Shown here: positions 1 to 56,680 of the stretch, one piece after another
Numbering within the stretch: position 1 is the first letter of the stretch
Layout: every line of letters begins with the position of its first letter
DNA from: Candidatus Pacearchaeota archaeon
GTDB taxonomy: Archaea; Nanobdellota; Nanobdellia; Pacearchaeales; GW2011-AR1
Reading direction: 5' to 3'
DNA: 56,680 nt
NCBI GenBank assembly: GCA_016188825.1
Contig: JACPHA010000012.1
Coordinates: 1 to 56,680 of the forward strand
The notes under the pieces: generated by a model
What the model saw: only the letters and a program-made list of their open reading frames with translations
Told to the model about the DNA's origin: nothing
Database searches by the model: none
Program-made: the position numbers and the translations under genes

Positions 1-95
1 ACACTTATCTTGGCAACTTTTCTTGCCTGATAAACTGTTTTTCCATCAGCAAGCTTCTTCAAAGTATCTGTAAGCTTTGCTTGTGTCAATTTCAT
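1..95 (-). CDS. IS481-like transposase, N-terminal fragment (cut by window edge)
   Basis: Thirty-one codons are visible from the ATG at 95. They encode a helical start MKLTQAKLTDTLKKL followed by GKTVYQARKVAKIS, which looks like the first helix of a helix-turn-helix. The same opening (MKLT....L...L..L..GKTVYQ) precedes the degraded transposase at 43614-44392, whose catalytic domain carries D, D and E motifs. The rest of the gene lies outside the window. The family call rests on that internal relative. Confidence 0.75.
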   Translation of the reverse strand, partial: MKLTQAKLTDTLKKLADGKTVYQARKVAKIS

Positions 96-141
96 AGGAT
101 CAATTATATTGTCCTTATGAAATAATTTCGGGATAACACAA
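1..141 (-). mobile_element. Terminus of an IS481-like element (left window end)
   Basis: These 141 bases are the exact reverse complement of 56540-56680. Read on the minus strand, they begin TTGTGTTATCCCGAAATT, have a start codon about 45 bases in, and run into a transposase gene cut by the window edge. The internal element at 43573-44438 begins with a related terminus (TTGTGTTATAAG), which supports calling this the end of an insertion sequence. Identity stops at base 142, so that is the likely element boundary. Confidence 0.85.
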
Positions 142-160
142 AGAAACAGACCAACAGAAT

Positions 161-170
161 ATTTATATAT
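161..170 (+). promoter_or_regulatory. TATA box for the HicB-like gene
   Basis: The AT-rich box ATTTATATAT ends 20 bases before the ATG at 191. That is the spacing expected for an archaeal promoter giving a leaderless or near-leaderless transcript. It starts 20 bases outside the IS boundary at 141, so the promoter is not supplied by the element. Confidence 0.5.
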
Positions 171-190
171 CGCTTAGTTATATTAATTAC

Positions 191-421
191 ATGGAAAGAG
201 AAATATCTTTTTCAGCTGTTTTGCATGAGGAAGAATTAGATGGAAAGACAGTTTTTGTAGCTTATTGCGTTGAGTTAGGTGTTAGTGATTTCGGAGATAG
301 TATTGATGAATCTTTAAGCAACTTGAAGAAGGGCATTTCTCTTTTATTGGAAGAAACTCCAGGAAAGGAAACATTGTTAAGAAAAAAAGAGCCGGTTCTT
401 GTCACGAGAGTAGTTCTCTGA
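191..421 (+). CDS. HicB-like antitoxin domain protein
   Basis: A 76-aa protein with the compact HicB fold pattern: an N-terminal strand (EISFSAVLHEE), the VFVAYCVELGV segment matching the usual yVAyvPELpG stretch, then DSIDESLSNLKKGISLLLEE, the typical helix. HicB proteins mask HicA ribonucleases. No DNA-binding tail is present, so this is the short form. It converges on the HicA-like gene and overlaps its 3' end by 20 bases, whereas known hicAB pairs are co-directional. Pairing is inferred from adjacency. Confidence 0.7.
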   Translation: MEREISFSAVLHEEELDGKTVFVAYCVELGVSDFGDSIDESLSNLKKGISLLLEETPGKETLLRKKEPVLVTRVVL

Positions 422-611
422 AGTCAACTTCAGATTGTTTTTCTATACTCTTTAAAGTTCCAATCGGCATTATGTCGCGATGCACCGGAACAACAACCGT
501 TCTATCTCCCTTCCTTAAAATGACATGAGTTCCAGATTGCCTCCTAATTTCAAAACCTTGTTTTTGGAGTATTCTCAATACCTCTTTTGATTTTATGTTC
601 TTCAGTTTCAT
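402..611 (-). CDS. HicA-like mRNA interferase (toxin)
   Basis: A 69-aa dsRBD-like protein typical of HicA/YcfA. It contains SKEVLRILQKQGFEIRRQSG, then THVILRKGD carrying the family's conserved catalytic His (residue 29), then VVVPVHRDIMPIGTLKSI. HicA toxins bind and cleave mRNA and are silenced by HicB. The length is normal and no catalytic residue seems lost. The gene lies tail to tail with the HicB-like gene at 191-421, so the two must come from separate promoters. A long hairpin array follows upstream of its start. Confidence 0.8.
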   Translation of the reverse strand: MKLKNIKSKEVLRILQKQGFEIRRQSGTHVILRKGDRTVVVPVHRDIMPIGTLKSIEKQSEVDFRELLS

Positions 612-646
612 TCATCACATTTAATTTAGGAAGTTCTTATATTTTT

Positions 647-742
647 TGCTATAGTCAACCAATTAAGTTCTTCAGTTTGTTTTTTATTGGTTGACTATAG
701 CAGAGTAACTAAGCAACCGAAAGATTTAGTTGGTCTGCTATA
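647..742. repeat. Two overlapping inverted repeats (alternative hairpins)
   Basis: A perfect 17-bp inverted repeat (647-663 with 686-702; TGCTATAGTCAACCAAT and its complement) shares its right arm with a second one (TATAGCAGA at 696-704 with TCTGCTATA at 734-742, plus an inner AACTAA/TTAGTT pair). Both hairpins cannot form at once. The region lies between the starts and ends of two minus-strand genes (612-824). Similar tandem hairpins ending in TGCTATA occur at 21721-21805 and 38999-39088. Confidence 0.75.
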
Positions 743-824
743 TTTGAAATTTCTGTAAAGACGGTCTTATCGCATATTTATCACTTTCTGGCTAACGAAA
801 TCTGTTTGCTAGCGGATAAATCGC

Positions 825-1133
825 TCACTCAAACCTAAACAAAAACTTATCCAGCTCAATTTTTCCATCAACAATCTCAATACATTCTTTTCTTAACATT
901 TCAATTTTCTTTTTTGTTCCAGATGCAAATCCGCCAACTTTTCCGTTTGCCTTTACCACTCTATGGCAAGGCACTTTAGGAGCATAAGGATTTTTATTCA
1001 TTGCATTTCCGACAGCCCTATAAGCTCTTGTTCCCAATGCCTCTCCAATTTCCTTGTATGTTGTGACTTTTCCTTTCGGAACCCTTCCCAAAATTTCATA
1101 ACATTTTTCATTGAACGATTTTTTGTTTTTCAT
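825..1133 (-). CDS. ogt: Methylated-DNA--protein-cysteine methyltransferase (MGMT/Ogt type)
   Basis: A 102-aa protein equal to the C-terminal active-site domain of O6-alkylguanine-DNA alkyltransferases. It removes alkyl groups from guanine O6 by irreversible transfer to its own cysteine. Visible motifs are the DNA-binding region GKVTTYKEIGEALGTRAYRA, the arginine finger, VGNAMNKNP, and the active site PCHRV with Cys at residue 56. The Cys separates it from alkyltransferase-like (ATL) proteins, which carry Trp there. The N-terminal domain of longer relatives is absent, as in many archaeal and ATL-size proteins. It appears monocistronic. Confidence 0.9.
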   Translation of the reverse strand: MKNKKSFNEKCYEILGRVPKGKVTTYKEIGEALGTRAYRAVGNAMNKNPYAPKVPCHRVVKANGKVGGFASGTKKKIEMLRKECIEIVDGKIELDKFLFRFE

Positions 1134-1150
1134 TATTTAAAAAGAAGACA

Positions 1151-1160
1151 AATATTTATA
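1151..1160 (+). promoter_or_regulatory. TATA box for the 63-aa gene
   Basis: AATATTTATA lies 24 bases before the ATG at 1184, the expected distance for leaderless archaeal transcription. It is in the 50-base gap upstream of the alkyltransferase start, so the two genes are divergent. Confidence 0.45.
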
Positions 1161-1183
1161 TAGGTTTAGTATTTGCCGATTAA

Positions 1184-1375
1184 ATGATAAAATATAAAGA
1201 AGTTTCAGAAGTAATAAATAAGTATTTTCCGAATTACAGGAAAGAGCTAATGGAAGAGGCAGAAAGACTTGAAACAATGTTAAAAGAAAGAAGAGAACAC
1301 GTTATTGGAGACAGAACAGTTGAGGAAATCAGAAACCGATTGAGTGGTATAAGAATGAAATTGGATTGCGAATGA
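1184..1375 (+). CDS. Small helical hypothetical protein (63 aa)
   Basis: Not recognised. The protein is charged and almost entirely helical (KELMEEAERLETMLKERREH, then VEEIRNRLSGIRMKLD), so a short coiled coil is likely. The start at 1184 fits a leaderless transcript from the TATA box at 1151-1160. It is divergent from the alkyltransferase gene. No signal peptide, membrane segment or Cys cluster is present. Confidence 0.55.
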   Translation: MIKYKEVSEVINKYFPNYRKELMEEAERLETMLKERREHVIGDRTVEEIRNRLSGIRMKLDCE

Positions 1376-1401
1376 AGCACCAATTTTCCTAATTTTTTAA
1401 T

Positions 1402-1740
1402 TTACAATAAATTCCCCGAGTACAATGTTCTTTTTCCGTCATAATAATATAAACTATAATGTCTGCACTCTAAATCTCCCCATGGCTCAATGGCCAGAAA
1501 TGTTCCATCCGAATTTATAAGTACATTAAAGTGCAGTTCATAATATCTCATTCCCAAATCGCCCTTTCTTCGAGGACTCTGTTTTGGATTTGATATCTTT
1601 CTAAATTCTTCTATAGTCTTGCCTACTAAAATATCTAAAGAAAATTCATGTGCGTCTCTTTCTTCATCTTCCATTTTTAGAATTATATTTTCCGCAGCAG
1701 TTATTTGCTCAATAATAAATTTATCAGTTAATTTAGCCAT
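1402..1740 (-). CDS. Hypothetical protein (112 aa)
   Basis: Not recognised. The N-terminal half is a charged helix (IIEQITAAENIILKMEDEER). The C-terminal half looks beta-rich, with many aromatics: LGMRYYELHFNVLINSDGTFLAIEPWGDLE, then HYSLYYYDGKRTLY. There is no membrane segment or metal motif. It ends 26 bases from the 3' end of the convergent 63-aa gene. Confidence 0.6.
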   Translation of the reverse strand: MAKLTDKFIIEQITAAENIILKMEDEERDAHEFSLDILVGKTIEEFRKISNPKQSPRRKGDLGMRYYELHFNVLINSDGTFLAIEPWGDLECRHYSLYYYDGKRTLYSGNLL

Positions 1741-1874
1741 GATGTGAATAAAACAATAGATGATATAAGCTTTATTGTAGGGACTTTATGTCGGATACTA
1801 TTATTCTTATATTAAAACTCTTAAGAACTTGTTTCTCACTATCTGTTTTCATAAAGATAAAAGAAAGATTATAT

Positions 1875-1942
1875 TGGTGATTAGTGGAAATCAGCACCAA
1901 CTTTTTAACTGATCACTAATAATAGCCCTTATAATTATAATA
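1875..1942 (+). repeat. 68-base copy of the terminal part of the MITE-like element
   Basis: These 68 bases, beginning TTGGTGATTAGTGG, are identical to the reverse complement of 41195-41262, the terminal third of the fuller element at 41064-41262. Beyond 1943 the similarity stops, so this is a truncated or solo end. Internal pairings (ATTAGTG/CACTAAT, TTGGTG/CACCAA) allow a hairpin. It sits between the 112-aa gene and HtpX. Confidence 0.8.
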
Positions 1943-1984
1943 TTAACTAATATATTAATTTTTCTTCCCTTTTATCTCAATTTC

Positions 1985-2887
1985 CTACATCATCTCCAAC
2001 CTTCTTATCCTTTCCTCTACCGGCGGATGCGTAGCAAACAAGCCAGTAATTTTTTTCTTGAAAGGATCTGAAATAAACAACGGCGCAACAGCCTTCGGAT
2101 ATCTTCTTTTATCTTGCTCTGAAATATGTTCTTGCCTTATTTTTACTAACGCATCCCTCAATCCTTTAGGATACCTTGTAAATTTAACAGCTGTTGCATC
2201 CGCAGTAAATTCTCTTTTCCTTGAAATCGCCAGAGAAACTAAATTTGCAGCAATCGGAGCAAAAATAGAAAAAACTACTGCCAAAATTAATAATATTGCC
2301 CCCCCTCTTTTATCGTCTCCATGCCCTCGCGAGAACCACAAGCTTCTTAAAAATACCTCGGCAACAATAGAAATCAATCCAACCAAAACAGCAACAATTG
2401 TCATGAACCTTATATCATAATTTGCAATGTGTCCTAATTCATGCGCAATAACCCCCTCTAATTCGTCTTTGTCAAGCTTTGCCAAAGTTCCTGTTGTAAC
2501 GCAAACAACAGCGTTTTCAGGATTTCTGCCAGTTGCAAAAGCATTTATTTGTTCTGATTCCATAACATAAACCTTCGGCACTGGTACTCCAGCAGCAATC
2601 GCAATTCCCTCGACAACATGATACAAGTTCCTATGCTTTTCCTTTGACGCAGGCTTTGCTCTAACTGAAGCAAGAGCAATCTTATCAGAATAATAATAAC
2701 TCGCCCAAATATAAATTAAAGAAAAAACACTAGCAAACATCATGACAACAAAAAAATAACTCGGATCAAAAGCAAGAGATATCAAAGCGCCGAGAATAAT
2801 AAAGAAAATAAAAATAATAACGATTAGTAAAAAAGATTTTATTTTATTTCTGACAATCTGGTCGTGAAAAGACATTCTTTCTTTCAT
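1985..2887 (-). CDS. htpX: HtpX-family membrane zinc metalloprotease
   Basis: A 300-aa M48B peptidase of membrane protein quality control, cleaving damaged membrane proteins. Seen in order: two N-terminal membrane segments (about 16-40 and 43-65), a cytoplasmic stretch, the zinc motif HELGH at 149-153 (in VIAHELGHIAN), two more membrane segments (about 161-180 and 196-220), and the third zinc ligand Glu226 in SRKREFTADAT. Length and layout match archaeal and bacterial HtpX. The ATG at 2887 gives a normal N-terminus. It is expressed alone, divergent from the 109-aa gene at 2959. Confidence 0.95.
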   Translation of the reverse strand: MKERMSFHDQIVRNKIKSFLLIVIIFIFFIILGALISLAFDPSYFFVVMMFASVFSLIYIWASYYYSDKIALASVRAKPASKEKHRNLYHVVEGIAIAAGVPVPKVYVMESEQINAFATGRNPENAVVCVTTGTLAKLDKDELEGVIAHELGHIANYDIRFMTIVAVLVGLISIVAEVFLRSLWFSRGHGDDKRGGAILLILAVVFSIFAPIAANLVSLAISRKREFTADATAVKFTRYPKGLRDALVKIRQEHISEQDKRRYPKAVAPLFISDPFKKKITGLFATHPPVEERIRRLEMM

Positions 2888-2958
2888 GACTTTAAAAGAA
2901 AAATTGAATATTTAAATTTAGTCTATATCTTTATAAATTATGATCATATTTTAAGGTT

Positions 2959-3288
2959 ATGTCATTAGGGGAGAAGATTAGAGAGTACATAGAAAGTCAG
3001 GGGTGTGGAGTTTATTTTATTGTCCTAAAAGACGAATATTTTTTTCATTTCAGCTATCAAAATAATAAAAGGTGTATTGTTGTCGGATATACTAAAAATT
3101 CGGAAAACCCTAAAGAACAAAGAATGATTTCCGGGATATTAAGAAGACCTAGCAGTATAAGAGAAGAGAGTTTTTCTTTGGAAATCATAGATAATTTTGA
3201 AGCAATAATTCCACATAATACGGTTTGGTCATGTGATAAAGCAAAAGAAATTTCTTTCACAGATTCAGGTTTAGAGAATCTGGTTTGA
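2959..3288 (+). CDS. Hypothetical protein (109 aa)
   Basis: Not recognised. It is a soluble, mixed alpha/beta protein with an initial helix (GEKIREYIESQ) then alternating strands (VYFIVLKDEYFFHFSY, KRCIVVGYT). It is divergent from htpX with 71 bases between starts, where AT-rich TATA-like sequence serves either direction. It ends 12 bases before the convergent 67-aa gene. Confidence 0.6.
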   Translation: MSLGEKIREYIESQGCGVYFIVLKDEYFFHFSYQNNKRCIVVGYTKNSENPKEQRMISGILRRPSSIREESFSLEIIDNFEAIIPHNTVWSCDKAKEISFTDSGLENLV

Positions 3289-3299
3289 AAAATAAAAAT

Positions 3300-3503
3300 T
3301 TATTCAACAAACTCCAGAGCATTATCTATTTCATTGAAAGTATCATCTGAAGTTTGTATGTTGACATATTCGGCTTCTGTTGGATTATCTATAACAATAA
3401 CTCCTCTACCTTCTCCGGCATCTTTCTTGCCCATGCTATAAACCACAATTCCGATTAACAAAATCGCAGCAATTATTACAATCCACATTATTTTCTTATC
3501 CAT
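3300..3503 (-). CDS. Single-pass membrane hypothetical protein (67 aa)
   Basis: Not recognised. One N-terminal membrane segment (IMWIVIIAAILLIGIVVYSM, residues 5-24) is followed by a short acidic outer tail rich in Asp, Glu and Asn. Its start codon follows the stop of the 222-aa secreted protein by one base, so the two are translationally coupled and probably act together at the membrane. Confidence 0.65.
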   Translation of the reverse strand: MDKKIMWIVIIAAILLIGIVVYSMGKKDAGEGRGVIVIDNPTEAEYVNIQTSDDTFNEIDNALEFVE

Positions 3504-3504
3504 T

Positions 3505-4173
3505 TTATTCTGTCGGTTTTACTTTTTCCCTCCACATTTGCTTTAATTCCTGAACCATTGTTCTTATCTCAGGCTTTCTCTTCCCTTCCAAAATCGCTTT
3601 CTTTATATCAATTATTTTTGCAACAATTTCTGCTCCCTCATCCGCTGTTAATTTACTCTGATTAACTTGCCTCTCAACTTTTTCTTCTAAATTATACAGC
3701 AAAGCAATCATATAATTCCTCGCTTTTTCTGGTCTGCCTTCAGGATTTTCCACGCTTAAATTTGCTCTTGTCAATCCAGAGGCTCTTTTAAAGCATTGAT
3801 CTTTTGCCCTGCCTTCTAGTTTATAACACGTTCTGATAGTATTATAAAAAGCAACACATCTTCCTCTTATTGTTTCATTCCTACATGCTTCAGGCACCGA
3901 ATCAGGCAAACTCTCCTCGCCTTGTATTAGCCTGCATCTTATTCTCTCTCTTGTTGTATTTAATGCCTCGCAATCCCTTGGCTGATAAACAAATCTACCT
4001 CCAGTTGTGCGATTTGTTGTGGTATTTGTATCATTGCTTGCAGTTCCAACATTTCTATCGTTGTTCGTGCTACTACTTGAACCACCCCCACCACTTCCGG
4101 CAGCATAAGCAAGAACTCCCGTCAATCCAATTAGAACAATAACTATAAGCAAGAACCTAATCTCTTTTCGCAT
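3505..4173 (-). CDS. Secreted or membrane-anchored hypothetical protein (222 aa)
   Basis: Not recognised. It has an N-terminal signal or anchor (FLLIVIVLIGLTGVLAYAAG), then a low-complexity Gly/Ser/Asn/Thr linker with many N-glycosylation sequons, then a Cys-containing helical region (Cys in RDCEAL, RIRCRL, EACRNE, RGRCVA, RTCYKL, DQCFKR) and a charged C-terminal helix. The start of the mature part, AAGSGGGG, matches the linker style of the 226-aa protein at 5275 and the 434-aa protein at 6073. It is first in an operon with the 67-aa membrane protein. Confidence 0.7.
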   Translation of the reverse strand: MRKEIRFLLIVIVLIGLTGVLAYAAGSGGGGSSSSTNNDRNVGTASNDTNTTTNRTTGGRFVYQPRDCEALNTTRERIRCRLIQGEESLPDSVPEACRNETIRGRCVAFYNTIRTCYKLEGRAKDQCFKRASGLTRANLSVENPEGRPEKARNYMIALLYNLEEKVERQVNQSKLTADEGAEIVAKIIDIKKAILEGKRKPEIRTMVQELKQMWREKVKPTE

Positions 4174-4277
4174 CCTTTTAATAACAAAAGAAGGTATTTA
4201 AATATTTCTTGCAGCTATTAAGCCTGCGGGTGATAGAATTACAAATACAGTTATTTTATTGTCTATAAATGCTAATC

Positions 4278-4316
4278 ATGGACAATTCGCCTGATTATAT
4301 CACATTTTTACGAATT
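4278..4316 (+). repeat. GGACAATTCGC element, copy 1
   Basis: About 39 bases nearly identical to 49007-49045: ATGGACAATTCGC, one variable base, TGATTATATCACATTT, then ACGAATT. In copy 2 the arms form a perfect 11-bp hairpin. Here the right arm has decayed to CGAATT, leaving a 6-bp core. It lies in the 299-base gap between the 222-aa gene and LemA. Confidence 0.65.
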
Positions 4317-4361
4317 TTTAGCTAATCCATAATTAACAAATTCTGTCGATTGATTGACAAC

Positions 4362-4429
4362 ATCAAAAAGTCCTTGTGTGTGTTTGGACTTTTGGACACC
4401 AAGAATTCTGACAATTAAATTCTTGACAT
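4362..4429 (+). repeat. 68-bp double-hairpin repeat, copy A
   Basis: Identical over 68 bases to 27229-27296 and 40326-40393. It contains two perfect 8-bp inverted repeats: AAAAGTCC/GGACTTTT around a TTGTGTGTGTTT loop, and CAAGAATT/AATTCTTG around CTGACAATTA. Each 3' arm is followed by GACA. All three copies are intergenic and on the same window strand. Confidence 0.9.
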
Positions 4430-4472
4430 AACAAGATTTATCACCTTTTAACTAAAAAAAGCTTCTTGCAGA

Positions 4473-5027
4473 TCAAAATTCAACCTTCGGAACAGCCCTT
4501 TCTTCTTGAGGAATTTTGAGCATAGGTTTTTCTTTCTTTGAATAAAGACCAGCAAAAAACGCTCCTGGAAAAGTCTCAACGCTATTGTTATAACTTAAGA
4601 TAGAATCATTATAAAACTGCCTCGCATATGCAATCTTGTCTTCAATCGCAGAAAGTTCTTCCTGCAAGTGCAGAAAGTTTTCATTAGCTTTTAAATTAGG
4701 ATAATTTTCTGCAAGCGCAAATATAGACTTCAAAGCAGTTTGCAATTCTGCTCCAGCCTCTACTTTTCTCTTAATATCCTTGGCAGACAACAAAGCTTTC
4801 CTAGCATCGGTAACATCTTTCATTATGGTTTTCTCATGTTTCATATAACCTTTAACAGAATTAATCAAATTCGGAACTAAATCAGCTCTTTTCTTTAACT
4901 GAACATCAATCTGCGAAAGTGAATTATCAATTCTGTTTTCCAAAACAACAAATCTATTGTAATAAAAAATAAACATGATTATAAAAATCACTGCCAGAGC
5001 AATTATCAGCCAAATCCACCATATCAT
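4473..5027 (-). CDS. lemA: LemA family protein
   Basis: A 184-aa protein of the LemA family, membrane-attached helical-bundle proteins of unclear function. It has one N-terminal membrane segment (IWLIIALAVIFIIMFIFYYN) followed by the family signature: NRFVVLENRIDNSLSQIDVQLKKRADLVPNL, a helix with NYPNLKANENF, and the terminal YNDSILSYNNSVETFPG. LemA genes often sit near HtpX-type proteases; here htpX is 1.6 kb away on the same strand. The protein is complete and of usual length. Confidence 0.93.
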   Translation of the reverse strand: MIWWIWLIIALAVIFIIMFIFYYNRFVVLENRIDNSLSQIDVQLKKRADLVPNLINSVKGYMKHEKTIMKDVTDARKALLSAKDIKRKVEAGAELQTALKSIFALAENYPNLKANENFLHLQEELSAIEDKIAYARQFYNDSILSYNNSVETFPGAFFAGLYSKKEKPMLKIPQEERAVPKVEF

Positions 5028-5075
5028 TCAATTATCTATTTTTTATATTTTTTAAAGCTTTGCAAAGAAAAAATC

Positions 5076-5097
5076 TATCCCGAAATTATTTCATAAG
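5076..5097. repeat. Solo IS481-like terminus fragment (22 bp)
   Basis: TATCCCGAAATTATTTCATA followed by AG is identical to 56546-56567, inside the terminal region of the IS at both window ends. Flanking sequence does not match the element, so this is either a scar of a lost copy or an isolated transposase-recognition sequence. It lies in the gap between divergent lemA and the 226-aa gene. Confidence 0.6.
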
Positions 5098-5274
5098 AAA
5101 TAACTTATTTATCTAAAAATATTAATTATTTTAACACGTTAATATAAAATAATTACTAAAGCCAATTAAGCAATTTTCAGATTTGCGGGCGCAAGATATC
5201 GTCGTAGCTTTGAAGTTGTAATGCCATCTCGCGATAAATTTATATATCTTCTTTCCTTCATTTATAAATAAAAA

Positions 5275-5955
5275 ATGGGGCAAAAAATAGTTCTCTCGTC
5301 GATATTGGCTATATTAGTCATCTTCGGCATTTTTATTGGCTCTCTTATTTTCTTGCAACAAAAACAGCTTTCAGCTCTTGCTGTTCTCGAAACCCAACAA
5401 GAACAAGCCCAAGGAGAGTCAGAAAAAGCAGCGAAAGTCTCTCCTCTCCAAATAAAAAATCCTGCAGTTTGTTCAGGCACGCAATGTAATCCAAAAAACA
5501 GCCAGCAGATATGCATCAATGGCCAATGGGCAAGTTGCCCGAGCGATCAAGTTTGTAATCTTGGAAACTGCGTAACTCCTAAAACAATTTTCCTCGCAGC
5601 AGGAAGTGGAGGAGGCGGGGGGGGAGGAGGCAGCAGCTCATCAAGTCCAGCATCCCCGGAAACTCCTGAAACAACAACTTCTCTGGGGGAAATCACCGGA
5701 GGCATGCCAGAGGAAATAAGCCTGGGAGAAAAGGCACTATTTACAATTAATTCAACAGAACACAGCGTGAAACTTCAGCAACTAACAGAAACCACAACTA
5801 TCGTTCAGGTTAAAAACGGCGATTCTTTCACAATTTCTCTCGGTGAGGAAAAATTAATGGACGACGATAACAACGGCCAGAATGATTTCTCTATTCAATT
5901 AAGATCAATAAATATTATACTTAACAAGGCCAAATTCATTATAACGCAATTATGA
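5275..5955 (+). CDS. Membrane-anchored surface protein with Cys-knot-like and Gly/Ser linker regions (226 aa)
   Basis: Not a named family. Residues 1-28 form a signal anchor (VLSSILAILVIFGIFIGSLI). About residues 60-100 contain six Cys in a compact loop (VCSGTQC, QICINGQWASC, QVCNLGNC). Then comes AAGSGGGGGGGGSSSSS. The last 80 residues are a beta-rich domain (STEHSVKLQQLTE, LGEEKLMDDDNNGQND, LRSINIILNKAKFIITQL) that matches the C-terminal domain of the 434-aa protein at 6073. The ORF is complete. The TATA-like TTTATATATC at about 5237 supports this start. Confidence 0.75.
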   Translation: MGQKIVLSSILAILVIFGIFIGSLIFLQQKQLSALAVLETQQEQAQGESEKAAKVSPLQIKNPAVCSGTQCNPKNSQQICINGQWASCPSDQVCNLGNCVTPKTIFLAAGSGGGGGGGGSSSSSPASPETPETTTSLGEITGGMPEEISLGEKALFTINSTEHSVKLQQLTETTTIVQVKNGDSFTISLGEEKLMDDDNNGQNDFSIQLRSINIILNKAKFIITQL

Positions 5956-6072
5956 ATTTTTTACGTTCCACAAAGTTTTTTTATTCCCTGTCAGTCGCCT
6001 GTTGAAATGCAAGGAAACGTATAGAAATCATTTTTGTATACCTTAAACAATCAAAATATTTCGAAACCTAAA

Positions 6073-7377
6073 TTATTTAACTCTATGAAAGCTTCTCTGG
6101 AAATTAGGCTTCCTGTCCTTATAATGTAGCAAGCCCAAGTAAGTCCCGAGTGCAATTATCAAAATAATTATAACTATCAGCAAAATCCGAAGTATCTTAG
6201 AAACTCCTTTAGGGCTAAATCCAAATATTCCTTTTCCTTCACCCTCTCCTCCAGGTTCCTCACCACTGCCGCCGCTTGGAACTCCCTCTTCACCAAGAAC
6301 ATATAATGGCGTAACAACAAAACTAGCTTTTTTAGTTATTATATTAATTGACTTAAGCCTTAATGAAATTTCATTTTTTCCATCTCTTTCGAAATCTATT
6401 TGTTTTTCCTCCCCCACTATAAATATAAGTGTCTGTTTTTCACTTTCAACATCTACTGTAGCAGTTGTCTCAGTTAGATTTGTTATGCTAATCTTGTGCT
6501 CTGTTCCTCCAAATTTAAATTTAATGCTTTCTCCTATGCCTGCCTCTTGCATGATACTTTTTGTTAATTCTTCAGATGTAATAGTCGATGCTCCACCGCC
6601 CCCCCCTCCCCCTCCGCTTCCTCCGCCGGAAGAAGAACCACTGCTTGTTGGGCAATCAGTGCAAGTTATTGTGCTTGAAGTGGAATCTGTCTTGCTTGCG
6701 ACTTCTCCATCTCCGGTTGCAGCCGCAGATATTGTATACTTGCAACTCCCGGAAGTCCCCTGGGTAATTGTCCATGTCCTTGATTGTTTGTTTCCATCTT
6801 GCATGTCGCTTATTGTTTTTTGTGAGCTCTGGCTCCCTATGCTGCATCCCCCAGAATTAATAGTTATAGTTAATGTTACATCTATACTCCCGCCCGCAGT
6901 TACCTCGGCAGAACTTGTAAAAGTTGATCCCATAATAGCACTCGAAGCAGAATTGCCGACACTCACAACAACATTTATTGTATTTACTTTTACATTGTTG
7001 TCCGCAACAAAAGTGTCTGTCACAGAATCAAGCATGATTTTTGAGAATCCATTGTCTCCAGACTTTGTTGCCCTGAGTCCTGAAAATGTAACTTCTGTTG
7101 ATTCACCCGGGCTTACGCTTGTGCCAGAAGATTGAGGATAATTAGAGCTCTCAAGCCAGTTATTTGAATCAGGATAAAGAGTAGCTATACTCACGCTGCC
7201 GGATGCATCTCCATTGTTTTTTATTCGCGCAGTGCAAGAAAAAACATCATTCACAACAACCTCGCTCGGGCTGCATGCAAAGCTTGTTACAGCAAATTCT
7301 GCAGCAGAACTTGCAAGCTCAATGCTCACAACTGCAGCCAGAAAAACTGCAATTCCTATTAATATTTTCTTTTCCAT
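6073..7377 (-). CDS. Membrane-anchored surface protein with CARDB-like and shared C-terminal domain (434 aa)
   Basis: It has a signal peptide (ILIGIAVFLAAVVSIELASS), then one or two Ig-like domains (CSPSEVVVNDVFSCTARIKN resembles CARDB adhesion domains), then a Gly/Ser linker (SGSSSGGGSGGGGGGGG). A 75-residue beta domain follows (GTEHKISITNLTETTATVDV, GEEKQIDFERDGKNE, LRLKSINIITKKASFVV), which is the domain ending the 226-aa protein at 5275. A C-terminal membrane segment (ILRILLIVIIILIIALGTYL) and a basic tail complete it. It starts one base after the stop of the 1651-aa gene, so the two are co-translated. It is the likely membrane anchor of that giant partner. Confidence 0.75.
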   Translation of the reverse strand: MEKKILIGIAVFLAAVVSIELASSAAEFAVTSFACSPSEVVVNDVFSCTARIKNNGDASGSVSIATLYPDSNNWLESSNYPQSSGTSVSPGESTEVTFSGLRATKSGDNGFSKIMLDSVTDTFVADNNVKVNTINVVVSVGNSASSAIMGSTFTSSAEVTAGGSIDVTLTITINSGGCSIGSQSSQKTISDMQDGNKQSRTWTITQGTSGSCKYTISAAATGDGEVASKTDSTSSTITCTDCPTSSGSSSGGGSGGGGGGGGASTITSEELTKSIMQEAGIGESIKFKFGGTEHKISITNLTETTATVDVESEKQTLIFIVGEEKQIDFERDGKNEISLRLKSINIITKKASFVVTPLYVLGEEGVPSGGSGEEPGGEGEGKGIFGFSPKGVSKILRILLIVIIILIIALGTYLGLLHYKDRKPNFQRSFHRVK

Positions 7378-7378
7378 T

Positions 7379-10300
7379 TTAACTCACCAATTTGAAAGCC
7401 GCAATGGCTGAAGCATAATTGTCATCTTCATCATAGCACCATATTTGGATTCCATAATACTGGGCTGTTCTTCCCGAAAGCGCGTAAGTGTAGCGATGGG
7501 TAGTTCCTCCAGTTGTCAGGCCTGTAGAGCCCGACGACCATGTTGAATTACTCCCGTCATAAGATGATCTATAATTGCTTGAAACATATTCTGTATAATA
7601 TGTGTTTCCTGTATAATTATATAGTGTTGTATTGCAAGCCCCTATTGTCTGTGCGCTCGCATTGGTTGAATTAGACGAAGTAGAATTCCAGTCGTTACAA
7701 TACCAATTATAGAAATTGCCGTAGTTAACAAGATAAACACTGCACTGGCTATTTTCCGTTGTAGTAAAGTTTACTTGTAATGAGGACAAATTGTAAGTTC
7801 CGTTGTTTGCCGGCGCAGCGATTGTTATATTCGGTGCAGTTAAATCTTTTACTCTGACATTTCCGTTTGTTATTGTTGCTGTTCCACCACTTCCAGAAAC
7901 ACTTGCTTTTATGTAATAATATCCTTTTGTCCAACCTCCGGAAGGAGCATTTATTGTTATTATCGCCCTGCCTTGACTGTTTGTGCTTGTGCCTCCCCCA
8001 ATTAAGCTCCACGTGGCATCTGTATAACTCCTGCACCACTCACTCCAGCAGCTGTTTCCCGAATAAGCATACTGAACATTAGTTATTGTAAGATTAACAG
8101 CGTTATAGCTTGAATTTTGAGTTACCAATCTTATTGTTATTTTTTCATTAGGCATAAAGTTATATTTCCAATTTCCATTAGAATCAACATTTTCAAAAGA
8201 ACCACCATATATTTCTCTTCCTTCTATATAAATCCCGCTCCAATCTTCAAATCCAGAAGAGCCATCAGCCGTTGTCCAGACAGAATAAATATAGTTATAT
8301 CCAATCTTCCATCCTGTGATAGGAGGATAAATTGTAACATTTTGTGTTCCATTAACAGTGCAATAACCTGAAACATTTGAATAACAGCTTCCAACGCTGA
8401 ATACATATTCTTCCTTTGTGCTTCTGTAATTGTCATATCTCCATTGATAGAGCTTGGTTAATCTTCCGCTTGTGCTTGCTCCACTTAAAGGTTTTGTTAA
8501 TGTAGCTGGCACAACAACATTTTGATTAGTAAGCTTGCTTGTTCCTCCCTGGATGCTTCCCCAACTAATTTGGAATGGGACTGCTTTAAATGACAGCCAT
8601 CCGGTTTGGGTGTCATTAACAAGGTTGTCCTTAACGACCACATTCAGATAATGATAACCTCCCCAGCTTCCTCCTCCCCAACTTCCGTTGTTAGGACAAA
8701 ATGTCGCGTTGGCTGTGGCATTAAACGAGCCGCTTGTATAATTTGTGTAACTAATTTTACTGCTTCCGCTCCCACCCCAGATATTTTCATTAATGCTTGT
8801 TATTGAATAATTCCCGTATAAGACAGAATTACTGCTCCAGTCAGGGTCATAAACAGCAATCGTTGTATTTATGCACTGGTCAGAATCAACAGAATATGTA
8901 TTTGAATTAATTTGAACTCTAAATGGCTGAACATTAAACCATAGCCATCCCGTTGAGCTGTCATTTTCAGAATTCAACAAGTTAAGCTCTCCCCAATAAT
9001 ACCCTGTCGGCCAGGTTCCATTTCTGAATGTAACGTTTATAACTCCGTTTCCATTAACTGCCAACGGAGTGACATTAATTTCCTCGGGATAATTATATTC
9101 CTTTGACTGGTAAGTCTGTGAGTCCCACGTTCTCAAAACAATATCATTAACAGTCGCATTAAGATAATCTGTTTGATTGTATCTTACAAAACTATTGTTA
9201 TACCAATATCCCCACTTATAGCTTTTTGTTGTTGTAACATTAAAGTAAATCGGGCTATTTCCTCTTATGCTGTACTTATAACCGCTTCCATTTGAATTAG
9301 TAGGCTGGGTTTCAACATAAAAAGCAAGTGTATTAAACCACGCATATCCTGTATCTGTTCCGTTAACATCCAGCACAACCGAATAATATCCCGTGCCCCA
9401 GCTGCCTGTTGTCGTGTTTATCTGAATCAAATATTTGCTTTGATTTTGGTTGTTTGCATTCCAATACCACGGGCTGGATTGATTCACCGCAATACTGCTT
9501 GCTGCATATTGGCTTGAATTTAAGTCCTTGCAAGGCCATTTTCTGCAATCTTGTATTTTTTTAACTCCAATGGTTACTGTTTCTCCTAGGCTTGCTCCTC
9601 CAGCATCATAATAATTATATGCCCCCGCTTGCGAAATTTTTACATACAACGTTATATTCTCTTTTGAGTTAAAATAATTCTTGTAACTGCATCCAGTAGA
9701 TAAGCATTCAACAGGCTGTCCGTAAACATCCCACAATTTTATCCCAAACCATGCATATCCATAATCTGTATCCCCAGACGACGTTGTTCCTTGTAATATA
9801 ACCCTATAATATCCTGTTTTCCATTTTCCACCAGGAGCATATTGCGCGGGCAAGGAGATTGTTCCACTTCCGCTTGAAATGCTCGATGAATTTGTTTGAG
9901 AAGCATTATACCCAGAGTCAACAGGCGGCCAGAACCATTCTCCGTCTCTTCCCTGATATTCTATTTTCTTTACTGTAACAGTCCCGCTAATGCCCCCGCT
10001 GCTTCCAGATGTGCTCCACCAATTGTTTCCCGCCTCGTAAAGTTGAACATTTAAAGTAATGTTGTTTGTTGGGCTGTTTTGCCATGTCTGACTCCATCCG
10101 TATAGATAAAACGATCTTGCTTCAAATCTTCCATAGGCAATTGAACTTGTGCTATCTTGTCCAACAATATTTAATTTAACAATGCTCACTCCGCCATCCC
10201 ATTTTGTTAAAGGTTTTACAGTGCAGGTATATCCTCCAGAATTATCATCGGACTGGCAAACAGATTCGCTCAAATTAAAGCCTTGCAACGCACCAGATTC

Positions 10301-12334
10301 CGCATTCCTTACTTCTACAATCGTTAAAGTAGCATTTGTCACTCCTTGTTTTGTTGTATCAGTTGCGCAAGCAGAACTCATCCCATAAACACTGCTATTT
10401 CCACTTGAGTTGAGGGCAGTTGCTCTTCCCAAAGGATTATTTGCCTGCGTTAACTTAATCTCAAAATAAACCGTGTCTGTTGTCTTAAACTGCCAGACAT
10501 ACCTCATTCCGCTGCCTCCGCTTGATGTTGCAGAATCCTTCGTGACTATGCAACTATCATAAGGATTCACAATAAACTTCGCATTCGCTCCAGTTGTTCT
10601 GTTGTTCCCAAATAAAAATACATCATACAACCCGCCCCCTCTTGGAACATCTAATTTTATTCTTTGTAATGTACTATTCCAAGCCCACTCGTAAGCCGAA
10701 TTTGAAGAATTAACAAGCTCAAAATTATTAACTTGCGTATAAGAGAATTCAGAACCATTCATATAAGTAATGAGAAATATTTCAGCATCAGATAAATTAA
10801 TTTGCGACGAGGTTAAATTATATGCGCTCAGTGTTATATAATCAAATTCATTTGTTCCGAATAACTCTTTTATATTTCCGTCTTTATCCGTTGATTGAGC
10901 AGACATAACAGTATTAATCACATTAATTATTTGTGTTTCCGTTTGAATGCTTCCGCCATAAGCAAGAGTTACATGCAATGTGTACTTCCCAAGATTGCTC
11001 GGCGAGTTGAGAGAAAACTCATAACACCCGCTTTTTTCACAACTAGCGTTCCAAACAGCATTAGTAGAGAAAATTATATTATTAAGGTTGTCCTTTATGC
11101 TGATCTCAAAAAAGCTGGAATTTATTCCTCCTATTATGCTGCCATTGCTTCTTACTGTCGGGTAAGCCTCAAATCTCATTGTCTTATTTGGAAAAACACT
11201 ATATTCATATTCAAAGCCTGAATTTACTGTTCTCTTATTTATGCTCAAGCCCCAATCCTGCACCTCAAAGGAGGCGTATGCAGGCACGCTCCCGTCTCCG
11301 CTCTTTGTGATAGTTAAGTAAACTCTGTATGGACCATAGCTAAATGTCAACGAATCAAGCCCGAATAAGAAAGAGTTTGTGAATGAATTATTGCTATTAA
11401 GCTGCGTTGAGTCAACCGTTTTAACAACATTTCCCGAAGAATCAGCAATATATCCTGAAAATGTGTAAAGGTCACTTGAGCTGGCATTTGTAATTCCAAC
11501 TTCCACTCTTGCTTCCTCGCCAACAGCAAATATATTTTTTAATGATTTCCCCAACCCATCTTTCATGTATATGTTAAAAGAAAATGGCACGACAATAAAA
11601 GAGCTAAAAGCCTTGAATCCGCCAATCTCAACAATATAATTTCCATAACTAGAAGGAGAAGTCGCGCTTACAGAGCATTTTCCATTATTTTCGGTTGTGC
11701 AGTTAAAGCTCGTTAAAGAATCTTTTGTAGAATTTCTTATGCTTCCGTTAATAGAAACATTGCTGACATAAATTATTTTGTCATTTATCAACCTTACTGC
11801 TTCCGCTTTAATCATGAGCGTTTCCGACGGATTATAAACCGCTCTTTCCGTGCTAGCTCTTAATAAGTCAAGAGTTTTATTTACAACATTTATTTCAACT
11901 TCAGAAAACCATGTTGCATTATCTGGAGTTATATATACCGCTCTTATATAATAATTTCCAGCTGTTGACGGAGCGTTTATCAAAACAGCGCCCGGATAAT
12001 AATTACTTCTTGAATAAAAGCTCCCATTTGCATCTGTTGTTGGCGTATAGTTGCTGTGAAATGTTCCATTTCTTACTGTCATGGTAATATTTATAGTCAC
12101 ATTAGCCAAGGCAGCTGAGTTAGAAACCACGGTTCCATTATTGCTGTAATTTGCCTGGTACAGGTAGCCTCTTATCTCTATTCTCTCCCCCGTTGTATAA
12201 ACAGTATCAGGAATAGTAAAGAAAATGTCATCGACATAATAATTTGCTAATGCAAACTCTAAAGATAATAAAGTTAGGAAGAAAGTCCCCGTGGAGAAAA
12301 AAAACATTTTCCTTAAATTTCTAATGCCAACCAT
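7379..12334 (-). CDS. Giant secreted repeat protein, macroglobulin/adhesin-like (1651 aa)
   Basis: A signal peptide (residues about 1-30, ending EFALA) is followed by beta-sandwich repeats. The N-terminal third resembles macroglobulin-type or MG2 strands (VYTTGERIEIRGYLYQ, ERAVYNPSETLMIKAEA). The middle has about seven units with the pattern W-x-x-GYY ... G-[YW]-[AL]-WF-x4-F-x-V, for example KWKTGYYRVIL, SWGTGYYSVVL, TWPTGYYWGEL, spaced by about 120-190 residues. N-glycosylation sequons are dense throughout and Cys is sparse. There is no C-terminal membrane segment, while the coupled downstream 434-aa protein has one. Probably an S-layer-like or adhesive surface protein; no catalytic motif seen. 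Confidence 0.7.
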   Translation of the reverse strand: MVGIRNLRKMFFFSTGTFFLTLLSLEFALANYYVDDIFFTIPDTVYTTGERIEIRGYLYQANYSNNGTVVSNSAALANVTINITMTVRNGTFHSNYTPTTDANGSFYSRSNYYPGAVLINAPSTAGNYYIRAVYITPDNATWFSEVEINVVNKTLDLLRASTERAVYNPSETLMIKAEAVRLINDKIIYVSNVSINGSIRNSTKDSLTSFNCTTENNGKCSVSATSPSSYGNYIVEIGGFKAFSSFIVVPFSFNIYMKDGLGKSLKNIFAVGEEARVEVGITNASSSDLYTFSGYIADSSGNVVKTVDSTQLNSNNSFTNSFLFGLDSLTFSYGPYRVYLTITKSGDGSVPAYASFEVQDWGLSINKRTVNSGFEYEYSVFPNKTMRFEAYPTVRSNGSIIGGINSSFFEISIKDNLNNIIFSTNAVWNASCEKSGCYEFSLNSPSNLGKYTLHVTLAYGGSIQTETQIINVINTVMSAQSTDKDGNIKELFGTNEFDYITLSAYNLTSSQINLSDAEIFLITYMNGSEFSYTQVNNFELVNSSNSAYEWAWNSTLQRIKLDVPRGGGLYDVFLFGNNRTTGANAKFIVNPYDSCIVTKDSATSSGGSGMRYVWQFKTTDTVYFEIKLTQANNPLGRATALNSSGNSSVYGMSSACATDTTKQGVTNATLTIVEVRNAESGALQGFNLSESVCQSDDNSGGYTCTVKPLTKWDGGVSIVKLNIVGQDSTSSIAYGRFEARSFYLYGWSQTWQNSPTNNITLNVQLYEAGNNWWSTSGSSGGISGTVTVKKIEYQGRDGEWFWPPVDSGYNASQTNSSSISSGSGTISLPAQYAPGGKWKTGYYRVILQGTTSSGDTDYGYAWFGIKLWDVYGQPVECLSTGCSYKNYFNSKENITLYVKISQAGAYNYYDAGGASLGETVTIGVKKIQDCRKWPCKDLNSSQYAASSIAVNQSSPWYWNANNQNQSKYLIQINTTTGSWGTGYYSVVLDVNGTDTGYAWFNTLAFYVETQPTNSNGSGYKYSIRGNSPIYFNVTTTKSYKWGYWYNNSFVRYNQTDYLNATVNDIVLRTWDSQTYQSKEYNYPEEINVTPLAVNGNGVINVTFRNGTWPTGYYWGELNLLNSENDSSTGWLWFNVQPFRVQINSNTYSVDSDQCINTTIAVYDPDWSSNSVLYGNYSITSINENIWGGSGSSKISYTNYTSGSFNATANATFCPNNGSWGGGSWGGYHYLNVVVKDNLVNDTQTGWLSFKAVPFQISWGSIQGGTSKLTNQNVVVPATLTKPLSGASTSGRLTKLYQWRYDNYRSTKEEYVFSVGSCYSNVSGYCTVNGTQNVTIYPPITGWKIGYNYIYSVWTTADGSSGFEDWSGIYIEGREIYGGSFENVDSNGNWKYNFMPNEKITIRLVTQNSSYNAVNLTITNVQYAYSGNSCWSEWCRSYTDATWSLIGGGTSTNSQGRAIITINAPSGGWTKGYYYIKASVSGSGGTATITNGNVRVKDLTAPNITIAAPANNGTYNLSSLQVNFTTTENSQCSVYLVNYGNFYNWYCNDWNSTSSNSTNASAQTIGACNTTLYNYTGNTYYTEYVSSNYRSSYDGSNSTWSSGSTGLTTGGTTHRYTYALSGRTAQYYGIQIWCYDEDDNYASAIAAFKLVS

Positions 12335-12447
12335 CTTTTTAATGTTATTAAGACACGAAAATGATTTATAAATCTTGCTTTTTTAACCGCGTTAACGTTT
12401 CTCTTCTTGCTCGGAAAATTTATAATCTTCTTTTCTTTAATTAATAA

Positions 12448-12816
12448 ATGGAAAAAAGAACAAAAGTTCTGGTAACCTTTATCGTAGTTATATTTCTAGT
12501 TGCAGGTCTCTATATTTTTACTGATTGGTTTTCAAAAGTAACAGGATATTTTTCAGGAGAATCAGAAAAATTAAAACTCTCAAAATGTCTTTCAAATCAA
12601 GGAGCAGAATTTTACGGCACAACTCTCTGCGCAGAATGTGAAAAACAAAAAGAAATTTTCGGAGACAATTTTAAATTAATAACCTATGTTGATTGCGGAG
12701 AAGACAAATCTCTCTGTCCAAACATCAGAGAAATTCCGGCATGGTATATAAATAAAAATATTCATTATGGTTTTAAAAATCTCACCCAATTAGAAGAAAT
12801 TTCTGGTTGTGAATAA
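12448..12816 (+). CDS. Membrane-anchored thioredoxin-like protein (122 aa)
   Basis: One N-terminal membrane segment (VTFIVVIFLVAGLYIFTDWF) precedes a small thioredoxin-like domain: GAEFYGTTLCAECEKQKEIFG gives a CxxC motif, and IREIPAWYI carries the cis-Pro position. The CxxC context resembles the thioredoxin-like domain attached to archaeal VKOR proteins, so a role in disulfide formation outside the membrane is plausible. No VKOR gene is in the window. That fits a neighbourhood rich in Cys-containing secreted proteins. The juxtamembrane motif SKVTGYF also occurs in the proteins at 21949 and 22301. Confidence 0.7.
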   Translation: MEKRTKVLVTFIVVIFLVAGLYIFTDWFSKVTGYFSGESEKLKLSKCLSNQGAEFYGTTLCAECEKQKEIFGDNFKLITYVDCGEDKSLCPNIREIPAWYINKNIHYGFKNLTQLEEISGCE

Positions 12817-12842
12817 TAAATAAATCTGTGATACTTTCGATA

Positions 12843-13544
12843 TTAATTTCTAATAATCAGAGGATTAAAGTTTGTATATGTATCATAGTAGTCTTCTCCC
12901 TCAACTTTCTTTAATTTAGCAACTACCCTATAAGTTATAGGCGTCATTACAACTTCAACTGCAATTTTTAAGAACCACCCCGATAAAATTGAGGTTATTA
13001 ATAAACCTGTTGGAATAACCGCGTACAACGCAATAACATAGAATAATACTGTATTTGCTCCTTCTCCAATAATAGTTGAGCCAATTGTTCTTGTCCAAAG
13101 GTATTTTCCTTTAGTCAAAACTTTCATTTTTGCTAAAATATAATCGTTTAATATTCCTCCAACCCAAACAGCTATCCATCCTCCGACTAAAATTCTTGGT
13201 ACTTGTCCCAACACTCTTGTGTATGCCTCGTTTGCATCAAATCCAGTTGCCGGAGGCAAGAACACAACAACCGAATAAATTAAACCAGCAATTACAGAAC
13301 TAAACAAAACAATCCAGACAACACTTCTTGCTTTGGCATAACCATAAACTTCTGTTAGAACATCTGCAATAATATAAGTGAACGGAAAATAAAGAACCGT
13401 CGCAGAAACAGTAAATATACCTAATTGAACAATTTTTCCGGCAGTTACATCAGAAACAAGCTGGAAAGTTATATAGAGGGCGGTAATAAGTCCAAGATAC
13501 TTATATTTTCTAGCAGAGTTTTTCTTTTCCTCTTTTTCCATCAA
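12843..13544 (-). CDS. yhhQ: YhhQ/VUT-family queuosine precursor transporter
   Basis: A 233-aa polytopic membrane protein with about six segments and family motifs: FQLVSDVTAGKIVQLG, FPFTYIIADVLTEVYGY, GGWIAVWVGGILNDYIL, and WTRTIGSTIIGEGANTVLFY. Family members import queuosine or archaeosine precursors such as preQ0, or related 7-deazaguanines. Archaea need these for archaeosine in tRNA. A host-dependent DPANN cell would import them. The protein is full length. The start could be either of two adjacent ATGs. Confidence 0.88.
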   Translation of the reverse strand: MMEKEEKKNSARKYKYLGLITALYITFQLVSDVTAGKIVQLGIFTVSATVLYFPFTYIIADVLTEVYGYAKARSVVWIVLFSSVIAGLIYSVVVFLPPATGFDANEAYTRVLGQVPRILVGGWIAVWVGGILNDYILAKMKVLTKGKYLWTRTIGSTIIGEGANTVLFYVIALYAVIPTGLLITSILSGWFLKIAVEVVMTPITYRVVAKLKKVEGEDYYDTYTNFNPLIIRN

Positions 13545-13627
13545 TTAACTAATAAAAACTATTTTATAAAGTCTTTGTCACCAAGTTTTTTTGCGCAAAT
13601 TTTTTAACATAATAAAAACCAAAAGGC

Positions 13628-13651
13628 TTATATATTATTAACATATGTTAA
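13628..13651 (+). promoter_or_regulatory. TATA box and perfect palindromic operator before the HTH-DAC operon
   Basis: CTTATATA (13628-13635) is followed two bases later by the perfect 14-bp palindrome TTAACATATGTTAA (13638-13651). The ATG follows four bases after it at 13656. The palindrome covers the expected transcription start, where a bound regulator would block RNA polymerase. The first gene encodes an HTH protein, so autorepression is the simplest reading (inference). Confidence 0.65.
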
Positions 13652-13655
13652 CTTT

Positions 13656-14036
13656 ATGAGATATTTGCCACAAGAAATAGAAGCATGGTACATAATTCCA
13701 GCAATAAGAAGAGAAATTTCCAAATGTCTGATTAGGGATTACAATGTTACCTATGAAAAAATCGGCAGCATATTAGGAATAACAAAAGCAGCAATTTCTC
13801 AATATACAAAAGGCAACCGCGCAGCAAAAATAAAACTTCCAAAAGAACTTAATCCAAAAATAATGGTTTCATGCAATCTCCTTGCTAAAGAAAAAAGCGA
13901 TGCAGAGCACGAAATAAATAAATTGCTCAATTTTTTAAAGGAAAAGCATCTTCCATGCTGCATTAAGGGAAGGGTAAAAGAAGGAATTTTAGAAGACTGC
14001 AGGGAAATTAAATTTAAAGAAGGGAATTACAGATAA
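13656..14036 (+). CDS. Archaeal HTH transcriptional regulator (126 aa)
   Basis: The N-terminal half is a helix-turn-helix (RDYNVTYEKIGSILGITKAAISQYTKGNR, residues about 28-56), of the archaeal regulator type usually annotated as COG2522. The C-terminal half has Cys residues (VSCNLLAKEK, HLPCCIKGRVKEG, LEDCREI) that could bind metal or sense redox. It is first in a two-gene operon with a DAC-domain protein, one base apart. The perfect palindrome just upstream suggests autoregulation. It may control, or respond to, c-di-AMP. Confidence 0.8.
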   Translation: MRYLPQEIEAWYIIPAIRREISKCLIRDYNVTYEKIGSILGITKAAISQYTKGNRAAKIKLPKELNPKIMVSCNLLAKEKSDAEHEINKLLNFLKEKHLPCCIKGRVKEGILEDCREIKFKEGNYR

Positions 14037-14037
14037 A

Positions 14038-14628
14038 ATGGCGGAAGAAATTTCTAAAGAATTAAAGGAAACTTTAATTCAAGTTGGTTTGAGAATTGCA
14101 AAACGCGGCGAAGGTGCTTTGATTATAATGGGTGAAGTAAAATATAAGCCTTTAGTCGAGCAATCAATCCCCCCATTTAATGTTATTAACAATCCAAAAC
14201 TTTTAGAATCACTTGCTCTAATAGACGGCGCGGTCATTTTAGACAGAGAGGGAAATTTAGTTGCTTATGGAGCAATGATAAAAAGCACAAAAATCATGAA
14301 AAATTATGGAACAAGACACAGCGCAGCGATAAGCTCGTCAAAAAAAGAGAATTTTGTTCTGTTAGTTTCAGAGGAAGACAGAAAAGTAAAAATTTTGAAA
14401 GACGAAAAAATGATTATGCAGATTGACGCTCTGCAAAAAAATGTTGAAAAATCCATTCCAGCAGCAGTAAATATTTTAGAATCAGTTGGCGCAGGAACAA
14501 TTGGTGCGCTTGGCACAAGCTTATTATTACCAGCACTGGGTTTGTATTTTCTGCCAGGAGTTATTGTCTTCGGCTCTGCTTATTATTTGGCAAAACACCT
14601 AAAAAGAATTTTCAGAAGAAGAGAATAA
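14038..14628 (+). CDS. DisA_N/DAC-domain protein, probable diadenylate cyclase with membrane tail
   Basis: A 196-aa protein with the two signature motifs of diadenylate cyclases: DGA at 63-65 (in ALIDGAVIL) and GTRH at 91-94 (in NYGTRHSAAI). The spacing matches bacterial DisA, CdaA and archaeal DacZ. The reaction would be 2 ATP to c-di-AMP, a second messenger tied to osmotic and potassium control. The last 50 residues form a membrane hairpin (about 148-183) and a basic end, so the enzyme sits at the membrane but with the anchor C-terminal, unlike CdaA. It is coupled to an HTH regulator. Activity is inferred from motifs. Confidence 0.85.
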   Translation: MAEEISKELKETLIQVGLRIAKRGEGALIIMGEVKYKPLVEQSIPPFNVINNPKLLESLALIDGAVILDREGNLVAYGAMIKSTKIMKNYGTRHSAAISSSKKENFVLLVSEEDRKVKILKDEKMIMQIDALQKNVEKSIPAAVNILESVGAGTIGALGTSLLLPALGLYFLPGVIVFGSAYYLAKHLKRIFRRRE

Positions 14629-14931
14629 ATTACAGCAGAACAATTAAATTTTTCGACTTCTTTAATTGCTCCGCTGTCCAGTAAAACAACATCTCCCACC
14701 GAAAAATTAAGTTAGTTTACTGTATTATGATTATGCAATAATCTCGTCGATGAAGCGCCTCGAAGCCAAACACGACAGTTAATAAAATTAAAGAAACCAG
14801 TTTAAGTTATAAGTATTTTTACATTAATTAATTTTACAATCTACTCATCTAAAATTATTTATTGACTTAATTTAAAAAATGCTATGCGAAAGCTTTAAAA
14901 AAGAACAAATTTTCCTTCATTTCAATATAAA
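14629..14931. repeat. 303-base gap with two adjacent hairpins (14632-14722)
   Basis: The first hairpin has an outer stem ACAGC (14632-14636)/GCTGT (14673-14677) and an inner stem CAATTAAA (14641-14648)/TTTAATTG (14661-14668), separated by an AGAA/CTCC internal loop. The second starts two bases later with CAGTAAA (14679-14685)/TTTACTG (14716-14722). They follow the stop of the DAC gene by four bases, so a structured 3' UTR or terminator is possible. The rest, 14723-14931, holds the upstream region of rpoN; no gene was seen. Confidence 0.6.
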
Positions 14932-15129
14932 ATGATAATTCCAGTTCGTTGTTTCGGTTGCGGAAAGCCAATAGGGCATTTATGGGAAGAATATGACCAG
15001 CGAGTCAGAGCTGGAGAAGACCCTAAAAAAGTCCTCGACGAACTAGGCCTAGAAAGATATTGTTGCAGAGGAGCTTTGCTTGGTCATGCAGAAATGCTTC
15101 CAGAAGTCACAAAATTCAAGAAAGCTTAA
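14932..15129 (+). CDS. rpoN: DNA-directed RNA polymerase subunit N (Rpb10 homologue)
   Basis: A 65-aa zinc-binding RNA polymerase subunit. It has the family's opening [15 protein letters not shown] with its first CxxC, then the adjacent Cys pair in [11 protein letters not shown], completing the CX2C...CC zinc site. It stabilises the RpoD-RpoL platform of the archaeal polymerase. Length and motifs are normal. It is alone here rather than in the uS9/uL13 operon usual in other archaea. The following 240 bases show no gene. Confidence 0.97.
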
Positions 15130-15369
15130 ATATCTTATAACGCAGGACTGAAATTTTCTACAATTTATTCTAAGTCCCGCGAATATATTTACAGACATTT
15201 TGGTAGAATATTAAGTTCTGCAGCTATATTTTATCGAATATATTTTTATTCTATTAGTTCTACACATATTCTATAATTTTTTGATATATGAATGTATGAG
15301 ACATATCCTATACGACTATCTATGAGTATGCGAAATTAATAAATATTTTGTAAATAAAACGCAGGCTAG

Positions 15370-17160
15370 TCACCTAACCTTGGCCAAGAAGTCTAAGTAA
15401 GGTATCAAAATCCTGCTCCAGGTTTCATACTTTTCTGTGTAAGCCGGATCATTCATTATTTCAGTTATCTTAAGCATTCTTCCGTGCTTTATCGAAGCTT
15501 CTTTTTGTCTTACTTCGTCACAGTGCAAAGTATAAACGAGTCCAAAGTGAACTCTATCAACAGGAGCATCAAGAGCCACCAGCGTTCCAACTAAGTTAGG
15601 TTTAGATTTTCTTCCTGCAATTTTTACTTCTTCTCCAAGCTCTCTTTCTATACAGTTTATTACATAATCTGGCGCATCATCGCGAATAATATGCCCCCCA
15701 ACACCGATAGAATGTTTCCCGAATAACCTTGTGTCACCATAATCTTCAATATTTTCCGCTCTCATATAAGAAAAAATCCTTTTCTTCCTGTCAAAAATTA
15801 AAACATAAGGAACTATTTGCAAAACCTCTTCATCAGATTCACACTCGTATCTAAAATGGAAAAAGCTATTTTGCACGTCTTTCATCAGTGCTTCCAAATC
15901 ACTTTGATTTGTAGGTTCAAATCCTTCTTGATTAATTCTATGGCCGAGCATAACTTTAGTATCTTGAGTTAAAACCGCTCTATTAAGTTTTTCATATTCC
16001 CTTGCAGCCAACGCGAAATCAAATTTCTTAAAATACTTGGCGGTCCTCGGTCCAACTTGCTTCTGGTAATGAGAGCCCATATCTTTTCCATAGACTTTAT
16101 CAGGTTTTTTGTTTCTGAATAAATCAAGATTGCTTACCGGAATTGAATCTTCTTCTAAAGTTATGTCTCCAACCTCACTTGATTTTACTTCGAACACAAG
16201 ATATCCTTCAAAACCTGGGTCAATGAATCCTGCAAAGTGAAGATCTCCTCTTAGGCCTATGTGTGATGATCTTCGTAGTTCCACGCTTAAATGTTCAGGA
16301 ATTTTTATAACCTCTCTGGAAGCAATCAGGTAATACTCTCCATTTTCAATTTTTACTCTTCCTTCTTCGCTAATAACCGGTTCAAAAAAATCTTCTGCCT
16401 TATATTCTCCGATTTTTGATAAATCAATCGCTTCCGGATTATGCCTTGCTCGCAAAGCAACAATTCCATTCGTGTTTTTTCCGCTTAAATCAAGGTGAAC
16501 TTTAATTTCTTCTGTTAAAATAGATTTTTTGGGAATTAACTCCCCATCTTCTCTTCTTGAATACACGATTTTATTTTTTTCTAATTCACGCACCGTCTCA
16601 AGAGAATTAAGCTCTGCGTCTAGCCCATCAAAAAATCGTAGCTGACTTAATGAAATGCACGGATGTAAAACGGCATTAAATGCTAGGGGCTGTAGTAACA
16701 ACCAGCACATAAGCTCTTCGCCTTCTTTATAACTCGGACTTATTTCATCAATGCATTTATTGTAGTCAGTAATTAATCTTGTGTTTAGGAATATTCTGCC
16801 AACGCTGCTTTTCGGAGAAGATTTTATGCTTTCTCCTCCATTTATCTTCACTCGATCCTCTAGTGGAACAAGGTACGTAAATCCTCTTTTTATTTCAAAC
16901 TCATCTAAAGAACGTTTTTGTCTGCGTCTTTGCGGAAGCTGCAGCAAGGTTCTATAAACTGTTTCATTCAGATTGGGCCTAAACAAACTGCCAGTTTCTG
17001 CTTCAAGAATAAATATTTCCTCTCCGAGAATAGGGTCAAAAGAAGCAGGTTGTATTCTGCTCTCAAGGTCATCTTTGGGAGTGATTAGCAAACCATTAGA
17101 AATTCTTTCTCTGATTTCCTGCGAATTAAGGCAGTATCCTCTTCTCCGGTTTTTCATCAC
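15370..17160 (-). CDS. Fusion of tandem dCTP-deaminase-like domains with a Nudix (COG4112-like) domain (596 aa)
   Basis: Residues about 10-370 resemble the long two-domain 2'-deoxycytidine 5'-triphosphate deaminases found in some bacteria: LESRIQPASFDPILGE and SSVGRIFLNTRL in the first half, LRRSSHIGLRG (295-305) and GFIDPGFEGYLVFEV (311-325) in the second. Residues about 390-596 resemble MutT-like predicted phosphoesterases, with FGKHSIGVGGHI leading to a Nudix-like RELGEEV at 506-512. The likely role is making dUMP precursors and clearing unwanted nucleotides. The Nudix box has a longer spacer than the classical 23-residue form, so activity of that half is uncertain. It stands alone on the minus strand. 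Confidence 0.78.
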   Translation of the reverse strand: MMKNRRRGYCLNSQEIRERISNGLLITPKDDLESRIQPASFDPILGEEIFILEAETGSLFRPNLNETVYRTLLQLPQRRRQKRSLDEFEIKRGFTYLVPLEDRVKINGGESIKSSPKSSVGRIFLNTRLITDYNKCIDEISPSYKEGEELMCWLLLQPLAFNAVLHPCISLSQLRFFDGLDAELNSLETVRELEKNKIVYSRREDGELIPKKSILTEEIKVHLDLSGKNTNGIVALRARHNPEAIDLSKIGEYKAEDFFEPVISEEGRVKIENGEYYLIASREVIKIPEHLSVELRRSSHIGLRGDLHFAGFIDPGFEGYLVFEVKSSEVGDITLEEDSIPVSNLDLFRNKKPDKVYGKDMGSHYQKQVGPRTAKYFKKFDFALAAREYEKLNRAVLTQDTKVMLGHRINQEGFEPTNQSDLEALMKDVQNSFFHFRYECESDEEVLQIVPYVLIFDRKKRIFSYMRAENIEDYGDTRLFGKHSIGVGGHIIRDDAPDYVINCIERELGEEVKIAGRKSKPNLVGTLVALDAPVDRVHFGLVYTLHCDEVRQKEASIKHGRMLKITEIMNDPAYTEKYETWSRILIPYLDFLAKVR

Positions 17161-17264
17161 ACGCTAAAATTTCAGGCCAATTTAAATATAATTATGGTAT
17201 AAAATATTATTTTACTTTATCTTTTATAAAACACCATCAAAAATAAAATCTTCTTTTCGGAAAT

Positions 17265-18545
17265 CTATTTCGCCTTCATTTCAATGCAAACACCTGCAGC
17301 GACAGTCGCTCCAGCATCCCTAATTGCAAATCTCGCCATGTGAGGATTTAGAGCTTGTGTTTCAATCACAAGATTTCCAATTGGCTTTACTCTGACTTTT
17401 GCAACATCCCCATTTTTCAAGAAATCAGGGTTTGCTGTTTTCTGTCCATCTGGGCTTGTTTTTTCAATCAGCTCAATGAATTGGCAAGGCATCTGAGCAG
17501 TGTGAATATGGAACACCGGTGTATAGCCCTTGGCAATAACAGTAGGATGTGAAATTACTGCAATCTGCGCAACAAACTCTGCAGCAACTTTCATTGGGTT
17601 CGCAGCGTCACAAATAACATCTCCTCTTGCAACGTCTTTCTTTCCAATTCCTCTTATGTTTACTCCGACGTTATCTCCAGGCTCTGCAGTAGGCAAAGTT
17701 TCATGGTGCATTTCAATTGTCTTTACTTCTCCTTCAATACCCTTTCCTGTTCTTCCAGGCAAGATTATAATTTTCTGTCCTACTTTCATAACTCCAGTTT
17801 CAATCTTTCCAACCGGAACAGTTCCGATTCCTGTAATTTCATAAGCGTCCTGGATAGGCATTCTCAATGGCAACTCTGTTGGTTTTTCAGGCATCTTGAA
17901 TTTATCAAACTGTTCTAGTAATGTAGGCCCATTATACCATGCTAAATTAGGTGATTTCTTAGTCAAATTATCTCCTTTCAATCCAGAAATTGGTATAAAC
18001 TCAATCTGGTCCATTTTATAACCCGCATTCTTCAATAAAGCTGAAACATCGCTCTTAACCTTTTCATACTCTTCTTTCTTATACCCTGCGGTGTCCATCT
18101 TGTTAATTAAAACAGCAATATCATTAACGCCCATTGTTTTCAACAGCCAAACATGTTCTTTTGTCTGTGGCTGAACACCCATTCCTGGGCCAGCTGCAAC
18201 AACAAGGAAAGCAGAATCTGCCTGGCTTGCTCCAGTAATCATATTCTTTACAAAATCTTTGTGCCCAGGCGCATCAATTATTGTGACTTCAAACTTATTT
18301 GTTATTAATTTCTCATAAGCAAGATCAATAGTAAGACCTCTTTCTCTTTCCTCTTTATATCTATCCATATAATAAGCAAACTCAAAACCAACTTTCCCGT
18401 GCTTCTGTGCCTCTTCCTTTAATTTTTGCAACTTCTGCTCAGAAAGATGCCCAACTTGGAACATCAAGTGGCCAATAGTAGTACTCTTCCCGTGGTCTAC
18501 ATGACCTACAAATGCAACGTTAATGACCGGTTTTGTCTTCGCCAT
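17265..18545 (-). CDS. tuf: Translation elongation factor EF-1 alpha (aEF1A)
   Basis: A 426-aa GTPase delivering aminoacyl-tRNA to the ribosome. It has all G motifs: GHVDHGKST (14-22), DAPGH, NKMD, and the downstream SGLKG. Domains II and III carry the typical IGTVPVGKIETGVMKVG and HPTVIAKGYTPVFHIHTAQ. The archaeal character is clear from FEFAYYMDRYKEERERGLTID. No uS10 or uS7 partner is adjacent, so it is expressed separately, with a 130-base gap to the next gene upstream. Confidence 0.98.
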   Translation of the reverse strand: MAKTKPVINVAFVGHVDHGKSTTIGHLMFQVGHLSEQKLQKLKEEAQKHGKVGFEFAYYMDRYKEERERGLTIDLAYEKLITNKFEVTIIDAPGHKDFVKNMITGASQADSAFLVVAAGPGMGVQPQTKEHVWLLKTMGVNDIAVLINKMDTAGYKKEEYEKVKSDVSALLKNAGYKMDQIEFIPISGLKGDNLTKKSPNLAWYNGPTLLEQFDKFKMPEKPTELPLRMPIQDAYEITGIGTVPVGKIETGVMKVGQKIIILPGRTGKGIEGEVKTIEMHHETLPTAEPGDNVGVNIRGIGKKDVARGDVICDAANPMKVAAEFVAQIAVISHPTVIAKGYTPVFHIHTAQMPCQFIELIEKTSPDGQKTANPDFLKNGDVAKVRVKPIGNLVIETQALNPHMARFAIRDAGATVAAGVCIEMKAK

Positions 18546-18675
18546 TTTAATTCTTAAAATTTTATAAGTAATAACTTTTATTTTAGAATGTATTTAAACC
18601 TTTCGATTTTTGTTTTTAAACAAAGTAACAAATTCCCGACGATTTTTATATTTTATAGTATCGCTAAAGCACTAA

Positions 18676-18915
18676 CTAAACCCTAAAAACCTTATAGCCC
18701 TTTCTTACTTTTTTAGAAACAATAACTCCAACCTCGTCTCCAGCCTTTGCCTTGCTAACCTCTTTTTTGTTTATCTGCATTCCCTCTACAACTTGCTCAA
18801 ATTCAACATTCCCTCCTTTAATTTTTATTTTGTCTCCAACTTTCAGCTCTTTAGACAATTTCACTGCGGCAGCCCCTACATGATCAAAATAGTTCGTGAC
18901 AATCCCTATTTCCAT
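18676..18915 (-). CDS. Translation elongation factor-like protein (EF-Tu domain II-like, 79 aa)
   Basis: A stand-alone beta-barrel resembling domain II of translational GTPases: IGIVTNYFDHVGAAAVKLSK, LKVGDKIKIKGG, EFEQVVEGMQINKKEVSKAK, AGDEVGVIV, VRKGYKVFRV. No GTPase motifs are present. Small archaeal proteins of this kind are annotated as translation elongation factor-like and share the fold with the C-terminal domain of U32 peptidases. Its location just upstream of EF-1 alpha on the same strand is suggestive, but the exact function is unknown. Confidence 0.8.
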   Translation of the reverse strand: MEIGIVTNYFDHVGAAAVKLSKELKVGDKIKIKGGNVEFEQVVEGMQINKKEVSKAKAGDEVGVIVSKKVRKGYKVFRV

Positions 18916-19045
18916 TATTCTAATAATATCTTTTAGAATTTAAACTTAACTGTTTTTTAAAAATAAACAGCCCCGCAAGGACCAGACTCCAGCACCTTTC
19001 AAAACTCTGATGAGTTTACAATGTCTCATTTCATACGACATTGAA

Positions 19046-19170
19046 TAGCCCCGCCAGGATTCGAACCTGGGTCTCGGGAGTTCTCCGCGCCATTGGCTGC
19101 AGGATTAGTAAAACCCGCAGGTGGTTTTACACCAGAGTCCCGAATACTTGACCAACTATACTACAGGGCT
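19046..19170 (-). tRNA. tRNA-Gln (CTG) with an intron
   Basis: Acceptor AGCCCTG pairs with CGGGGCT, the T arm is CCAGG-TTCGAAT-CCTGG, and the anticodon stem is CGGGA/TCCCG with loop CT-CTG-G then intron. The intron is about 51 bases (19081-19131), placed after position 37, the standard archaeal site. It contains its own hairpin (GTAAAACC...GGTTTTAC) consistent with bulge-helix-bulge splicing. No CCA is encoded and the discriminator is A. Mature length is about 73 nt plus the discriminator. Confidence 0.9.
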
Positions 19171-19228
19171 TTTCTCTTTAATTAACGAAAATAAAATCAG
19201 TTTTAAACCTTTTCTAATCCAGAAAAAT

Positions 19229-19762
19229 TCAATTTTTTAAAGCCCTAATTATTACTAACTTATTATTTAGATTATGCTCTTTTATCTTTTTAAAACCCGC
19301 AGTTTTTAACATTGTCTTAATTTTCTTATTCGAAAATCTCGGGCAATTATCAATCTTTTCTCCATAATCCTTTTGATATTCTACAACAAATATTTTTCCT
19401 TTTGATTTTAATACGTATCTTGTTTTCAATAAAACCCCACCGATATTTGTCAGATGATGGAAAGTATGAATAATTACAACAGCATCAAAAGTATTTTTTT
19501 TGAATATTTTGTTTGTCTTAGTAGCATCACAAATATGACAAGACACAAGTTTTCTTACTTTATTTTTATCGAATTTTTGGTTTGCCCTATGCACTTTTCC
19601 CTTGTCCATATCTACGCCGTCAACATGAGCCTTTAGCCTTGATGCTAAATAAAATGCAATTACGCCATCGCCGCATCCTAAATCAAGAACTCTTTTCGAG
19701 CTTCCAATGGCATTTTTCAGAAAATCTTTCAATAAAGCCGAAGGATATTTTTTCGAAAGCAT
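19229..19762 (-). CDS. Class I SAM-dependent methyltransferase (177 aa)
   Basis: A Rossmann-fold methyltransferase with the SAM-binding motif VLDLGCGDGVIAFYLASRL, the acidic ribose-binding end of strand 2 (HVDGVDMDKGKV), VSCHICDATK, and DAVVIIHTFHHL as motif IV. It resembles UbiE/Methyltransf_11-type small-molecule methylases. The substrate cannot be read from sequence. It lies just downstream of the CPA2 antiporter gene on the same strand, 133 bases away, so an operon is possible but not clear. Confidence 0.85.
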   Translation of the reverse strand: MLSKKYPSALLKDFLKNAIGSSKRVLDLGCGDGVIAFYLASRLKAHVDGVDMDKGKVHRANQKFDKNKVRKLVSCHICDATKTNKIFKKNTFDAVVIIHTFHHLTNIGGVLLKTRYVLKSKGKIFVVEYQKDYGEKIDNCPRFSNKKIKTMLKTAGFKKIKEHNLNNKLVIIRALKN

Positions 19763-19894
19763 TTAACAAAAAAGAATTTCCAATTTATAATTCTAACGCT
19801 TAACGGAAGCTGTTGATATATTAAGACACAAGATCTTTGAAATGAATTACTTATCTGATTTTATGATTGATATTAATAATCTTCATTAATCTCC

Positions 19895-21616
19895 CTAATC
19901 TCTCTCATGCAATGTCCCTCTATGCCCTTCTCTTTTTCTCTCAAACAATTCTCTAACACTTTTTCTCCCTTCTTTTTCAAATTCATTTTTATTAAATCCG
20001 TGTTTTTCAATTAAATGTGAAGTGTGCGTCCCTCCAAGAAAGTGCGGCGTTATAACATAAGTTGCGCCAGCACCATACAAAGCAAGGGCATCATCAATCT
20101 GATGCGAAACAACAATAAAAATAGTGTTCCTATTTATCCCTCTTATTTTTCTTATCAGCAGCTGATTTGTCTCCAGCTCAGGAATAGTAGAAACTATCAT
20201 CTTTGCTTTTTTTATCGGCAGTTCGTCAAGCAATTCGCTATCATCTGCATCTCCATATCTGCAGTGGACTCCCAAAGAAGCAAGCCTCTTTATAACATCA
20301 GGATTGTTATCAACAACCAAAAATTTCTTCTTTAGTTCATGAAACGCTTTCTTTAAGCTGTATCCCACTCTGTTGTACCCAAATAAAATAATTTCATAAT
20401 TCTCATTTTTGTAATGTTTTCCTTCATCAACTTTTTTCCCCTTTCTCTCAAATATTTCTAGGTAATTTGAAAACCTGTCGTAAATTTTTTCGCCATGCGT
20501 TAGAACATAGCTGGAAGAAGCCATTGTGAGCAAGCCGATTATTGTTATCATAGATATGAAAGCCTGAGGCAAGTGGCCAAGGCTTATGCCGAGCGCAATT
20601 AATATGAAAGAAAACTCGCTGATTTGCGAAACAGTCAAGCCGGCGAGAAAACCATTTCTTTTTGTGTAGCCAAGTCGCCCCATTAAAGTCATTATTATTA
20701 TGGGATTGCCTATAAACACAAAAACTGAGAAAATTAAAATCGGAACAATATTTGCACCGACGTCGGCAAAAGAAAGAGCCATGCCCTTTATGATGAAGAA
20801 AAGCAAAATGAAAAAATCTCTTAAAGTCCTCATTTTAGATCCTATTTCATATCTGTAAGGAGAAACTGATAAGCTTATTCCTGCCAGCAAAGCGCCGCTC
20901 TCTATTGAAAAACCAAAATAATCAAACAGACTTGCTATCGCCAAAGCCCAGCCGACAGAGAACAAAAACAGCAATTCTTGCGAGCGCGCAATTAATTTTG
21001 TCACAGAAGGCAGGAAAAAAATACTAACAATTGCTAAAGCGGTTATTAGCATGGCACCATAGCCGAGCTTCCCCAGAGCAAGAGAGGAAATATTTGTGCT
21101 TGTATCTATAGAAGAAATTACCATCAAGACAACAATCGCAACGATATCCTGTATAATTAAAAATCCGGTCGCAATTTTTCCGTATAATGTATAAGTATCT
21201 CCCTTATCAGACAAAAGTTTCATTATGATAATAGTGGAGCTGAAAGACAAGGCAAGGGCGATATAAACTGCTTCTATACTCGCAAAACCAAGTAATTTAG
21301 CAATTGTAAATCCAATAATTAAAGTGAAAGCAATCTGTCCTAATCCAGTTATCAAAGCAACTTTGCCAACATCCTTAACAACTTTCGGATTTAAATTTAA
21401 GCCGACCATGAATAATAAAACAGCAACGCCAATTTCGCCAAATGTCTCAATGCTTTCCGTTGATTTAACCAAATCAAAAAAATATGGGCTGACTAAAACG
21501 CCGGTTATTATGTACCCCACAACAAGTGGCTGCTTTAATGCTCGTGCAATAGATGCAACTACAAGCGCGATTATAACAATCACACTCAACTCCACAAATA
21601 AACTCTCAGCCGCCAT
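19895..21616 (-). CDS. CPA2-family cation:proton antiporter with TrkA-N (RCK) domain
   Basis: A 573-aa protein. Residues about 5-385 form the roughly 12-segment Na+/H+ exchanger fold (ALKQPLVVGYIITGVLVSP, FMVGLNLNP, ALSFSSTIIIMKLLSDKGD). Residues about 400-545 form a cytoplasmic Rossmann RCK domain (IILFGYNRVGYSLKKAF, FLVVDNNPDV, CRYGDADDSELL), as in KefB/KefC. It likely exchanges K+ or Na+ for protons under nucleotide control. Such antiporters are known targets of c-di-AMP in some bacteria, and a DAC gene lies 5 kb away (inference only). It is full length. Confidence 0.92.
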   Translation of the reverse strand: MAAESLFVELSVIVIIALVVASIARALKQPLVVGYIITGVLVSPYFFDLVKSTESIETFGEIGVAVLLFMVGLNLNPKVVKDVGKVALITGLGQIAFTLIIGFTIAKLLGFASIEAVYIALALSFSSTIIIMKLLSDKGDTYTLYGKIATGFLIIQDIVAIVVLMVISSIDTSTNISSLALGKLGYGAMLITALAIVSIFFLPSVTKLIARSQELLFLFSVGWALAIASLFDYFGFSIESGALLAGISLSVSPYRYEIGSKMRTLRDFFILLFFIIKGMALSFADVGANIVPILIFSVFVFIGNPIIIMTLMGRLGYTKRNGFLAGLTVSQISEFSFILIALGISLGHLPQAFISMITIIGLLTMASSSYVLTHGEKIYDRFSNYLEIFERKGKKVDEGKHYKNENYEIILFGYNRVGYSLKKAFHELKKKFLVVDNNPDVIKRLASLGVHCRYGDADDSELLDELPIKKAKMIVSTIPELETNQLLIRKIRGINRNTIFIVVSHQIDDALALYGAGATYVITPHFLGGTHTSHLIEKHGFNKNEFEKEGRKSVRELFERKREGHRGTLHERD

Positions 21617-21948
21617 AAAACCTCTTTTAATTTCCTACAGCCATATATCAAAAAACAATTATTTAAATCTTGATGTTTTTTTGGTTTATTTAAAGTGTCA
21701 CCCTTTTTAACTATAGCTCAGGACATAAACATTTCCACATAAATTTTATGTCCCGCGAATATAGCACAAGCAAAAATTGAGGAAAAATTAACGGCTTGTG
21801 CTATAATACAATAGGAATATTAACCAACATTATTATATTTTATATACTTATTCTCTTAATTTTTTTGTGAATATTTAATAAAAAGTAAAAACAAAAACTT
21901 TTTTAACTAAGGTTTATTAGTAAAAAGGAGGCGTAAATAAAAAAGAAA
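21617..21948. repeat. 332-base gap with two tandem hairpins (21721-21805)
   Basis: Hairpin 1 is GGACATAAA (21721-21729)/TTTATGTCC (21745-21753). Hairpin 2, six bases on, is a perfect 12-bp repeat TATAGCACAAGC (21760-21771)/GCTTGTGCTATA (21794-21805), followed by ATA. The architecture and TGCTATAATA end match 38999-39088 and partly 647-742. The rest of the gap holds divergent promoter sequence, and a GGAGG ribosome-binding site at 21926-21930 serves the gene at 21949. Confidence 0.7.
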
Positions 21949-22299
21949 ATGGCGAGTTGGTTAATTATATCATTGGTTTTATTTGGACTTTTAGTTTTGC
22001 TGTTTAAGACAATGAACCATGTTTGGCTGTTGTCGATGGTAAAAGACAATTTCTTTTATTTCTTTGCAATTTTATTCTTTATCTTTCTAGCAATTTCATT
22101 AACACACATACACAACAATTATGACGTTGATTTAACAAGCTTCAAAGGAATTGTTACAGCCTCAAAAATCTATTACGGCTGGTTCTTGAATGTTATGGGA
22201 AACCTAGGAAAAGTAACAGGCTATGCAATACGGCAGGATTGGTTTACTGCCAGTGAAAACTCGACAAATTCAACAAATTCAACGAGTTATGGAGGATAA
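21949..22299 (+). CDS. Small membrane protein with K[VI]TG[YF] motif (116 aa), tandem paralogue 1
   Basis: Not recognised. Two membrane segments (about 5-20 and 33-51) precede an outer tail. The tail reads YYGWFLNVMGNLGKVTGYAI, then QDW and a run of N-S/T sequons. The next gene has the same pattern (WF...L.K.TG...W...EN), so the two are tandem paralogues. A GGAGG motif at 21926 provides a Shine-Dalgarno-type site, less common here than leaderless starts. The motif also follows the membrane helix of the thioredoxin-like protein at 12448. Confidence 0.7.
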   Translation: MASWLIISLVLFGLLVLLFKTMNHVWLLSMVKDNFFYFFAILFFIFLAISLTHIHNNYDVDLTSFKGIVTASKIYYGWFLNVMGNLGKVTGYAIRQDWFTASENSTNSTNSTSYGG

Positions 22300-22300
22300 A

Positions 22301-22528
22301 ATGAAACTAAGCATATTTGTTTTGAAATTTTTGTTTATTGGGGCGCTTTTCATAGTTACCAACGAAAATCTTTACTTAAAAAATCCTGCTGACAGGGAAA
22401 TTTTCTTCAACTTATTTTATTCATGGTTTTCGCAATTATCCTCTCATTTAACTAAAATCACTGGCTTTGTAACAAATTCTGAATGGCTTCCTGCGCCGGA
22501 AAATTATTCTGTAAATTTAGAAGGATAA
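22301..22528 (+). CDS. Small membrane protein with K[VI]TG[YF] motif (75 aa), tandem paralogue 2
   Basis: Not recognised. The ATG at 22301 is chosen because it lies one base after the stop of the previous gene and is preceded by GGAGGATAAA, a good ribosome-binding site; a longer reading from 22223 would overlap it. It has one membrane segment (SIFVLKFLFIGALFIVT). The tail YSWFSQLSSHLTKITGFVT, then SEWLPAPENYS, aligns with the tail of the 116-aa neighbour. The two genes form a coupled operon. Confidence 0.7.
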   Translation: MKLSIFVLKFLFIGALFIVTNENLYLKNPADREIFFNLFYSWFSQLSSHLTKITGFVTNSEWLPAPENYSVNLEG

Positions 22529-22787
22529 TTTAAGACAAGGGTATTGTAAACTTGCCGTGATATCCTACATTTATAAATAACATTAAGATATTATAATGTC
22601 TCTTGTGGAGTTTGATTAACCAATTGTCATGACAAATACCGACGATAATTTAATTTATTAATAAGACTAAAATATAACAGCAAGAAACTGCCCGTTTTCT
22701 GGGTATTTTTTATAATTCATGTCATGATAACTTGACAGTATCTAAGACAAGATACTTTTTTATATCCCTCTTTCCGTTTTTTCTCAA
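22529..22787. other. Intergenic region with a 12-bp palindrome and tRNA promoter
   Basis: No gene was seen in these 259 bases. TTGTCATGACAA (22624-22635) is a perfect palindrome of unknown role. CCCGTTTTCTGGG followed by a T-rich run near 22691-22712 could be a weak terminator-like hairpin. TTTTTATATCC at about 22757-22767, roughly 22 bases before the tRNA, is a plausible TATA box. Confidence 0.4.
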
Positions 22788-22860
22788 GCCTCTATAGCTC
22801 AGCGGTTAGAGTACGTCCTTGGTAAGGACGGGGTCCCGGGTTCAAGTCCCGGTAGAGGCT
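22788..22860 (+). tRNA. tRNA-Thr (GGT)
   Basis: Acceptor GCCTCTA/TAGAGGC, D arm AGCTCAGCGGTTAGAGT, anticodon stem CGTCC/GGACG with loop TTGGTAA giving anticodon GGT, and T arm CCGGG-TTCAAGT-CCCGG. The discriminator is T, as usual for archaeal tRNA-Thr. No intron is present and no CCA is encoded. All stems are intact. Confidence 0.97.
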
Positions 22861-22880
22861 TTTTCAAGAAAATTTCTCTA

Positions 22881-23789
22881 TTACCTAATAAGCTGATACA
22901 AACTATCCAATACCACTCTATAAGCTTCTCTGCCTTTCCCTCTATCTGAGCTAAATATCTTTTTAGCTTCCGCTAATTGGGCTTTTACCATCGCTTCGGC
23001 ATAATCAGCTCTTTCGTCTTTTGGTAGCATTCTTCCTATTCTTTTTCCTATATTTCCAGCAACAACATTTGCCCTTAACAACGCCCTTTCAGGAGCAGAG
23101 CTAACATAGCTATCCGCAACTAGAACCGCCAAATCATTTATAGCTTCTTCTACATCTTCAATCTCTTTTTTATCATCAGGATTGTTTTCATCAAACAAAT
23201 CTTTAACAGAAATTCTTTCACGCAATGTATTTTTTACATCTTCTGCTATATATCTAACCGTGCTTTGAATAAACTCAAGAGCAGCAGAGGGATCTTCTCC
23301 ACCTCTTTGATACTCTTTAATGCCGTCTACAATGCCTTTATACAAAGCATGATGTTGAGCAATAGCATCATATCTGACGTTTCCTGTTTCAACAGGAGCC
23401 ACATCCAAAAATCTTCTTGCATATTTATGAAAGTCATATTTTGTTTCATCTTTTTTACCTTTTTCTGTATAATCCTTTTCTGCCTTTTCATTCATCAGAT
23501 TTCCGGCTGTTTCTATTATTCCATCAGGATTCCTAATAAATTCTGAGAGACTTTTTACGTCAAATACTTTTTTTAATCCAGGAACATAAGCCAAAATCTG
23601 AGTATCAGGAGTTGTTTCTATAATTGTCTGTGGGCCAACCGCGCCATTAATAATTGATGTTAAATCTGTTCTCGCATTGCTGGCAGCATTAGGGTCTTTA
23701 GAATCTCTCAAAGCCTTCGCTCTGTCTTCCAATCCTCTTGCTAATTCAAGCTCTCCTACAAATGCTTTATATTCATCTCTTGTTACCAT
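22881..23789 (-). CDS. Hypothetical helical protein (302 aa)
   Basis: Not recognised. It is a soluble, acidic, nearly all-alpha protein with no membrane segment, signal peptide or Cys cluster. Segments include ELELARGLEDRAKALRD, a helix-rich centre with YDFHKYARRFLD and YDAIAQHHALYKGIVDG, and a C-terminal AEAMVKAQLAEAKKIF. It may be a structural or scaffold protein. It stands alone between tRNA-Thr and PEP synthase, ending 20 bases from the convergent tRNA. Confidence 0.65.
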   Translation of the reverse strand: MVTRDEYKAFVGELELARGLEDRAKALRDSKDPNAASNARTDLTSIINGAVGPQTIIETTPDTQILAYVPGLKKVFDVKSLSEFIRNPDGIIETAGNLMNEKAEKDYTEKGKKDETKYDFHKYARRFLDVAPVETGNVRYDAIAQHHALYKGIVDGIKEYQRGGEDPSAALEFIQSTVRYIAEDVKNTLRERISVKDLFDENNPDDKKEIEDVEEAINDLAVLVADSYVSSAPERALLRANVVAGNIGKRIGRMLPKDERADYAEAMVKAQLAEAKKIFSSDRGKGREAYRVVLDSLYQLIR

Positions 23790-23980
23790 GCTTTTCCTAA
23801 CAATAAAGGGTATTTAAACCTTTCGGTTGTATGAACTTATAAGTGGTAACATAAATCTCCAACTGGAGTCAAAAATAATATCTTAAATTAGCTCAATGAA
23901 GATTCTTTGTTTTCAATCGTTACCAATAATTTACGACGATAAATATTTTACATTAATCATAATTCATCTAATACAACGCC

Positions 23981-26551
23981 TCATTCCTTTTTCTCATTAT
24001 CCGGCATTTCAGAATCAACATCCACAGCATCATGCAGCGGGGGAATGTCCTTCTTTTCTTTGTCAGGGTCTCCTGGATTATATTCTCCGCCGTTTTCATC
24101 TTCCAATTCTTTCAATATTTTCTCCTCAATATCAATATTTTCAACATTGTCTTGCGCCATGAGAGGAACCTTTAAGTTTTTCATTTCCATTTCCCTTTCA
24201 AATTTTTCTTTGTCTTTATTTTCTTCTTGATGACTAACAATCACTTTATCTTCGATAGTTTTTTCCTCTCTCTGTTCTACACTTTTTTCAGCTTCAATTC
24301 TTGCAACCAGTTCGCTGACTTTTCTCGCCGCGTCTGCATTGACAGAAATGCTGTCTATTCCATTTTCAACCAAAAATCTTGCCATGTCCTCTCTGCTTCC
24401 TGCCTGCCCGCAAATGCTAGTTTGCACGCCATATCTCTTGCAAACATGTATTACATACTTTATCGAACTCAAAACAGCAGGATGCATTTCAGTATAAATA
24501 TGCTGCACTTCTGGATTGTTCCTGTCAATAGCCAATGTAAACTGCGTTAAGTCATTTGTTCCAAAGCTGATAAAATCAATTCCTTCTTTGCACAGCTCCT
24601 CTATAACTTGCACTGCGGCCGGCGTCTCAACCATTATTCCCATTCTTACATTTTTAGGCATTCCTATTTCTCTAGCAAACTTCTTTGTCTCTCTGACCTC
24701 TTCAACACTGATTAATTGAGGCATCATAATCCCAATTTTTTTATCAGGAAAATCATCAGCAACTTCTTTTATTGCAGTTAACTCGGCTTTCAATATTTCA
24801 GGATGTTTCAGACTAAATCTAATCCCGTGATCCCCCAACATAGGATTTCCTTCAACTATTTGCGGAGCCCCGTCAAGATGAACAAATTCATCGCTTCTTA
24901 TGTCAGAAGTTCTAACCCAAACCTCATGGAAATGCGAAGTAATTTCCTTGACGCCATCATAGATTATCTTGACATAATCTTTTATTCTTCCATTTTTTTC
25001 AAACTTCAAAGGATGTTTGCCGCTTGCCGCAATAATTCCTTCTAACCTAGTTAGTCCAACAGCTTTTGCTCTTGTTCTCGCCGCCCTTTCTGCAAAATGC
25101 GGAATATCAATTATAACTTTTATTTCAGTCCTGGTGTCAACAACGGGCTCAATCACTATCAGCTTTGTTTCTCCCTTTCCTCGATAAACTTTTCCAGAAC
25201 TCCCATCAACAGTTATAACCTCTCCTTCTTTCAACCTTTTAGTCGCTGTTTCAGTTCCGACCACACACGGAATCCCCATTTCCCGGGATACAATTGCCGC
25301 GTGACTTGTTATTCCTCCTTCATCAGTCACGATAGCCGCAGCTTTTTCCATGCTGACAACCATGTCAGGATTTGTCATTTCAGTCACAAGAACATCTCCC
25401 GGTTTTACTTTTTCCAGCTCGCTCAAGTCATGAACAATCCTAACAATTCCTGAAGCTGCTCCCGGGCTTGCTCCCAAGCCAGAAAGCAAAACCTCTCCAG
25501 AAATTTCTCCTCTCGCGCTTTCTTTATGGGTTGTTGTTACTGGTCTGCTTTGCACAATAAAAATTCCATCTTTATCAATGGCAAATTCTATGTCCTGCGG
25601 TTTTCCGTAATGCTTCTCCAATTCTTTTGAATATTGTGCAAGTCTTTTTATTTCATAACTATCCAGAACTCTTGAGTCAGCTTTTTCCTCATTCAAATTA
25701 ATAGTTTTGTTTTTCCCGTCATTATCTCTTATCATCGCAATTTTTTTATTAGAAACTTCAATTGCAAGAATTTTAAAATTATCTAAATCAGGCGAAACAA
25801 CATAATGGTCTGGCTTTATTTTTCCTGAAACAATGCCTTCTCCTAAACCAAAAACCGCCTCTATCACAATTGTCTTGTCATTGCTCGTCGGATTCTGCGA
25901 AAATATAACTCCAGATTTTTCAGAATTAACCATTTTCTGAACAACCACAGCCAAATATGCCTTATTATGGTCAAAACCCTTTTTTGTCCTGTAATAAATT
26001 GCTCTTGCAGTAAATAATGAGGACATGCACTTTTTTACACTCTCTAAAAGCTGTTTTTTGCCTCTCACATTGACATAAGTATCCTGCTGTCCTGCAAAAC
26101 TTGCGTCTGCCAAATCCTCTGTTGTTGCACTCGAGCGAACAGCCACAAAGGGTTCATCATGTTTTTTTAAAATCCTGCTGACATCTGCGCTTTCTTCTTT
26201 TCTCGCTCCCAATATCTCATAAGTCTCGACAATTTCTTCTTCCAACTCTTTAGGCATCTCAGCTGTTTCAATAATCTCCCTTATTTTTCTCGATGCCTTG
26301 TTCAAAGCCTCAGTATTTTCAACATCAAGATTCGAAAGTATATGCTTTATGTCTTCATCAACTTTTGTTTTTCTGATAAAATAAGCATACGCTTGCGCCG
26401 TTATGACAAATCCTGGAGGCACAGGCATTTTAATATTATACATCTCTGCCAAGCTCGCTCCCTTCCCGCCCGCGATAGCAACATCTTTATTGCTTAATTC
26501 AGAAAACCATTTTACAAAACTCTCTTCTTTGCCGTCCTCTTTTGCTCTCAT
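23981..26551 (-). CDS. ppsA: Phosphoenolpyruvate synthase (pyruvate, water dikinase)
   Basis: Catalyses pyruvate + ATP + H2O to PEP + AMP + Pi, the entry to gluconeogenesis. The N-terminal ATP-grasp half has KDVAIAGGKGASLAEM, AVRSSATTEDL and SFAGQQDTYVNV. The swivelling domain has the phosphohistidine site GGITSHAAIVSREMGIPCVVG, and the C-terminal TIM barrel has FISFGTNDLTQFTLAIDR and the catalytic Cys in SICGQAGSR. The ATG at 26551 is preferred over one six codons upstream, because MRAKEDG fits family starts. About 90 extra residues at the C-terminus are highly acidic and not part of the enzyme fold. Confidence 0.96.
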   Translation of the reverse strand: MRAKEDGKEESFVKWFSELSNKDVAIAGGKGASLAEMYNIKMPVPPGFVITAQAYAYFIRKTKVDEDIKHILSNLDVENTEALNKASRKIREIIETAEMPKELEEEIVETYEILGARKEESADVSRILKKHDEPFVAVRSSATTEDLADASFAGQQDTYVNVRGKKQLLESVKKCMSSLFTARAIYYRTKKGFDHNKAYLAVVVQKMVNSEKSGVIFSQNPTSNDKTIVIEAVFGLGEGIVSGKIKPDHYVVSPDLDNFKILAIEVSNKKIAMIRDNDGKNKTINLNEEKADSRVLDSYEIKRLAQYSKELEKHYGKPQDIEFAIDKDGIFIVQSRPVTTTHKESARGEISGEVLLSGLGASPGAASGIVRIVHDLSELEKVKPGDVLVTEMTNPDMVVSMEKAAAIVTDEGGITSHAAIVSREMGIPCVVGTETATKRLKEGEVITVDGSSGKVYRGKGETKLIVIEPVVDTRTEIKVIIDIPHFAERAARTRAKAVGLTRLEGIIAASGKHPLKFEKNGRIKDYVKIIYDGVKEITSHFHEVWVRTSDIRSDEFVHLDGAPQIVEGNPMLGDHGIRFSLKHPEILKAELTAIKEVADDFPDKKIGIMMPQLISVEEVRETKKFAREIGMPKNVRMGIMVETPAAVQVIEELCKEGIDFISFGTNDLTQFTLAIDRNNPEVQHIYTEMHPAVLSSIKYVIHVCKRYGVQTSICGQAGSREDMARFLVENGIDSISVNADAARKVSELVARIEAEKSVEQREEKTIEDKVIVSHQEENKDKEKFEREMEMKNLKVPLMAQDNVENIDIEEKILKELEDENGGEYNPGDPDKEKKDIPPLHDAVDVDSEMPDNEKKE

Positions 26552-26646
26552 GATAAAAATAATAAACAAGAGTTAATAAATATTATGCACCAATTGTTGT
26601 AATTTAATACAAAAAACTATATAAACCTAAAATTTAATTTGATTGA

Positions 26647-27042
26647 ATGGCTAAAAGTTTCATGGACAAGTATTCTGATTCTTTCTATTTTATATTCAGA
26701 GTTGCTGTCGGTTTGCTTTTCATGCAACACGGCATTCAAAAATTATTCGGGGGTTTAGGAGGCACAAAAGTTGAATCTTTAGTTAGTTTATTTGGCTTGG
26801 CAGGAATAATAGAATTTTTCGGTGGAATATTAATTGCCCTAGGTTTATTCACAAGATTTCTTGCCTTTATTTCTGGAGCGGAAATGGTTGGTGCATGGTT
26901 CATCGCACATGCTAAACAGGGGTGGATACCAATAATCAACCTTGGCGAGCTTGCTCTGCTTTATCTAGCCTGCTTTTTGGTAATTCTCTCCCAAGGCCCA
27001 GGAATTTACGCATTAGATAACTTGTTTGAGAAAAAACGCTGA
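26647..27042 (+). CDS. DoxX family membrane protein (131 aa)
   Basis: A four-helix DoxX/DoxD-like membrane protein: FRVAVGLLFMQHGIQKLFGG, GIIEFFGGILIALGLFTRFLAF, GAEMVGAWFIAH, LGELALLYLACFLVILSQG. Family members are implicated in redox or quinone-linked processes, but the function here is open. Length is normal. It is divergent from ppsA with 95 bases between starts. Confidence 0.9.
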   Translation: MAKSFMDKYSDSFYFIFRVAVGLLFMQHGIQKLFGGLGGTKVESLVSLFGLAGIIEFFGGILIALGLFTRFLAFISGAEMVGAWFIAHAKQGWIPIINLGELALLYLACFLVILSQGPGIYALDNLFEKKR

Positions 27043-27403
27043 TTTAATATATTAACAAATGGTGATTGGCCGTTTTTCGCACCAAACTGCCTATTTTGAT
27101 GCACAATTAATCTCATGTAATCTTGAATAATTATCCAATAACATCGATAAAATCTATTGGTGGGGGTTGTTATTAAACAATATTTCAATTACTTGCACAC
27201 ATTTTTCATAATTTTGTCGTCTACTGATATCAAAAAGTCCTTGTGTGTGTTTGGACTTTTGGACACCAAGAATTCTGACAATTAAATTCTTGACATGTTC
27301 AAGGAACTTCTGTCAGGTTCCTTGACATAAACAATCTGGTCCGTTAATCACATAATCACCAATAAATTTAATATAATTTATAAATCTCTCGATTTTTTTA
27401 TGT
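27043..27403. repeat. 361-base gap with the 68-bp repeat, copy B, plus a third hairpin (27229-27329)
   Basis: Bases 27229-27296 are identical to copies A and C. This copy alone continues with a third hairpin, TCAAGGAAC (27299-27307)/GTTCCTTGA (27316-27324), its arm again followed by CA. Its loop TTCTGTCAG resembles the CTGACA loop of hairpin 2, so the element looks modular. The gap lies between convergent DoxX and L10e genes; nothing else was recognised in it. Confidence 0.85.
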
Positions 27404-27949
27404 TTAATTGTGCCTAACCTTCTCCCAAACAACCTTGCTCTTGCAAGGCACTTTTGACTTAACATCTATCAAAACCTGTCTTGCAACTCGTGCGGCTCTT
27501 TCATTTGTGCAAGAAACAAAAAATATTTCTTTTCCAGGATTCACAATAGCCGCTCTGCCCACAGTAACACCAAAAGAATGTTTCATTCCACTTGATAATC
27601 TGTCTGCTCCTGCAACCGCCGCAACACTTTTATTTTCTCTTAAAATATGGTGCGGATAAACCATGATTGAAAAATAATAGTTTCCCGGAATTTCATTATC
27701 TAATTTTTTATTCACCTGCATCCTGCCTGCTTCCAATGCATTATCTCTGATTTGAACTTTTTCACCCGCAACTAGCTTGACAGAATATTCATGCTTCCCA
27801 TGATTAAATCCCTGCTGGTCTCCCATGTTAAACTTTGTTATCTTACTCTGCGGAATGCTTTTTATATATGCCTTATCTCTTCTTCCAGATTTCCTTGTGT
27901 AAGGTCTTACTTTCTTCTTTGAATATGCCAGTGCTTTTCTCAATCCCAT
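27404..27949 (-). CDS. rpl10e: Large-subunit ribosomal protein L10e (uL16)
   Basis: A 181-aa ribosomal protein near the peptidyl-transferase/5S region. Family motifs: PYTRKSGRRDKAYIKSIPQS, KITKFNMGD, VQIRDNALEAGRMQVNK, YYFSIMVYPHHILRENK, GADRLSSGMKHSFG. The start at 27949 (MGLRKALAY) is chosen over an upstream Met because it lies one base after the stop of the preceding gene and matches family N-termini. It is last in the operon eL33 - unknown - L10e. Confidence 0.95.
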   Translation of the reverse strand: MGLRKALAYSKKKVRPYTRKSGRRDKAYIKSIPQSKITKFNMGDQQGFNHGKHEYSVKLVAGEKVQIRDNALEAGRMQVNKKLDNEIPGNYYFSIMVYPHHILRENKSVAAVAGADRLSSGMKHSFGVTVGRAAIVNPGKEIFFVSCTNERAARVARQVLIDVKSKVPCKSKVVWEKVRHN

Positions 27950-27950
27950 T

Positions 27951-28211
27951 TTAATTTCCCTCCGCTTTTTTTTTAGAAATATTCGGAAAATTGACTTCTT
28001 CAACAATTACATCTTTTCTATTAGCCCATCTTTCCGGATTTTTCTCCGCCAGTTCAATTATTCTATTAATAACTCCTTGTCTTCCTCTACCATCAATGGT
28101 TGAAACTTTAAATTCAGGCAACCTTAGTGAATAAACTTTATCGTCCTCTAGCTCATTTGCATTAATTCTTTTGCCCTCATAAACGACAAATATTTCTCTC
28201 CTTTCTTCCAT
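27951..28211 (-). CDS. Unrecognised protein between eL33 and L10e (86 aa)
   Basis: Not recognised; it does not match L31e, which is much more basic. The body is EIFVVYEGKRINANELEDDK, YSLRLPEFKVSTIDGRGR, QGVINRIIELAEKNPERWAN and KDVIVEEVNFP, a mixed alpha/beta fold. The start at 28211 is placed one base after the eL33 stop, with a GGAGG site 11 bases before it inside the eL33 coding sequence. The stop lies one base before L10e. The tight spacing implies co-translation and a translation-related role (inference). Confidence 0.75.
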   Translation of the reverse strand: MEERREIFVVYEGKRINANELEDDKVYSLRLPEFKVSTIDGRGRQGVINRIIELAEKNPERWANRKDVIVEEVNFPNISKKKAEGN

Positions 28212-28212
28212 T

Positions 28213-28500
28213 CTACTTCTTTCCTCCATGATGTTCATGACTTTCTTCCTTAACTTCAATCTCGCTAGTTATCGCTTGCCCAGGCAAGCCTTTTTCAAAT
28301 ATTGCCCTGACAATTCCCTTGTTGCCATGTGCATCACTTATCTTTCCTTTTATTATTTTTCCACTAGACGACTTCCACTCAACATATCTCCCAGACATTT
28401 TTTTCGCCTCATCCCTTGATGTTAAGCCCATGTCCAACAGGTAGTGCCTCTCGTGTATTCTCTTCTTTCCCCGTCTGAACTGCACAACAATTCCTTTCAT
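28213..28500 (-). CDS. rpl35ae: Large-subunit ribosomal protein eL33 (L35Ae)
   Basis: A 95-aa protein with the L35Ae pattern: VVQFRRGKKRIHERHYLLD, AKKMSGRYVEWKSSSGKIIK, GKISDAHGNKGIVRAIFEKG, LPGQAITSEIEV. An extra acidic/His tail (EESHEHHGGKK) ends the protein. That tail also encodes the GGAGG site used by the following gene. It is first in a three-gene operon. Confidence 0.92.
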   Translation of the reverse strand: MKGIVVQFRRGKKRIHERHYLLDMGLTSRDEAKKMSGRYVEWKSSSGKIIKGKISDAHGNKGIVRAIFEKGLPGQAITSEIEVKEESHEHHGGKK

Positions 28501-28582
28501 TTTTTAATTTTATACATTTATTTAATTTAGTAAATTATCTTACAAAATTAGGTTTTTAAAGTTGTTGCTTTTTCCTCAATAA

Positions 28583-29590
28583 TTATGAGCACAAATGTCC
28601 TGTTGGTTTAATTGGAGCATACGAACCCAAGTTGCTGACCGCATCATTCCTATCATTGCTATCTGTGGTGCCGTCTGCATTAATGTCGCTCCTATAATTA
28701 TTAGTTCCAAAATCTGCGGAAATATAGGATAAATCTCCAATGTCTGTAAAAGTGTCATTATTAGCATCTCCATAAACAACTGCGTAATCTATCTTAAAGT
28801 TATTAACTTCGGAAAATCCTCCAGTATTGCGCACAGAATACCATCTTTGGTTTTGCAAAACAATACCATTTTCTGTCATCCTTAAATCATTTCCAGTTAC
28901 TGCAAAGGTAAATGATCCAGACAAATCTGTTCCATAATTGCCGCCATCTAAGATTTCTTGGATTAATATCTGTCCAGTTCCAGGAAGAGTTATGGCATGG
29001 TCAAATCTTAGCAAGATTGTATTATTTTTAATCCTCGGAAGAGTGCTATCACACGCTGGTTCTGCACTGCTCAAAGTTGCCGGTGTTTGAGATATTTCAC
29101 TTCCGCTTGCTCCTACCTCTCTAATTTCATAATCATCACTTGGAATTTGGGCCTTTTTTGTATTTCCTTCCTCGTCAAATATTGCAGCAAAAACAGAAAT
29201 TTTTGTGATATTATCGGTCAAACCATAATCAGCACCGTTAATCACCACGCTAATTCTCTCTAACTCATTCATCTTAGTTGTGTTATAATTATATACTGCA
29301 GCCATATTTCCGTTTTTATCCTCGACAGAAAAAACAGGAAAAGTATTTACATCTCCTCCACCTGTTTCTCTCTCGGCAAAGAAAGTTACACTTTTCCCAT
29401 CCACACTTGGAACAACACTATTAGCAACTATCGAGTATCTTATCTCAAGCAATTTTGATTCTGAGCCCAAAGCACTGCCGCTGCGCCCAATCGTGCCTCT
29501 GATAAATGTCCAAACAAGACCAATAGCAACCAAAGCGAGCAAAACAATTAATACCGTCGTAACGATTTCACTCAAACCTCTTTTTTTCAT
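28583..29590 (-). CDS. Pilin-like surface protein with a dockerin-like C-terminus (335 aa)
   Basis: The N-terminus KKRGLSEIVTTVLIVLLALVA is a type IV pilin-like or archaellin-like signal and hydrophobic helix. Residues about 30-165 form a beta domain shared with the next gene (FPVFSVEDKNGNMAAVYNYN, MNELERISVVI). The C-terminus holds two calcium-loop repeats of dockerin type, GDANNDTFTDIGDLSYISAD and SDINADGTTDSNDRNDAVSN. Dockerins bind cohesins or calcium in surface complexes. No cohesin was recognised here. It is paralogous to, and 31 bases downstream of, the gene at 29622-30725. Confidence 0.78.
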   Translation of the reverse strand: MKKRGLSEIVTTVLIVLLALVAIGLVWTFIRGTIGRSGSALGSESKLLEIRYSIVANSVVPSVDGKSVTFFAERETGGGDVNTFPVFSVEDKNGNMAAVYNYNTTKMNELERISVVINGADYGLTDNITKISVFAAIFDEEGNTKKAQIPSDDYEIREVGASGSEISQTPATLSSAEPACDSTLPRIKNNTILLRFDHAITLPGTGQILIQEILDGGNYGTDLSGSFTFAVTGNDLRMTENGIVLQNQRWYSVRNTGGFSEVNNFKIDYAVVYGDANNDTFTDIGDLSYISADFGTNNYRSDINADGTTDSNDRNDAVSNLGSYAPIKPTGHLCS

Positions 29591-29621
29591 CTATTTAATA
29601 AATTTCTTTTATTTAAAAAGC

Positions 29622-30725
29622 TTACGAGCAACCCCTTGTCCTGTTTAAATTCACACAGCCCTGATTAGTATCAAAAATATTCCCGGAACCAATAGTATTT
29701 ATATCATTTGAACAAAATAAATCACCACCATTTCCGCAGACAAAATTGTTACTAATTACAGAGTTCTCAGGGTTGTTGACGGTTGTTGAGTTCACAAAAG
29801 AGGTAGAAGCACCAATGTAAATCCCAACACCCCAAGATTCTAATAATTTATTGTTTTCAATCCTGTTATCAGAGCCCCCTAACAAGAGAACTCCGATAGC
29901 CCCTGCGTAACCGTCATTCCCGCTATTATTTATCGTGTTATTAAAAATCAAAGACTTATTTGTTTCTTGAATCCAGAAACCAAAAAAACCTCTAATATCG
30001 AAATTTCTGATTATAGCATATTTTAAGCCCTGGCTAAAAACCGCCCCATTCGTAATACCACATCCTAAACAATTAATTGTGTGCCCCCGTCCATCAAGTG
30101 TTACATCATCTGCACTAATATGGAAACACTGGGGCTGGGAGTCAGAAGAATTTAAAACTATAAAATCTATATCTTTTGTCAGCCTATACTCTGTATTTTC
30201 CTTGTCAAGTGTTCCGCATTTATCAATATAAACAACTTGTTTTTGAAATGTGGAAGCATCATAAACATCACTCGGATCTCTTGTGGTTATTACCTCGCCC
30301 GCCTTGTTGAAAGTGGCCGGATAGACAAGAATTCTTTTCAAACTTTCTTCATATCCAAAACCATGCTCTTTATTTTTAATATCTATTTTTACTCTTTCTA
30401 ATTCATTGACCGGAGTATTATTATATTTATAAACTGCCATTCTATTATCTTTTTCATCTTCAAAAACAAAAACCGGGAAAACAGCAGCAGAGCTTCCTAC
30501 AGGATCTCGCTCAACAAAAAATAAAACATCATTGTTCCATCTTAACCTCATTGTGTTATCAATAATCGAAAAGCTTGTTCCAAAAAGTCTTGTTTCTTCC
30601 TCAATATCTTCGCCCGCCCTGAAAAGAACATTCCGTAAAAAAACCCATATGAGTGCTATTGCAACTAAAGCCAGAAGCACAATTATTACAGTAGTCACAA
30701 TATCACTCAACCCTCTTTTATTCAT
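29622..30725 (-). CDS. Pilin-like surface protein with a right-handed beta-helix C-terminus (367 aa)
   Basis: The N-terminus NKRGLSDIVTTVIIVLLALV and the following beta domain (FPVFVFEDEKDNRMAVYKYN, VNELERVKIDI) are paralogous to the protein at 28583. After residue about 165 comes a parallel beta-helix with NosD-like repeats: YRLTKDIDFIVLNS, DVTLDGRGHTINCLG, NKSLIFNNTINNSG, DNRIENNKLLESWGVGIYI, ENSVISNNFVCGNGG. Beta-helices commonly bind polysaccharide or act as adhesins. Cys residues near the end could form disulfides. It is first in a two-gene pilin-like cluster. Confidence 0.78.
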   Translation of the reverse strand: MNKRGLSDIVTTVIIVLLALVAIALIWVFLRNVLFRAGEDIEEETRLFGTSFSIIDNTMRLRWNNDVLFFVERDPVGSSAAVFPVFVFEDEKDNRMAVYKYNNTPVNELERVKIDIKNKEHGFGYEESLKRILVYPATFNKAGEVITTRDPSDVYDASTFQKQVVYIDKCGTLDKENTEYRLTKDIDFIVLNSSDSQPQCFHISADDVTLDGRGHTINCLGCGITNGAVFSQGLKYAIIRNFDIRGFFGFWIQETNKSLIFNNTINNSGNDGYAGAIGVLLLGGSDNRIENNKLLESWGVGIYIGASTSFVNSTTVNNPENSVISNNFVCGNGGDLFCSNDINTIGSGNIFDTNQGCVNLNRTRGCS

Positions 30726-30852
30726 GATTTATATAATTAATCCTTATTTAAAAATCCTACTAAAAACTAGACGATGATTTGCATAAATATATATTGAGCT
30801 TTTTAAATTAATTTATCTGTGGCAATTTAATATTCACGGTTCTAAAGTTTTA

Positions 30853-32709
30853 CTAAAACTCCACGCTAAATTCCCCCAACTCCTTCTTCAAAATTTCCAT
30901 GACTTGAGAAGGCACATTAAACTTGAATCTTTCTTTTGTATTATCCAAGGCAGACTCAAATTCTTTCCTGTCAACATCCGTTAATTTTTTATTTTCTAAA
31001 TCAATTTTTCTTATTTTACCTTCGTCAACAACAAAAAAGCCCTTGTCTGTAGCAACTATCTCTGCTTTCTTTTCCCCATGTTGGATTATCATTATTCCTC
31101 TTTCTGCGGCGACAAGCTCTTTTCTCTGCAAGTATTCTGTCAGAGCCTCAATCAAATCAGAAGACTCGCGCATTGTTCTCTGCATTTCAGTCAGGGCCAG
31201 CTTCTTGCTTCCTTTATCTTTCGACTTCAATTTCGCAACTTCTTTTGCTATGCTTAGCATTCTTTCCTGAATCCTGCCCTTGTCTATCATCTCTTTTTCA
31301 AAATCTTTGACCAGTTCATCCTGTCCCTTTGGCCCGAAAATTTTTGTCATCAGAGAAAATGTTTCTTCATGAATCTTCTCTGCCTGTTTTTCTTGAATTT
31401 TTTTCTCTAACTTTTCCCTTAATTCTTTCATTTTATTTGAATAATCTTTAGATTCCTGAACCAAGGCATCGATGTCCTTTCCAGGAATATCTTTTAATTT
31501 GCCGTGCTCATAATCTTTGTAAAGCTTTACAACTTTCTCCAATGTCTTTATTTCTTTTTCTGTCATAACTTTTTCTTTATCAACCAAAACTTCTTTAACT
31601 TCCTGCACAATTGTTTTTGGAACTGGAGGCGCATGCCCGGCAAGCATCATCATTGCCTGGGTGGGCGTAACAACACCCCAATAAACATCAACCATCGCAT
31701 CCATCAGTCTTCTCTTCACAATCTCTTCTGTTCTGTCGCCTTCTTTCATATAAAGGTCAATCGCTTCTGGGCTGGGTTTTATCCTTCCCATCTGCAAAAG
31801 CCTCTTCCAAGGTATGAAAGTTCCTCGGTCATACAGCGGCACTCCGTCTCTGATAAAAGTGAACATCACGGGCTGGGCGTCTTTAACAGACTGCCAGAAG
31901 TCAGTAAGCAAATAAACCTGAACATTTAAAATATTCTTAACTCCAGCCAAAACAGTCGCTTCTTTCACAAACTCATAAACAATCTTTCCTCTCAATTTCT
32001 CTAACAGTTCAATTCTAGACATTCTCTTCACGTCGGTATCGTCAATTATGACAAAAGTGTCAACATCACTTGTCTTATCTGCAGTTCCTCGCACAAGACT
32101 GCCCCCAATTGCATAAGTCGCCACATAATGAATTCTTCCCACATTTAGCCAATTCAAAACAAGTGTTTTGTGAATATTTGCAGCCCTCAAAGCTCCTAAA
32201 AAACCATTATCATACAAAGGAAAACTCGCAGAAATTGCGTCCAAAAATTCAAACTTTGAATCCAAGCCATAATTCCATAAATCAATCTCAGATGTCTTTA
32301 TATGAACCCACAAATTCTCTCCGGATTCTTTTGCATATTTCACAACCTCCGGTTTTATTTTATTCATATTTTTATACTGCTCTTCCGGAATAATCATGAT
32401 TGCATGTATCGGCTTCGTGGCCACAATTTCCTTAGGAATATTTTCATCCTCCTCAAACATAGGGAAAGATGTCGGTGGAAGAATTCCTATCGCTCTTGTA
32501 AAATTAAATTTCTTAACAATTTTTTTCTTAAAATCTTCTAACTTATTCTTCAGTTTCTCGAAGTCGATTATGTGTTTTGCATGCGCTTGTTGTTCAGTTC
32601 CTTTACCCGCTAAAGAAGGCATCCCGCCAGTTTCAGGAACCAGCTTCCCGTCATATTTTTTAACTCCAGCCAAACTATCAACCAAATTTCCTTTTTTCTT
32701 GCTTTCCAT
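30853..32709 (-). CDS. Nucleotidyltransferase-domain protein (618 aa)
   Basis: The central part carries a Pol beta-type nucleotidyltransferase core: GGSLVRGTADKTSDVDTFVI at 202-221 gives the GGS and DxD motifs. The flanking regions are helical and charged, with a coiled-coil-like segment (about 405-480) and a long C-terminal region. The exact substrate is unknown; it may modify RNA, nucleotides or proteins. An N-terminal tail (DSLAGVKKYDGKLVPETGG) looks disordered. A 34-aa reading frame lies 36 bases upstream on the same strand. Confidence 0.75.
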   Translation of the reverse strand: MESKKKGNLVDSLAGVKKYDGKLVPETGGMPSLAGKGTEQQAHAKHIIDFEKLKNKLEDFKKKIVKKFNFTRAIGILPPTSFPMFEEDENIPKEIVATKPIHAIMIIPEEQYKNMNKIKPEVVKYAKESGENLWVHIKTSEIDLWNYGLDSKFEFLDAISASFPLYDNGFLGALRAANIHKTLVLNWLNVGRIHYVATYAIGGSLVRGTADKTSDVDTFVIIDDTDVKRMSRIELLEKLRGKIVYEFVKEATVLAGVKNILNVQVYLLTDFWQSVKDAQPVMFTFIRDGVPLYDRGTFIPWKRLLQMGRIKPSPEAIDLYMKEGDRTEEIVKRRLMDAMVDVYWGVVTPTQAMMMLAGHAPPVPKTIVQEVKEVLVDKEKVMTEKEIKTLEKVVKLYKDYEHGKLKDIPGKDIDALVQESKDYSNKMKELREKLEKKIQEKQAEKIHEETFSLMTKIFGPKGQDELVKDFEKEMIDKGRIQERMLSIAKEVAKLKSKDKGSKKLALTEMQRTMRESSDLIEALTEYLQRKELVAAERGIMIIQHGEKKAEIVATDKGFFVVDEGKIRKIDLENKKLTDVDRKEFESALDNTKERFKFNVPSQVMEILKKELGEFSVEF

Positions 32710-32745
32710 TTTTATATCAATTTTTTTATTTATTTAAAGTTATGC

Positions 32746-32850
32746 TCATATTGTCTGCATTCTCTTTATTACCTGCTTGTGACCAATATCAACAAATCTC
32801 TCCGCAGGTTCAAATAAAGCCTCAGTCATTATCTCATACTTTCTTGCCAT
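32746..32850 (-). CDS. Possible 34-aa gene upstream of the nucleotidyltransferase
   Basis: A short reading frame beginning MARKYEIMTEALFEPAERFV and ending KRMQTI. The residue composition is protein-like. A TATA-like TTTATAAAC lies about 20-28 bases before the ATG. It ends 36 bases before the nucleotidyltransferase start, so it may be a leader peptide or small partner. It is too short to be sure. Confidence 0.45.
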   Translation of the reverse strand: MARKYEIMTEALFEPAERFVDIGHKQVIKRMQTI

Positions 32851-32963
32851 TTTTTTAATAAAATACCTTGTTTATAAACCTTTTTATTGTAACCACTTTT
32901 TAGTAATCTTAAAGATAATTATTTCGTCCTTTAATTTAAATAATCCTTTCTCTTTTTTGCTCT

Positions 32964-33497
32964 ATGTTTAAAAAATCATCAGAGAAAAAATATCTCGCTG
33001 AATTTGTCTACGGCAGTGTAGACGGCGTTATCACAACATTCGCAGTTGTTACAGGAGCAATCGGCGCCTCTCTAAGCTCTGCAATAGTTTTAATCTTGGG
33101 ACTTGCAAATCTTTTCGCAGACGGCTTTTCAATGGCAATTTCAAATTATTTATCAATAAAATCACAAAAAGATTTAGACTCAAAACACCCTCACAAACAT
33201 TTCCATCTAAAAAACCCAAAAAAGACTGCCTTTGTGACTTTCATTTCTTTTGTCTTAATAGGGTTTATTCCGTTATTGTCCTTTGTCTTATCTTTTTTCA
33301 GTCCTTCATTAATACCTTTTCAATTTAAAATTTCAATAGTTTTAACAGCTATTGCTTTCCTGATTATTGGCGCACTAAAAAGCAAAGTAGTTGGAAAGCA
33401 TTATTTAAAATCCTCATTTGAAACTCTTTTTATCGGAAGTCTCGCGGCCCTTATTGCTTTTTTTGTTGGGTATTTACTGAGAGGGTTAGTGAACTGA
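32964..33497 (+). CDS. VIT1/CCC1-family metal transporter (177 aa)
   Basis: A membrane protein of the vacuolar iron transporter-like family, moving Fe2+/Mn2+ across the membrane. Seen: FVYGSVDGVITTFAVVTGAIGA (helix 1 signature), LGLANLFADGFSMAISNYLS (helix 2), a His-rich cytoplasmic loop HPHKHFH (about 71-77) able to bind metal, and three more helices. The length matches the short prokaryotic form. It is divergent from the small ORF and nucleotidyltransferase. Confidence 0.92.
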   Translation: MFKKSSEKKYLAEFVYGSVDGVITTFAVVTGAIGASLSSAIVLILGLANLFADGFSMAISNYLSIKSQKDLDSKHPHKHFHLKNPKKTAFVTFISFVLIGFIPLLSFVLSFFSPSLIPFQFKISIVLTAIAFLIIGALKSKVVGKHYLKSSFETLFIGSLAALIAFFVGYLLRGLVN

Positions 33498-33553
33498 AAA
33501 ACCAGAAAATAAATTATATAAATGTTTAAAAAGAGTTTATTTTAGTCGATTTC

Positions 33554-34363
33554 GTGGAAACAATAAAAGCTGATTTGCATAATCATTTCACGACAAAATC
33601 CAGAGTTTTAGATGCAAATAAAGTCGCAGACAGAGTTTATGAGGCATTAGGAAATGGAGGAATATGTGCTTTAGTAAATTACGATGATAGAAGATTTGAA
33701 GGATTTGCAGAAAGGGCAGAGCCAATAGGAAACAGATTAGGAAATGCAGTTTATTTTCATGATAGAAATGTTCTAGTAATAAAAGGAGAGGAGCTTTCAA
33801 CTCAACAAGGGGACTTGCTTGTTTTGTGCTTAGAAGAAGGAAAGCATTTGACACAAAGAAAAAATTTGGAAGATTCTCTAAAAGAAGCCAATGACCACAA
33901 TGGCATTATCATCTTGCCGCACCCATATTTTCACAGTAGAGTTGGAGGAACGATTGAGCAAAACCCAAAATATTTTGATTATATAGATGGAATTGAAATT
34001 CATAATGGCAATGCATCAAGAAAAGCGAATATTAGGGCGCAATGGTTAGCCGGAAAAACCAATTTTAACAATGCCTGCGAAAAATATTTGCACATTGGTT
34101 GGTTAGCCAGCTCTGACGGCCACTCATTCAAAGAAGTTGGCTCAAGTTATACAATTCTTAAATTGCCGAACATAAAATTCTCAAGCTCCGAAGGAATTAT
34201 TAAAGAGCTTAGAAATGCAATTAGGCTTGGGGGCTCTTACGGTTATAAAAAAAATTATTCAATGCTTGGATTTATTCAGCACATCTCAATCATCACGCCA
34301 ATGTTTTTGCTTCTAAAACTCGGAATTAAGCTTTCACGAGGAGATACTGAAGCATTAAGATAA
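33554..34363 (+). CDS. PHP-domain phosphoesterase (269 aa)
   Basis: The metal-binding motif KADLHNHFTTKS near the N-terminus, INILPHPYFHSR-type His residues in the middle (ILPHPYFHSR), and LASSDGHSFKEVG near residue 190 define a PHP hydrolase fold. Such proteins are phosphatases or nucleases using two or three metals. The substrate is unknown. The start is a GTG at 33554, following an AT-rich region; no alternative ATG gives the complete HxH motif. It is followed by the pfam04307-like gene 41 bases on. Confidence 0.85.
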   Translation: METIKADLHNHFTTKSRVLDANKVADRVYEALGNGGICALVNYDDRRFEGFAERAEPIGNRLGNAVYFHDRNVLVIKGEELSTQQGDLLVLCLEEGKHLTQRKNLEDSLKEANDHNGIIILPHPYFHSRVGGTIEQNPKYFDYIDGIEIHNGNASRKANIRAQWLAGKTNFNNACEKYLHIGWLASSDGHSFKEVGSSYTILKLPNIKFSSSEGIIKELRNAIRLGGSYGYKKNYSMLGFIQHISIITPMFLLLKLGIKLSRGDTEALR

Positions 34364-34404
34364 ATTTATAACCTATCTTTAATATTTCAATCAAGAGGTG
34401 AAAA

Positions 34405-34959
34405 ATGCCACAGGCAGTAACGCACATTTTATTTCCTATATTACTCATATCAATTTTCAGAGATTTCTATCTAAGAAAAAACGAAAAGAAAAAATTTCCA
34501 TTGCATTATGTTTTAATCGCAGGAATCGGCGGTGTTCTTCCAGATATTGACATAATAATTTCAATTTTCCTCAATCTTTTTAGTCTCTCTAACTGGAATG
34601 TGCACAAAACTCTAACACATTCTATTTTTTTTCCGTTAGTTTTTATTATATTATTTTTAATTTTAAAGCCCATAAAAGCAAACGCAAAAATTTGTAATTT
34701 AACAAGACATAATTTAAAATTAAGCACGGTTTTCCTCATGCTGGCAATAGGAACAATTATTCACATATCTTTAGACTCAATTTTCGGCGAGCAGGCATTT
34801 TTTCTTTATCCCTTTTCATCGAAAGACTACGGGATTAATATAGTTGGTTTTATCAATAATGACATACAGGGCTTTATCATACCCTCTCTTGACGGAATTT
34901 TGCTCGTGATTTGGCTTATTTATTTGGAATTAAAACATAAAATTAGTGATTTTATTTAA
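34405..34959 (+). CDS. YdjM-like membrane-bound metal-dependent hydrolase (184 aa)
   Basis: It matches the pfam04307 (YdjM/YbcI) pattern: PQAVTHILFPILLISIF at the N-terminus, GIGGVLPDIDIIISIF (DxD), NVHKTLTHSIFFPLVF (HxxxHS), and GTIIHISLDSIFGEQ. It has about five membrane segments. The His and Asp residues are likely metal ligands. The family is linked to membrane or phospholipid processes, but the substrate is unclear. GAGGTG before the ATG is a possible ribosome-binding site. Confidence 0.88.
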   Translation: MPQAVTHILFPILLISIFRDFYLRKNEKKKFPLHYVLIAGIGGVLPDIDIIISIFLNLFSLSNWNVHKTLTHSIFFPLVFIILFLILKPIKANAKICNLTRHNLKLSTVFLMLAIGTIIHISLDSIFGEQAFFLYPFSSKDYGINIVGFINNDIQGFIIPSLDGILLVIWLIYLELKHKISDFI

Positions 34960-34967
34960 AAGATAAA

Positions 34968-34991
34968 GTTTAAATACTACATTGTGCACAA
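34968..34991 (+). promoter_or_regulatory. TATA box and palindromic operator of the PIN/RHH module
   Basis: GTTTAAATAC (34968-34977) is the TATA box, and TTGTGCACAA (34982-34991) is a perfect 10-bp palindrome between it and the ATG at 35000. This is a typical site for an RHH antitoxin to repress its own operon (inference). The spacing supports a leaderless transcript starting near 35000. Confidence 0.6.
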
Positions 34992-34999
34992 CACGATAC

Positions 35000-35509
35000 A
35001 TGATAGTAAAAGATTCAATGGTGCTTATACACTTGGCAAAAATAACATTATTAGAAAAAAGTTGTGAATATTTCAAAGAAGTAGTTATATCCCAAACAAT
35101 CTATCAAGAAATAATAAAAGGAGAACAAAAAGGATATGGTGATGCAAGCCTGATAAAGGAATTAGTTAATAAGAAAAAAATAAAAATAAAAAGAATTAAA
35201 GATGATAAAAATTTAGAAAAAGCAGAGCAATATAACATTAAAGGAGGAGAAGCAGAAGCAGTGGCGCTATATTGGCAAGAAAAAGCAGATTATTTAGCAA
35301 CCGATGACGACAATGTAAGAAGAAAAGGATTAATACTAAAAATATCTATAATCGGAACACCAGCAATAATGATTAGCCTCTATAAAAGCAATAGAATGTC
35401 AAAAGAAAAATATATCTCTAGCATAGAAGAATTGAGAAAAATAGGGTGGTTTAGTAGTCAAGTTATAGACAAAATGAAGATGGGGGTAGAAAGATGGAGC
35501 AACCAATAG
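35000..35509 (+). CDS. PIN-domain toxin (COG2405/DUF3368-like, 169 aa)
   Basis: A ribonuclease-like PIN domain: the first Asp in MIVKDSMVLIHLAKI (residue 5), a conserved Glu in GGEAEAVALYW, and LATDDDNVRRKG with the next acidic cluster, then GTPAIMISLYKSNR. It probably cleaves RNA when released from its antitoxin. The start at 35000 is chosen from the TATA spacing and the family N-terminus, not the in-frame TTG six codons earlier. It overlaps the antitoxin gene by 16 bases. The toxin comes first, the reverse of many PIN modules. Confidence 0.87.
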   Translation: MIVKDSMVLIHLAKITLLEKSCEYFKEVVISQTIYQEIIKGEQKGYGDASLIKELVNKKKIKIKRIKDDKNLEKAEQYNIKGGEAEAVALYWQEKADYLATDDDNVRRKGLILKISIIGTPAIMISLYKSNRMSKEKYISSIEELRKIGWFSSQVIDKMKMGVERWSNQ

Positions 35510-35796
35510 GAATACGTTTGCCAAAAGACATGATAAAAAGAATAGAAAATTTAGGAAAAAGCCAAATGGAAGATAGGAGCACAATAATAAGAAAGCTTTT
35601 ATTAGTGGGCTATTTGCAATTTATAAAGGAAGAAGCAGCACAGGAATATATAGAAGGAAAAATAACAATAACAGAAGCAGCAAAAAAATCAAATCTGACA
35701 GTTTGGGAAATGGAAAAATATCTTGTAGAAAAGGGTTATAAGTCAGAATACTCGATAGATGATTTAGAAAAAGAGCTAAAATTGCTAAAAAAATAA
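35494..35796 (+). CDS. RHH/UPF0175-type antitoxin (100 aa)
   Basis: The N-terminal ribbon-helix-helix (PIGIRLPKDMIKRIENLGK, DRSTIIRKLLLVGY) binds DNA. The C-terminal part (EAAQEYIEGKITITEAAKK, LTVWEMEKYLVEKGY) matches the UPF0175/COG2886 pattern usually paired with COG2405 PIN toxins. The overlap with the toxin gene implies translational coupling. It likely represses the operon at TTGTGCACAA. Confidence 0.87.
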   Translation: MEQPIGIRLPKDMIKRIENLGKSQMEDRSTIIRKLLLVGYLQFIKEEAAQEYIEGKITITEAAKKSNLTVWEMEKYLVEKGYKSEYSIDDLEKELKLLKK

Positions 35797-35798
35797 AA

Positions 35799-35953
35799 AT
35801 GTTTGGCCAACAAACCAGAAAATTATAGACAACCAATACGAAGATGAAAACAGTTTAATCTGCGAAGCATGCGGAGGAAGATTGATAGAACAAAAATACA
35901 AACTCAAATGCGTAAGATGTAATTATTTCGGGTCTTGCTCTGATTTGTTTTAA
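35799..35953 (+). pseudogene. Frameshifted small zinc-ribbon protein
   Basis: An ATG at 35799, three bases after the antitoxin stop, starts MFGQQTRKL and then stops. In another frame, without a usable start, the sequence continues EDENSLICEACGGRLIEQKY then KCVRCNYFGSCSDLF and stop, a clean zinc ribbon with CxxC and CxxC. One frameshift would restore a single protein of about 50 aa, so this is a decayed gene or a sequencing error. A non-canonical start is possible but less likely. Confidence 0.5.
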
Positions 35954-37333
35954 TCATTTCTTCACAACCCAAACATGCTTTATATTTGTGAATTCCCTCA
36001 CGCCCTCTTTGCTGTAAATTCTTCCAATTCCAGACATTTTATATCCGCCCCACGGGCATCCTGCCTTTGACATTCCATGCCTGTTGACTTCAACAGTTCC
36101 TGCTTCTATTCTTTTTGCTATTTCTTCTCCTTTCCTCAAATCACTTGTCCAAACACTTGCAGTCAGACCATAATCAGAATCATTTGCTAATTTTATCGCT
36201 TCCTCAATTTTATCAAAGGACATTATTGGAATCACAGGCCCAAAAGTTTCTTCTTTCATTATTTTCATTCCGTGATTTACATTTACCATAACCCCAGGAT
36301 TTACAAAATATCCTTTTTCCTTTAATTTATCTCCTCCATAAACTAATTTTGCTCCTTTCTGAATTGCCTCCTCAATGTGCGAAATATATTTTTCCATCTG
36401 GAATTTAACAGCAAATGGCCCCATATCAGTTTTTTCATCTAAAGGATTTCCGATAATTATTTTCTTTGTCTCTTCAACGCATTTTTCAACAAATTCATCA
36501 TAAATTTTTCTCGCGCAATAAACTCTTTCAACTCCAAAGCAAACCTGTCCCGTGTACATTGTTGCGCTCTTGACAATTTCCCTAACTGCTTTTTCCAAAT
36601 CGCAATCCTCTAGAACAATTGCGGGATCCTTCCCTCCTAATTCAAGAACAAATTTATGTAATTTCTCTGAAGAATTTTTAACAACTTCTTTTCCCGCCAT
36701 GATGCTTCCAGTTAATGCAACAAGGTCAATATCACTCTCAACTAATTTCTTGCCAACCACCTTTCCTCCGATAACAATTTGAAATGCATTTTCTGGCAAT
36801 CCAAATTTTTTTAATTCATTAAACAACTCTGCTAATTTCAATCCTGTAAAACTGCTGTATTCAGAAGGCTTCCATATAACATTATTTCCGCACAATAATG
36901 GTGGAATAATATTTGCCAAAGAAACAAAAACAGGAGCATTCCAAGGCGAGATAACAGAAACAACTCCCAACGGCTCAAACCTGACAATATTTTTTTCAAT
37001 ATCATCTTCAAAAATAACTTCATCTTCCAAAAACTTCGGGATTTTCTTGCAAAATGCCTCAACTCTTTTCATTGCAATTTCAACTTCGTGTCTTCCCGCC
37101 TTGATGGCCTTGCCTATTTCCAAAGCCATTATTTTGGAAAGTTCTTCTTTACTCTTTTCTAAAAGACTAATTAAATTTCCAACAATTTCCATCCTTTCTT
37201 CAGAACTTTTTCCAGCCCATTTTTTTTCTTCTTTTGCTTTCCTGACAATTTTATCTATTTCAGAAAAAGAAGTCTCTTTCAATTCTCCATAAATTTCTTC
37301 ATTAGCAGGATTTATTGATTTAATTTTTCCCAT
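35954..37333 (-). CDS. NAD(P)-dependent aldehyde dehydrogenase (459 aa)
   Basis: A full-length ALDH superfamily enzyme oxidising aldehydes to acids. It has VISPWNAPVFVSLANIIPPL, the catalytic Glu in LELGGKDPAIVLEDCD, and the nucleophile Cys in MYTGQVCFGVERVYC, followed by EETFGPVIPIMSFD. It is closest in character to the succinate-semialdehyde/lactaldehyde dehydrogenase group, but the exact substrate is unclear. It is monocistronic, 24 bases from the next minus-strand gene upstream. Confidence 0.92.
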   Translation of the reverse strand: MGKIKSINPANEEIYGELKETSFSEIDKIVRKAKEEKKWAGKSSEERMEIVGNLISLLEKSKEELSKIMALEIGKAIKAGRHEVEIAMKRVEAFCKKIPKFLEDEVIFEDDIEKNIVRFEPLGVVSVISPWNAPVFVSLANIIPPLLCGNNVIWKPSEYSSFTGLKLAELFNELKKFGLPENAFQIVIGGKVVGKKLVESDIDLVALTGSIMAGKEVVKNSSEKLHKFVLELGGKDPAIVLEDCDLEKAVREIVKSATMYTGQVCFGVERVYCARKIYDEFVEKCVEETKKIIIGNPLDEKTDMGPFAVKFQMEKYISHIEEAIQKGAKLVYGGDKLKEKGYFVNPGVMVNVNHGMKIMKEETFGPVIPIMSFDKIEEAIKLANDSDYGLTASVWTSDLRKGEEIAKRIEAGTVEVNRHGMSKAGCPWGGYKMSGIGRIYSKEGVREFTNIKHVWVVKK

Positions 37334-37357
37334 AAAAAATCAAAGAATTGGAAATAA

Positions 37358-37945
37358 TTAAATCTTCTCACAGATAGAATCTACAACCACGTTCTCAACT
37401 TTCAAGTCTATGTTGCCAGTCCATCCTTTAGGATGATTATGCAAGAGAGTGTAATTCTTTGCATTCAGCGTCAAATCAATTATGTATTCTTCTGTGCTTA
37501 TTTTGTTGAGATTATTATCTAAAGTTGTCTTTGCATAATATAAATTATTGCAATAAAAATAATTTTCATTTTGTCCGATAGAAGAACTGCCTTTCTTGCA
37601 TAAAACCTCTATTCCCTTGTTAGAGTAAACCGAAGGCAAAGTCTGCACAGGAGTTCCATCTTTCCACGTCGATAATATTGCACCATAACTCCTCGGCCCG
37701 GTTTCTAATTCATTTCTTAGAACACGGAATAAAACTTTTTCCGGCACGATATTCTGATTGCAATATTTTGACTCTAAAAAAGTTTTGTCCTCTACCGTTT
37801 CTTTGTCATCTCCTTTCCAAATAAAACTAATCAGAAGAAGCACAACAACTAAACCCACAGTAACTAACAACATCAAAAGAATTTTTTTATTCTCTGCTGA
37901 AAATGCTAAAAAGTTTTCTTCCTCTTTTTTTCTTTTTTTTGCCAT
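37358..37945 (-). CDS. Single-pass membrane hypothetical protein (195 aa)
   Basis: Not recognised. A short basic N-terminus (KKRKKEEENF) precedes one membrane segment (ILLMLLVTVGLVVVLLLISF). The outer domain is about 150 residues with Cys residues (KYCNQNIV, EVLCKKG, YFYCNNLYY, DSICEKI) and beta-type segments such as SYGAILSTWKDGTPVQTLP. It is a likely exported protein held by its N-terminus. It is upstream of the aldehyde dehydrogenase on the same strand, 24 bases apart. Confidence 0.7.
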   Translation of the reverse strand: MAKKRKKEEENFLAFSAENKKILLMLLVTVGLVVVLLLISFIWKGDDKETVEDKTFLESKYCNQNIVPEKVLFRVLRNELETGPRSYGAILSTWKDGTPVQTLPSVYSNKGIEVLCKKGSSSIGQNENYFYCNNLYYAKTTLDNNLNKISTEEYIIDLTLNAKNYTLLHNHPKGWTGNIDLKVENVVVDSICEKI

Positions 37946-37988
37946 TTAATTTATTAGTAAATAATAATATAAAAAACTATCGAATTTA

Positions 37989-38231
37989 TTAAAATTCTTC
38001 TCCTTGATAATAAATGCAATTTGGATAACTTTCACTCAAACAATAAAGTTGCAAAGAATAAATATCACAAACCATTCTTCTTTCCTGAGAAATATTGCTT
38101 TTTTCATTAAGTCCTTTACTACAATAAGGTCCGACAGAATCTTTCCTTATGAAAGGGCACCGAACGTTATTCTCTGCTTTCTTAAACAGCTCTTCAATAA
38201 TTCCTTTATTTATATTTATTCTTTCTGTCAT
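37989..38231 (-). CDS. Small Cys-rich hypothetical protein (80 aa)
   Basis: Not recognised. Six Cys residues (NVRCPFIRK, GPYCSKG, RMVCDIYS, QLYCLSE, YPNCIYY) could bind a metal or Fe-S cluster; exact spacing does not match a family known to me. The start at 38231 is chosen over an ATG at 38240, which would begin on the discriminator base of the tRNA-Val gene directly upstream. Confidence 0.6.
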   Translation of the reverse strand: MTERININKGIIEELFKKAENNVRCPFIRKDSVGPYCSKGLNEKSNISQERRMVCDIYSLQLYCLSESYPNCIYYQGEEF

Positions 38232-38239
38232 TACAAACA

Positions 38240-38310
38240 TGGCCCCGGGCAGAATCGAACTGCCGCATGCTCGGTGTAAACGAGCCAGTCTACCATTAGC
38301 TTACGAGGCC
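38240..38310 (-). tRNA. tRNA-Val (TAC)
   Basis: Acceptor GGCCTCG/CGGGGCC, anticodon stem GCTCG/CGAGC with loop TTTACAC giving anticodon TAC, and T arm GGCAG-TTCGATT-CTGCC. The discriminator is A. The D stem is imperfect (AGCT against GACT, one mismatch plus a wobble), but other stems are intact, and the total of 70 nt plus discriminator is normal. No intron is present and no CCA is encoded. Confidence 0.92.
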
Positions 38311-38514
38311 AACTAATCTAATAGGCAAAACTTATTTTTTAAACCTTGCTTATGCAAACGTAAAACTACCACCCACTAATTTTGGCTTTGGTAATTTGTA
38401 TCAAAAATCATTAAAATTAATTAATAAAACATTACTAACGACTATAACAAGATTTATTTCAGAAAATTATTTATAAATATTTCAACAAGATTAAGTTTAT
38501 AATTATTGAGCAAG

Positions 38515-38784
38515 CTAATCCTCATCAAAGTCCATTATTTTTCTTCCCCTTATTGTATAATGAACAATCCCGACAACTATAAACAAAATTCCAACCAAAA
38601 TTGCAACATAACCCCATAATAAAGCACCTCTTGTTTCGGCAAATAATTTTATTAAACCAAAGCCGAGAACGAAAGCAGTCAACCCGGTTCTAACATAAGA
38701 AAGCATAGTTCTCTCGTTTGACATCAATGTCCTTTCCTTCGACAATTCTTCCTGTGCTAGAGAATATTTATCTACTTTCGCCAT
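38515..38784 (-). CDS. DUF202 (YidH-like) membrane protein (89 aa)
   Basis: The DUF202 pattern is clear: LAQEELSKERTLMSNERTML, then SYVRTGLTAFVLGFGLIKLF and a second and third membrane segment. The family is widespread and without known function. Length is normal. The 204 bases between the stop and the tRNA-Val gene contain no gene. Confidence 0.9.
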   Translation of the reverse strand: MAKVDKYSLAQEELSKERTLMSNERTMLSYVRTGLTAFVLGFGLIKLFAETRGALLWGYVAILVGILFIVVGIVHYTIRGRKIMDFDED

Positions 38785-38882
38785 CTTTTATTTATTCAAT
38801 AGAAAACATTATTTAAATTCTTTTTGTTTTTAAAAAATGAAATAACAAACCTTAAATAACATTTTTTCTCTTATTTTTCAAT

Positions 38883-38953
38883 GCGGTATTAGTTTAGTGG
38901 TAAAACGCCTCGTTGCCAACGAGGAGCCGAGGGTCCGATTCCCTCATACCGCA
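38883..38953 (+). tRNA. tRNA-Gly (GCC)
   Basis: Acceptor GCGGTAT/ATACCGC, anticodon stem CCTCG/CGAGG with loop TTGCCAA giving GCC, and T arm GAGGG-TCCGATT-CCCTC. The discriminator is A. The D arm (AGTTTAGTGGTAAAACG) is normal. No intron or CCA is encoded. It is divergent from the DUF202 gene, with CCTTAAATAACA about 25 bases upstream as a likely promoter. Confidence 0.96.
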
Positions 38954-38998
38954 TTTTACATTTTAATACGCAAACTTAAATATTTCTTTTCATTATTA

Positions 38999-39088
38999 TA
39001 GGAAATAACTTTAATAATCGTAACAGCTTTGTTATTTCCTAGATAGCAAATTGCTGAAAAACATCCGAAAATTAAAGCAATTTGCTAT
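38999..39088. repeat. Tandem hairpins of the TGCTATA family
   Basis: Hairpin 1 is a perfect 11-bp repeat, TAGGAAATAAC (38999-39009)/GTTATTTCCTA (39031-39041). Hairpin 2 is a perfect 13-bp repeat, ATAGCAAATTGCT (39043-39055)/AGCAATTTGCTAT (39076-39088). The second ends TTTGCTATAATAAC, close to TTGTGCTATAATAC at 21797-21810. It ends six bases before the PEBP start codon, so it would fold in the leader of that mRNA. Confidence 0.7.
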
Positions 39089-39094
39089 AATAAC

Positions 39095-39643
39095 ATGAAA
39101 AAATCCCACATTTATATTATAATGTTAGTTGCAATAATTTTAATAATCTTATTTGTTTTTAATTCTAATAAAGAAACTAAACTTGAAACCAACATTAGCG
39201 AGATGAAATTGACAAGCCCAGCATTTGCAAACAATGGAAGAATTCCAGAAAAATATACTTGCGAGGGTTTAGATATCAATCCTCCGCTTGAGATTTTAGG
39301 AGTTCCAAACAAGGCAAAAAGCTTAGTTTTAATTATGGACGACCCAAATGCACCAGTCGGAACATGGGATCATTGGTTTGTATTTAATATAAATCCTGAA
39401 ACAACAAAAATTCAGGAGAATTCAATTCCGCAAGGTGCAAGCCAAGGAATCAATAGTTGGAAAAATCAAAAATATGGGGGCCCATGTCCTCCTTTAGGAG
39501 TCCATAGATACAAATTCAAACTGTATGTTCTAGACGTTACTTTGACATTTTCTAAAGCACCAAATAAATCCGCGATAGAGTCGGCAATGCAAGACCACAT
39601 TCTTGAACAAACAACTTTAACCGGGCTATACTCTAGAAAATAA
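39095..39643 (+). CDS. YbhB/YbcL (PEBP, Raf kinase inhibitor-like) protein with N-terminal anchor (182 aa)
   Basis: One N-terminal membrane segment (IYIIMLVAIILIILFVFN) is followed by the PEBP domain: IPEKYTCEGLDINPPLEI, SLVLIMDDPNAPVGTWDHWFV, GINSWKNQKYGGPCPPLGVH, YKFKLYVLDVTL. The ligand-binding DPDAP-like and GPCPP-like motifs are intact. The bacterial homologues' role is unclear. The domain is probably outside the membrane. The tandem hairpin element lies directly upstream. Confidence 0.92.
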   Translation: MKKSHIYIIMLVAIILIILFVFNSNKETKLETNISEMKLTSPAFANNGRIPEKYTCEGLDINPPLEILGVPNKAKSLVLIMDDPNAPVGTWDHWFVFNINPETTKIQENSIPQGASQGINSWKNQKYGGPCPPLGVHRYKFKLYVLDVTLTFSKAPNKSAIESAMQDHILEQTTLTGLYSRK

Positions 39644-39699
39644 TTACCAATTAACAAAATCACATAAATCCTTATAAAATAATATAACAGGTTTTTTTC

Positions 39700-40131
39700 A
39701 TGTTTAAAGAATTACCAAAATCAAACTACTTTGACAGATATAGGTTGACTGAAAAAGAGGCCATTTCTTTCAAATGGTGCACCTGCAGAAACTGGCAAGA
39801 CAAAGTTAACATGGAAGCAGTAAGAAAAGAACTAAGAAACACTATATCGGGAAATGAAAATTCTATAAAATATATTTCTTATTTAGAGTTCGAAAAATCA
39901 AGAAAGTTATTAGAAAAAGAATTAAGTTTAATTTACGAAGGTTTGCCCACATTCAATAGAGCAATTTATTTGCACTCTTCGGGCGTTGTAATTGAATATT
40001 TTACTCTCTACACTGCAAGAGAAAACGCAATTGCATCTCTGGAGTTTATCGCTGCGCAGAAAGAACCAATTGAAGAATTGGCATTGAGAGTAAAATTATC
40101 TCTTCCGATATCATTTTATAGAGAAGATTAA
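39700..40131 (+). CDS. Hypothetical protein (143 aa)
   Basis: Not recognised. It is soluble and helical at both ends, with KYISYLEFEKSRKLLEKELS and TARENAIASLEFIAAQKEPI, and a strand-rich middle (NRAIYLHSSGVVIEYFTLYT). Cys residues in FKWCTCRNW could bind metal, but a second pair is lacking. TATA-like TATAAAATAATA lies about 30 bases upstream. Confidence 0.6.
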   Translation: MFKELPKSNYFDRYRLTEKEAISFKWCTCRNWQDKVNMEAVRKELRNTISGNENSIKYISYLEFEKSRKLLEKELSLIYEGLPTFNRAIYLHSSGVVIEYFTLYTARENAIASLEFIAAQKEPIEELALRVKLSLPISFYRED

Positions 40132-40246
40132 TTAATTCTCCATCCTTAAAAACCACATCATCAATTCTTAAGACCCTCGTAGCAACTTTACTGGCCAAGA
40201 TTATTGCCTGCGTTTTTACTTTTAGCGGCCCTATAATCCCCGCCAT
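40132..40246 (-). pseudogene. Thermosome C-terminal remnant
   Basis: The minus-strand frame reads AGIIGPLKVKTQAIILASKV then ATRVLRIDDVV, matching the conserved end of archaeal thermosome subunits (PLRVKTQAI..A.E....ILRIDDVI). Only about 35 residues survive, with no start or upstream domain. This is a decayed fragment of a group II chaperonin gene. It abuts a second gene fragment on the same strand. Confidence 0.7.
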
Positions 40247-40322
40247 TTATTGTATGCGACCATTGTTTATTGGTAAGATGCACATTTCTTCCTGTTTTGT
40301 CAACAACTTCAAAAATATTCAT
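40188..40322 (-). pseudogene. Nuclease-like (PBECR/DUF4258-like) N-terminal remnant
   Basis: A 44-codon frame starting at 40322 opens MNIFEVVDKTGRNVHLTNKQ, then WSHT. This resembles the FEVvDktGr.i.LTkerW.HI opening of small EndoU/RelE-like nuclease toxins. After about 24 residues it runs out of frame into the thermosome remnant. The join suggests a deletion fused two unrelated genes. The 68-bp repeat copy C begins four bases upstream of this ATG. Confidence 0.5.
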
Positions 40323-40325
40323 ATA

Positions 40326-40393
40326 ATCAAAAAGTCCTTGTGTGTGTTTGGACTTTTGGACACCAAGAATTCTGACAATTAAATTCTTGACAT
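40326..40393 (+). repeat. 68-bp double-hairpin repeat, copy C
   Basis: Identical to copies A (4362-4429) and B (27229-27296). It sits next to the gene remnants at 40132-40322 and about 79 bases before the CBS protein. After base 40393 the sequence turns AT-rich, without the third hairpin seen in copy B. Confidence 0.9.
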
Positions 40394-40471
40394 AAAAAAT
40401 GAAATACTTATTATAAATATATGTGATAAAACCACGGAAATCCTTTTAACCTTATTTTTCTCTAAAAGAGC

Positions 40472-41035
40472 ATGAGAAGAATTGCAGTTGGCGACATAAT
40501 GACGCGAAACTTTGTTTCTGCTGCACCAAACTCAACTTTGCACGAATGCGCAAAAATAATGGCCAAAGAATCAATAAACAGCCTCCTCATTACGAGCAAT
40601 AAAAAACTGGTCGGAATTCTTACAGCAAGGGACATACTAAAAGCAATAACAAAAAATAAGTCCCTTGGCTTAAAAAAAACAAAAGGTATAGAAATCGCGA
40701 CCAAAAAAATCGCAGTCATAAAACCCTCGGCAGACATTTCAGATGCTTTAGAAAAAATGCGGGCGTCTGGTTTCAGAAGGCTTCCAGTTTTATCAAAAGG
40801 TGAAATAATCGGTGTGGTAACATTAAAAGATATTCTCGCAATTGAACCAACTCTCTATGGAGAGTTAAGAACTTTAACTGACGAAATCAGGGAAGAAGAG
40901 AGAAAATTGTTGCATGTCCACTCAAACGCGAACCGGCCAGTTGAAGGCCTTTGCGAAAACTGCGGTGCTCTTGCAGATTTGTTAAAAGTCAACGGCCTTT
41001 TGCTCTGCCCCGATTGCCGAGAAGAAATGTATTAA
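40472..41035 (+). CDS. CBS-pair protein with C-terminal zinc ribbon (187 aa)
   Basis: Two CBS motifs, VGDIMTRNFVSAAPNSTLHE...LVGILTARDIL and IAVIKPSADISDALEKMRAS...IIGVVTLKDIL, form one Bateman module that usually binds adenine nucleotides. The tail carries a zinc ribbon (LCENCGALADLL ... LLCPDCREEMY). This CBS-zinc-ribbon arrangement is common in archaea and thought to be regulatory. Length is usual. The region upstream holds repeat copy C. Confidence 0.92.
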   Translation: MRRIAVGDIMTRNFVSAAPNSTLHECAKIMAKESINSLLITSNKKLVGILTARDILKAITKNKSLGLKKTKGIEIATKKIAVIKPSADISDALEKMRASGFRRLPVLSKGEIIGVVTLKDILAIEPTLYGELRTLTDEIREEERKLLHVHSNANRPVEGLCENCGALADLLKVNGLLLCPDCREEMY

Positions 41036-41063
41036 TATTAAGGGGAAAGGGTAAGTTAAAAAG

Positions 41064-41262
41064 ATTAGGTGATTGAGGCATTTTAGCACTAATCAAAAAC
41101 ATTAAAACAAAAAATAATGCATTAATACGCCCTAAAAAACCAGTTTACATTACAGATAATTGTCAGACATTAATTAATTCTAAAAACCCTTTTTATTATA
41201 ATTATAAGGGCTATTATTAGTGATCAGTTAAAAAGTTGGTGCTGATTTCCACTAATCACCAA
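41064..41262 (-). mobile_element. MITE-like element, fullest copy (about 199 bp)
   Basis: Read on the minus strand, it starts TTGGTGATTAGTGGAAATCA and ends, in reverse complement, TAGGTGATTGAGGCATTTTA. The two ends align over about 28 bases with 18 matches, including GGTGATT and AGCAC, so they are imperfect terminal inverted repeats. It contains no reading frame of note. The first 68 bases recur exactly at 1875-1942, and the remainder recurs with a 35-base deletion at 50176-50306. It is non-autonomous; no matching transposase was identified. Confidence 0.75.
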
Positions 41263-41441
41263 AAATAAAATACAATAATTGCAAGAATGGCTAAAATAAC
41301 TGCCTTTATTGCTCCGCCCTTATAAATCTCTTTTGCAACTTTTTCAATCCAAAAATTTTTATTAAATAACACAATTATTATTTTCATAACTCCCAGCAAA
41401 GCAAAAATAAAAGCAATTGTCCCAACACCACTTAACACCAT
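41256..41441 (-). CDS. Small membrane protein (61 aa)
   Basis: Not recognised. Two membrane segments (VGTIAFIFALLGVMKIIIVLF and AVILAILAIIVFYFW). The start at 41441 (MVLSGVGT) is chosen because upstream residues are basic and unlike a signal start; a reading from 41471 is possible. Its final Trp codon and stop are supplied by the terminal bases of the MITE-like element, so the original C-terminus may have been altered. Confidence 0.55.
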   Translation of the reverse strand: MVLSGVGTIAFIFALLGVMKIIIVLFNKNFWIEKVAKEIYKGGAIKAVILAILAIIVFYFW

Positions 41442-41566
41442 TTTTTCTTTACTTCTTTTTATGTTATACAAAAATTTTACTGCTATTTAAATTACTCTTT
41501 TGCAGTTCATTTCATAGTCTGTAAAACAACAATCATTAAAAACAAAGATTTTCTAATCTTATTTTG

Positions 41567-41848
41567 ATGGACAATGGGTTTTATAGAATTGAAATAACTT
41601 TTAATGATCAGACTTTAGAATCAAAAATTGAAAATATTTTAACATCAAAGTTAATCATTAAAGACCACTTAAATCGTTTTTATGGAAGTTTATCAGCAGG
41701 GATAGAGTTAGAAGACGGAAACAGAAGGTTAATTCTTACAATTTCTTCGGAAGAAAGAGCAAACAGAGCCTACGAGGAGCTTAGCAAAGAACAACGTTTT
41801 TCAGTAAAAAAATTTTATCAACAAAGTTCTACAAACTTACTAACTTAA
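41567..41848 (+). CDS. Hypothetical protein (93 aa), tail-overlapping DnaG
   Basis: Not recognised. It has a compact alternation of strands and helices: FYRIEITFNDQTLESKIENI, KDHLNRFYGSLSAGIELED, RRLILTISSEERANRAYEEL. The overall size and pattern are reminiscent of small alpha/beta dimers such as KEOPS Pcc1, but key motifs do not match. ATG 41567 is preferred over TTG 41564. Its last 20 bases overlap the convergent end of dnaG. Confidence 0.6.
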   Translation: MDNGFYRIEITFNDQTLESKIENILTSKLIIKDHLNRFYGSLSAGIELEDGNRRLILTISSEERANRAYEELSKEQRFSVKKFYQQSSTNLLT

Positions 41849-42995
41849 CCTTCGCTCCTTCAACGCTTGAGAAGTTCATCGCAGCCAAATAAGAAACGTT
41901 GTATTCATCACAAACCCTTATCAATGAAGCACCGGCAGTGCCCTCTGCAACAATGGCAAAAATTCTCTTTTTAGAGTTTTCAATATTTTTTATAATTTCC
42001 TTGTTTCCAACTTTTCTTATAACATCAAAATTATTGTCAAGAAGCAAAGCCGCCTTTTCTCCTCTTATTTTTTCATAAATTTCTCTCAATTTTTCTTTTA
42101 CATTTCCCTCATCAATTTTTTCTGTTTCCTCAGCAGCGCTTTTTCTTATTCCGTTGTCTTCATCAGCAACAAAACCGTTGCCCCTTGCCAAATATTCTCG
42201 AACAGGAACTCTTTTTCTTAAAGACATCAATATTTCTTTTCCTGTTAATTCTTCAACTTCTTTGCCTTCAGGTGCTGTTGCAACAAACGTAACCTTGGCA
42301 TGATTAATTACATTTCCTGCTATAAGCTTTCCACCTCTGTCGCCATCAACAAACAAAGTAATTTCTTTTTCCTTTCCAAGCTCTGCAATTGCCATAGGCA
42401 TTTTTGTTCCATTCATTCCAATGACATTGTTTACTCTATTCCTCAATAAGTTGACAACGTCTGCTCTTCCTTCGACAACAATTATCTCATTTCCAGAAAT
42501 ATCTCCAGCAGGCAACCTCTCATCACCATATTCCTGTATTTTTTCTACTCGTGTGTCTTCTTTGAGAGATTGCGAAATTTCTTTAAAGCTTTCTGGTTGG
42601 TCTATGCCTGACAAAAGTTTCTTCGCTCTTTCCATAATGTAAGCCCTCTTGTTTCCTCTGACATCTTCAATCTTCCTTATTTCTATTTGCGCTTCCGTGG
42701 GCCCTATTCTGTCTATCGTCTCCAAAGCAGCAGCAACCAAAGTTGTTCCAGATTTATCCAATGCAGTAGGAATTTGTATTTCTCCAACGCTTTTTCCATC
42801 AACAATTTCCAATTCAACTTCTATTCTTCCTATCTTGCCTTCTTTTTGCAGCTCTCTCATTTCCAAATCACTGCCTAACAGTCCTTCTGTCTGCCCAAAA
42901 ATAGCTCCGATTACATCAGGCCTCTCCAACGGCCCTTCTGCCTTAAAAGAAGCATAAATCATGTATTTTATCGATACTGGACTTACTTTTGCCAT
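41829..42995 (-). CDS. dnaG: Archaeal DnaG primase-like protein
   Basis: A 388-aa archaeal DnaG: N-terminal IKYMIYASFKAEGPLERPDV, IGAIFGQTEGLLGSDLEMR, then the Toprim domain with IIVVEGRADVVNLL (catalytic Glu) and LFVDGDRGGKLI (DxD), then a helical linker and a C-terminal domain. Archaeal DnaG associates with the exosome and can synthesise primers. The length is near the archaeal norm (about 400). The start fits family N-termini. Confidence 0.95.
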   Translation of the reverse strand: MAKVSPVSIKYMIYASFKAEGPLERPDVIGAIFGQTEGLLGSDLEMRELQKEGKIGRIEVELEIVDGKSVGEIQIPTALDKSGTTLVAAALETIDRIGPTEAQIEIRKIEDVRGNKRAYIMERAKKLLSGIDQPESFKEISQSLKEDTRVEKIQEYGDERLPAGDISGNEIIVVEGRADVVNLLRNRVNNVIGMNGTKMPMAIAELGKEKEITLFVDGDRGGKLIAGNVINHAKVTFVATAPEGKEVEELTGKEILMSLRKRVPVREYLARGNGFVADEDNGIRKSAAEETEKIDEGNVKEKLREIYEKIRGEKAALLLDNNFDVIRKVGNKEIIKNIENSKKRIFAIVAEGTAGASLIRVCDEYNVSYLAAMNFSSVEGAKVKLVSL

Positions 42996-43241
42996 TTTGT
43001 TTTTCTCTATCTTTCAATAATCTATTTTCTAATAGAAAGCAGTTCTTCTTCTCAATCCAAACGCCAATAAATATGAGCGTGAAAGTGAACATGATATTTT
43101 ATACTTTCTATCATTAATTTAGTAAATTAATTCAGGTCCTTTTTAAACCTTACTATGATTTTTTCAAATTTTTCACAGCAATTTATTAACATCAATCTTT
43201 AAATACTCGTCTTTACTAAAATCTAAAATCAAAAAGGGAAA

Positions 43242-43517
43242 ATGGCAAAATCTTGTATTTATTGTAAAATTGAAATAGAAGATAATTCCGTCATCGATAT
43301 TTGCCGCAGATGTGGCATTAGTGTCTGGGGAGAAAAAATGTTGGACGCAATAATTAATAGTATGGAAAGCGCCCGCGAAACAGGAAACCTTTTCCAAGGC
43401 TCTGTAACAACAGATTCCTCTGAATATACAGACTCGAGAAGAAACTCAAGATTCCAGAATTTTAGTCCGCAGCAAACAAGCACTGAAAATCTCTCTCAAC
43501 AACCGGCGCAGAATTGA
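43242..43517 (+). CDS. Zinc-ribbon protein with disordered tail (91 aa)
   Basis: Two CxxC pairs (KSCIYCKIE and DICRRCGIS) make an N-terminal zinc ribbon. A short helix (WGEKMLDAIINSMESARET) follows, and the last 40 residues are Ser/Gln/Asn-rich and probably disordered. The family is not recognised beyond a zinc ribbon. AAAAAGGG before the ATG may serve as a ribosome-binding site. Confidence 0.75.
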   Translation: MAKSCIYCKIEIEDNSVIDICRRCGISVWGEKMLDAIINSMESARETGNLFQGSVTTDSSEYTDSRRNSRFQNFSPQQTSTENLSQQPAQN

Positions 43518-43572
43518 TTTTCAAGCAGAAAATTTTTAATTCCAATTATAAACTTCAAATAAGATAGAAGTT

Positions 43573-44438
43573 GTGTGTTATATGATTAATATTTCCTATC
43601 GATAGATTTTTTCTCATGTGTAATATACCCTCTTTTCATGCTTTCTTTCTTGATAAACTTCTTCCGGGGTTCTTTCATCAAGGCTCATATGTGGCTTTAC
43701 ATTGTTATACCATTTAATAAATTCTTCTTTTGTGTTGAATGCTGTTCTATGGATCAAATACAAATGGCCAAACTTCTCTGATTTGCCATTGCTTTGTGGA
43801 TGTTTTATTTTAGTTAGAATGTGTTTTATCTTAAGTTTGATTAATGCTTGCTGAAATCTTGACTCCCCTCTTTCATTTGCAGTAAACTGTGGCCCATGAT
43901 CTGTGATACACTGCTTTATCTGTCCGTGCATTACTGCTTGCTCAATAGCGTCGATAGAAGCATTAGTTGTTGCACTCTCAGTTTCAATTAAAGATAACAA
44001 CTTTCTGGTCGAATCATCAATCACTGGAAGAGCCCACAGTCTTAATTCCGGATGATACAGCCAGTCCATATGAACTGCTGTTAGTGAATGCTTTCTTTCA
44101 TACCTTACCCATTTCTTCTTTCTCAAATCCTTCTTCTCCTTATGCTTTGCTAGTCCTGCTCCAAGCATAATCTTATGGATAGTATAAACAGGAATGTGAA
44201 CATTATAATCTCTTTCTATCTTTTTAGCTAATCTTGATGCACATATTCTATACTTTTCATAAGTTTCTTTTACCATACTCTCTTCTTTAGGATTTATAAG
44301 TTTGACAGGCTTCCCCGCTTTCATTGATAAACAGTTTTTCCTTCTTCTAAAGCTCTTAAAGAATCAACTAACCTCTTTTTAGTTAATTTCATACAACGAG
44401 TTATTTTATCGTTATGAACTAATTTTCTTATAACACAA
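43573..44438 (-). mobile_element. Degraded IS481-like insertion sequence (about 866 bp)
   Basis: The boundaries come from related ends: on the minus strand it starts TTGTGTTATAAGAAAATTAG (44438 downward), and the other end at 43574 reads TGTGTTATATGATTAATATT. These share TGTGTTATA as the terminal inverted repeat. The start end is a diverged relative of the IS at the window ends. No clear target duplication is seen. It lies just upstream of the eL21-RpoF operon. Confidence 0.7.
43614..44392 (-). pseudogene. IS481-family transposase with deleted HTH
   Basis: From the ATG at 44392 the frame gives MKLTKKRLVDSLRALEEGKT then VYQ and a stop. A second frame starting at 44324 continues KAGKPVKLINPKEESMVKE through the catalytic core. 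Core residues are visible: Asp in AVHMDWLYHPEL, Asp in CITDHGPQFTANE, and Glu in HPQSNGKSEKFGHL, a DDE triad. Compared with the intact N-terminus at the window ends (VYQARKVAKIS), the helix-turn-helix is missing and the frame is shifted. It is probably inactive. Confidence 0.85.
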
Positions 44439-44487
44439 TCAAATCTTCATAGCGAAAGTTTATAAATCAAATTTTTCATTAATTTTC

Positions 44488-44748
44488 ATGTTGAAGCATA
44501 AGAAGCCCAGAACAAGGGGCAAGTTTTCATTTAGCAGGTATTTTCAAAAATTGCAGCCAGGCGACTCGGTAGCAGTAGCTCGCGAGTTAAGTCTTAAATT
44601 TGGTTATTCAAAAAGAGTGCAGGGCAGAACAGGCAAAGTTCTTGAAAAGCGCGGTGCGGCATATTTCGTCGAAATAAATGATTTAGGAAAACCAAAAAAA
44701 TACTTAATTAAGCCAATTCATTTGGTCAAGATTCAGGAGGCAAAATGA
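44488..44748 (+). CDS. rpl21e: Large-subunit ribosomal protein eL21 (L21e)
   Basis: An 86-aa protein: KKPRTRGKFSFSRYFQKLQPG, VARELSLKFGYSKRVQGRTG, KVLEKRGAAYFVEINDLGK and KKYLIKPIHLVKI match L21e. It is first in the run L21e-rpoF-DUF655, the common archaeal order. Its stop overlaps the rpoF start by four bases. The nearby promoter follows the IS end at 44438, so the IS inserted just upstream. Confidence 0.96.
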   Translation: MLKHKKPRTRGKFSFSRYFQKLQPGDSVAVARELSLKFGYSKRVQGRTGKVLEKRGAAYFVEINDLGKPKKYLIKPIHLVKIQEAK

Positions 44749-45044
44749 TAGAGGGAAGAAAACCATTGATGTTAGCAGAAGTTTTTGAAATAGTTAAAGA
44801 TATCGAGGACAAAAAACCGCTTCACGAATACCTGAAAAAATTCAGCAAACTCTCAAAAGACAGGGCGGTAAAACTTAATGAAGAAATAATTTCTCTCAAT
44901 AACCCAAAAATAAAAGAAGAAAACATAATAAAAGTCGCGGACTTTCTGCCGCAAACTCCAGAAGAGGTAAACAAAATTTTCACAGAAATAACTTTAACAG
45001 AGGGAGAAATAAATGCAATACTTGAAATTGTCAAGAAATATTGA
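44745..45044 (+). CDS. rpoF: DNA-directed RNA polymerase subunit F (Rpb4)
   Basis: A 99-aa helical protein of the polymerase stalk, partner of RpoE. Seen: KPLMLAEVFEIVKDIEDKKP, LHEYLKKFSKLSKDRAVKL, NEEIISL, and ADFLPQTPEEVNKIFTE, the family's C-terminal HRDC-like signature (lP.t..Elr.I). The spacing of overlapping starts and stops shows translational coupling with eL21. Confidence 0.93.
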   Translation: MIEGRKPLMLAEVFEIVKDIEDKKPLHEYLKKFSKLSKDRAVKLNEEIISLNNPKIKEENIIKVADFLPQTPEEVNKIFTEITLTEGEINAILEIVKKY

Positions 45045-45046
45045 AA

Positions 45047-45586
45047 ATGACAGAGAAAGAAGAATATGCAATAGTCTTAGATTTCCTTGCGTATGGCTAT
45101 CCAATGGAAAGGCACAGAACGCCGATAGCGCAAGCTATTGGTGTTAAAATGTTTTCTCTGCTTGAATTAGTGCCTCGCAGAGGAGTTACTCTAACTGCAA
45201 AAGAAAAAGTTTACATAGGCCCGGAAAAAAGAGAGAAGATATATTTCATTGCAGGCCGCTTGCCAAGGGAAAAGCTTACAGAAACAGCGAAAATGAATTT
45301 AAGAGAATTTATAGAGTCAGTGATATTAGAAAGAGAAAATGATTTTGTAGAGTTTTTTAATAAAGCACAACCCATAAATACCCGTCTTCACCAGCTTGAA
45401 TTGATTCCGGGATTCGGTAAAAAACATACTGAAGAGTTATTAAAGGCACGGGAAGAAAAACCATTCGCTTCATTTGAAGATATTAAAAATCGAGTAAAAA
45501 GCATACCAGAGCCAAAAAAAGCAATAGAAAAAAGGTTCATGGAAGAATTGCTCGAAAGACAGAGGTTCAATTTATTTGTGAGATGA
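45047..45586 (+). CDS. DUF655 family protein (179 aa)
   Basis: It matches archaeal DUF655 proteins, an OB-like N-terminal part (EYAIVLDFLAYGYPMERHRT, VPRRGVTLTAKEKVYIGP) followed by helix-hairpin-helix motifs (LELIPGFGKKHTEELLKARE, FASFEDIKNRVK). The family normally follows rpoF and may bind nucleic acid. The ATG at 45047, two bases after the rpoF stop, is chosen over TTG 45041. It overlaps the next gene by four bases. Confidence 0.9.
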   Translation: MTEKEEYAIVLDFLAYGYPMERHRTPIAQAIGVKMFSLLELVPRRGVTLTAKEKVYIGPEKREKIYFIAGRLPREKLTETAKMNLREFIESVILERENDFVEFFNKAQPINTRLHQLELIPGFGKKHTEELLKAREEKPFASFEDIKNRVKSIPEPKKAIEKRFMEELLERQRFNLFVR

Positions 45587-45900
45587 CGAAACTAGAAATT
45601 AGAATAGACGGAGAAAGCAAGATTGCAGAATTAGCAAAGGAACTTAGAAAGAACCACCACGCCTATCAAGAAATGGGATTAATATTTGTAACCTCCATAA
45701 ACGATGACTACCCTATGGCTGTGGCGGAGGTTAGGATATATCATTTTAAAGATTCGACGGTGGTTTTTAGTGAGCGCGCTAGACGGTCCCCTTTAAGAAA
45801 GCGCATAAGTGATATTTTCTTAGAAATTTATTCCCCAACAGATTCGATATCAAATCAAAGAAAATCAGAATTAGAAGAAATTATGGGAATGAAAAAATAA
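45583..45900 (+). CDS. Unrecognised protein before uS13 (105 aa)
   Basis: Not recognised. Strand-rich centre (MGLIFVTSINDDYPMAVAEV, IYHFKDSTVVFSE) between helical ends (ESKIAELAKELRKNHHAYQE; ISDIFLEIY). It overlaps the DUF655 gene by four bases and precedes uS13 by one base. In many archaea the gene here is a methyltransferase such as KsgA; this is not one. It is the first of three unknown genes in this operon. Confidence 0.7.
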   Translation: MTKLEIRIDGESKIAELAKELRKNHHAYQEMGLIFVTSINDDYPMAVAEVRIYHFKDSTVVFSERARRSPLRKRISDIFLEIYSPTDSISNQRKSELEEIMGMKK

Positions 45901-45901
45901 A

Positions 45902-46429
45902 ATGACAGAACAAAAACAGCTTCAAAAACAAATTGAGAAAAAATCTCCGGCATTAGAAAAAAAACTCCACGTGCCGGAGAAAGAAATCATAGAAGAATCT
46001 TTAGTCAGAATTTCAGGATACGACGTTCCGGGAACCAAAAACGCATACGTTGGTTTAACAAGAATAAAGGGAGTTTCGTGGGGAATTTCAAATGCCGTCT
46101 GTGTTAAACTCGGTATTCCCAGAATGAAAAAAATTTCAGAGCTGACAAAAGATGAAATAATCAAAATAGAAAAATTCTTGAAAGCTCCCGAAATAAGTGA
46201 TTTCCTAAAAAATCGTCGATTAGACGTTGAAACAGGCGAAACAAAGCATTACATAGGCACAGAATTAGACATAAGAAAAGACTTTGATATAAGAAAGATG
46301 AAGAAAATAAGAAGCTATAAGGGAATTAGGCACACTTCGGGACAACCGGTAAGGGGTCAGCGCACAAGATCACATTTCAGAAAAAAAGGAAAAATAGTAG
46401 CGGGAGTTAAAAGGAAAGCGATAAAATGA
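45902..46429 (+). CDS. rps13: Small-subunit ribosomal protein uS13
   Basis: A 175-aa protein. An N-terminal extension of about 30 residues (QKQLQKQIEKKSPALEKKLH) precedes the S13 body: LVRISGYDVPGTKNAYVGLT, GVSWGISNAVCVKLGIP, KNRRLDVETGETKHYIGTE, SYKGIRHTSGQPVRGQRTRS. It sits at the head of the small subunit and contacts tRNA. It starts the uS13-uS4-uS11-RpoD set and overlaps the next gene by four bases. Confidence 0.95.
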   Translation: MTEQKQLQKQIEKKSPALEKKLHVPEKEIIEESLVRISGYDVPGTKNAYVGLTRIKGVSWGISNAVCVKLGIPRMKKISELTKDEIIKIEKFLKAPEISDFLKNRRLDVETGETKHYIGTELDIRKDFDIRKMKKIRSYKGIRHTSGQPVRGQRTRSHFRKKGKIVAGVKRKAIK

Positions 46430-46761
46430 TAAATACAGATTTAGAAACAAGATTTAATGAATTGGCAGAAGAATGGGAAAATTATTGCAGAAAGCCACAT
46501 AGAGAACCGCATTATATTTCTTCAGAACAAATAAAATTTACTAAGGAGATATCGGCAATGGGCAGAGAAGTTTTGCCATTAATTGCTAACAGATATAGAA
46601 ATTACTACGATAATCCACAAAATACTGCTTGCATGCCAATAGCATCCATTGTAATGAAGATAGATAAAAGTTTTGTTATTCCTAAAGAAATTAGGAGCAG
46701 AGCAGAAGAAATACATCATTATACAATTAAATGGATTGATGATAACATAACAAAAAAATGA
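46426..46761 (+). CDS. Unrecognised protein between uS13 and uS4 (111 aa)
   Basis: Not firmly recognised. RFNELAEEWENYCRKP and ISAMGREVLPLIANRYRNYY resemble a small family with a W near the start and a MG..VLPLI segment, found scattered in bacteria and mobile DNA; the match is weak. It overlaps both neighbours by four bases, so it is fully embedded in the ribosomal operon. In typical archaea uS4 directly follows uS13. Confidence 0.7.
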   Translation: MINTDLETRFNELAEEWENYCRKPHREPHYISSEQIKFTKEISAMGREVLPLIANRYRNYYDNPQNTACMPIASIVMKIDKSFVIPKEIRSRAEEIHHYTIKWIDDNITKK

Positions 46762-47261
46762 TAAGGAAAAAGAAAAAATATTCAAAGCCAAGAAAACTTT
46801 ATGAGTTAGGAAGAATTAAGGAAGAAAATGCCCTAAAGGAAAAATATGCCTTGAAGAATAAAAGAGAAATATGGAAAACTCTCGCCAAAGTAAATTATTT
46901 CAGAGGAAGAGCAATGGCATTGGCAAAATCAAATCAAAAAGAGCAGGATGTTTTTCTTAATAAACTAAAGGCAATTGGATTAAAAACAAACACTCTGACA
47001 GATGTTCTTGACTTGAAAATAGAAAACCTGCTGGAAAGAAGACTTCCAACAATTGTTGCTAAAAAAACTCTTGCAAACACAACACGCCATGCAAGGCAAA
47101 TGGTGGTGCACAAAAAAGTTCTAGTCAAGGGAAAAGTAATTAATTCTCCGAGTTATCTTGTTCCAGTCGATGAAGAAAAGTTTATAACAACAAAAACAAG
47201 CGCAGTTAAACAGATTAAAGAAAATAAAGGAGAAATTCCGATGATTGAGGTGGCAGAATAA
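46758..47261 (+). CDS. rps4: Small-subunit ribosomal protein uS4
   Basis: A 167-aa archaeal/eukaryotic-type S4: KKKYSKPRKLYELGRIKEEN, LKNKREIWKTLAKVNYFRGR, the S4 RNA-binding domain in LLERRLPTIVAKKTLANTTR and HARQMVVHKKVLVKGKVINS. It is a primary 16S rRNA-binding protein. Its stop overlaps the start of uS11 by one base. Confidence 0.97.
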   Translation: MIRKKKKYSKPRKLYELGRIKEENALKEKYALKNKREIWKTLAKVNYFRGRAMALAKSNQKEQDVFLNKLKAIGLKTNTLTDVLDLKIENLLERRLPTIVAKKTLANTTRHARQMVVHKKVLVKGKVINSPSYLVPVDEEKFITTKTSAVKQIKENKGEIPMIEVAE

Positions 47262-47740
47262 TGACGGAAACACAATTAGCACAAGAAAAAAAACAGGAAG
47301 CCGAAATAATCCCGCAGGAAATAGAAGAAATAGAGTTGGAAACAGGGGCCAAAACAAAAAAAACAAAAGACGAAAAAACAGGAATTGCATATATTTATAG
47401 TTCTTCAAACAACACAATTATTCATGTAACTGATTTAGCAGGAAACACAATATCAAGAGTTTCTGGAGGAATGATAACAAAGCACAGCAGACTAAAAGCA
47501 AATCCGACAATAGCGATGTTCGTTGCAAAACAGGCAGCAGAGCGCGCAGTTGATTTGGGCTTTACAAAAGTCTATATAAGAATGCGTGGCAAAACCCTTT
47601 TTGGCAATGGCCCGGGAGCGCACGCCGCGATAAAAAGTTTGGGAAAGTCGGGACTGGAAATTGTTAGCATATTAGACACAACAAAAGTTCCTCGCGGAGG
47701 CCCAAAGAAAAAAGGAGGCAGAAGAGGAAGGAGAGTTTGA
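47261..47740 (+). CDS. rps11: Small-subunit ribosomal protein uS11
   Basis: A 159-aa protein with an N-terminal acidic/Lys extension of about 40 residues, then the uS11 core: IAYIYSSSNNTIIHVTDLAG, TISRVSGGMITKHSRLKANP, KVYIRMRGKTLFGNGPGAHA, and the basic end PRGGPKKKGGRRGRRV. It forms the platform of the 30S subunit near the E site. The extension is unusual in length. Confidence 0.97.
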   Translation: MTETQLAQEKKQEAEIIPQEIEEIELETGAKTKKTKDEKTGIAYIYSSSNNTIIHVTDLAGNTISRVSGGMITKHSRLKANPTIAMFVAKQAAERAVDLGFTKVYIRMRGKTLFGNGPGAHAAIKSLGKSGLEIVSILDTTKVPRGGPKKKGGRRGRRV

Positions 47741-47741
47741 G

Positions 47742-48137
47742 ATGGTAAAAATAACTTATGTATGTGATGAGATTACTTCTGCCGATAGGAATTTTAATTA
47801 TGGCCTAGACAAGAAAGCCATATTAGTTGAATTTGATAATGAGGTAGAAAGATTTTCTGATGCAGCAGAGCTTCTAGCAAAAGAGTATGGAGAATTTTCA
47901 TCTTTAGAATCTCTTCTTTCAAAGCAAAAACATGCACTACCTGGAAGGAGATTTCCCTATCAAGACATAATTTCTAATGGTCAGATAGTTTTATCTTTTT
48001 ATTTAGATGTTACTGATGTAGAAGGGCAATTAGTCAGAAGAGAAGGACTATCAGAAGAAAGGTTCAGCGAATTTCATAAATATTTATCCCAAAAATATCC
48101 AGACCCAGATGTACCAGCCAAAAAACTTAAATCATAA
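47742..48137 (+). CDS. Unrecognised protein between uS11 and RpoD (131 aa)
   Basis: Not recognised. ITYVCDEITSADRNFNYGLD, KAILVEFDNEVERFSDAAEL, PYQDIISNGQIVLSFYLDVT and a C-terminal helix (SEERFSEFHKYLSQKYPD). The fold looks alpha/beta. It begins one base after uS11 and is 39 bases from RpoD. In typical archaea RpoD directly follows uS11. Confidence 0.7.
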   Translation: MVKITYVCDEITSADRNFNYGLDKKAILVEFDNEVERFSDAAELLAKEYGEFSSLESLLSKQKHALPGRRFPYQDIISNGQIVLSFYLDVTDVEGQLVRREGLSEERFSEFHKYLSQKYPDPDVPAKKLKS

Positions 48138-48176
48138 ATAGAAAAACTTTAAAAGTCAAATTTTCCACATTTAAAA

Positions 48177-48872
48177 ATGCAAGTCATAGAAAACACAAAA
48201 GAAAAATTAATCCTTCAAATAGAGGGAAATGAACCATTGGCAAACGCCATTCGCAGAAGCATCTCTGAAGTGCCAGTTTTGGCAATAGACGATGTTGAAA
48301 TATTCAAAAACGATTCTGCCCTTTACGACGAGATTATAGCGAATCGTCTTGGCTTGGTTCCTTTAAAAACAGAAAAAGGAATGTCTGAAAAAACAAAAAT
48401 AGAATTTAAATTATTAAAAAAGGGTCCATGCATAGTTTATTCAGGCGATTTAAAAGGCGGTGCAGAAGTTGTTCACGAAAATATACCGATAACAATCCTA
48501 GGAGAAGACCATAAACTAGAATTAATAGCAACTGCGACTTTAGGCAAAGCAGTATCACACGCAAAATATATCCCGGGATTGTGCTTTTACCGCCACGCTC
48601 TTGAAGTAAAATCCTCTCCTCAAATAGATAAAATTATTGAGTCTTCAAAGGGCCTAATAAAACGAAAAAAAGAAAGCTCAAAATGGCTCTGTGACCTAAA
48701 TGACTCTGAAGTCAACGAAATAGAAAAAATAGATAAAGAAGCAGTAAAAGATTCCTCTCAATTAATTTTCGTAATTGAATCTTATGGCAACATGGCAGCA
48801 AAAGAAATTTTGCTTCATTCAATAAAGGCCCTAGAAAATAACTTGGATGATTTTGAAAAGGAGATTAAGTAG
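48177..48872 (+). CDS. rpoD: DNA-directed RNA polymerase subunit D (Rpb3 homologue)
   Basis: A 231-aa assembly subunit pairing with RpoL. Seen: EGNEPLANAIRRSISEVPVL, AIDDVEIFKNDSALYDEIIA, NRLGLVPLKTEKG, and the C-terminal dimer helix IESYGNMAAKEILLHSIKAL. No ferredoxin-like Cys cluster is present, so this is the Fe-S-lacking type. It is the last gene of the operon; a TATA-like TAAAAGTCAAATTTT in the gap before it is weak. Confidence 0.96.
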   Translation: MQVIENTKEKLILQIEGNEPLANAIRRSISEVPVLAIDDVEIFKNDSALYDEIIANRLGLVPLKTEKGMSEKTKIEFKLLKKGPCIVYSGDLKGGAEVVHENIPITILGEDHKLELIATATLGKAVSHAKYIPGLCFYRHALEVKSSPQIDKIIESSKGLIKRKKESSKWLCDLNDSEVNEIEKIDKEAVKDSSQLIFVIESYGNMAAKEILLHSIKALENNLDDFEKEIK

Positions 48873-49006
48873 ATTCATAAATTTAATTAAGGACAAAAAT
48901 TACCTTCGCCAATTATCTAAATTATTTTTTAGATTATAATTAACCGATAGGCATTATTTTTAGTTTAGAAGTGATTGTTATATTAACAGACAGATTTTAC
49001 CTATCT

Positions 49007-49049
49007 ATGGACAATTCGCTTGATTATATCACATTTCTGCGAATTGTCC
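49007..49049. repeat. GGACAATTCGC element, copy 2 (intact hairpin)
   Basis: GGACAATTCGC (49009-49019) and GCGAATTGTCC (49039-49049) form a perfect 11-bp stem with a 19-base loop TTGATTATATCACATTTCT. Copy 1 at 4278 keeps the loop but has lost part of the right arm. It lies eight bases beyond the 3' end of the minus-strand gene at 49057, between convergent genes, so a terminator-like role is possible. Confidence 0.7.
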
Positions 49050-49056
49050 TATATTT

Positions 49057-49881
49057 TCACAAATTTAAATTTTTCTTAAACAGCCACCTCACAAAAAAGT
49101 AAAAGGAAAAAATTTCAAATCCAAAGGGGATATACCCAAGATAACCAAGGGCGGGCATTTCAAAAATTTTCAAAAAATCAGCAAAAGGCACATTATAAAC
49201 CCATTTAACACTTGCCCAATAATTCCAAAATTCCCACAAAAATCCCAATGTCAAAGAAGTTATTGCAATGTTTTTTATAAGTTTGTTTTGTCCAGTGTTT
49301 AAAGCATAAATCAATGATGGTTGTTTATTGTAATAATTAATTGAATCAAAAATTAAAAATAATGAAATCCACTCCAAGGGAAAGAGGTATTTAGGAAGTG
49401 TTAGCATTAATATAAACGAAACAAGGCCAGTTAATAAAATAACGCCAAAACTCTTCTTGCTCAACTTTTTTTCAGGAATGCTTTTTTCTATTTCTGGCTT
49501 AAATAATTGCAAAGTAATAAAAAAAGCGGGAATTACAGTCGAAAAAGAAATAAAAGCAAATAAGTCATCGTATCTCCCGAAGTATTCAGTTCCTATGTAA
49601 TGCCAATTCCCCAATCTTAAATTAATATATTCAAAAATTTTCCAAAACGGAGCAGAAATAACAAACATTCCAACAAGAGACGGAAGATTATTTTTCACAA
49701 AAGATTTTCCTCTGATTTTATAAGTCAAACCATCGACAAATAATATATAGCCAAGCCACACTATCGGAAAATAAATCTTTTCAAATGGCTGAATTTTTAT
49801 AAAAAAATTTAATTCAGTTAATATAATTAGTATTATTCCAATTATTCCATATGCTGAAATTATATATTTTGCTTCACCCAT
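49057..49881 (-). CDS. Polytopic membrane protein (274 aa)
   Basis: Not recognised. About eight membrane segments (ISAYGIIGIILIILTELNFF, IVWLGYILFVDGLTY, ISFSTVIPAFFITLQLF, FGVILLTGLVSFILMLTL and others) with conserved-looking WEFWNYWASVKWVYNVPFAD. The start at 49881 (MGEAKY) is preferred because the palindromic TATA box at 49908 is 30 bases upstream, whereas an ATG at 49902 would be only nine bases from it. Confidence 0.7.
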   Translation of the reverse strand: MGEAKYIISAYGIIGIILIILTELNFFIKIQPFEKIYFPIVWLGYILFVDGLTYKIRGKSFVKNNLPSLVGMFVISAPFWKIFEYINLRLGNWHYIGTEYFGRYDDLFAFISFSTVIPAFFITLQLFKPEIEKSIPEKKLSKKSFGVILLTGLVSFILMLTLPKYLFPLEWISLFLIFDSINYYNKQPSLIYALNTGQNKLIKNIAITSLTLGFLWEFWNYWASVKWVYNVPFADFLKIFEMPALGYLGYIPFGFEIFSFYFFVRWLFKKNLNL

Positions 49882-49907
49882 TTCGCAATCACATAAGACC
49901 ATTACAC

Positions 49908-50007
49908 TTATAAATTATTCTTTCTCTCATTCTTAAGGAGAGGGTTATGCGGTTGCCTCTTTTAGAGGAGGGGTGACTTATCAGGGGAACCCTTGGTTCC
50001 CATATAA
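49908..50007. promoter_or_regulatory. Bidirectional TATA box and structured leader before tRNA-Leu
   Basis: TTATAA (49908-49913) is self-complementary and can serve both the tRNA-Leu side and the minus-strand membrane gene. On the plus side, a 70-base stretch follows with hairpins CCTCT/AGAGG (49956-49968) and GGGAACC/GGTTCCC (49985-50001), the latter enclosed by CTTAT/ATAAG (49977-49981/50004-50008). The last pair includes tRNA base 1. It may be a leader or a small RNA; it matches no riboswitch I recognise. Confidence 0.5.
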
Positions 50008-50091
50008 GCGGGGATGCCAGAGCGGTCAAATGGGCGACGTTAAGGCCGTCGTAGCTTAGTGCTTACCTAGGTTCGAATCCTAGTCCCCGCA
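50008..50091 (+). tRNA. tRNA-Leu (anticodon reads AAG, or TAA if shifted)
   Basis: Acceptor GCGGGGA/TCCCCGC, T arm CTAGG-TTCGAAT-CCTAG, and a class II variable arm of about 15 bases (TAGC...GCTTA) identify a leucine tRNA. The perfect anticodon stem CGACG/CGTCG gives loop TTAAGGC and anticodon AAG. Archaea lack A34-to-inosine modification and rarely use A34. Sliding the loop one base gives TAA but breaks a base pair. The discriminator is A and no CCA is encoded. Confidence 0.85.
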
Positions 50092-50175
50092 TTTAGTCAC
50101 CACATTTAGGGATTCTTCGAATCCTTTCAATTTTAGTTCTTTCGACTCATAGAAACTTTTCTCTAAATAATAGAT

Positions 50176-50306
50176 TGTTAATAATAACCATTATAACTAT
50201 AATAAATAAGGTTTTTAGGAATTAATTAATGTCTGACAATTATATGCAATCTAAATTTTCTGTTTTAATGTTTTTGATTAGTGCTGAAACGCCTCAATCG
50301 CCTAAT
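50176..50306 (+). mobile_element. MITE-like element, internally deleted copy
   Basis: Aligned with the reverse complement of 41064-41262: TAATAATAACCATTATAACT, GGTTTTTAG, AATTAATTAATGTCTGACAA, then after a 35-base deletion TGTTTTAATGTTTTTGATTA and GCCTCAATCGCCTAAT. The TTGGTGATT end is missing or replaced. It lies between tRNA-Leu and the 71-aa gene. The remaining bases of the gap (50092-50175) show no gene. Confidence 0.75.
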
Positions 50307-50319
50307 AATAAAATAAAAT

Positions 50320-50535
50320 TTACATGCAATGTGGACAATATGGCTTTATCAGTTTCACAACTCCAAAAACCACAAACAGCCAAGCTACCAATGTCCACCA
50401 GTCAGCAAATGTCCAATATACATTTATAAGAAATATTATCCCAATTATAAGCCACATTCCTGCATGGCATTTTGGGCACGCCCCGTGGCAGCAAGCTCCG
50501 CAAACATGCTCGTCCATTTTCATACTTTTTTTCAT
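50320..50535 (-). CDS. Small Cys/His-rich membrane protein (71 aa)
   Basis: Not recognised. The N-terminal region MDEHVCGACCHGACPKCHAG has five Cys and three His in about 20 residues. Two membrane segments follow (MWLIIGIIFLINVYWTF and LVAWLFVVFGVVKLI), and the C-terminus ends PYCPHCM with another CxxC. Both ends could bind a metal on the same side of the membrane. It starts 18 bases after the stop of the giant Cys-rich gene, suggesting one operon. Confidence 0.75.
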   Translation of the reverse strand: MKKSMKMDEHVCGACCHGACPKCHAGMWLIIGIIFLINVYWTFADWWTLVAWLFVVFGVVKLIKPYCPHCM

Positions 50536-50553
50536 TTCTTTCCCCCTTCAATT

Positions 50554-53500
50554 CTAATACTCTCTATTCCTTATTCTGTTTATACCAATCAACAGTCCGA
50601 TTATCCCTGCAATAATTACCAACCCCATAATGCTCCAGAATATTATTTTTTCTGTATTGCTTTTTTCCCTCGGTTGCTCTTGTGTTGTTGGTATTGGTTG
50701 CTGTGGCTGTTCTGCAGGTGTTGGAGTCTCTTCACTTGGTATTGTTGTCTTTGGTGCATTAACTATTCCACCTCCTCCTCCCCCGCTAGTTCCACCACCA
50801 CCACTTGGCCCAGTGTCTCCTCCACCGCCAGTTGTTGTTCTGTATGTGGAGAATTCACAATATGGAAGTCTCCAGACACAATTTGTTGAATTTAGCAAAG
50901 TTGCCTCGCTTGTCCTGTCAACACAATTTGCTCCACTATCATCACAATGGAACAAACTGCTACACGAACTTGAAGTTATCTTAATCCTGCATTCTTCAGG
51001 ATGCAAATTATTTACTATCTTGTCTCTTGTTTCAGATGTAAACCCAACAACTCCTCCGCTAGATATAAAATCTCCAGAATCATCAACATCTCTGACTTTA
51101 TCGTTCAATGCACTCTTTGTTAATGAAGCATTAATAAACTCAAAATATGTGGTGTTGTCATCTTTGGCTAATTTTATATTTACTCTCCTTCCAACTGCGT
51201 AGTTTGTCTTCAATCCTGAATTTGGCCCGCACACTTGTCCCTGGACATGATCAGTGTAAGTTCCATCTCTGTTTGTGTCATATGAAACAGTCCATCCGCT
51301 TGGTGCTTTTATTCTTGTCACAAAATTGCAGAATCCGCATTTGCTCTTAGGAGCAGTTGTAAATGCGCTACACTTGCTTGTCGCACACTTTCCGCCACTG
51401 TCACAAACTTTCAGCTTGTAATAATACTTAGTGTCATTTTGTAAGTTATAGCTTAATGAATTAGCACCGTTATAAATCTCTCCAGCGTGCCAGAATTTAT
51501 GTGCTCTAATTGTATTGTTTTTCAAAACTCCAACATCATAGATTGTTGTGTTTAATGTGTTGCATCTTGAATCATTTCCATAAAACTCAAGTGTTCCGTT
51601 TGTCGGCTTGCTTGTGTCATACAATATTAATGCACTATCCGTATATTCTTCTATCTTAACTCCGGTTACTTGTGGCATGCTTGTGTCATTGTATCCTGCT
51701 GAATTAACTCCTTTTGCTGTGCACTTAGGAGAATACTGACAATCCCAATCATTGCAATCGCTGTTTCCGTCATTATCATCATCAATCGTGTTAAAGCAAT
51801 CTTCGAATTTGGTAAATCCATGTCTTAAAATATCCTCGAACTTAGCGCTGTCTGCCCCAAATTCAAAAGCGCTCATTATTTCAAAATCAATTGCTCCGGG
51901 TGTTGCATATCCAGGGCCGGCAGTATCACTCGGTGTTGTAACATTTCCTGTGTTTCCAACTGTTGCAACATAAACTCTTATGTCTTTTGTTGAATCATAA
52001 AGCGTTGGGAATCTTGTCAATTCTCCTTTTTCAACACCAATCATCGGTCCGCCAATATCAGAGCACATTATTTTCTTCCACGCGCTTGTCTTAATATCAC
52101 TCAATTTCCATTTGCTGTTTTCACAAATATAAGATGTAAATGATTCGGTTGTCTTGCTTGCATTGGAATTCCATGTTGATTCGTATCTAAATTTAAATTC
52201 ATATCCGGTTGCAGAAGCATTGATTTCCAAAGCGCAACCCCCCTTAGGCGACCCATCTGTATCAAGATAGACAATCAAGTTTACAGTTTCATTTCCTGCT
52301 CCAATTATATCTGCTGCCCCGGGTGTCAGAAAAGTATATCCGCTTATTTTTTCTTTGTTGCACACAGAAGCATTAGTAAAGTCATAGACCTTTGCTCCGA
52401 ATCCGTAAGCATTGCCCATATCTTTCATTCCAAATCCGCAAATATCAACAGAGCTTTTAATACCGCTCTCCGGGCAACTATCAAATCCTAGAGGGGTAGG
52501 CTGTCCCGTCTCCATGCCATTAAATACTTCATTCATTCCGGCAGGATTGCACCAGCCGGTTGTCCATCTGCAAATGCTGTCTTGTGCAGCACTGCAAGCG
52601 CTTTGTGTTTTCTGTGAGAAGCAAGTTGGCTCGCATCCATATGTGGTTGCATTGCAATAAGCGTTTGTATTGCATAATGTAGCATTATTTACTAAAGTCG
52701 TGTTGCTCCAGCATTGGTCTGCCAAATTCATGCAGAATCCTTGTCCGTTTGGATTCCACCAACAACCGTTTGTTGCATTGCATCCTCCAGCTACTGAAGT
52801 ATACTGCCAGCAGTCTTTAACCCAATTAACTTCACACCCTGGATTGAAATTATCAGTCCAACCACATGTTATGTTAATTGCGTTTTTATCCGTGCATAAT
52901 GTTTTGTTGCCATCATATTTATAGCATTCTGCTCCAAATGATCCTCCACCCCCAGATCCTCCACTAGAGAAACCATCTTTAGGCGCGCACCATCCAGGAT
53001 TTCTCCACTTGCATCCTGTTGTTGTCTGGCAGTTTGTCTGGTTATTATAATTTGTTGTGTTAGAGCAAGCAGCCATTTGCGTTTCTTCACACCATCCAGA
53101 ATCTGCTTTCCATAAACATCCTGTAACCGATGTGCAAGCACTTTGACTATCATGTAAAGTTTGGTTAGAGCATGCAGGTCTACAACTATTCATAAAACTA
53201 TCCCACGAGCATTTTGGAGACAAGCTGTTACAAGAACTCTGGCTAAATACTTGCCAGCATTCATCCATTTTATTCCCGCACCATCCGTTTCCTCCTCCAG
53301 AACTATTAAACCACAAACAATTATTTCCAGCAGCGCTGTTACAGCTATTTGAACTTGTGTAATTCCAGCAATTTCCACTCCAGTTTATCTCGCAAAATGC
53401 ATGACTATATTGATCTATTCTCCAAGAGCATCCACTTGTTATTTCACAGCCCGATTTATCGGTATTATACTGCCAACAGTTTTTAGGAGCAAAATCTTTA

Positions 53501-56463
53501 TGGTCGCACCATCCTCCCTGAGTTTTGCACCAATCTGTTCCAGCACCGTCACCACCGCACCAAGTGTCATTTGTCCATCTACAATCTACAGTGCAAGCAC
53601 TTTGATTCTTTCCCATACAAGTTTCAGCTATCTTCCAATCTTGCTCGCACCATCCACTTCCTCCTCCAGAACTAAAAGTTCCATTCTGCCATTCACAATT
53701 TTGATTGGTTGTTTTATAATATTGATAGGTAACATTTGTTAAGTTGCCTGCTCCGCCTCCGGAAACCATAAATGTGTTATTTGTAAAGTTAATTGTTTGT
53801 GAATTATAATTTACACTAAAGTTCCCCGCCAAAGATGTCCCTGAAGTGTTTTTAATTACCACAGAGCCAACAACCCAGCCGCCCTCAAGATTTGCTAACC
53901 CAAATGTATAACTTTCATTAATATTGTTTCCTGCTAATCTTGCCACTGAGATATTTAAGGTTTCATTAACACTCGTCGCTCCAAGACATGAAGGTTGATC
54001 ACCATCATATTTCCAGCACTGGCTTCCCTTGAAGTCGCACCAGCTTCCCCATTTATCAGAAAACCATTCGCATTTATTATTTATGCAAGTTGTGTTGTCT
54101 GTCCAGCTAAAACAATTTCCCGAAACAAAACCACAGAATGAATCTGAATAACATCCTGGATCAGCACAATCAGTCAATGCATCGTTATCATCGTCAACAG
54201 CATTCCAGCATATTTCAACATCTCCGGCTATATTTGCCACACAACTTCCATCATTACCAGAACCCTGCCATTTACAACTTCCACTTGTGTTAGTAAGATC
54301 TGCCCTGCCGTCGTTTGCGCATTCTGCTTGTGTAGCACATCTATCACATGCGTCTCTGCAAGTCTTTGTTTCTTTATCCACACAATACCCCCCAGTTATT
54401 GTTCTGTTATCAGTAATCCACTTGCAGTAGGTGCTATAATCGTTACAATAATCTTTCGGAGTTCTTGTTCCGTTTGCTCCCTTTGGATCTCCCTTAAATG
54501 AGCATCCTCCGCAATTTGTTGCACTGCATTCTTCAGCAACCCCTTTCTTGAACTGCTCTTTTGAGTTGCAGAAACCCAGCCCATTCGGCGCATTGCTGTT
54601 AATTTCAAACTCGCAAATTCCTAATGTAGAATCTAAGCAAGCCTGTTTAGCATCGGCAGTTGTATTATGCTTTGTTCCATCTAACTTAAACTCGCAAGCA
54701 AAACAAGCCTTGTTGCAGTTTCTCTCTTCATCAAATTTATACTCGCATCTTCCAGTCGGCACAGAAACATTTCCTTCACAATAATTCTCTGTAACCCATC
54801 TTCCGCCAACTGCTTCGCATGTTTGCCTGTTCTCTATTGTGATTAAATTCTGTGTCCTATTTCCCCAGATATCCGATGTTTTTACAGTGCATTTTGCCGG
54901 CGTTGTAGAATTATCCCATTTGCAAGGCCAATACCATGGACTTCCAGCCAATTGCTCACAGCTTGTTTTTAATGTTGCCTCTTCACATGACTTTTCTCCA
55001 TTCGGCGTTTTATCAAGATCTGTCCAACATGAGCTAGTTGCCCTGTTTTCCTTGCATGTCCCATTCTGCCATGTGCAACAAGTTGATAAAACAGATATAT
55101 CGTTGCATAAGCTAGATTCATTAATATAAGTGCATTTTATTCCGTCAGTTGTGATATTTGTTCCGTAATTGTTTCCTAATTCATCGCATGCAGCGCTTGA
55201 ACTTGTATAATTGCATCCTAAAAGATTATTGCAATGGGTGCTGTTCAAGTCAAATATATAGCATCCAGGATTCCAATCATTTGTTATGCTTCCATTTACT
55301 CCTCCACCTATGGTAGTCCAGTTTGGCTCTGTGCACTTTCCTCCCGCACTTACGTTATTTATATTATTATACTGCCACCAGCAATAAAATGTGTCATAAC
55401 AGTTTCTTTCAGTTGTTATATTTGCACAGGTTGTTGTTGAAATATCTTTATAACACCACCCGTTTGTTAAGTTCCCAGAAGGATTTCCGCTCCAAATACA
55501 AGCCAAGCTATATTGATTATTTACGCATTTGCTTTGGTTTCCCCCCTTAATAGAATCAAATGTCCAGCAATTAACCTCCTCACACCAACCCCCAGAAGTA
55601 TAGTTTGTCCATGTGCATGTTGCCTTGTTTGTGCATGTTGCCTGTGTTGTAAACTCCCAGCAAGACGCAGTGTTACAATATCCATTATTCCACGTGCAGT
55701 CTAAACTATGTGTTGTGTTTGCGTCTGTGCATCCTGTTTGGTTGCCATCAAAGCTGTAGCATCCTATTTCCTGACAATATCCGGAACTTCCAGAACTCTG
55801 CCATTTACAATATTTATTGTTATTACATGCGGTTTGATTAGGATAAAGTATCGTGTCTCCACAACTGCTTGTCGTGCAATAATTCCCGCTGCTAGACCAT
55901 GTGCAATTTTTTCCATTCCAAGGATCTTTCGCTGCGCTGCATGTAGCAGAGGCATTATAATTCCAGCACCCTTTGTCCTGGCATTGCCCCCAGGCGCATC
56001 CTGTTGTGTTTTGACAAGTTGCTTGACTATTAATGTTCCAGCAATCCACTCCGCCCCCGCCCCCCAGACTATAACATGAGCCGCTAAATGAGCACGACCT
56101 TCCAGCAGAATTATTTACACAAGCATTTTCTCCTTTCCCAGAAAAACTCCAGCAACTTAATTGCTCGCATGTGTTGTAAGTGCTTCCTCCTTGCCATGTG
56201 CAATTTTTTCCAGTTATTGAAGTTGTAGTGCAGGCATTTTGACTAGTCAAACTCCAACAGTTTAATTCTTCACACCAACTTCCCCAATTATCGCTTTTCC
56301 ATTTGCATGCACTAACACCGGAGCAAGTTGCATTTGTTGTGTACTGCCAGCAGTCGGCACCAGGCGCAGAAGCAAAATTTAATGAAAATAAGACAGAAAA
56401 AACTAAAATTAGCGACGCCAAAACAAAAAAGTTCTTTTTACTAATAATATTTTCGTCGTCCAT
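50554..56463 (-). CDS. Giant Cys/Trp-rich secreted repeat protein (about 1969 aa)
   Basis: A signal peptide (FFVLASLILVFSVLFSLNFA) leads to dozens of short units of about 35-45 residues, each of the form CW-x(4-6)-[TQ]-x2-C-x(4-6)-C-x-W-x(6-12)-WCE, for example DCWQYTTNATC, CKWKSDNWGSWCEE. Two inserts resemble calcium-binding CxNxxDDDNDxxxDCxDxxC motifs (EICWNAVDDDNDALTDC; EDCFNTIDDDNDGNSDC). A fibronectin-like region (about 1700-1800), a Pro/Gly-rich stalk and a C-terminal membrane segment (IIFWSIMGLVIIAGIIGLLI) end it. The ATG at 56463 follows GGTGAT; an in-frame ATG lies seven codons upstream. A disulfide-rich, glycosylated surface protein. Confidence 0.75.
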   Translation of the reverse strand: MDDENIISKKNFFVLASLILVFSVLFSLNFASAPGADCWQYTTNATCSGVSACKWKSDNWGSWCEELNCWSLTSQNACTTTSITGKNCTWQGGSTYNTCEQLSCWSFSGKGENACVNNSAGRSCSFSGSCYSLGGGGGVDCWNINSQATCQNTTGCAWGQCQDKGCWNYNASATCSAAKDPWNGKNCTWSSSGNYCTTSSCGDTILYPNQTACNNNKYCKWQSSGSSGYCQEIGCYSFDGNQTGCTDANTTHSLDCTWNNGYCNTASCWEFTTQATCTNKATCTWTNYTSGGWCEEVNCWTFDSIKGGNQSKCVNNQYSLACIWSGNPSGNLTNGWCYKDISTTTCANITTERNCYDTFYCWWQYNNINNVSAGGKCTEPNWTTIGGGVNGSITNDWNPGCYIFDLNSTHCNNLLGCNYTSSSAACDELGNNYGTNITTDGIKCTYINESSLCNDISVLSTCCTWQNGTCKENRATSSCWTDLDKTPNGEKSCEEATLKTSCEQLAGSPWYWPCKWDNSTTPAKCTVKTSDIWGNRTQNLITIENRQTCEAVGGRWVTENYCEGNVSVPTGRCEYKFDEERNCNKACFACEFKLDGTKHNTTADAKQACLDSTLGICEFEINSNAPNGLGFCNSKEQFKKGVAEECSATNCGGCSFKGDPKGANGTRTPKDYCNDYSTYCKWITDNRTITGGYCVDKETKTCRDACDRCATQAECANDGRADLTNTSGSCKWQGSGNDGSCVANIAGDVEICWNAVDDDNDALTDCADPGCYSDSFCGFVSGNCFSWTDNTTCINNKCEWFSDKWGSWCDFKGSQCWKYDGDQPSCLGATSVNETLNISVARLAGNNINESYTFGLANLEGGWVVGSVVIKNTSGTSLAGNFSVNYNSQTINFTNNTFMVSGGGAGNLTNVTYQYYKTTNQNCEWQNGTFSSGGGSGWCEQDWKIAETCMGKNQSACTVDCRWTNDTWCGGDGAGTDWCKTQGGWCDHKDFAPKNCWQYNTDKSGCEITSGCSWRIDQYSHAFCEINWSGNCWNYTSSNSCNSAAGNNCLWFNSSGGGNGWCGNKMDECWQVFSQSSCNSLSPKCSWDSFMNSCRPACSNQTLHDSQSACTSVTGCLWKADSGWCEETQMAACSNTTNYNNQTNCQTTTGCKWRNPGWCAPKDGFSSGGSGGGGSFGAECYKYDGNKTLCTDKNAINITCGWTDNFNPGCEVNWVKDCWQYTSVAGGCNATNGCWWNPNGQGFCMNLADQCWSNTTLVNNATLCNTNAYCNATTYGCEPTCFSQKTQSACSAAQDSICRWTTGWCNPAGMNEVFNGMETGQPTPLGFDSCPESGIKSSVDICGFGMKDMGNAYGFGAKVYDFTNASVCNKEKISGYTFLTPGAADIIGAGNETVNLIVYLDTDGSPKGGCALEINASATGYEFKFRYESTWNSNASKTTESFTSYICENSKWKLSDIKTSAWKKIMCSDIGGPMIGVEKGELTRFPTLYDSTKDIRVYVATVGNTGNVTTPSDTAGPGYATPGAIDFEIMSAFEFGADSAKFEDILRHGFTKFEDCFNTIDDDNDGNSDCNDWDCQYSPKCTAKGVNSAGYNDTSMPQVTGVKIEEYTDSALILYDTSKPTNGTLEFYGNDSRCNTLNTTIYDVGVLKNNTIRAHKFWHAGEIYNGANSLSYNLQNDTKYYYKLKVCDSGGKCATSKCSAFTTAPKSKCGFCNFVTRIKAPSGWTVSYDTNRDGTYTDHVQGQVCGPNSGLKTNYAVGRRVNIKLAKDDNTTYFEFINASLTKSALNDKVRDVDDSGDFISSGGVVGFTSETRDKIVNNLHPEECRIKITSSSCSSLFHCDDSGANCVDRTSEATLLNSTNCVWRLPYCEFSTYRTTTGGGGDTGPSGGGGTSGGGGGGIVNAPKTTIPSEETPTPAEQPQQPIPTTQEQPREKSNTEKIIFWSIMGLVIIAGIIGLLIGINRIRNREY

Positions 56464-56539
56464 TATCACCACTTTTTTAAACAAATTTACATGGTTAACA
56501 ATTTCTTTTTATTTATAAATCTTGTGGTTTAAATAATGC

Positions 56540-56680
56540 TTGTGTTATCCCGAAATTATTTCATAAGGACAATATAATTGATCCTATGAAATTGACACAA
56601 GCAAAGCTTACAGATACTTTGAAGAAGCTTGCTGATGGAAAAACAGTTTATCAGGCAAGAAAAGTTGCCAAGATAAGTGT
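56540..56680 (+). mobile_element. Terminus of an IS481-like element (right window end)
   Basis: Exact reverse complement of bases 1-141. The identity begins at 56540, 55 bases before the giant gene's promoter region ends its shared sequence, so the element inserted upstream of the giant Cys-rich gene. It reads TTGTGTTATCCCGAAATTAT, then the transposase start at 56586. Confidence 0.85.
56586..56680 (+). CDS. IS481-like transposase, N-terminal fragment (cut by window edge)
   Basis: Starts MKLTQAKLTDTLKKLADGKT, then VYQARKVAKIS, identical to the fragment at 1-95. The sequence GGACAATATAATTGATCCT before the ATG is inside the element. The rest of the gene is outside the window. Confidence 0.75.
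   Translation, partial: MKLTQAKLTDTLKKLADGKTVYQARKVAKIS

Follow-up and report, generated by a model that had tools for sequence, protein, structure and literature searches.

The window, by which we mean the whole stretch of DNA analysed (56,680 nucleotides), is contig C20 of the genome of a tiny uncultured archaeon (1.0 Mb, 83% complete), referred to hereafter as G000. Among named genomes its closest are MAGs of Candidatus Pacearchaeota and Nanoarchaeota. Within it, two adjacent genes sit in a housekeeping block made up of a nucleotidyltransferase-domain gene, a ribosomal protein L10e gene and a PEP-synthase-like gene. The two are called DOC, for the protein with the dockerin tail, and HEL, for the protein with the beta-helix tail. 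Positions are those of the window.

27404 to 28006, minus strand: flanking gene of the ribosomal protein L10e/L16 family, one edge of the block (PF00252; synteny).
28583 to 29590, minus strand: DOC, a dockerin-tailed modular pilin of 335 aa.
28622 to 28774, minus strand: dockerin-like tail of DOC, residues 273-323.
28778 to 29113, minus strand: intermediate domain of DOC, residues 160-271 (no family match; low model confidence).
29123 to 29590, minus strand: pilin module of DOC, residues 1-156, a long alpha1 helix and a beta-sandwich head.
29576 to 29590, minus strand: putative class III leader of DOC, MKKRG, with predicted cleavage between G5 and L6.
29610 to 29619, minus strand: TATA-like TTTTTAAATA, 19 nt before the ATG of DOC (found by eye).
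29622 to 30725, minus strand: HEL, a beta-helix-tailed modular pilin of 367 aa.
29640 to 30077, minus strand: right-handed beta-helix tail of HEL, residues 217-362.
30258 to 30725, minus strand: pilin module of HEL, residues 1-156.
30745 to 30754, minus strand: TATA-like TTTTTAAATA, 19 nt before the ATG of HEL (found by eye).
30853 to 32709, minus strand: flanking nucleotidyltransferase-domain protein of 618 aa, the other edge of the block (PF01909).

Both reading frames are complete, start with ATG and are separated by 31 nt, and they lie where the initial annotation had placed them. That annotation described them as paralogous pilin-like proteins with exchangeable ends, and both parts of the description held. 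The modules of DOC and HEL are 43% identical over 153 positions (residues 1 to about 156; z = 58.5 against shuffled sequences), while the tails show no similarity at all (z = -0.4). In a tree of the modules the two proteins are sisters (support 100/95). The identical decamer at the same spacing before each start codon is consistent with a duplicated leaderless promoter.

The type IV pilin-like N-terminus claimed for both proteins was also recovered. The leaders MKKRG and MNKRG, in DOC and HEL respectively, are followed by about 22 hydrophobic residues, which is the class III pattern of [KR]G and a hydrophobic helix, and K3, G5 and S7 of DOC are nearly invariant among 35 relatives. The archaellin/type IV pilin N-terminal domain model TIGR02537, with a cut-off of 20 bits, gave 24.4 bits for DOC and 19.5 bits, just under that cut-off, for HEL. 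AlphaFold models of both proteins contain a long alpha1 helix and a globular beta head over residues 10-160. In DOC (pLDDT mostly 93-98) a 44-residue helix (residues 6-49) precedes about eight strands, and in HEL (pLDDT mostly 85-95) the helix is likewise followed by a beta-sandwich head. A beta domain of roughly 130 residues had been proposed as common to the two; it is indeed common to both, but the beta-sandwich after the helix is nearer 105 residues. A Foldseek search with the DOC model, in which the tail portion is meaningless, returned no match with E<0.001; the archaellum structure 5tfy was among the weak matches (E = 0.008).

The tails had to be judged from their sequences, as the models have pLDDT values below 50 there and the underlying alignment is shallow and covers the pilin module only. 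The two calcium-loop repeats described for DOC are present and complete: both follow the pattern D-x-N-x-D-x3-D-x2-D (D275, N277, D279, D283, D286 and D302, N304, D306, D310, D313), so that all ten liganding positions (D or N at positions 1, 3, 5, 9 and 12) are intact. A lineage dockerin profile built from 17 dockerins of related genomes, with DOC excluded, scored 20.6 bits on this tail, and the best of 4,999 shuffles reached 13.9. The Pfam dockerin model PF00404 gave 13.1 bits on the tail alone against a cut-off of 22.9; its E-value of 0.11 across 24,736 models corresponds to about 4e-6 for one model. The best sequence match in the PDB was the dockerin-bearing chain 2jnk (E = 0.029), and the second helix of the tail is irregular. 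By its sequence, we regard the DOC tail as dockerin-like, real but divergent, and do not file it as a Pfam member. It may resemble the Ig-plus-dockerin tails of planctomycetes. Translated searches of plasmids and phages and a scan of viral contigs gave nothing useful on the origin of the dockerin tail, and the GC content of the DOC-HEL pair resembles that of its surroundings, so there is no compositional sign of foreign origin. The tail of HEL matched the beta-helix family PF13229 with 26.3 bits, above the Pfam cut-off. The "NosD-like beta-helix" of the initial annotation was therefore right as to the beta-helix; likeness to NosD is one of fold only, since the NosD family model TIGR04247 scored 21.5 bits against a cut-off of 300.

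The initial annotation had proposed a search of the genome for other proteins with the N-terminal module. DOC has relatives in 123 of the 138 genomes of the family. In the fetched loci, the module profile matched 100 distinct proteins, a set gathered by similarity whose fractions are no census; 60 of these carry tails of at least 60 residues, and the module is complete in 49 of the 60. These 49 have tails of 60 to 885 residues, and the longest protein of the set reaches 1032 residues. Among the tails that Pfam identified are LamG (seven proteins), dockerin (four at E<0.01), beta-helix, MopE, DUF4215, fn3 and Fib_succ_major; Cys-rich tails are present as well. The lineage dockerin profile matched seven module proteins, DOC included, although five of the seven contributed to the profile and match it partly by construction. 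Plain short pilins with the same type of module coexist with the long-tailed ones. A pilin module joined to a domain that is not confined to pili is found in HEL (PF13229), in DOC (lineage profile) and in the 49 long-tailed members.

The module tree shows that the tails have been swapped repeatedly. DOC and HEL group with three proteins from congeners that carry other tails, and the labelled entries require at least 14 changes of tail type, with labels that were assigned partly by eye. One such label, polysaccharide lyase, merely names the distinct tail of a 1032-aa protein of G009; the identification itself, made by eye, was dropped after Pfam, NCBIfam and the PDB gave no match. In two further genomes (G128 and G079) a dockerin-tailed pilin adjoins a Cys-rich-tailed one, with modules 52-53% identical and unrelated tails. 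Such fusions recur throughout the family, well beyond a single pair.

The flanking nucleotidyltransferase-domain protein has orthologs 61-74% identical in all nine congeners of G000. The block of nucleotidyltransferase, L10e and PEP-synthase-like genes is intact without a pilin in G001 to G004, and in G005 the same block holds one MopE-tailed pilin and, separately, a secreted beta-helix protein that stands alone, as though the two parts were not joined there. The two genes adjoin each other (L095:4102-6902, on contig C21 of G005; PF13229, 5e-21); for the 685-aa protein of that genome the beta-helix reading was made by eye. On an unpolarised tree, gain of pilins at the block in G000 and G005 and loss from the others cannot be told apart. 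Elsewhere in the window are two large secreted proteins: one of 1651 aa, rich in Ser, Thr and Asn, with a sub-threshold MG2 match (7379-12334), and one of 1976 aa, Cys-rich, which is anchored in the membrane at its C-terminus and matches no Pfam family (50554-56484).

No pilus gene is adjacent to DOC and HEL, and the pair lies apart from all three T2SSE ATPase loci of G000 (C8, C14 and C19). The genome does encode a pilus machine. T2SSF platform proteins adjoin the ATPase at C8 and C19, pilins adjoin it at C8, and C11 has a plain 146-aa pilin with the same N-terminal type as DOC and HEL. The prepilin peptidase that the initial annotation suggested looking for is a single A24 enzyme at C14 (G000:C14:70259-71206), so that peptidase, assembly ATPase and platform protein, the set expected for an archaeal type IV pilin, are all present, and the reading is not refuted on the ground that assembly genes are missing. 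The peptidase is adjoined by some eight small proteins in a row, most with a KKAQ-like start and a hydrophobic stretch, which seem to form a cluster of pilin-like genes (L176, G000:C14:64789-69469). On another contig, a giant protein with a pilin-like N-terminal segment extends beyond the end of the assembled sequence (L023:11123-15874, G000:C18) and has a thermolysin/fungalysin-like HEYTH motif, FG-GAP repeats, DUF4215 and CARDB.

The dockerin without a visible cohesin, to which the initial annotation drew attention, is still without one in G000 itself, where neither PF00963 nor two lineage profiles found a cohesin in the 83% of the genome that is available; among its relatives, in contrast, a cohesin-like protein was found. 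PF00963 matched nothing in G000 or its nine congeners and exceeded its cut-off in four other genomes of the family, in which cohesin and dockerin can share the same secreted proteins. Dockerin matches occur in all nine congeners. The lineage-cohesin profile matched in G001 (1.4e-5) and weakly in G008, and a cohesin-like head is present in 7 of the 10 genus genomes (G001, G002, G003, G004, G005, G008 and G009). Compared by hhalign with lineage cohesins, which themselves match solved scaffoldin cohesins, this head gave 93% and E = 3.5e-7; the proteins have no Pfam cohesin match and are called cohesin-like for that reason. They form an unannotated genus family with a signal peptide, the cohesin-like head, a Gly-rich linker, two Ig-like domains and a C-terminal membrane anchor (an architecture read partly by eye), at these positions.

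L086:4198-5451, L178:541-1824, L093:17264-18568, L182:1501-2781, L184:1486-2802 and L185:1435-2835: cohesin-like surface proteins.

By sequence this membrane-anchored protein of the congeners is a candidate partner for the dockerin tail, and it offers a specific, testable one. The relatives of these proteins in G000 were rejected as cohesins: they keep the stalk of two Ig-like domains and a transmembrane segment, and their heads differ. A tandem of surface proteins in G000 (L199, G000:C13:30922-35797), at least two of which combine the Ig-Ig-membrane-anchor stalk with unrelated heads, represents a second case of head swapping.

Taken jointly, these data lead us to favor, as the probable reading, that Pacearchaeota-like DPANN archaea have modular (minor) type IV pilins that are duplicated, exchange their tails, are assembled by the pilus machinery and display the tails. 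DOC and HEL would have arisen when one pilin gene was duplicated in tandem and the C-terminal cargo was then exchanged. Prepilin peptidase would cleave off MKKRG or MNKRG and expose the helix, which would then be inserted into a type IV-like filament or a short pseudopilus by a PilB-like ATPase and a TadC/T2SSF-like platform encoded in trans. The tails of DOC and HEL would be displayed outside the cell, where the beta-helix of HEL may bind or process glycan. The dockerin of DOC may fold with two bound calcium ions and link the filament to a cohesin-like protein on the surface of cells from the same population, or of a different organism. The initial annotation, which saw in the pair pilus subunits with adhesive or scaffolding tips, is partly supported.

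How far the pilus itself is involved can be argued in other ways. For archaea a serious alternative is display of the bindosome kind, in which the pilin module would be a sorting or anchoring device and the processed proteins would stand in the S-layer or in a short pseudopilus, without a long filament. Archaea offer a precedent in functional binding proteins that carry class III leaders (PMC4187195), tails of up to 885 residues would be bulky for a filament shaft, and a protease-like protein of G000 also has a pilin-like start. The module, however, is a complete pilin with helix and head rather than a mere leader, plain short pilins of the same type coexist with the tailed ones, and the match to the NCBIfam BasA family is negligible (NF053669, 11.7 bits against a cut-off of 230); we consider this alternative rather unlikely. 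That the hydrophobic segment is an uncleaved anchor, and DOC and HEL are membrane-anchored ectoproteins in which pilus machinery plays no part, appears highly unlikely. The genes do lie outside any pilus operon and leader cleavage is a prediction, but the near-invariance of K3, G5 and S7 is what a processed leader would show, an A24 peptidase is present in G000 and the folded head is, in the models, that of a pilin.

A separate question, compatible with modular pilins for the rest of the protein, is what the DOC tail does. It could well serve as a C-terminal cap stabilised by calcium, or as another kind of protein-protein module, a possibility we place somewhat short of even. The low PF00404 score and the lack of any cohesin found in G000 favor it, and G079 and G128 are rich in dockerins and show no clear cohesin, which leaves room for another role of these dockerins. 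The ten intact liganding positions speak against it, as do the dockerins in every congener and the cohesin-like protein in seven of them. The most far-reaching version of the favored reading makes pilus subunits of Pacearchaeota interchangeable plugs, with a filament dockerin docking by calcium onto cohesin-like, membrane-anchored receptors of neighboring cells or a host and new specificities arising by tail swapping between tandem genes. We hold it to be improbable as a whole; if true, it would amount to an archaeal cohesin-dockerin adhesion system.

Modular pilins in these archaea would extend to archaea an idea described for bacteria. The results suggest a mix-and-match kit of functional domains for cell-surface display, and its family-wide form in Pacearchaeota-like archaea, with swapped tails, is of more interest than a single pair. 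With tails swapped on a conserved carrier, candidate recognition domains can be listed at once for the whole group, a list that bears on how DPANN archaea recognise and hold hosts. In a limited open-access literature, where absence is weak evidence, we found no description of dockerin-bearing archaeal pilins.

Among known systems, bacterial modular pilins are the closest kind. PilB and PilC of Streptococcus sanguinis are modular type IV pilins (PMC8179133, PMC9934059), and a survey of more than 1,200 such proteins in 264 architectures, LamG-type lectins (PF13385) included, was keyed to the bacterial N-terminal motif IPR012902, with neither archaea nor dockerin in its text (PMC8179133). Like these, DOC and HEL join a small pilin module to an unrelated functional domain, and LamG is frequent in both sets; they differ in having an archaeal pilin module as carrier, and dockerin and beta-helix among the tails. 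The archaeal bindosome (GlcS, AraS and the Bas system), known from the sugar-binding proteins of Saccharolobus (Sulfolobus) solfataricus (PMC4187195), also puts a type IV pilin-like leader on surface proteins and is assembled by a pilus-like system, but its cargo consists of ABC-transporter binding proteins, unlike that of DOC and HEL. HEL shares beta-helix repeats above the Pfam cut-off with the right-handed beta-helix proteins of the PF13229/NosD type, and differs from them in lying far under the NosD family cut-off and in being borne on a pilin. Lastly, archaeal dockerins beyond cellulosomes have been described on binding proteins and S-layer proteins, and not on pilins in the accessible part of that report (PMC9012536). 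DOC is alike in being a dockerin protein of an archaeon without a cellulosome, and some family relatives of G000 also have cohesin and dockerin proteins; as far as that part of the report goes, it differs in that its dockerin is carried on a pilin.
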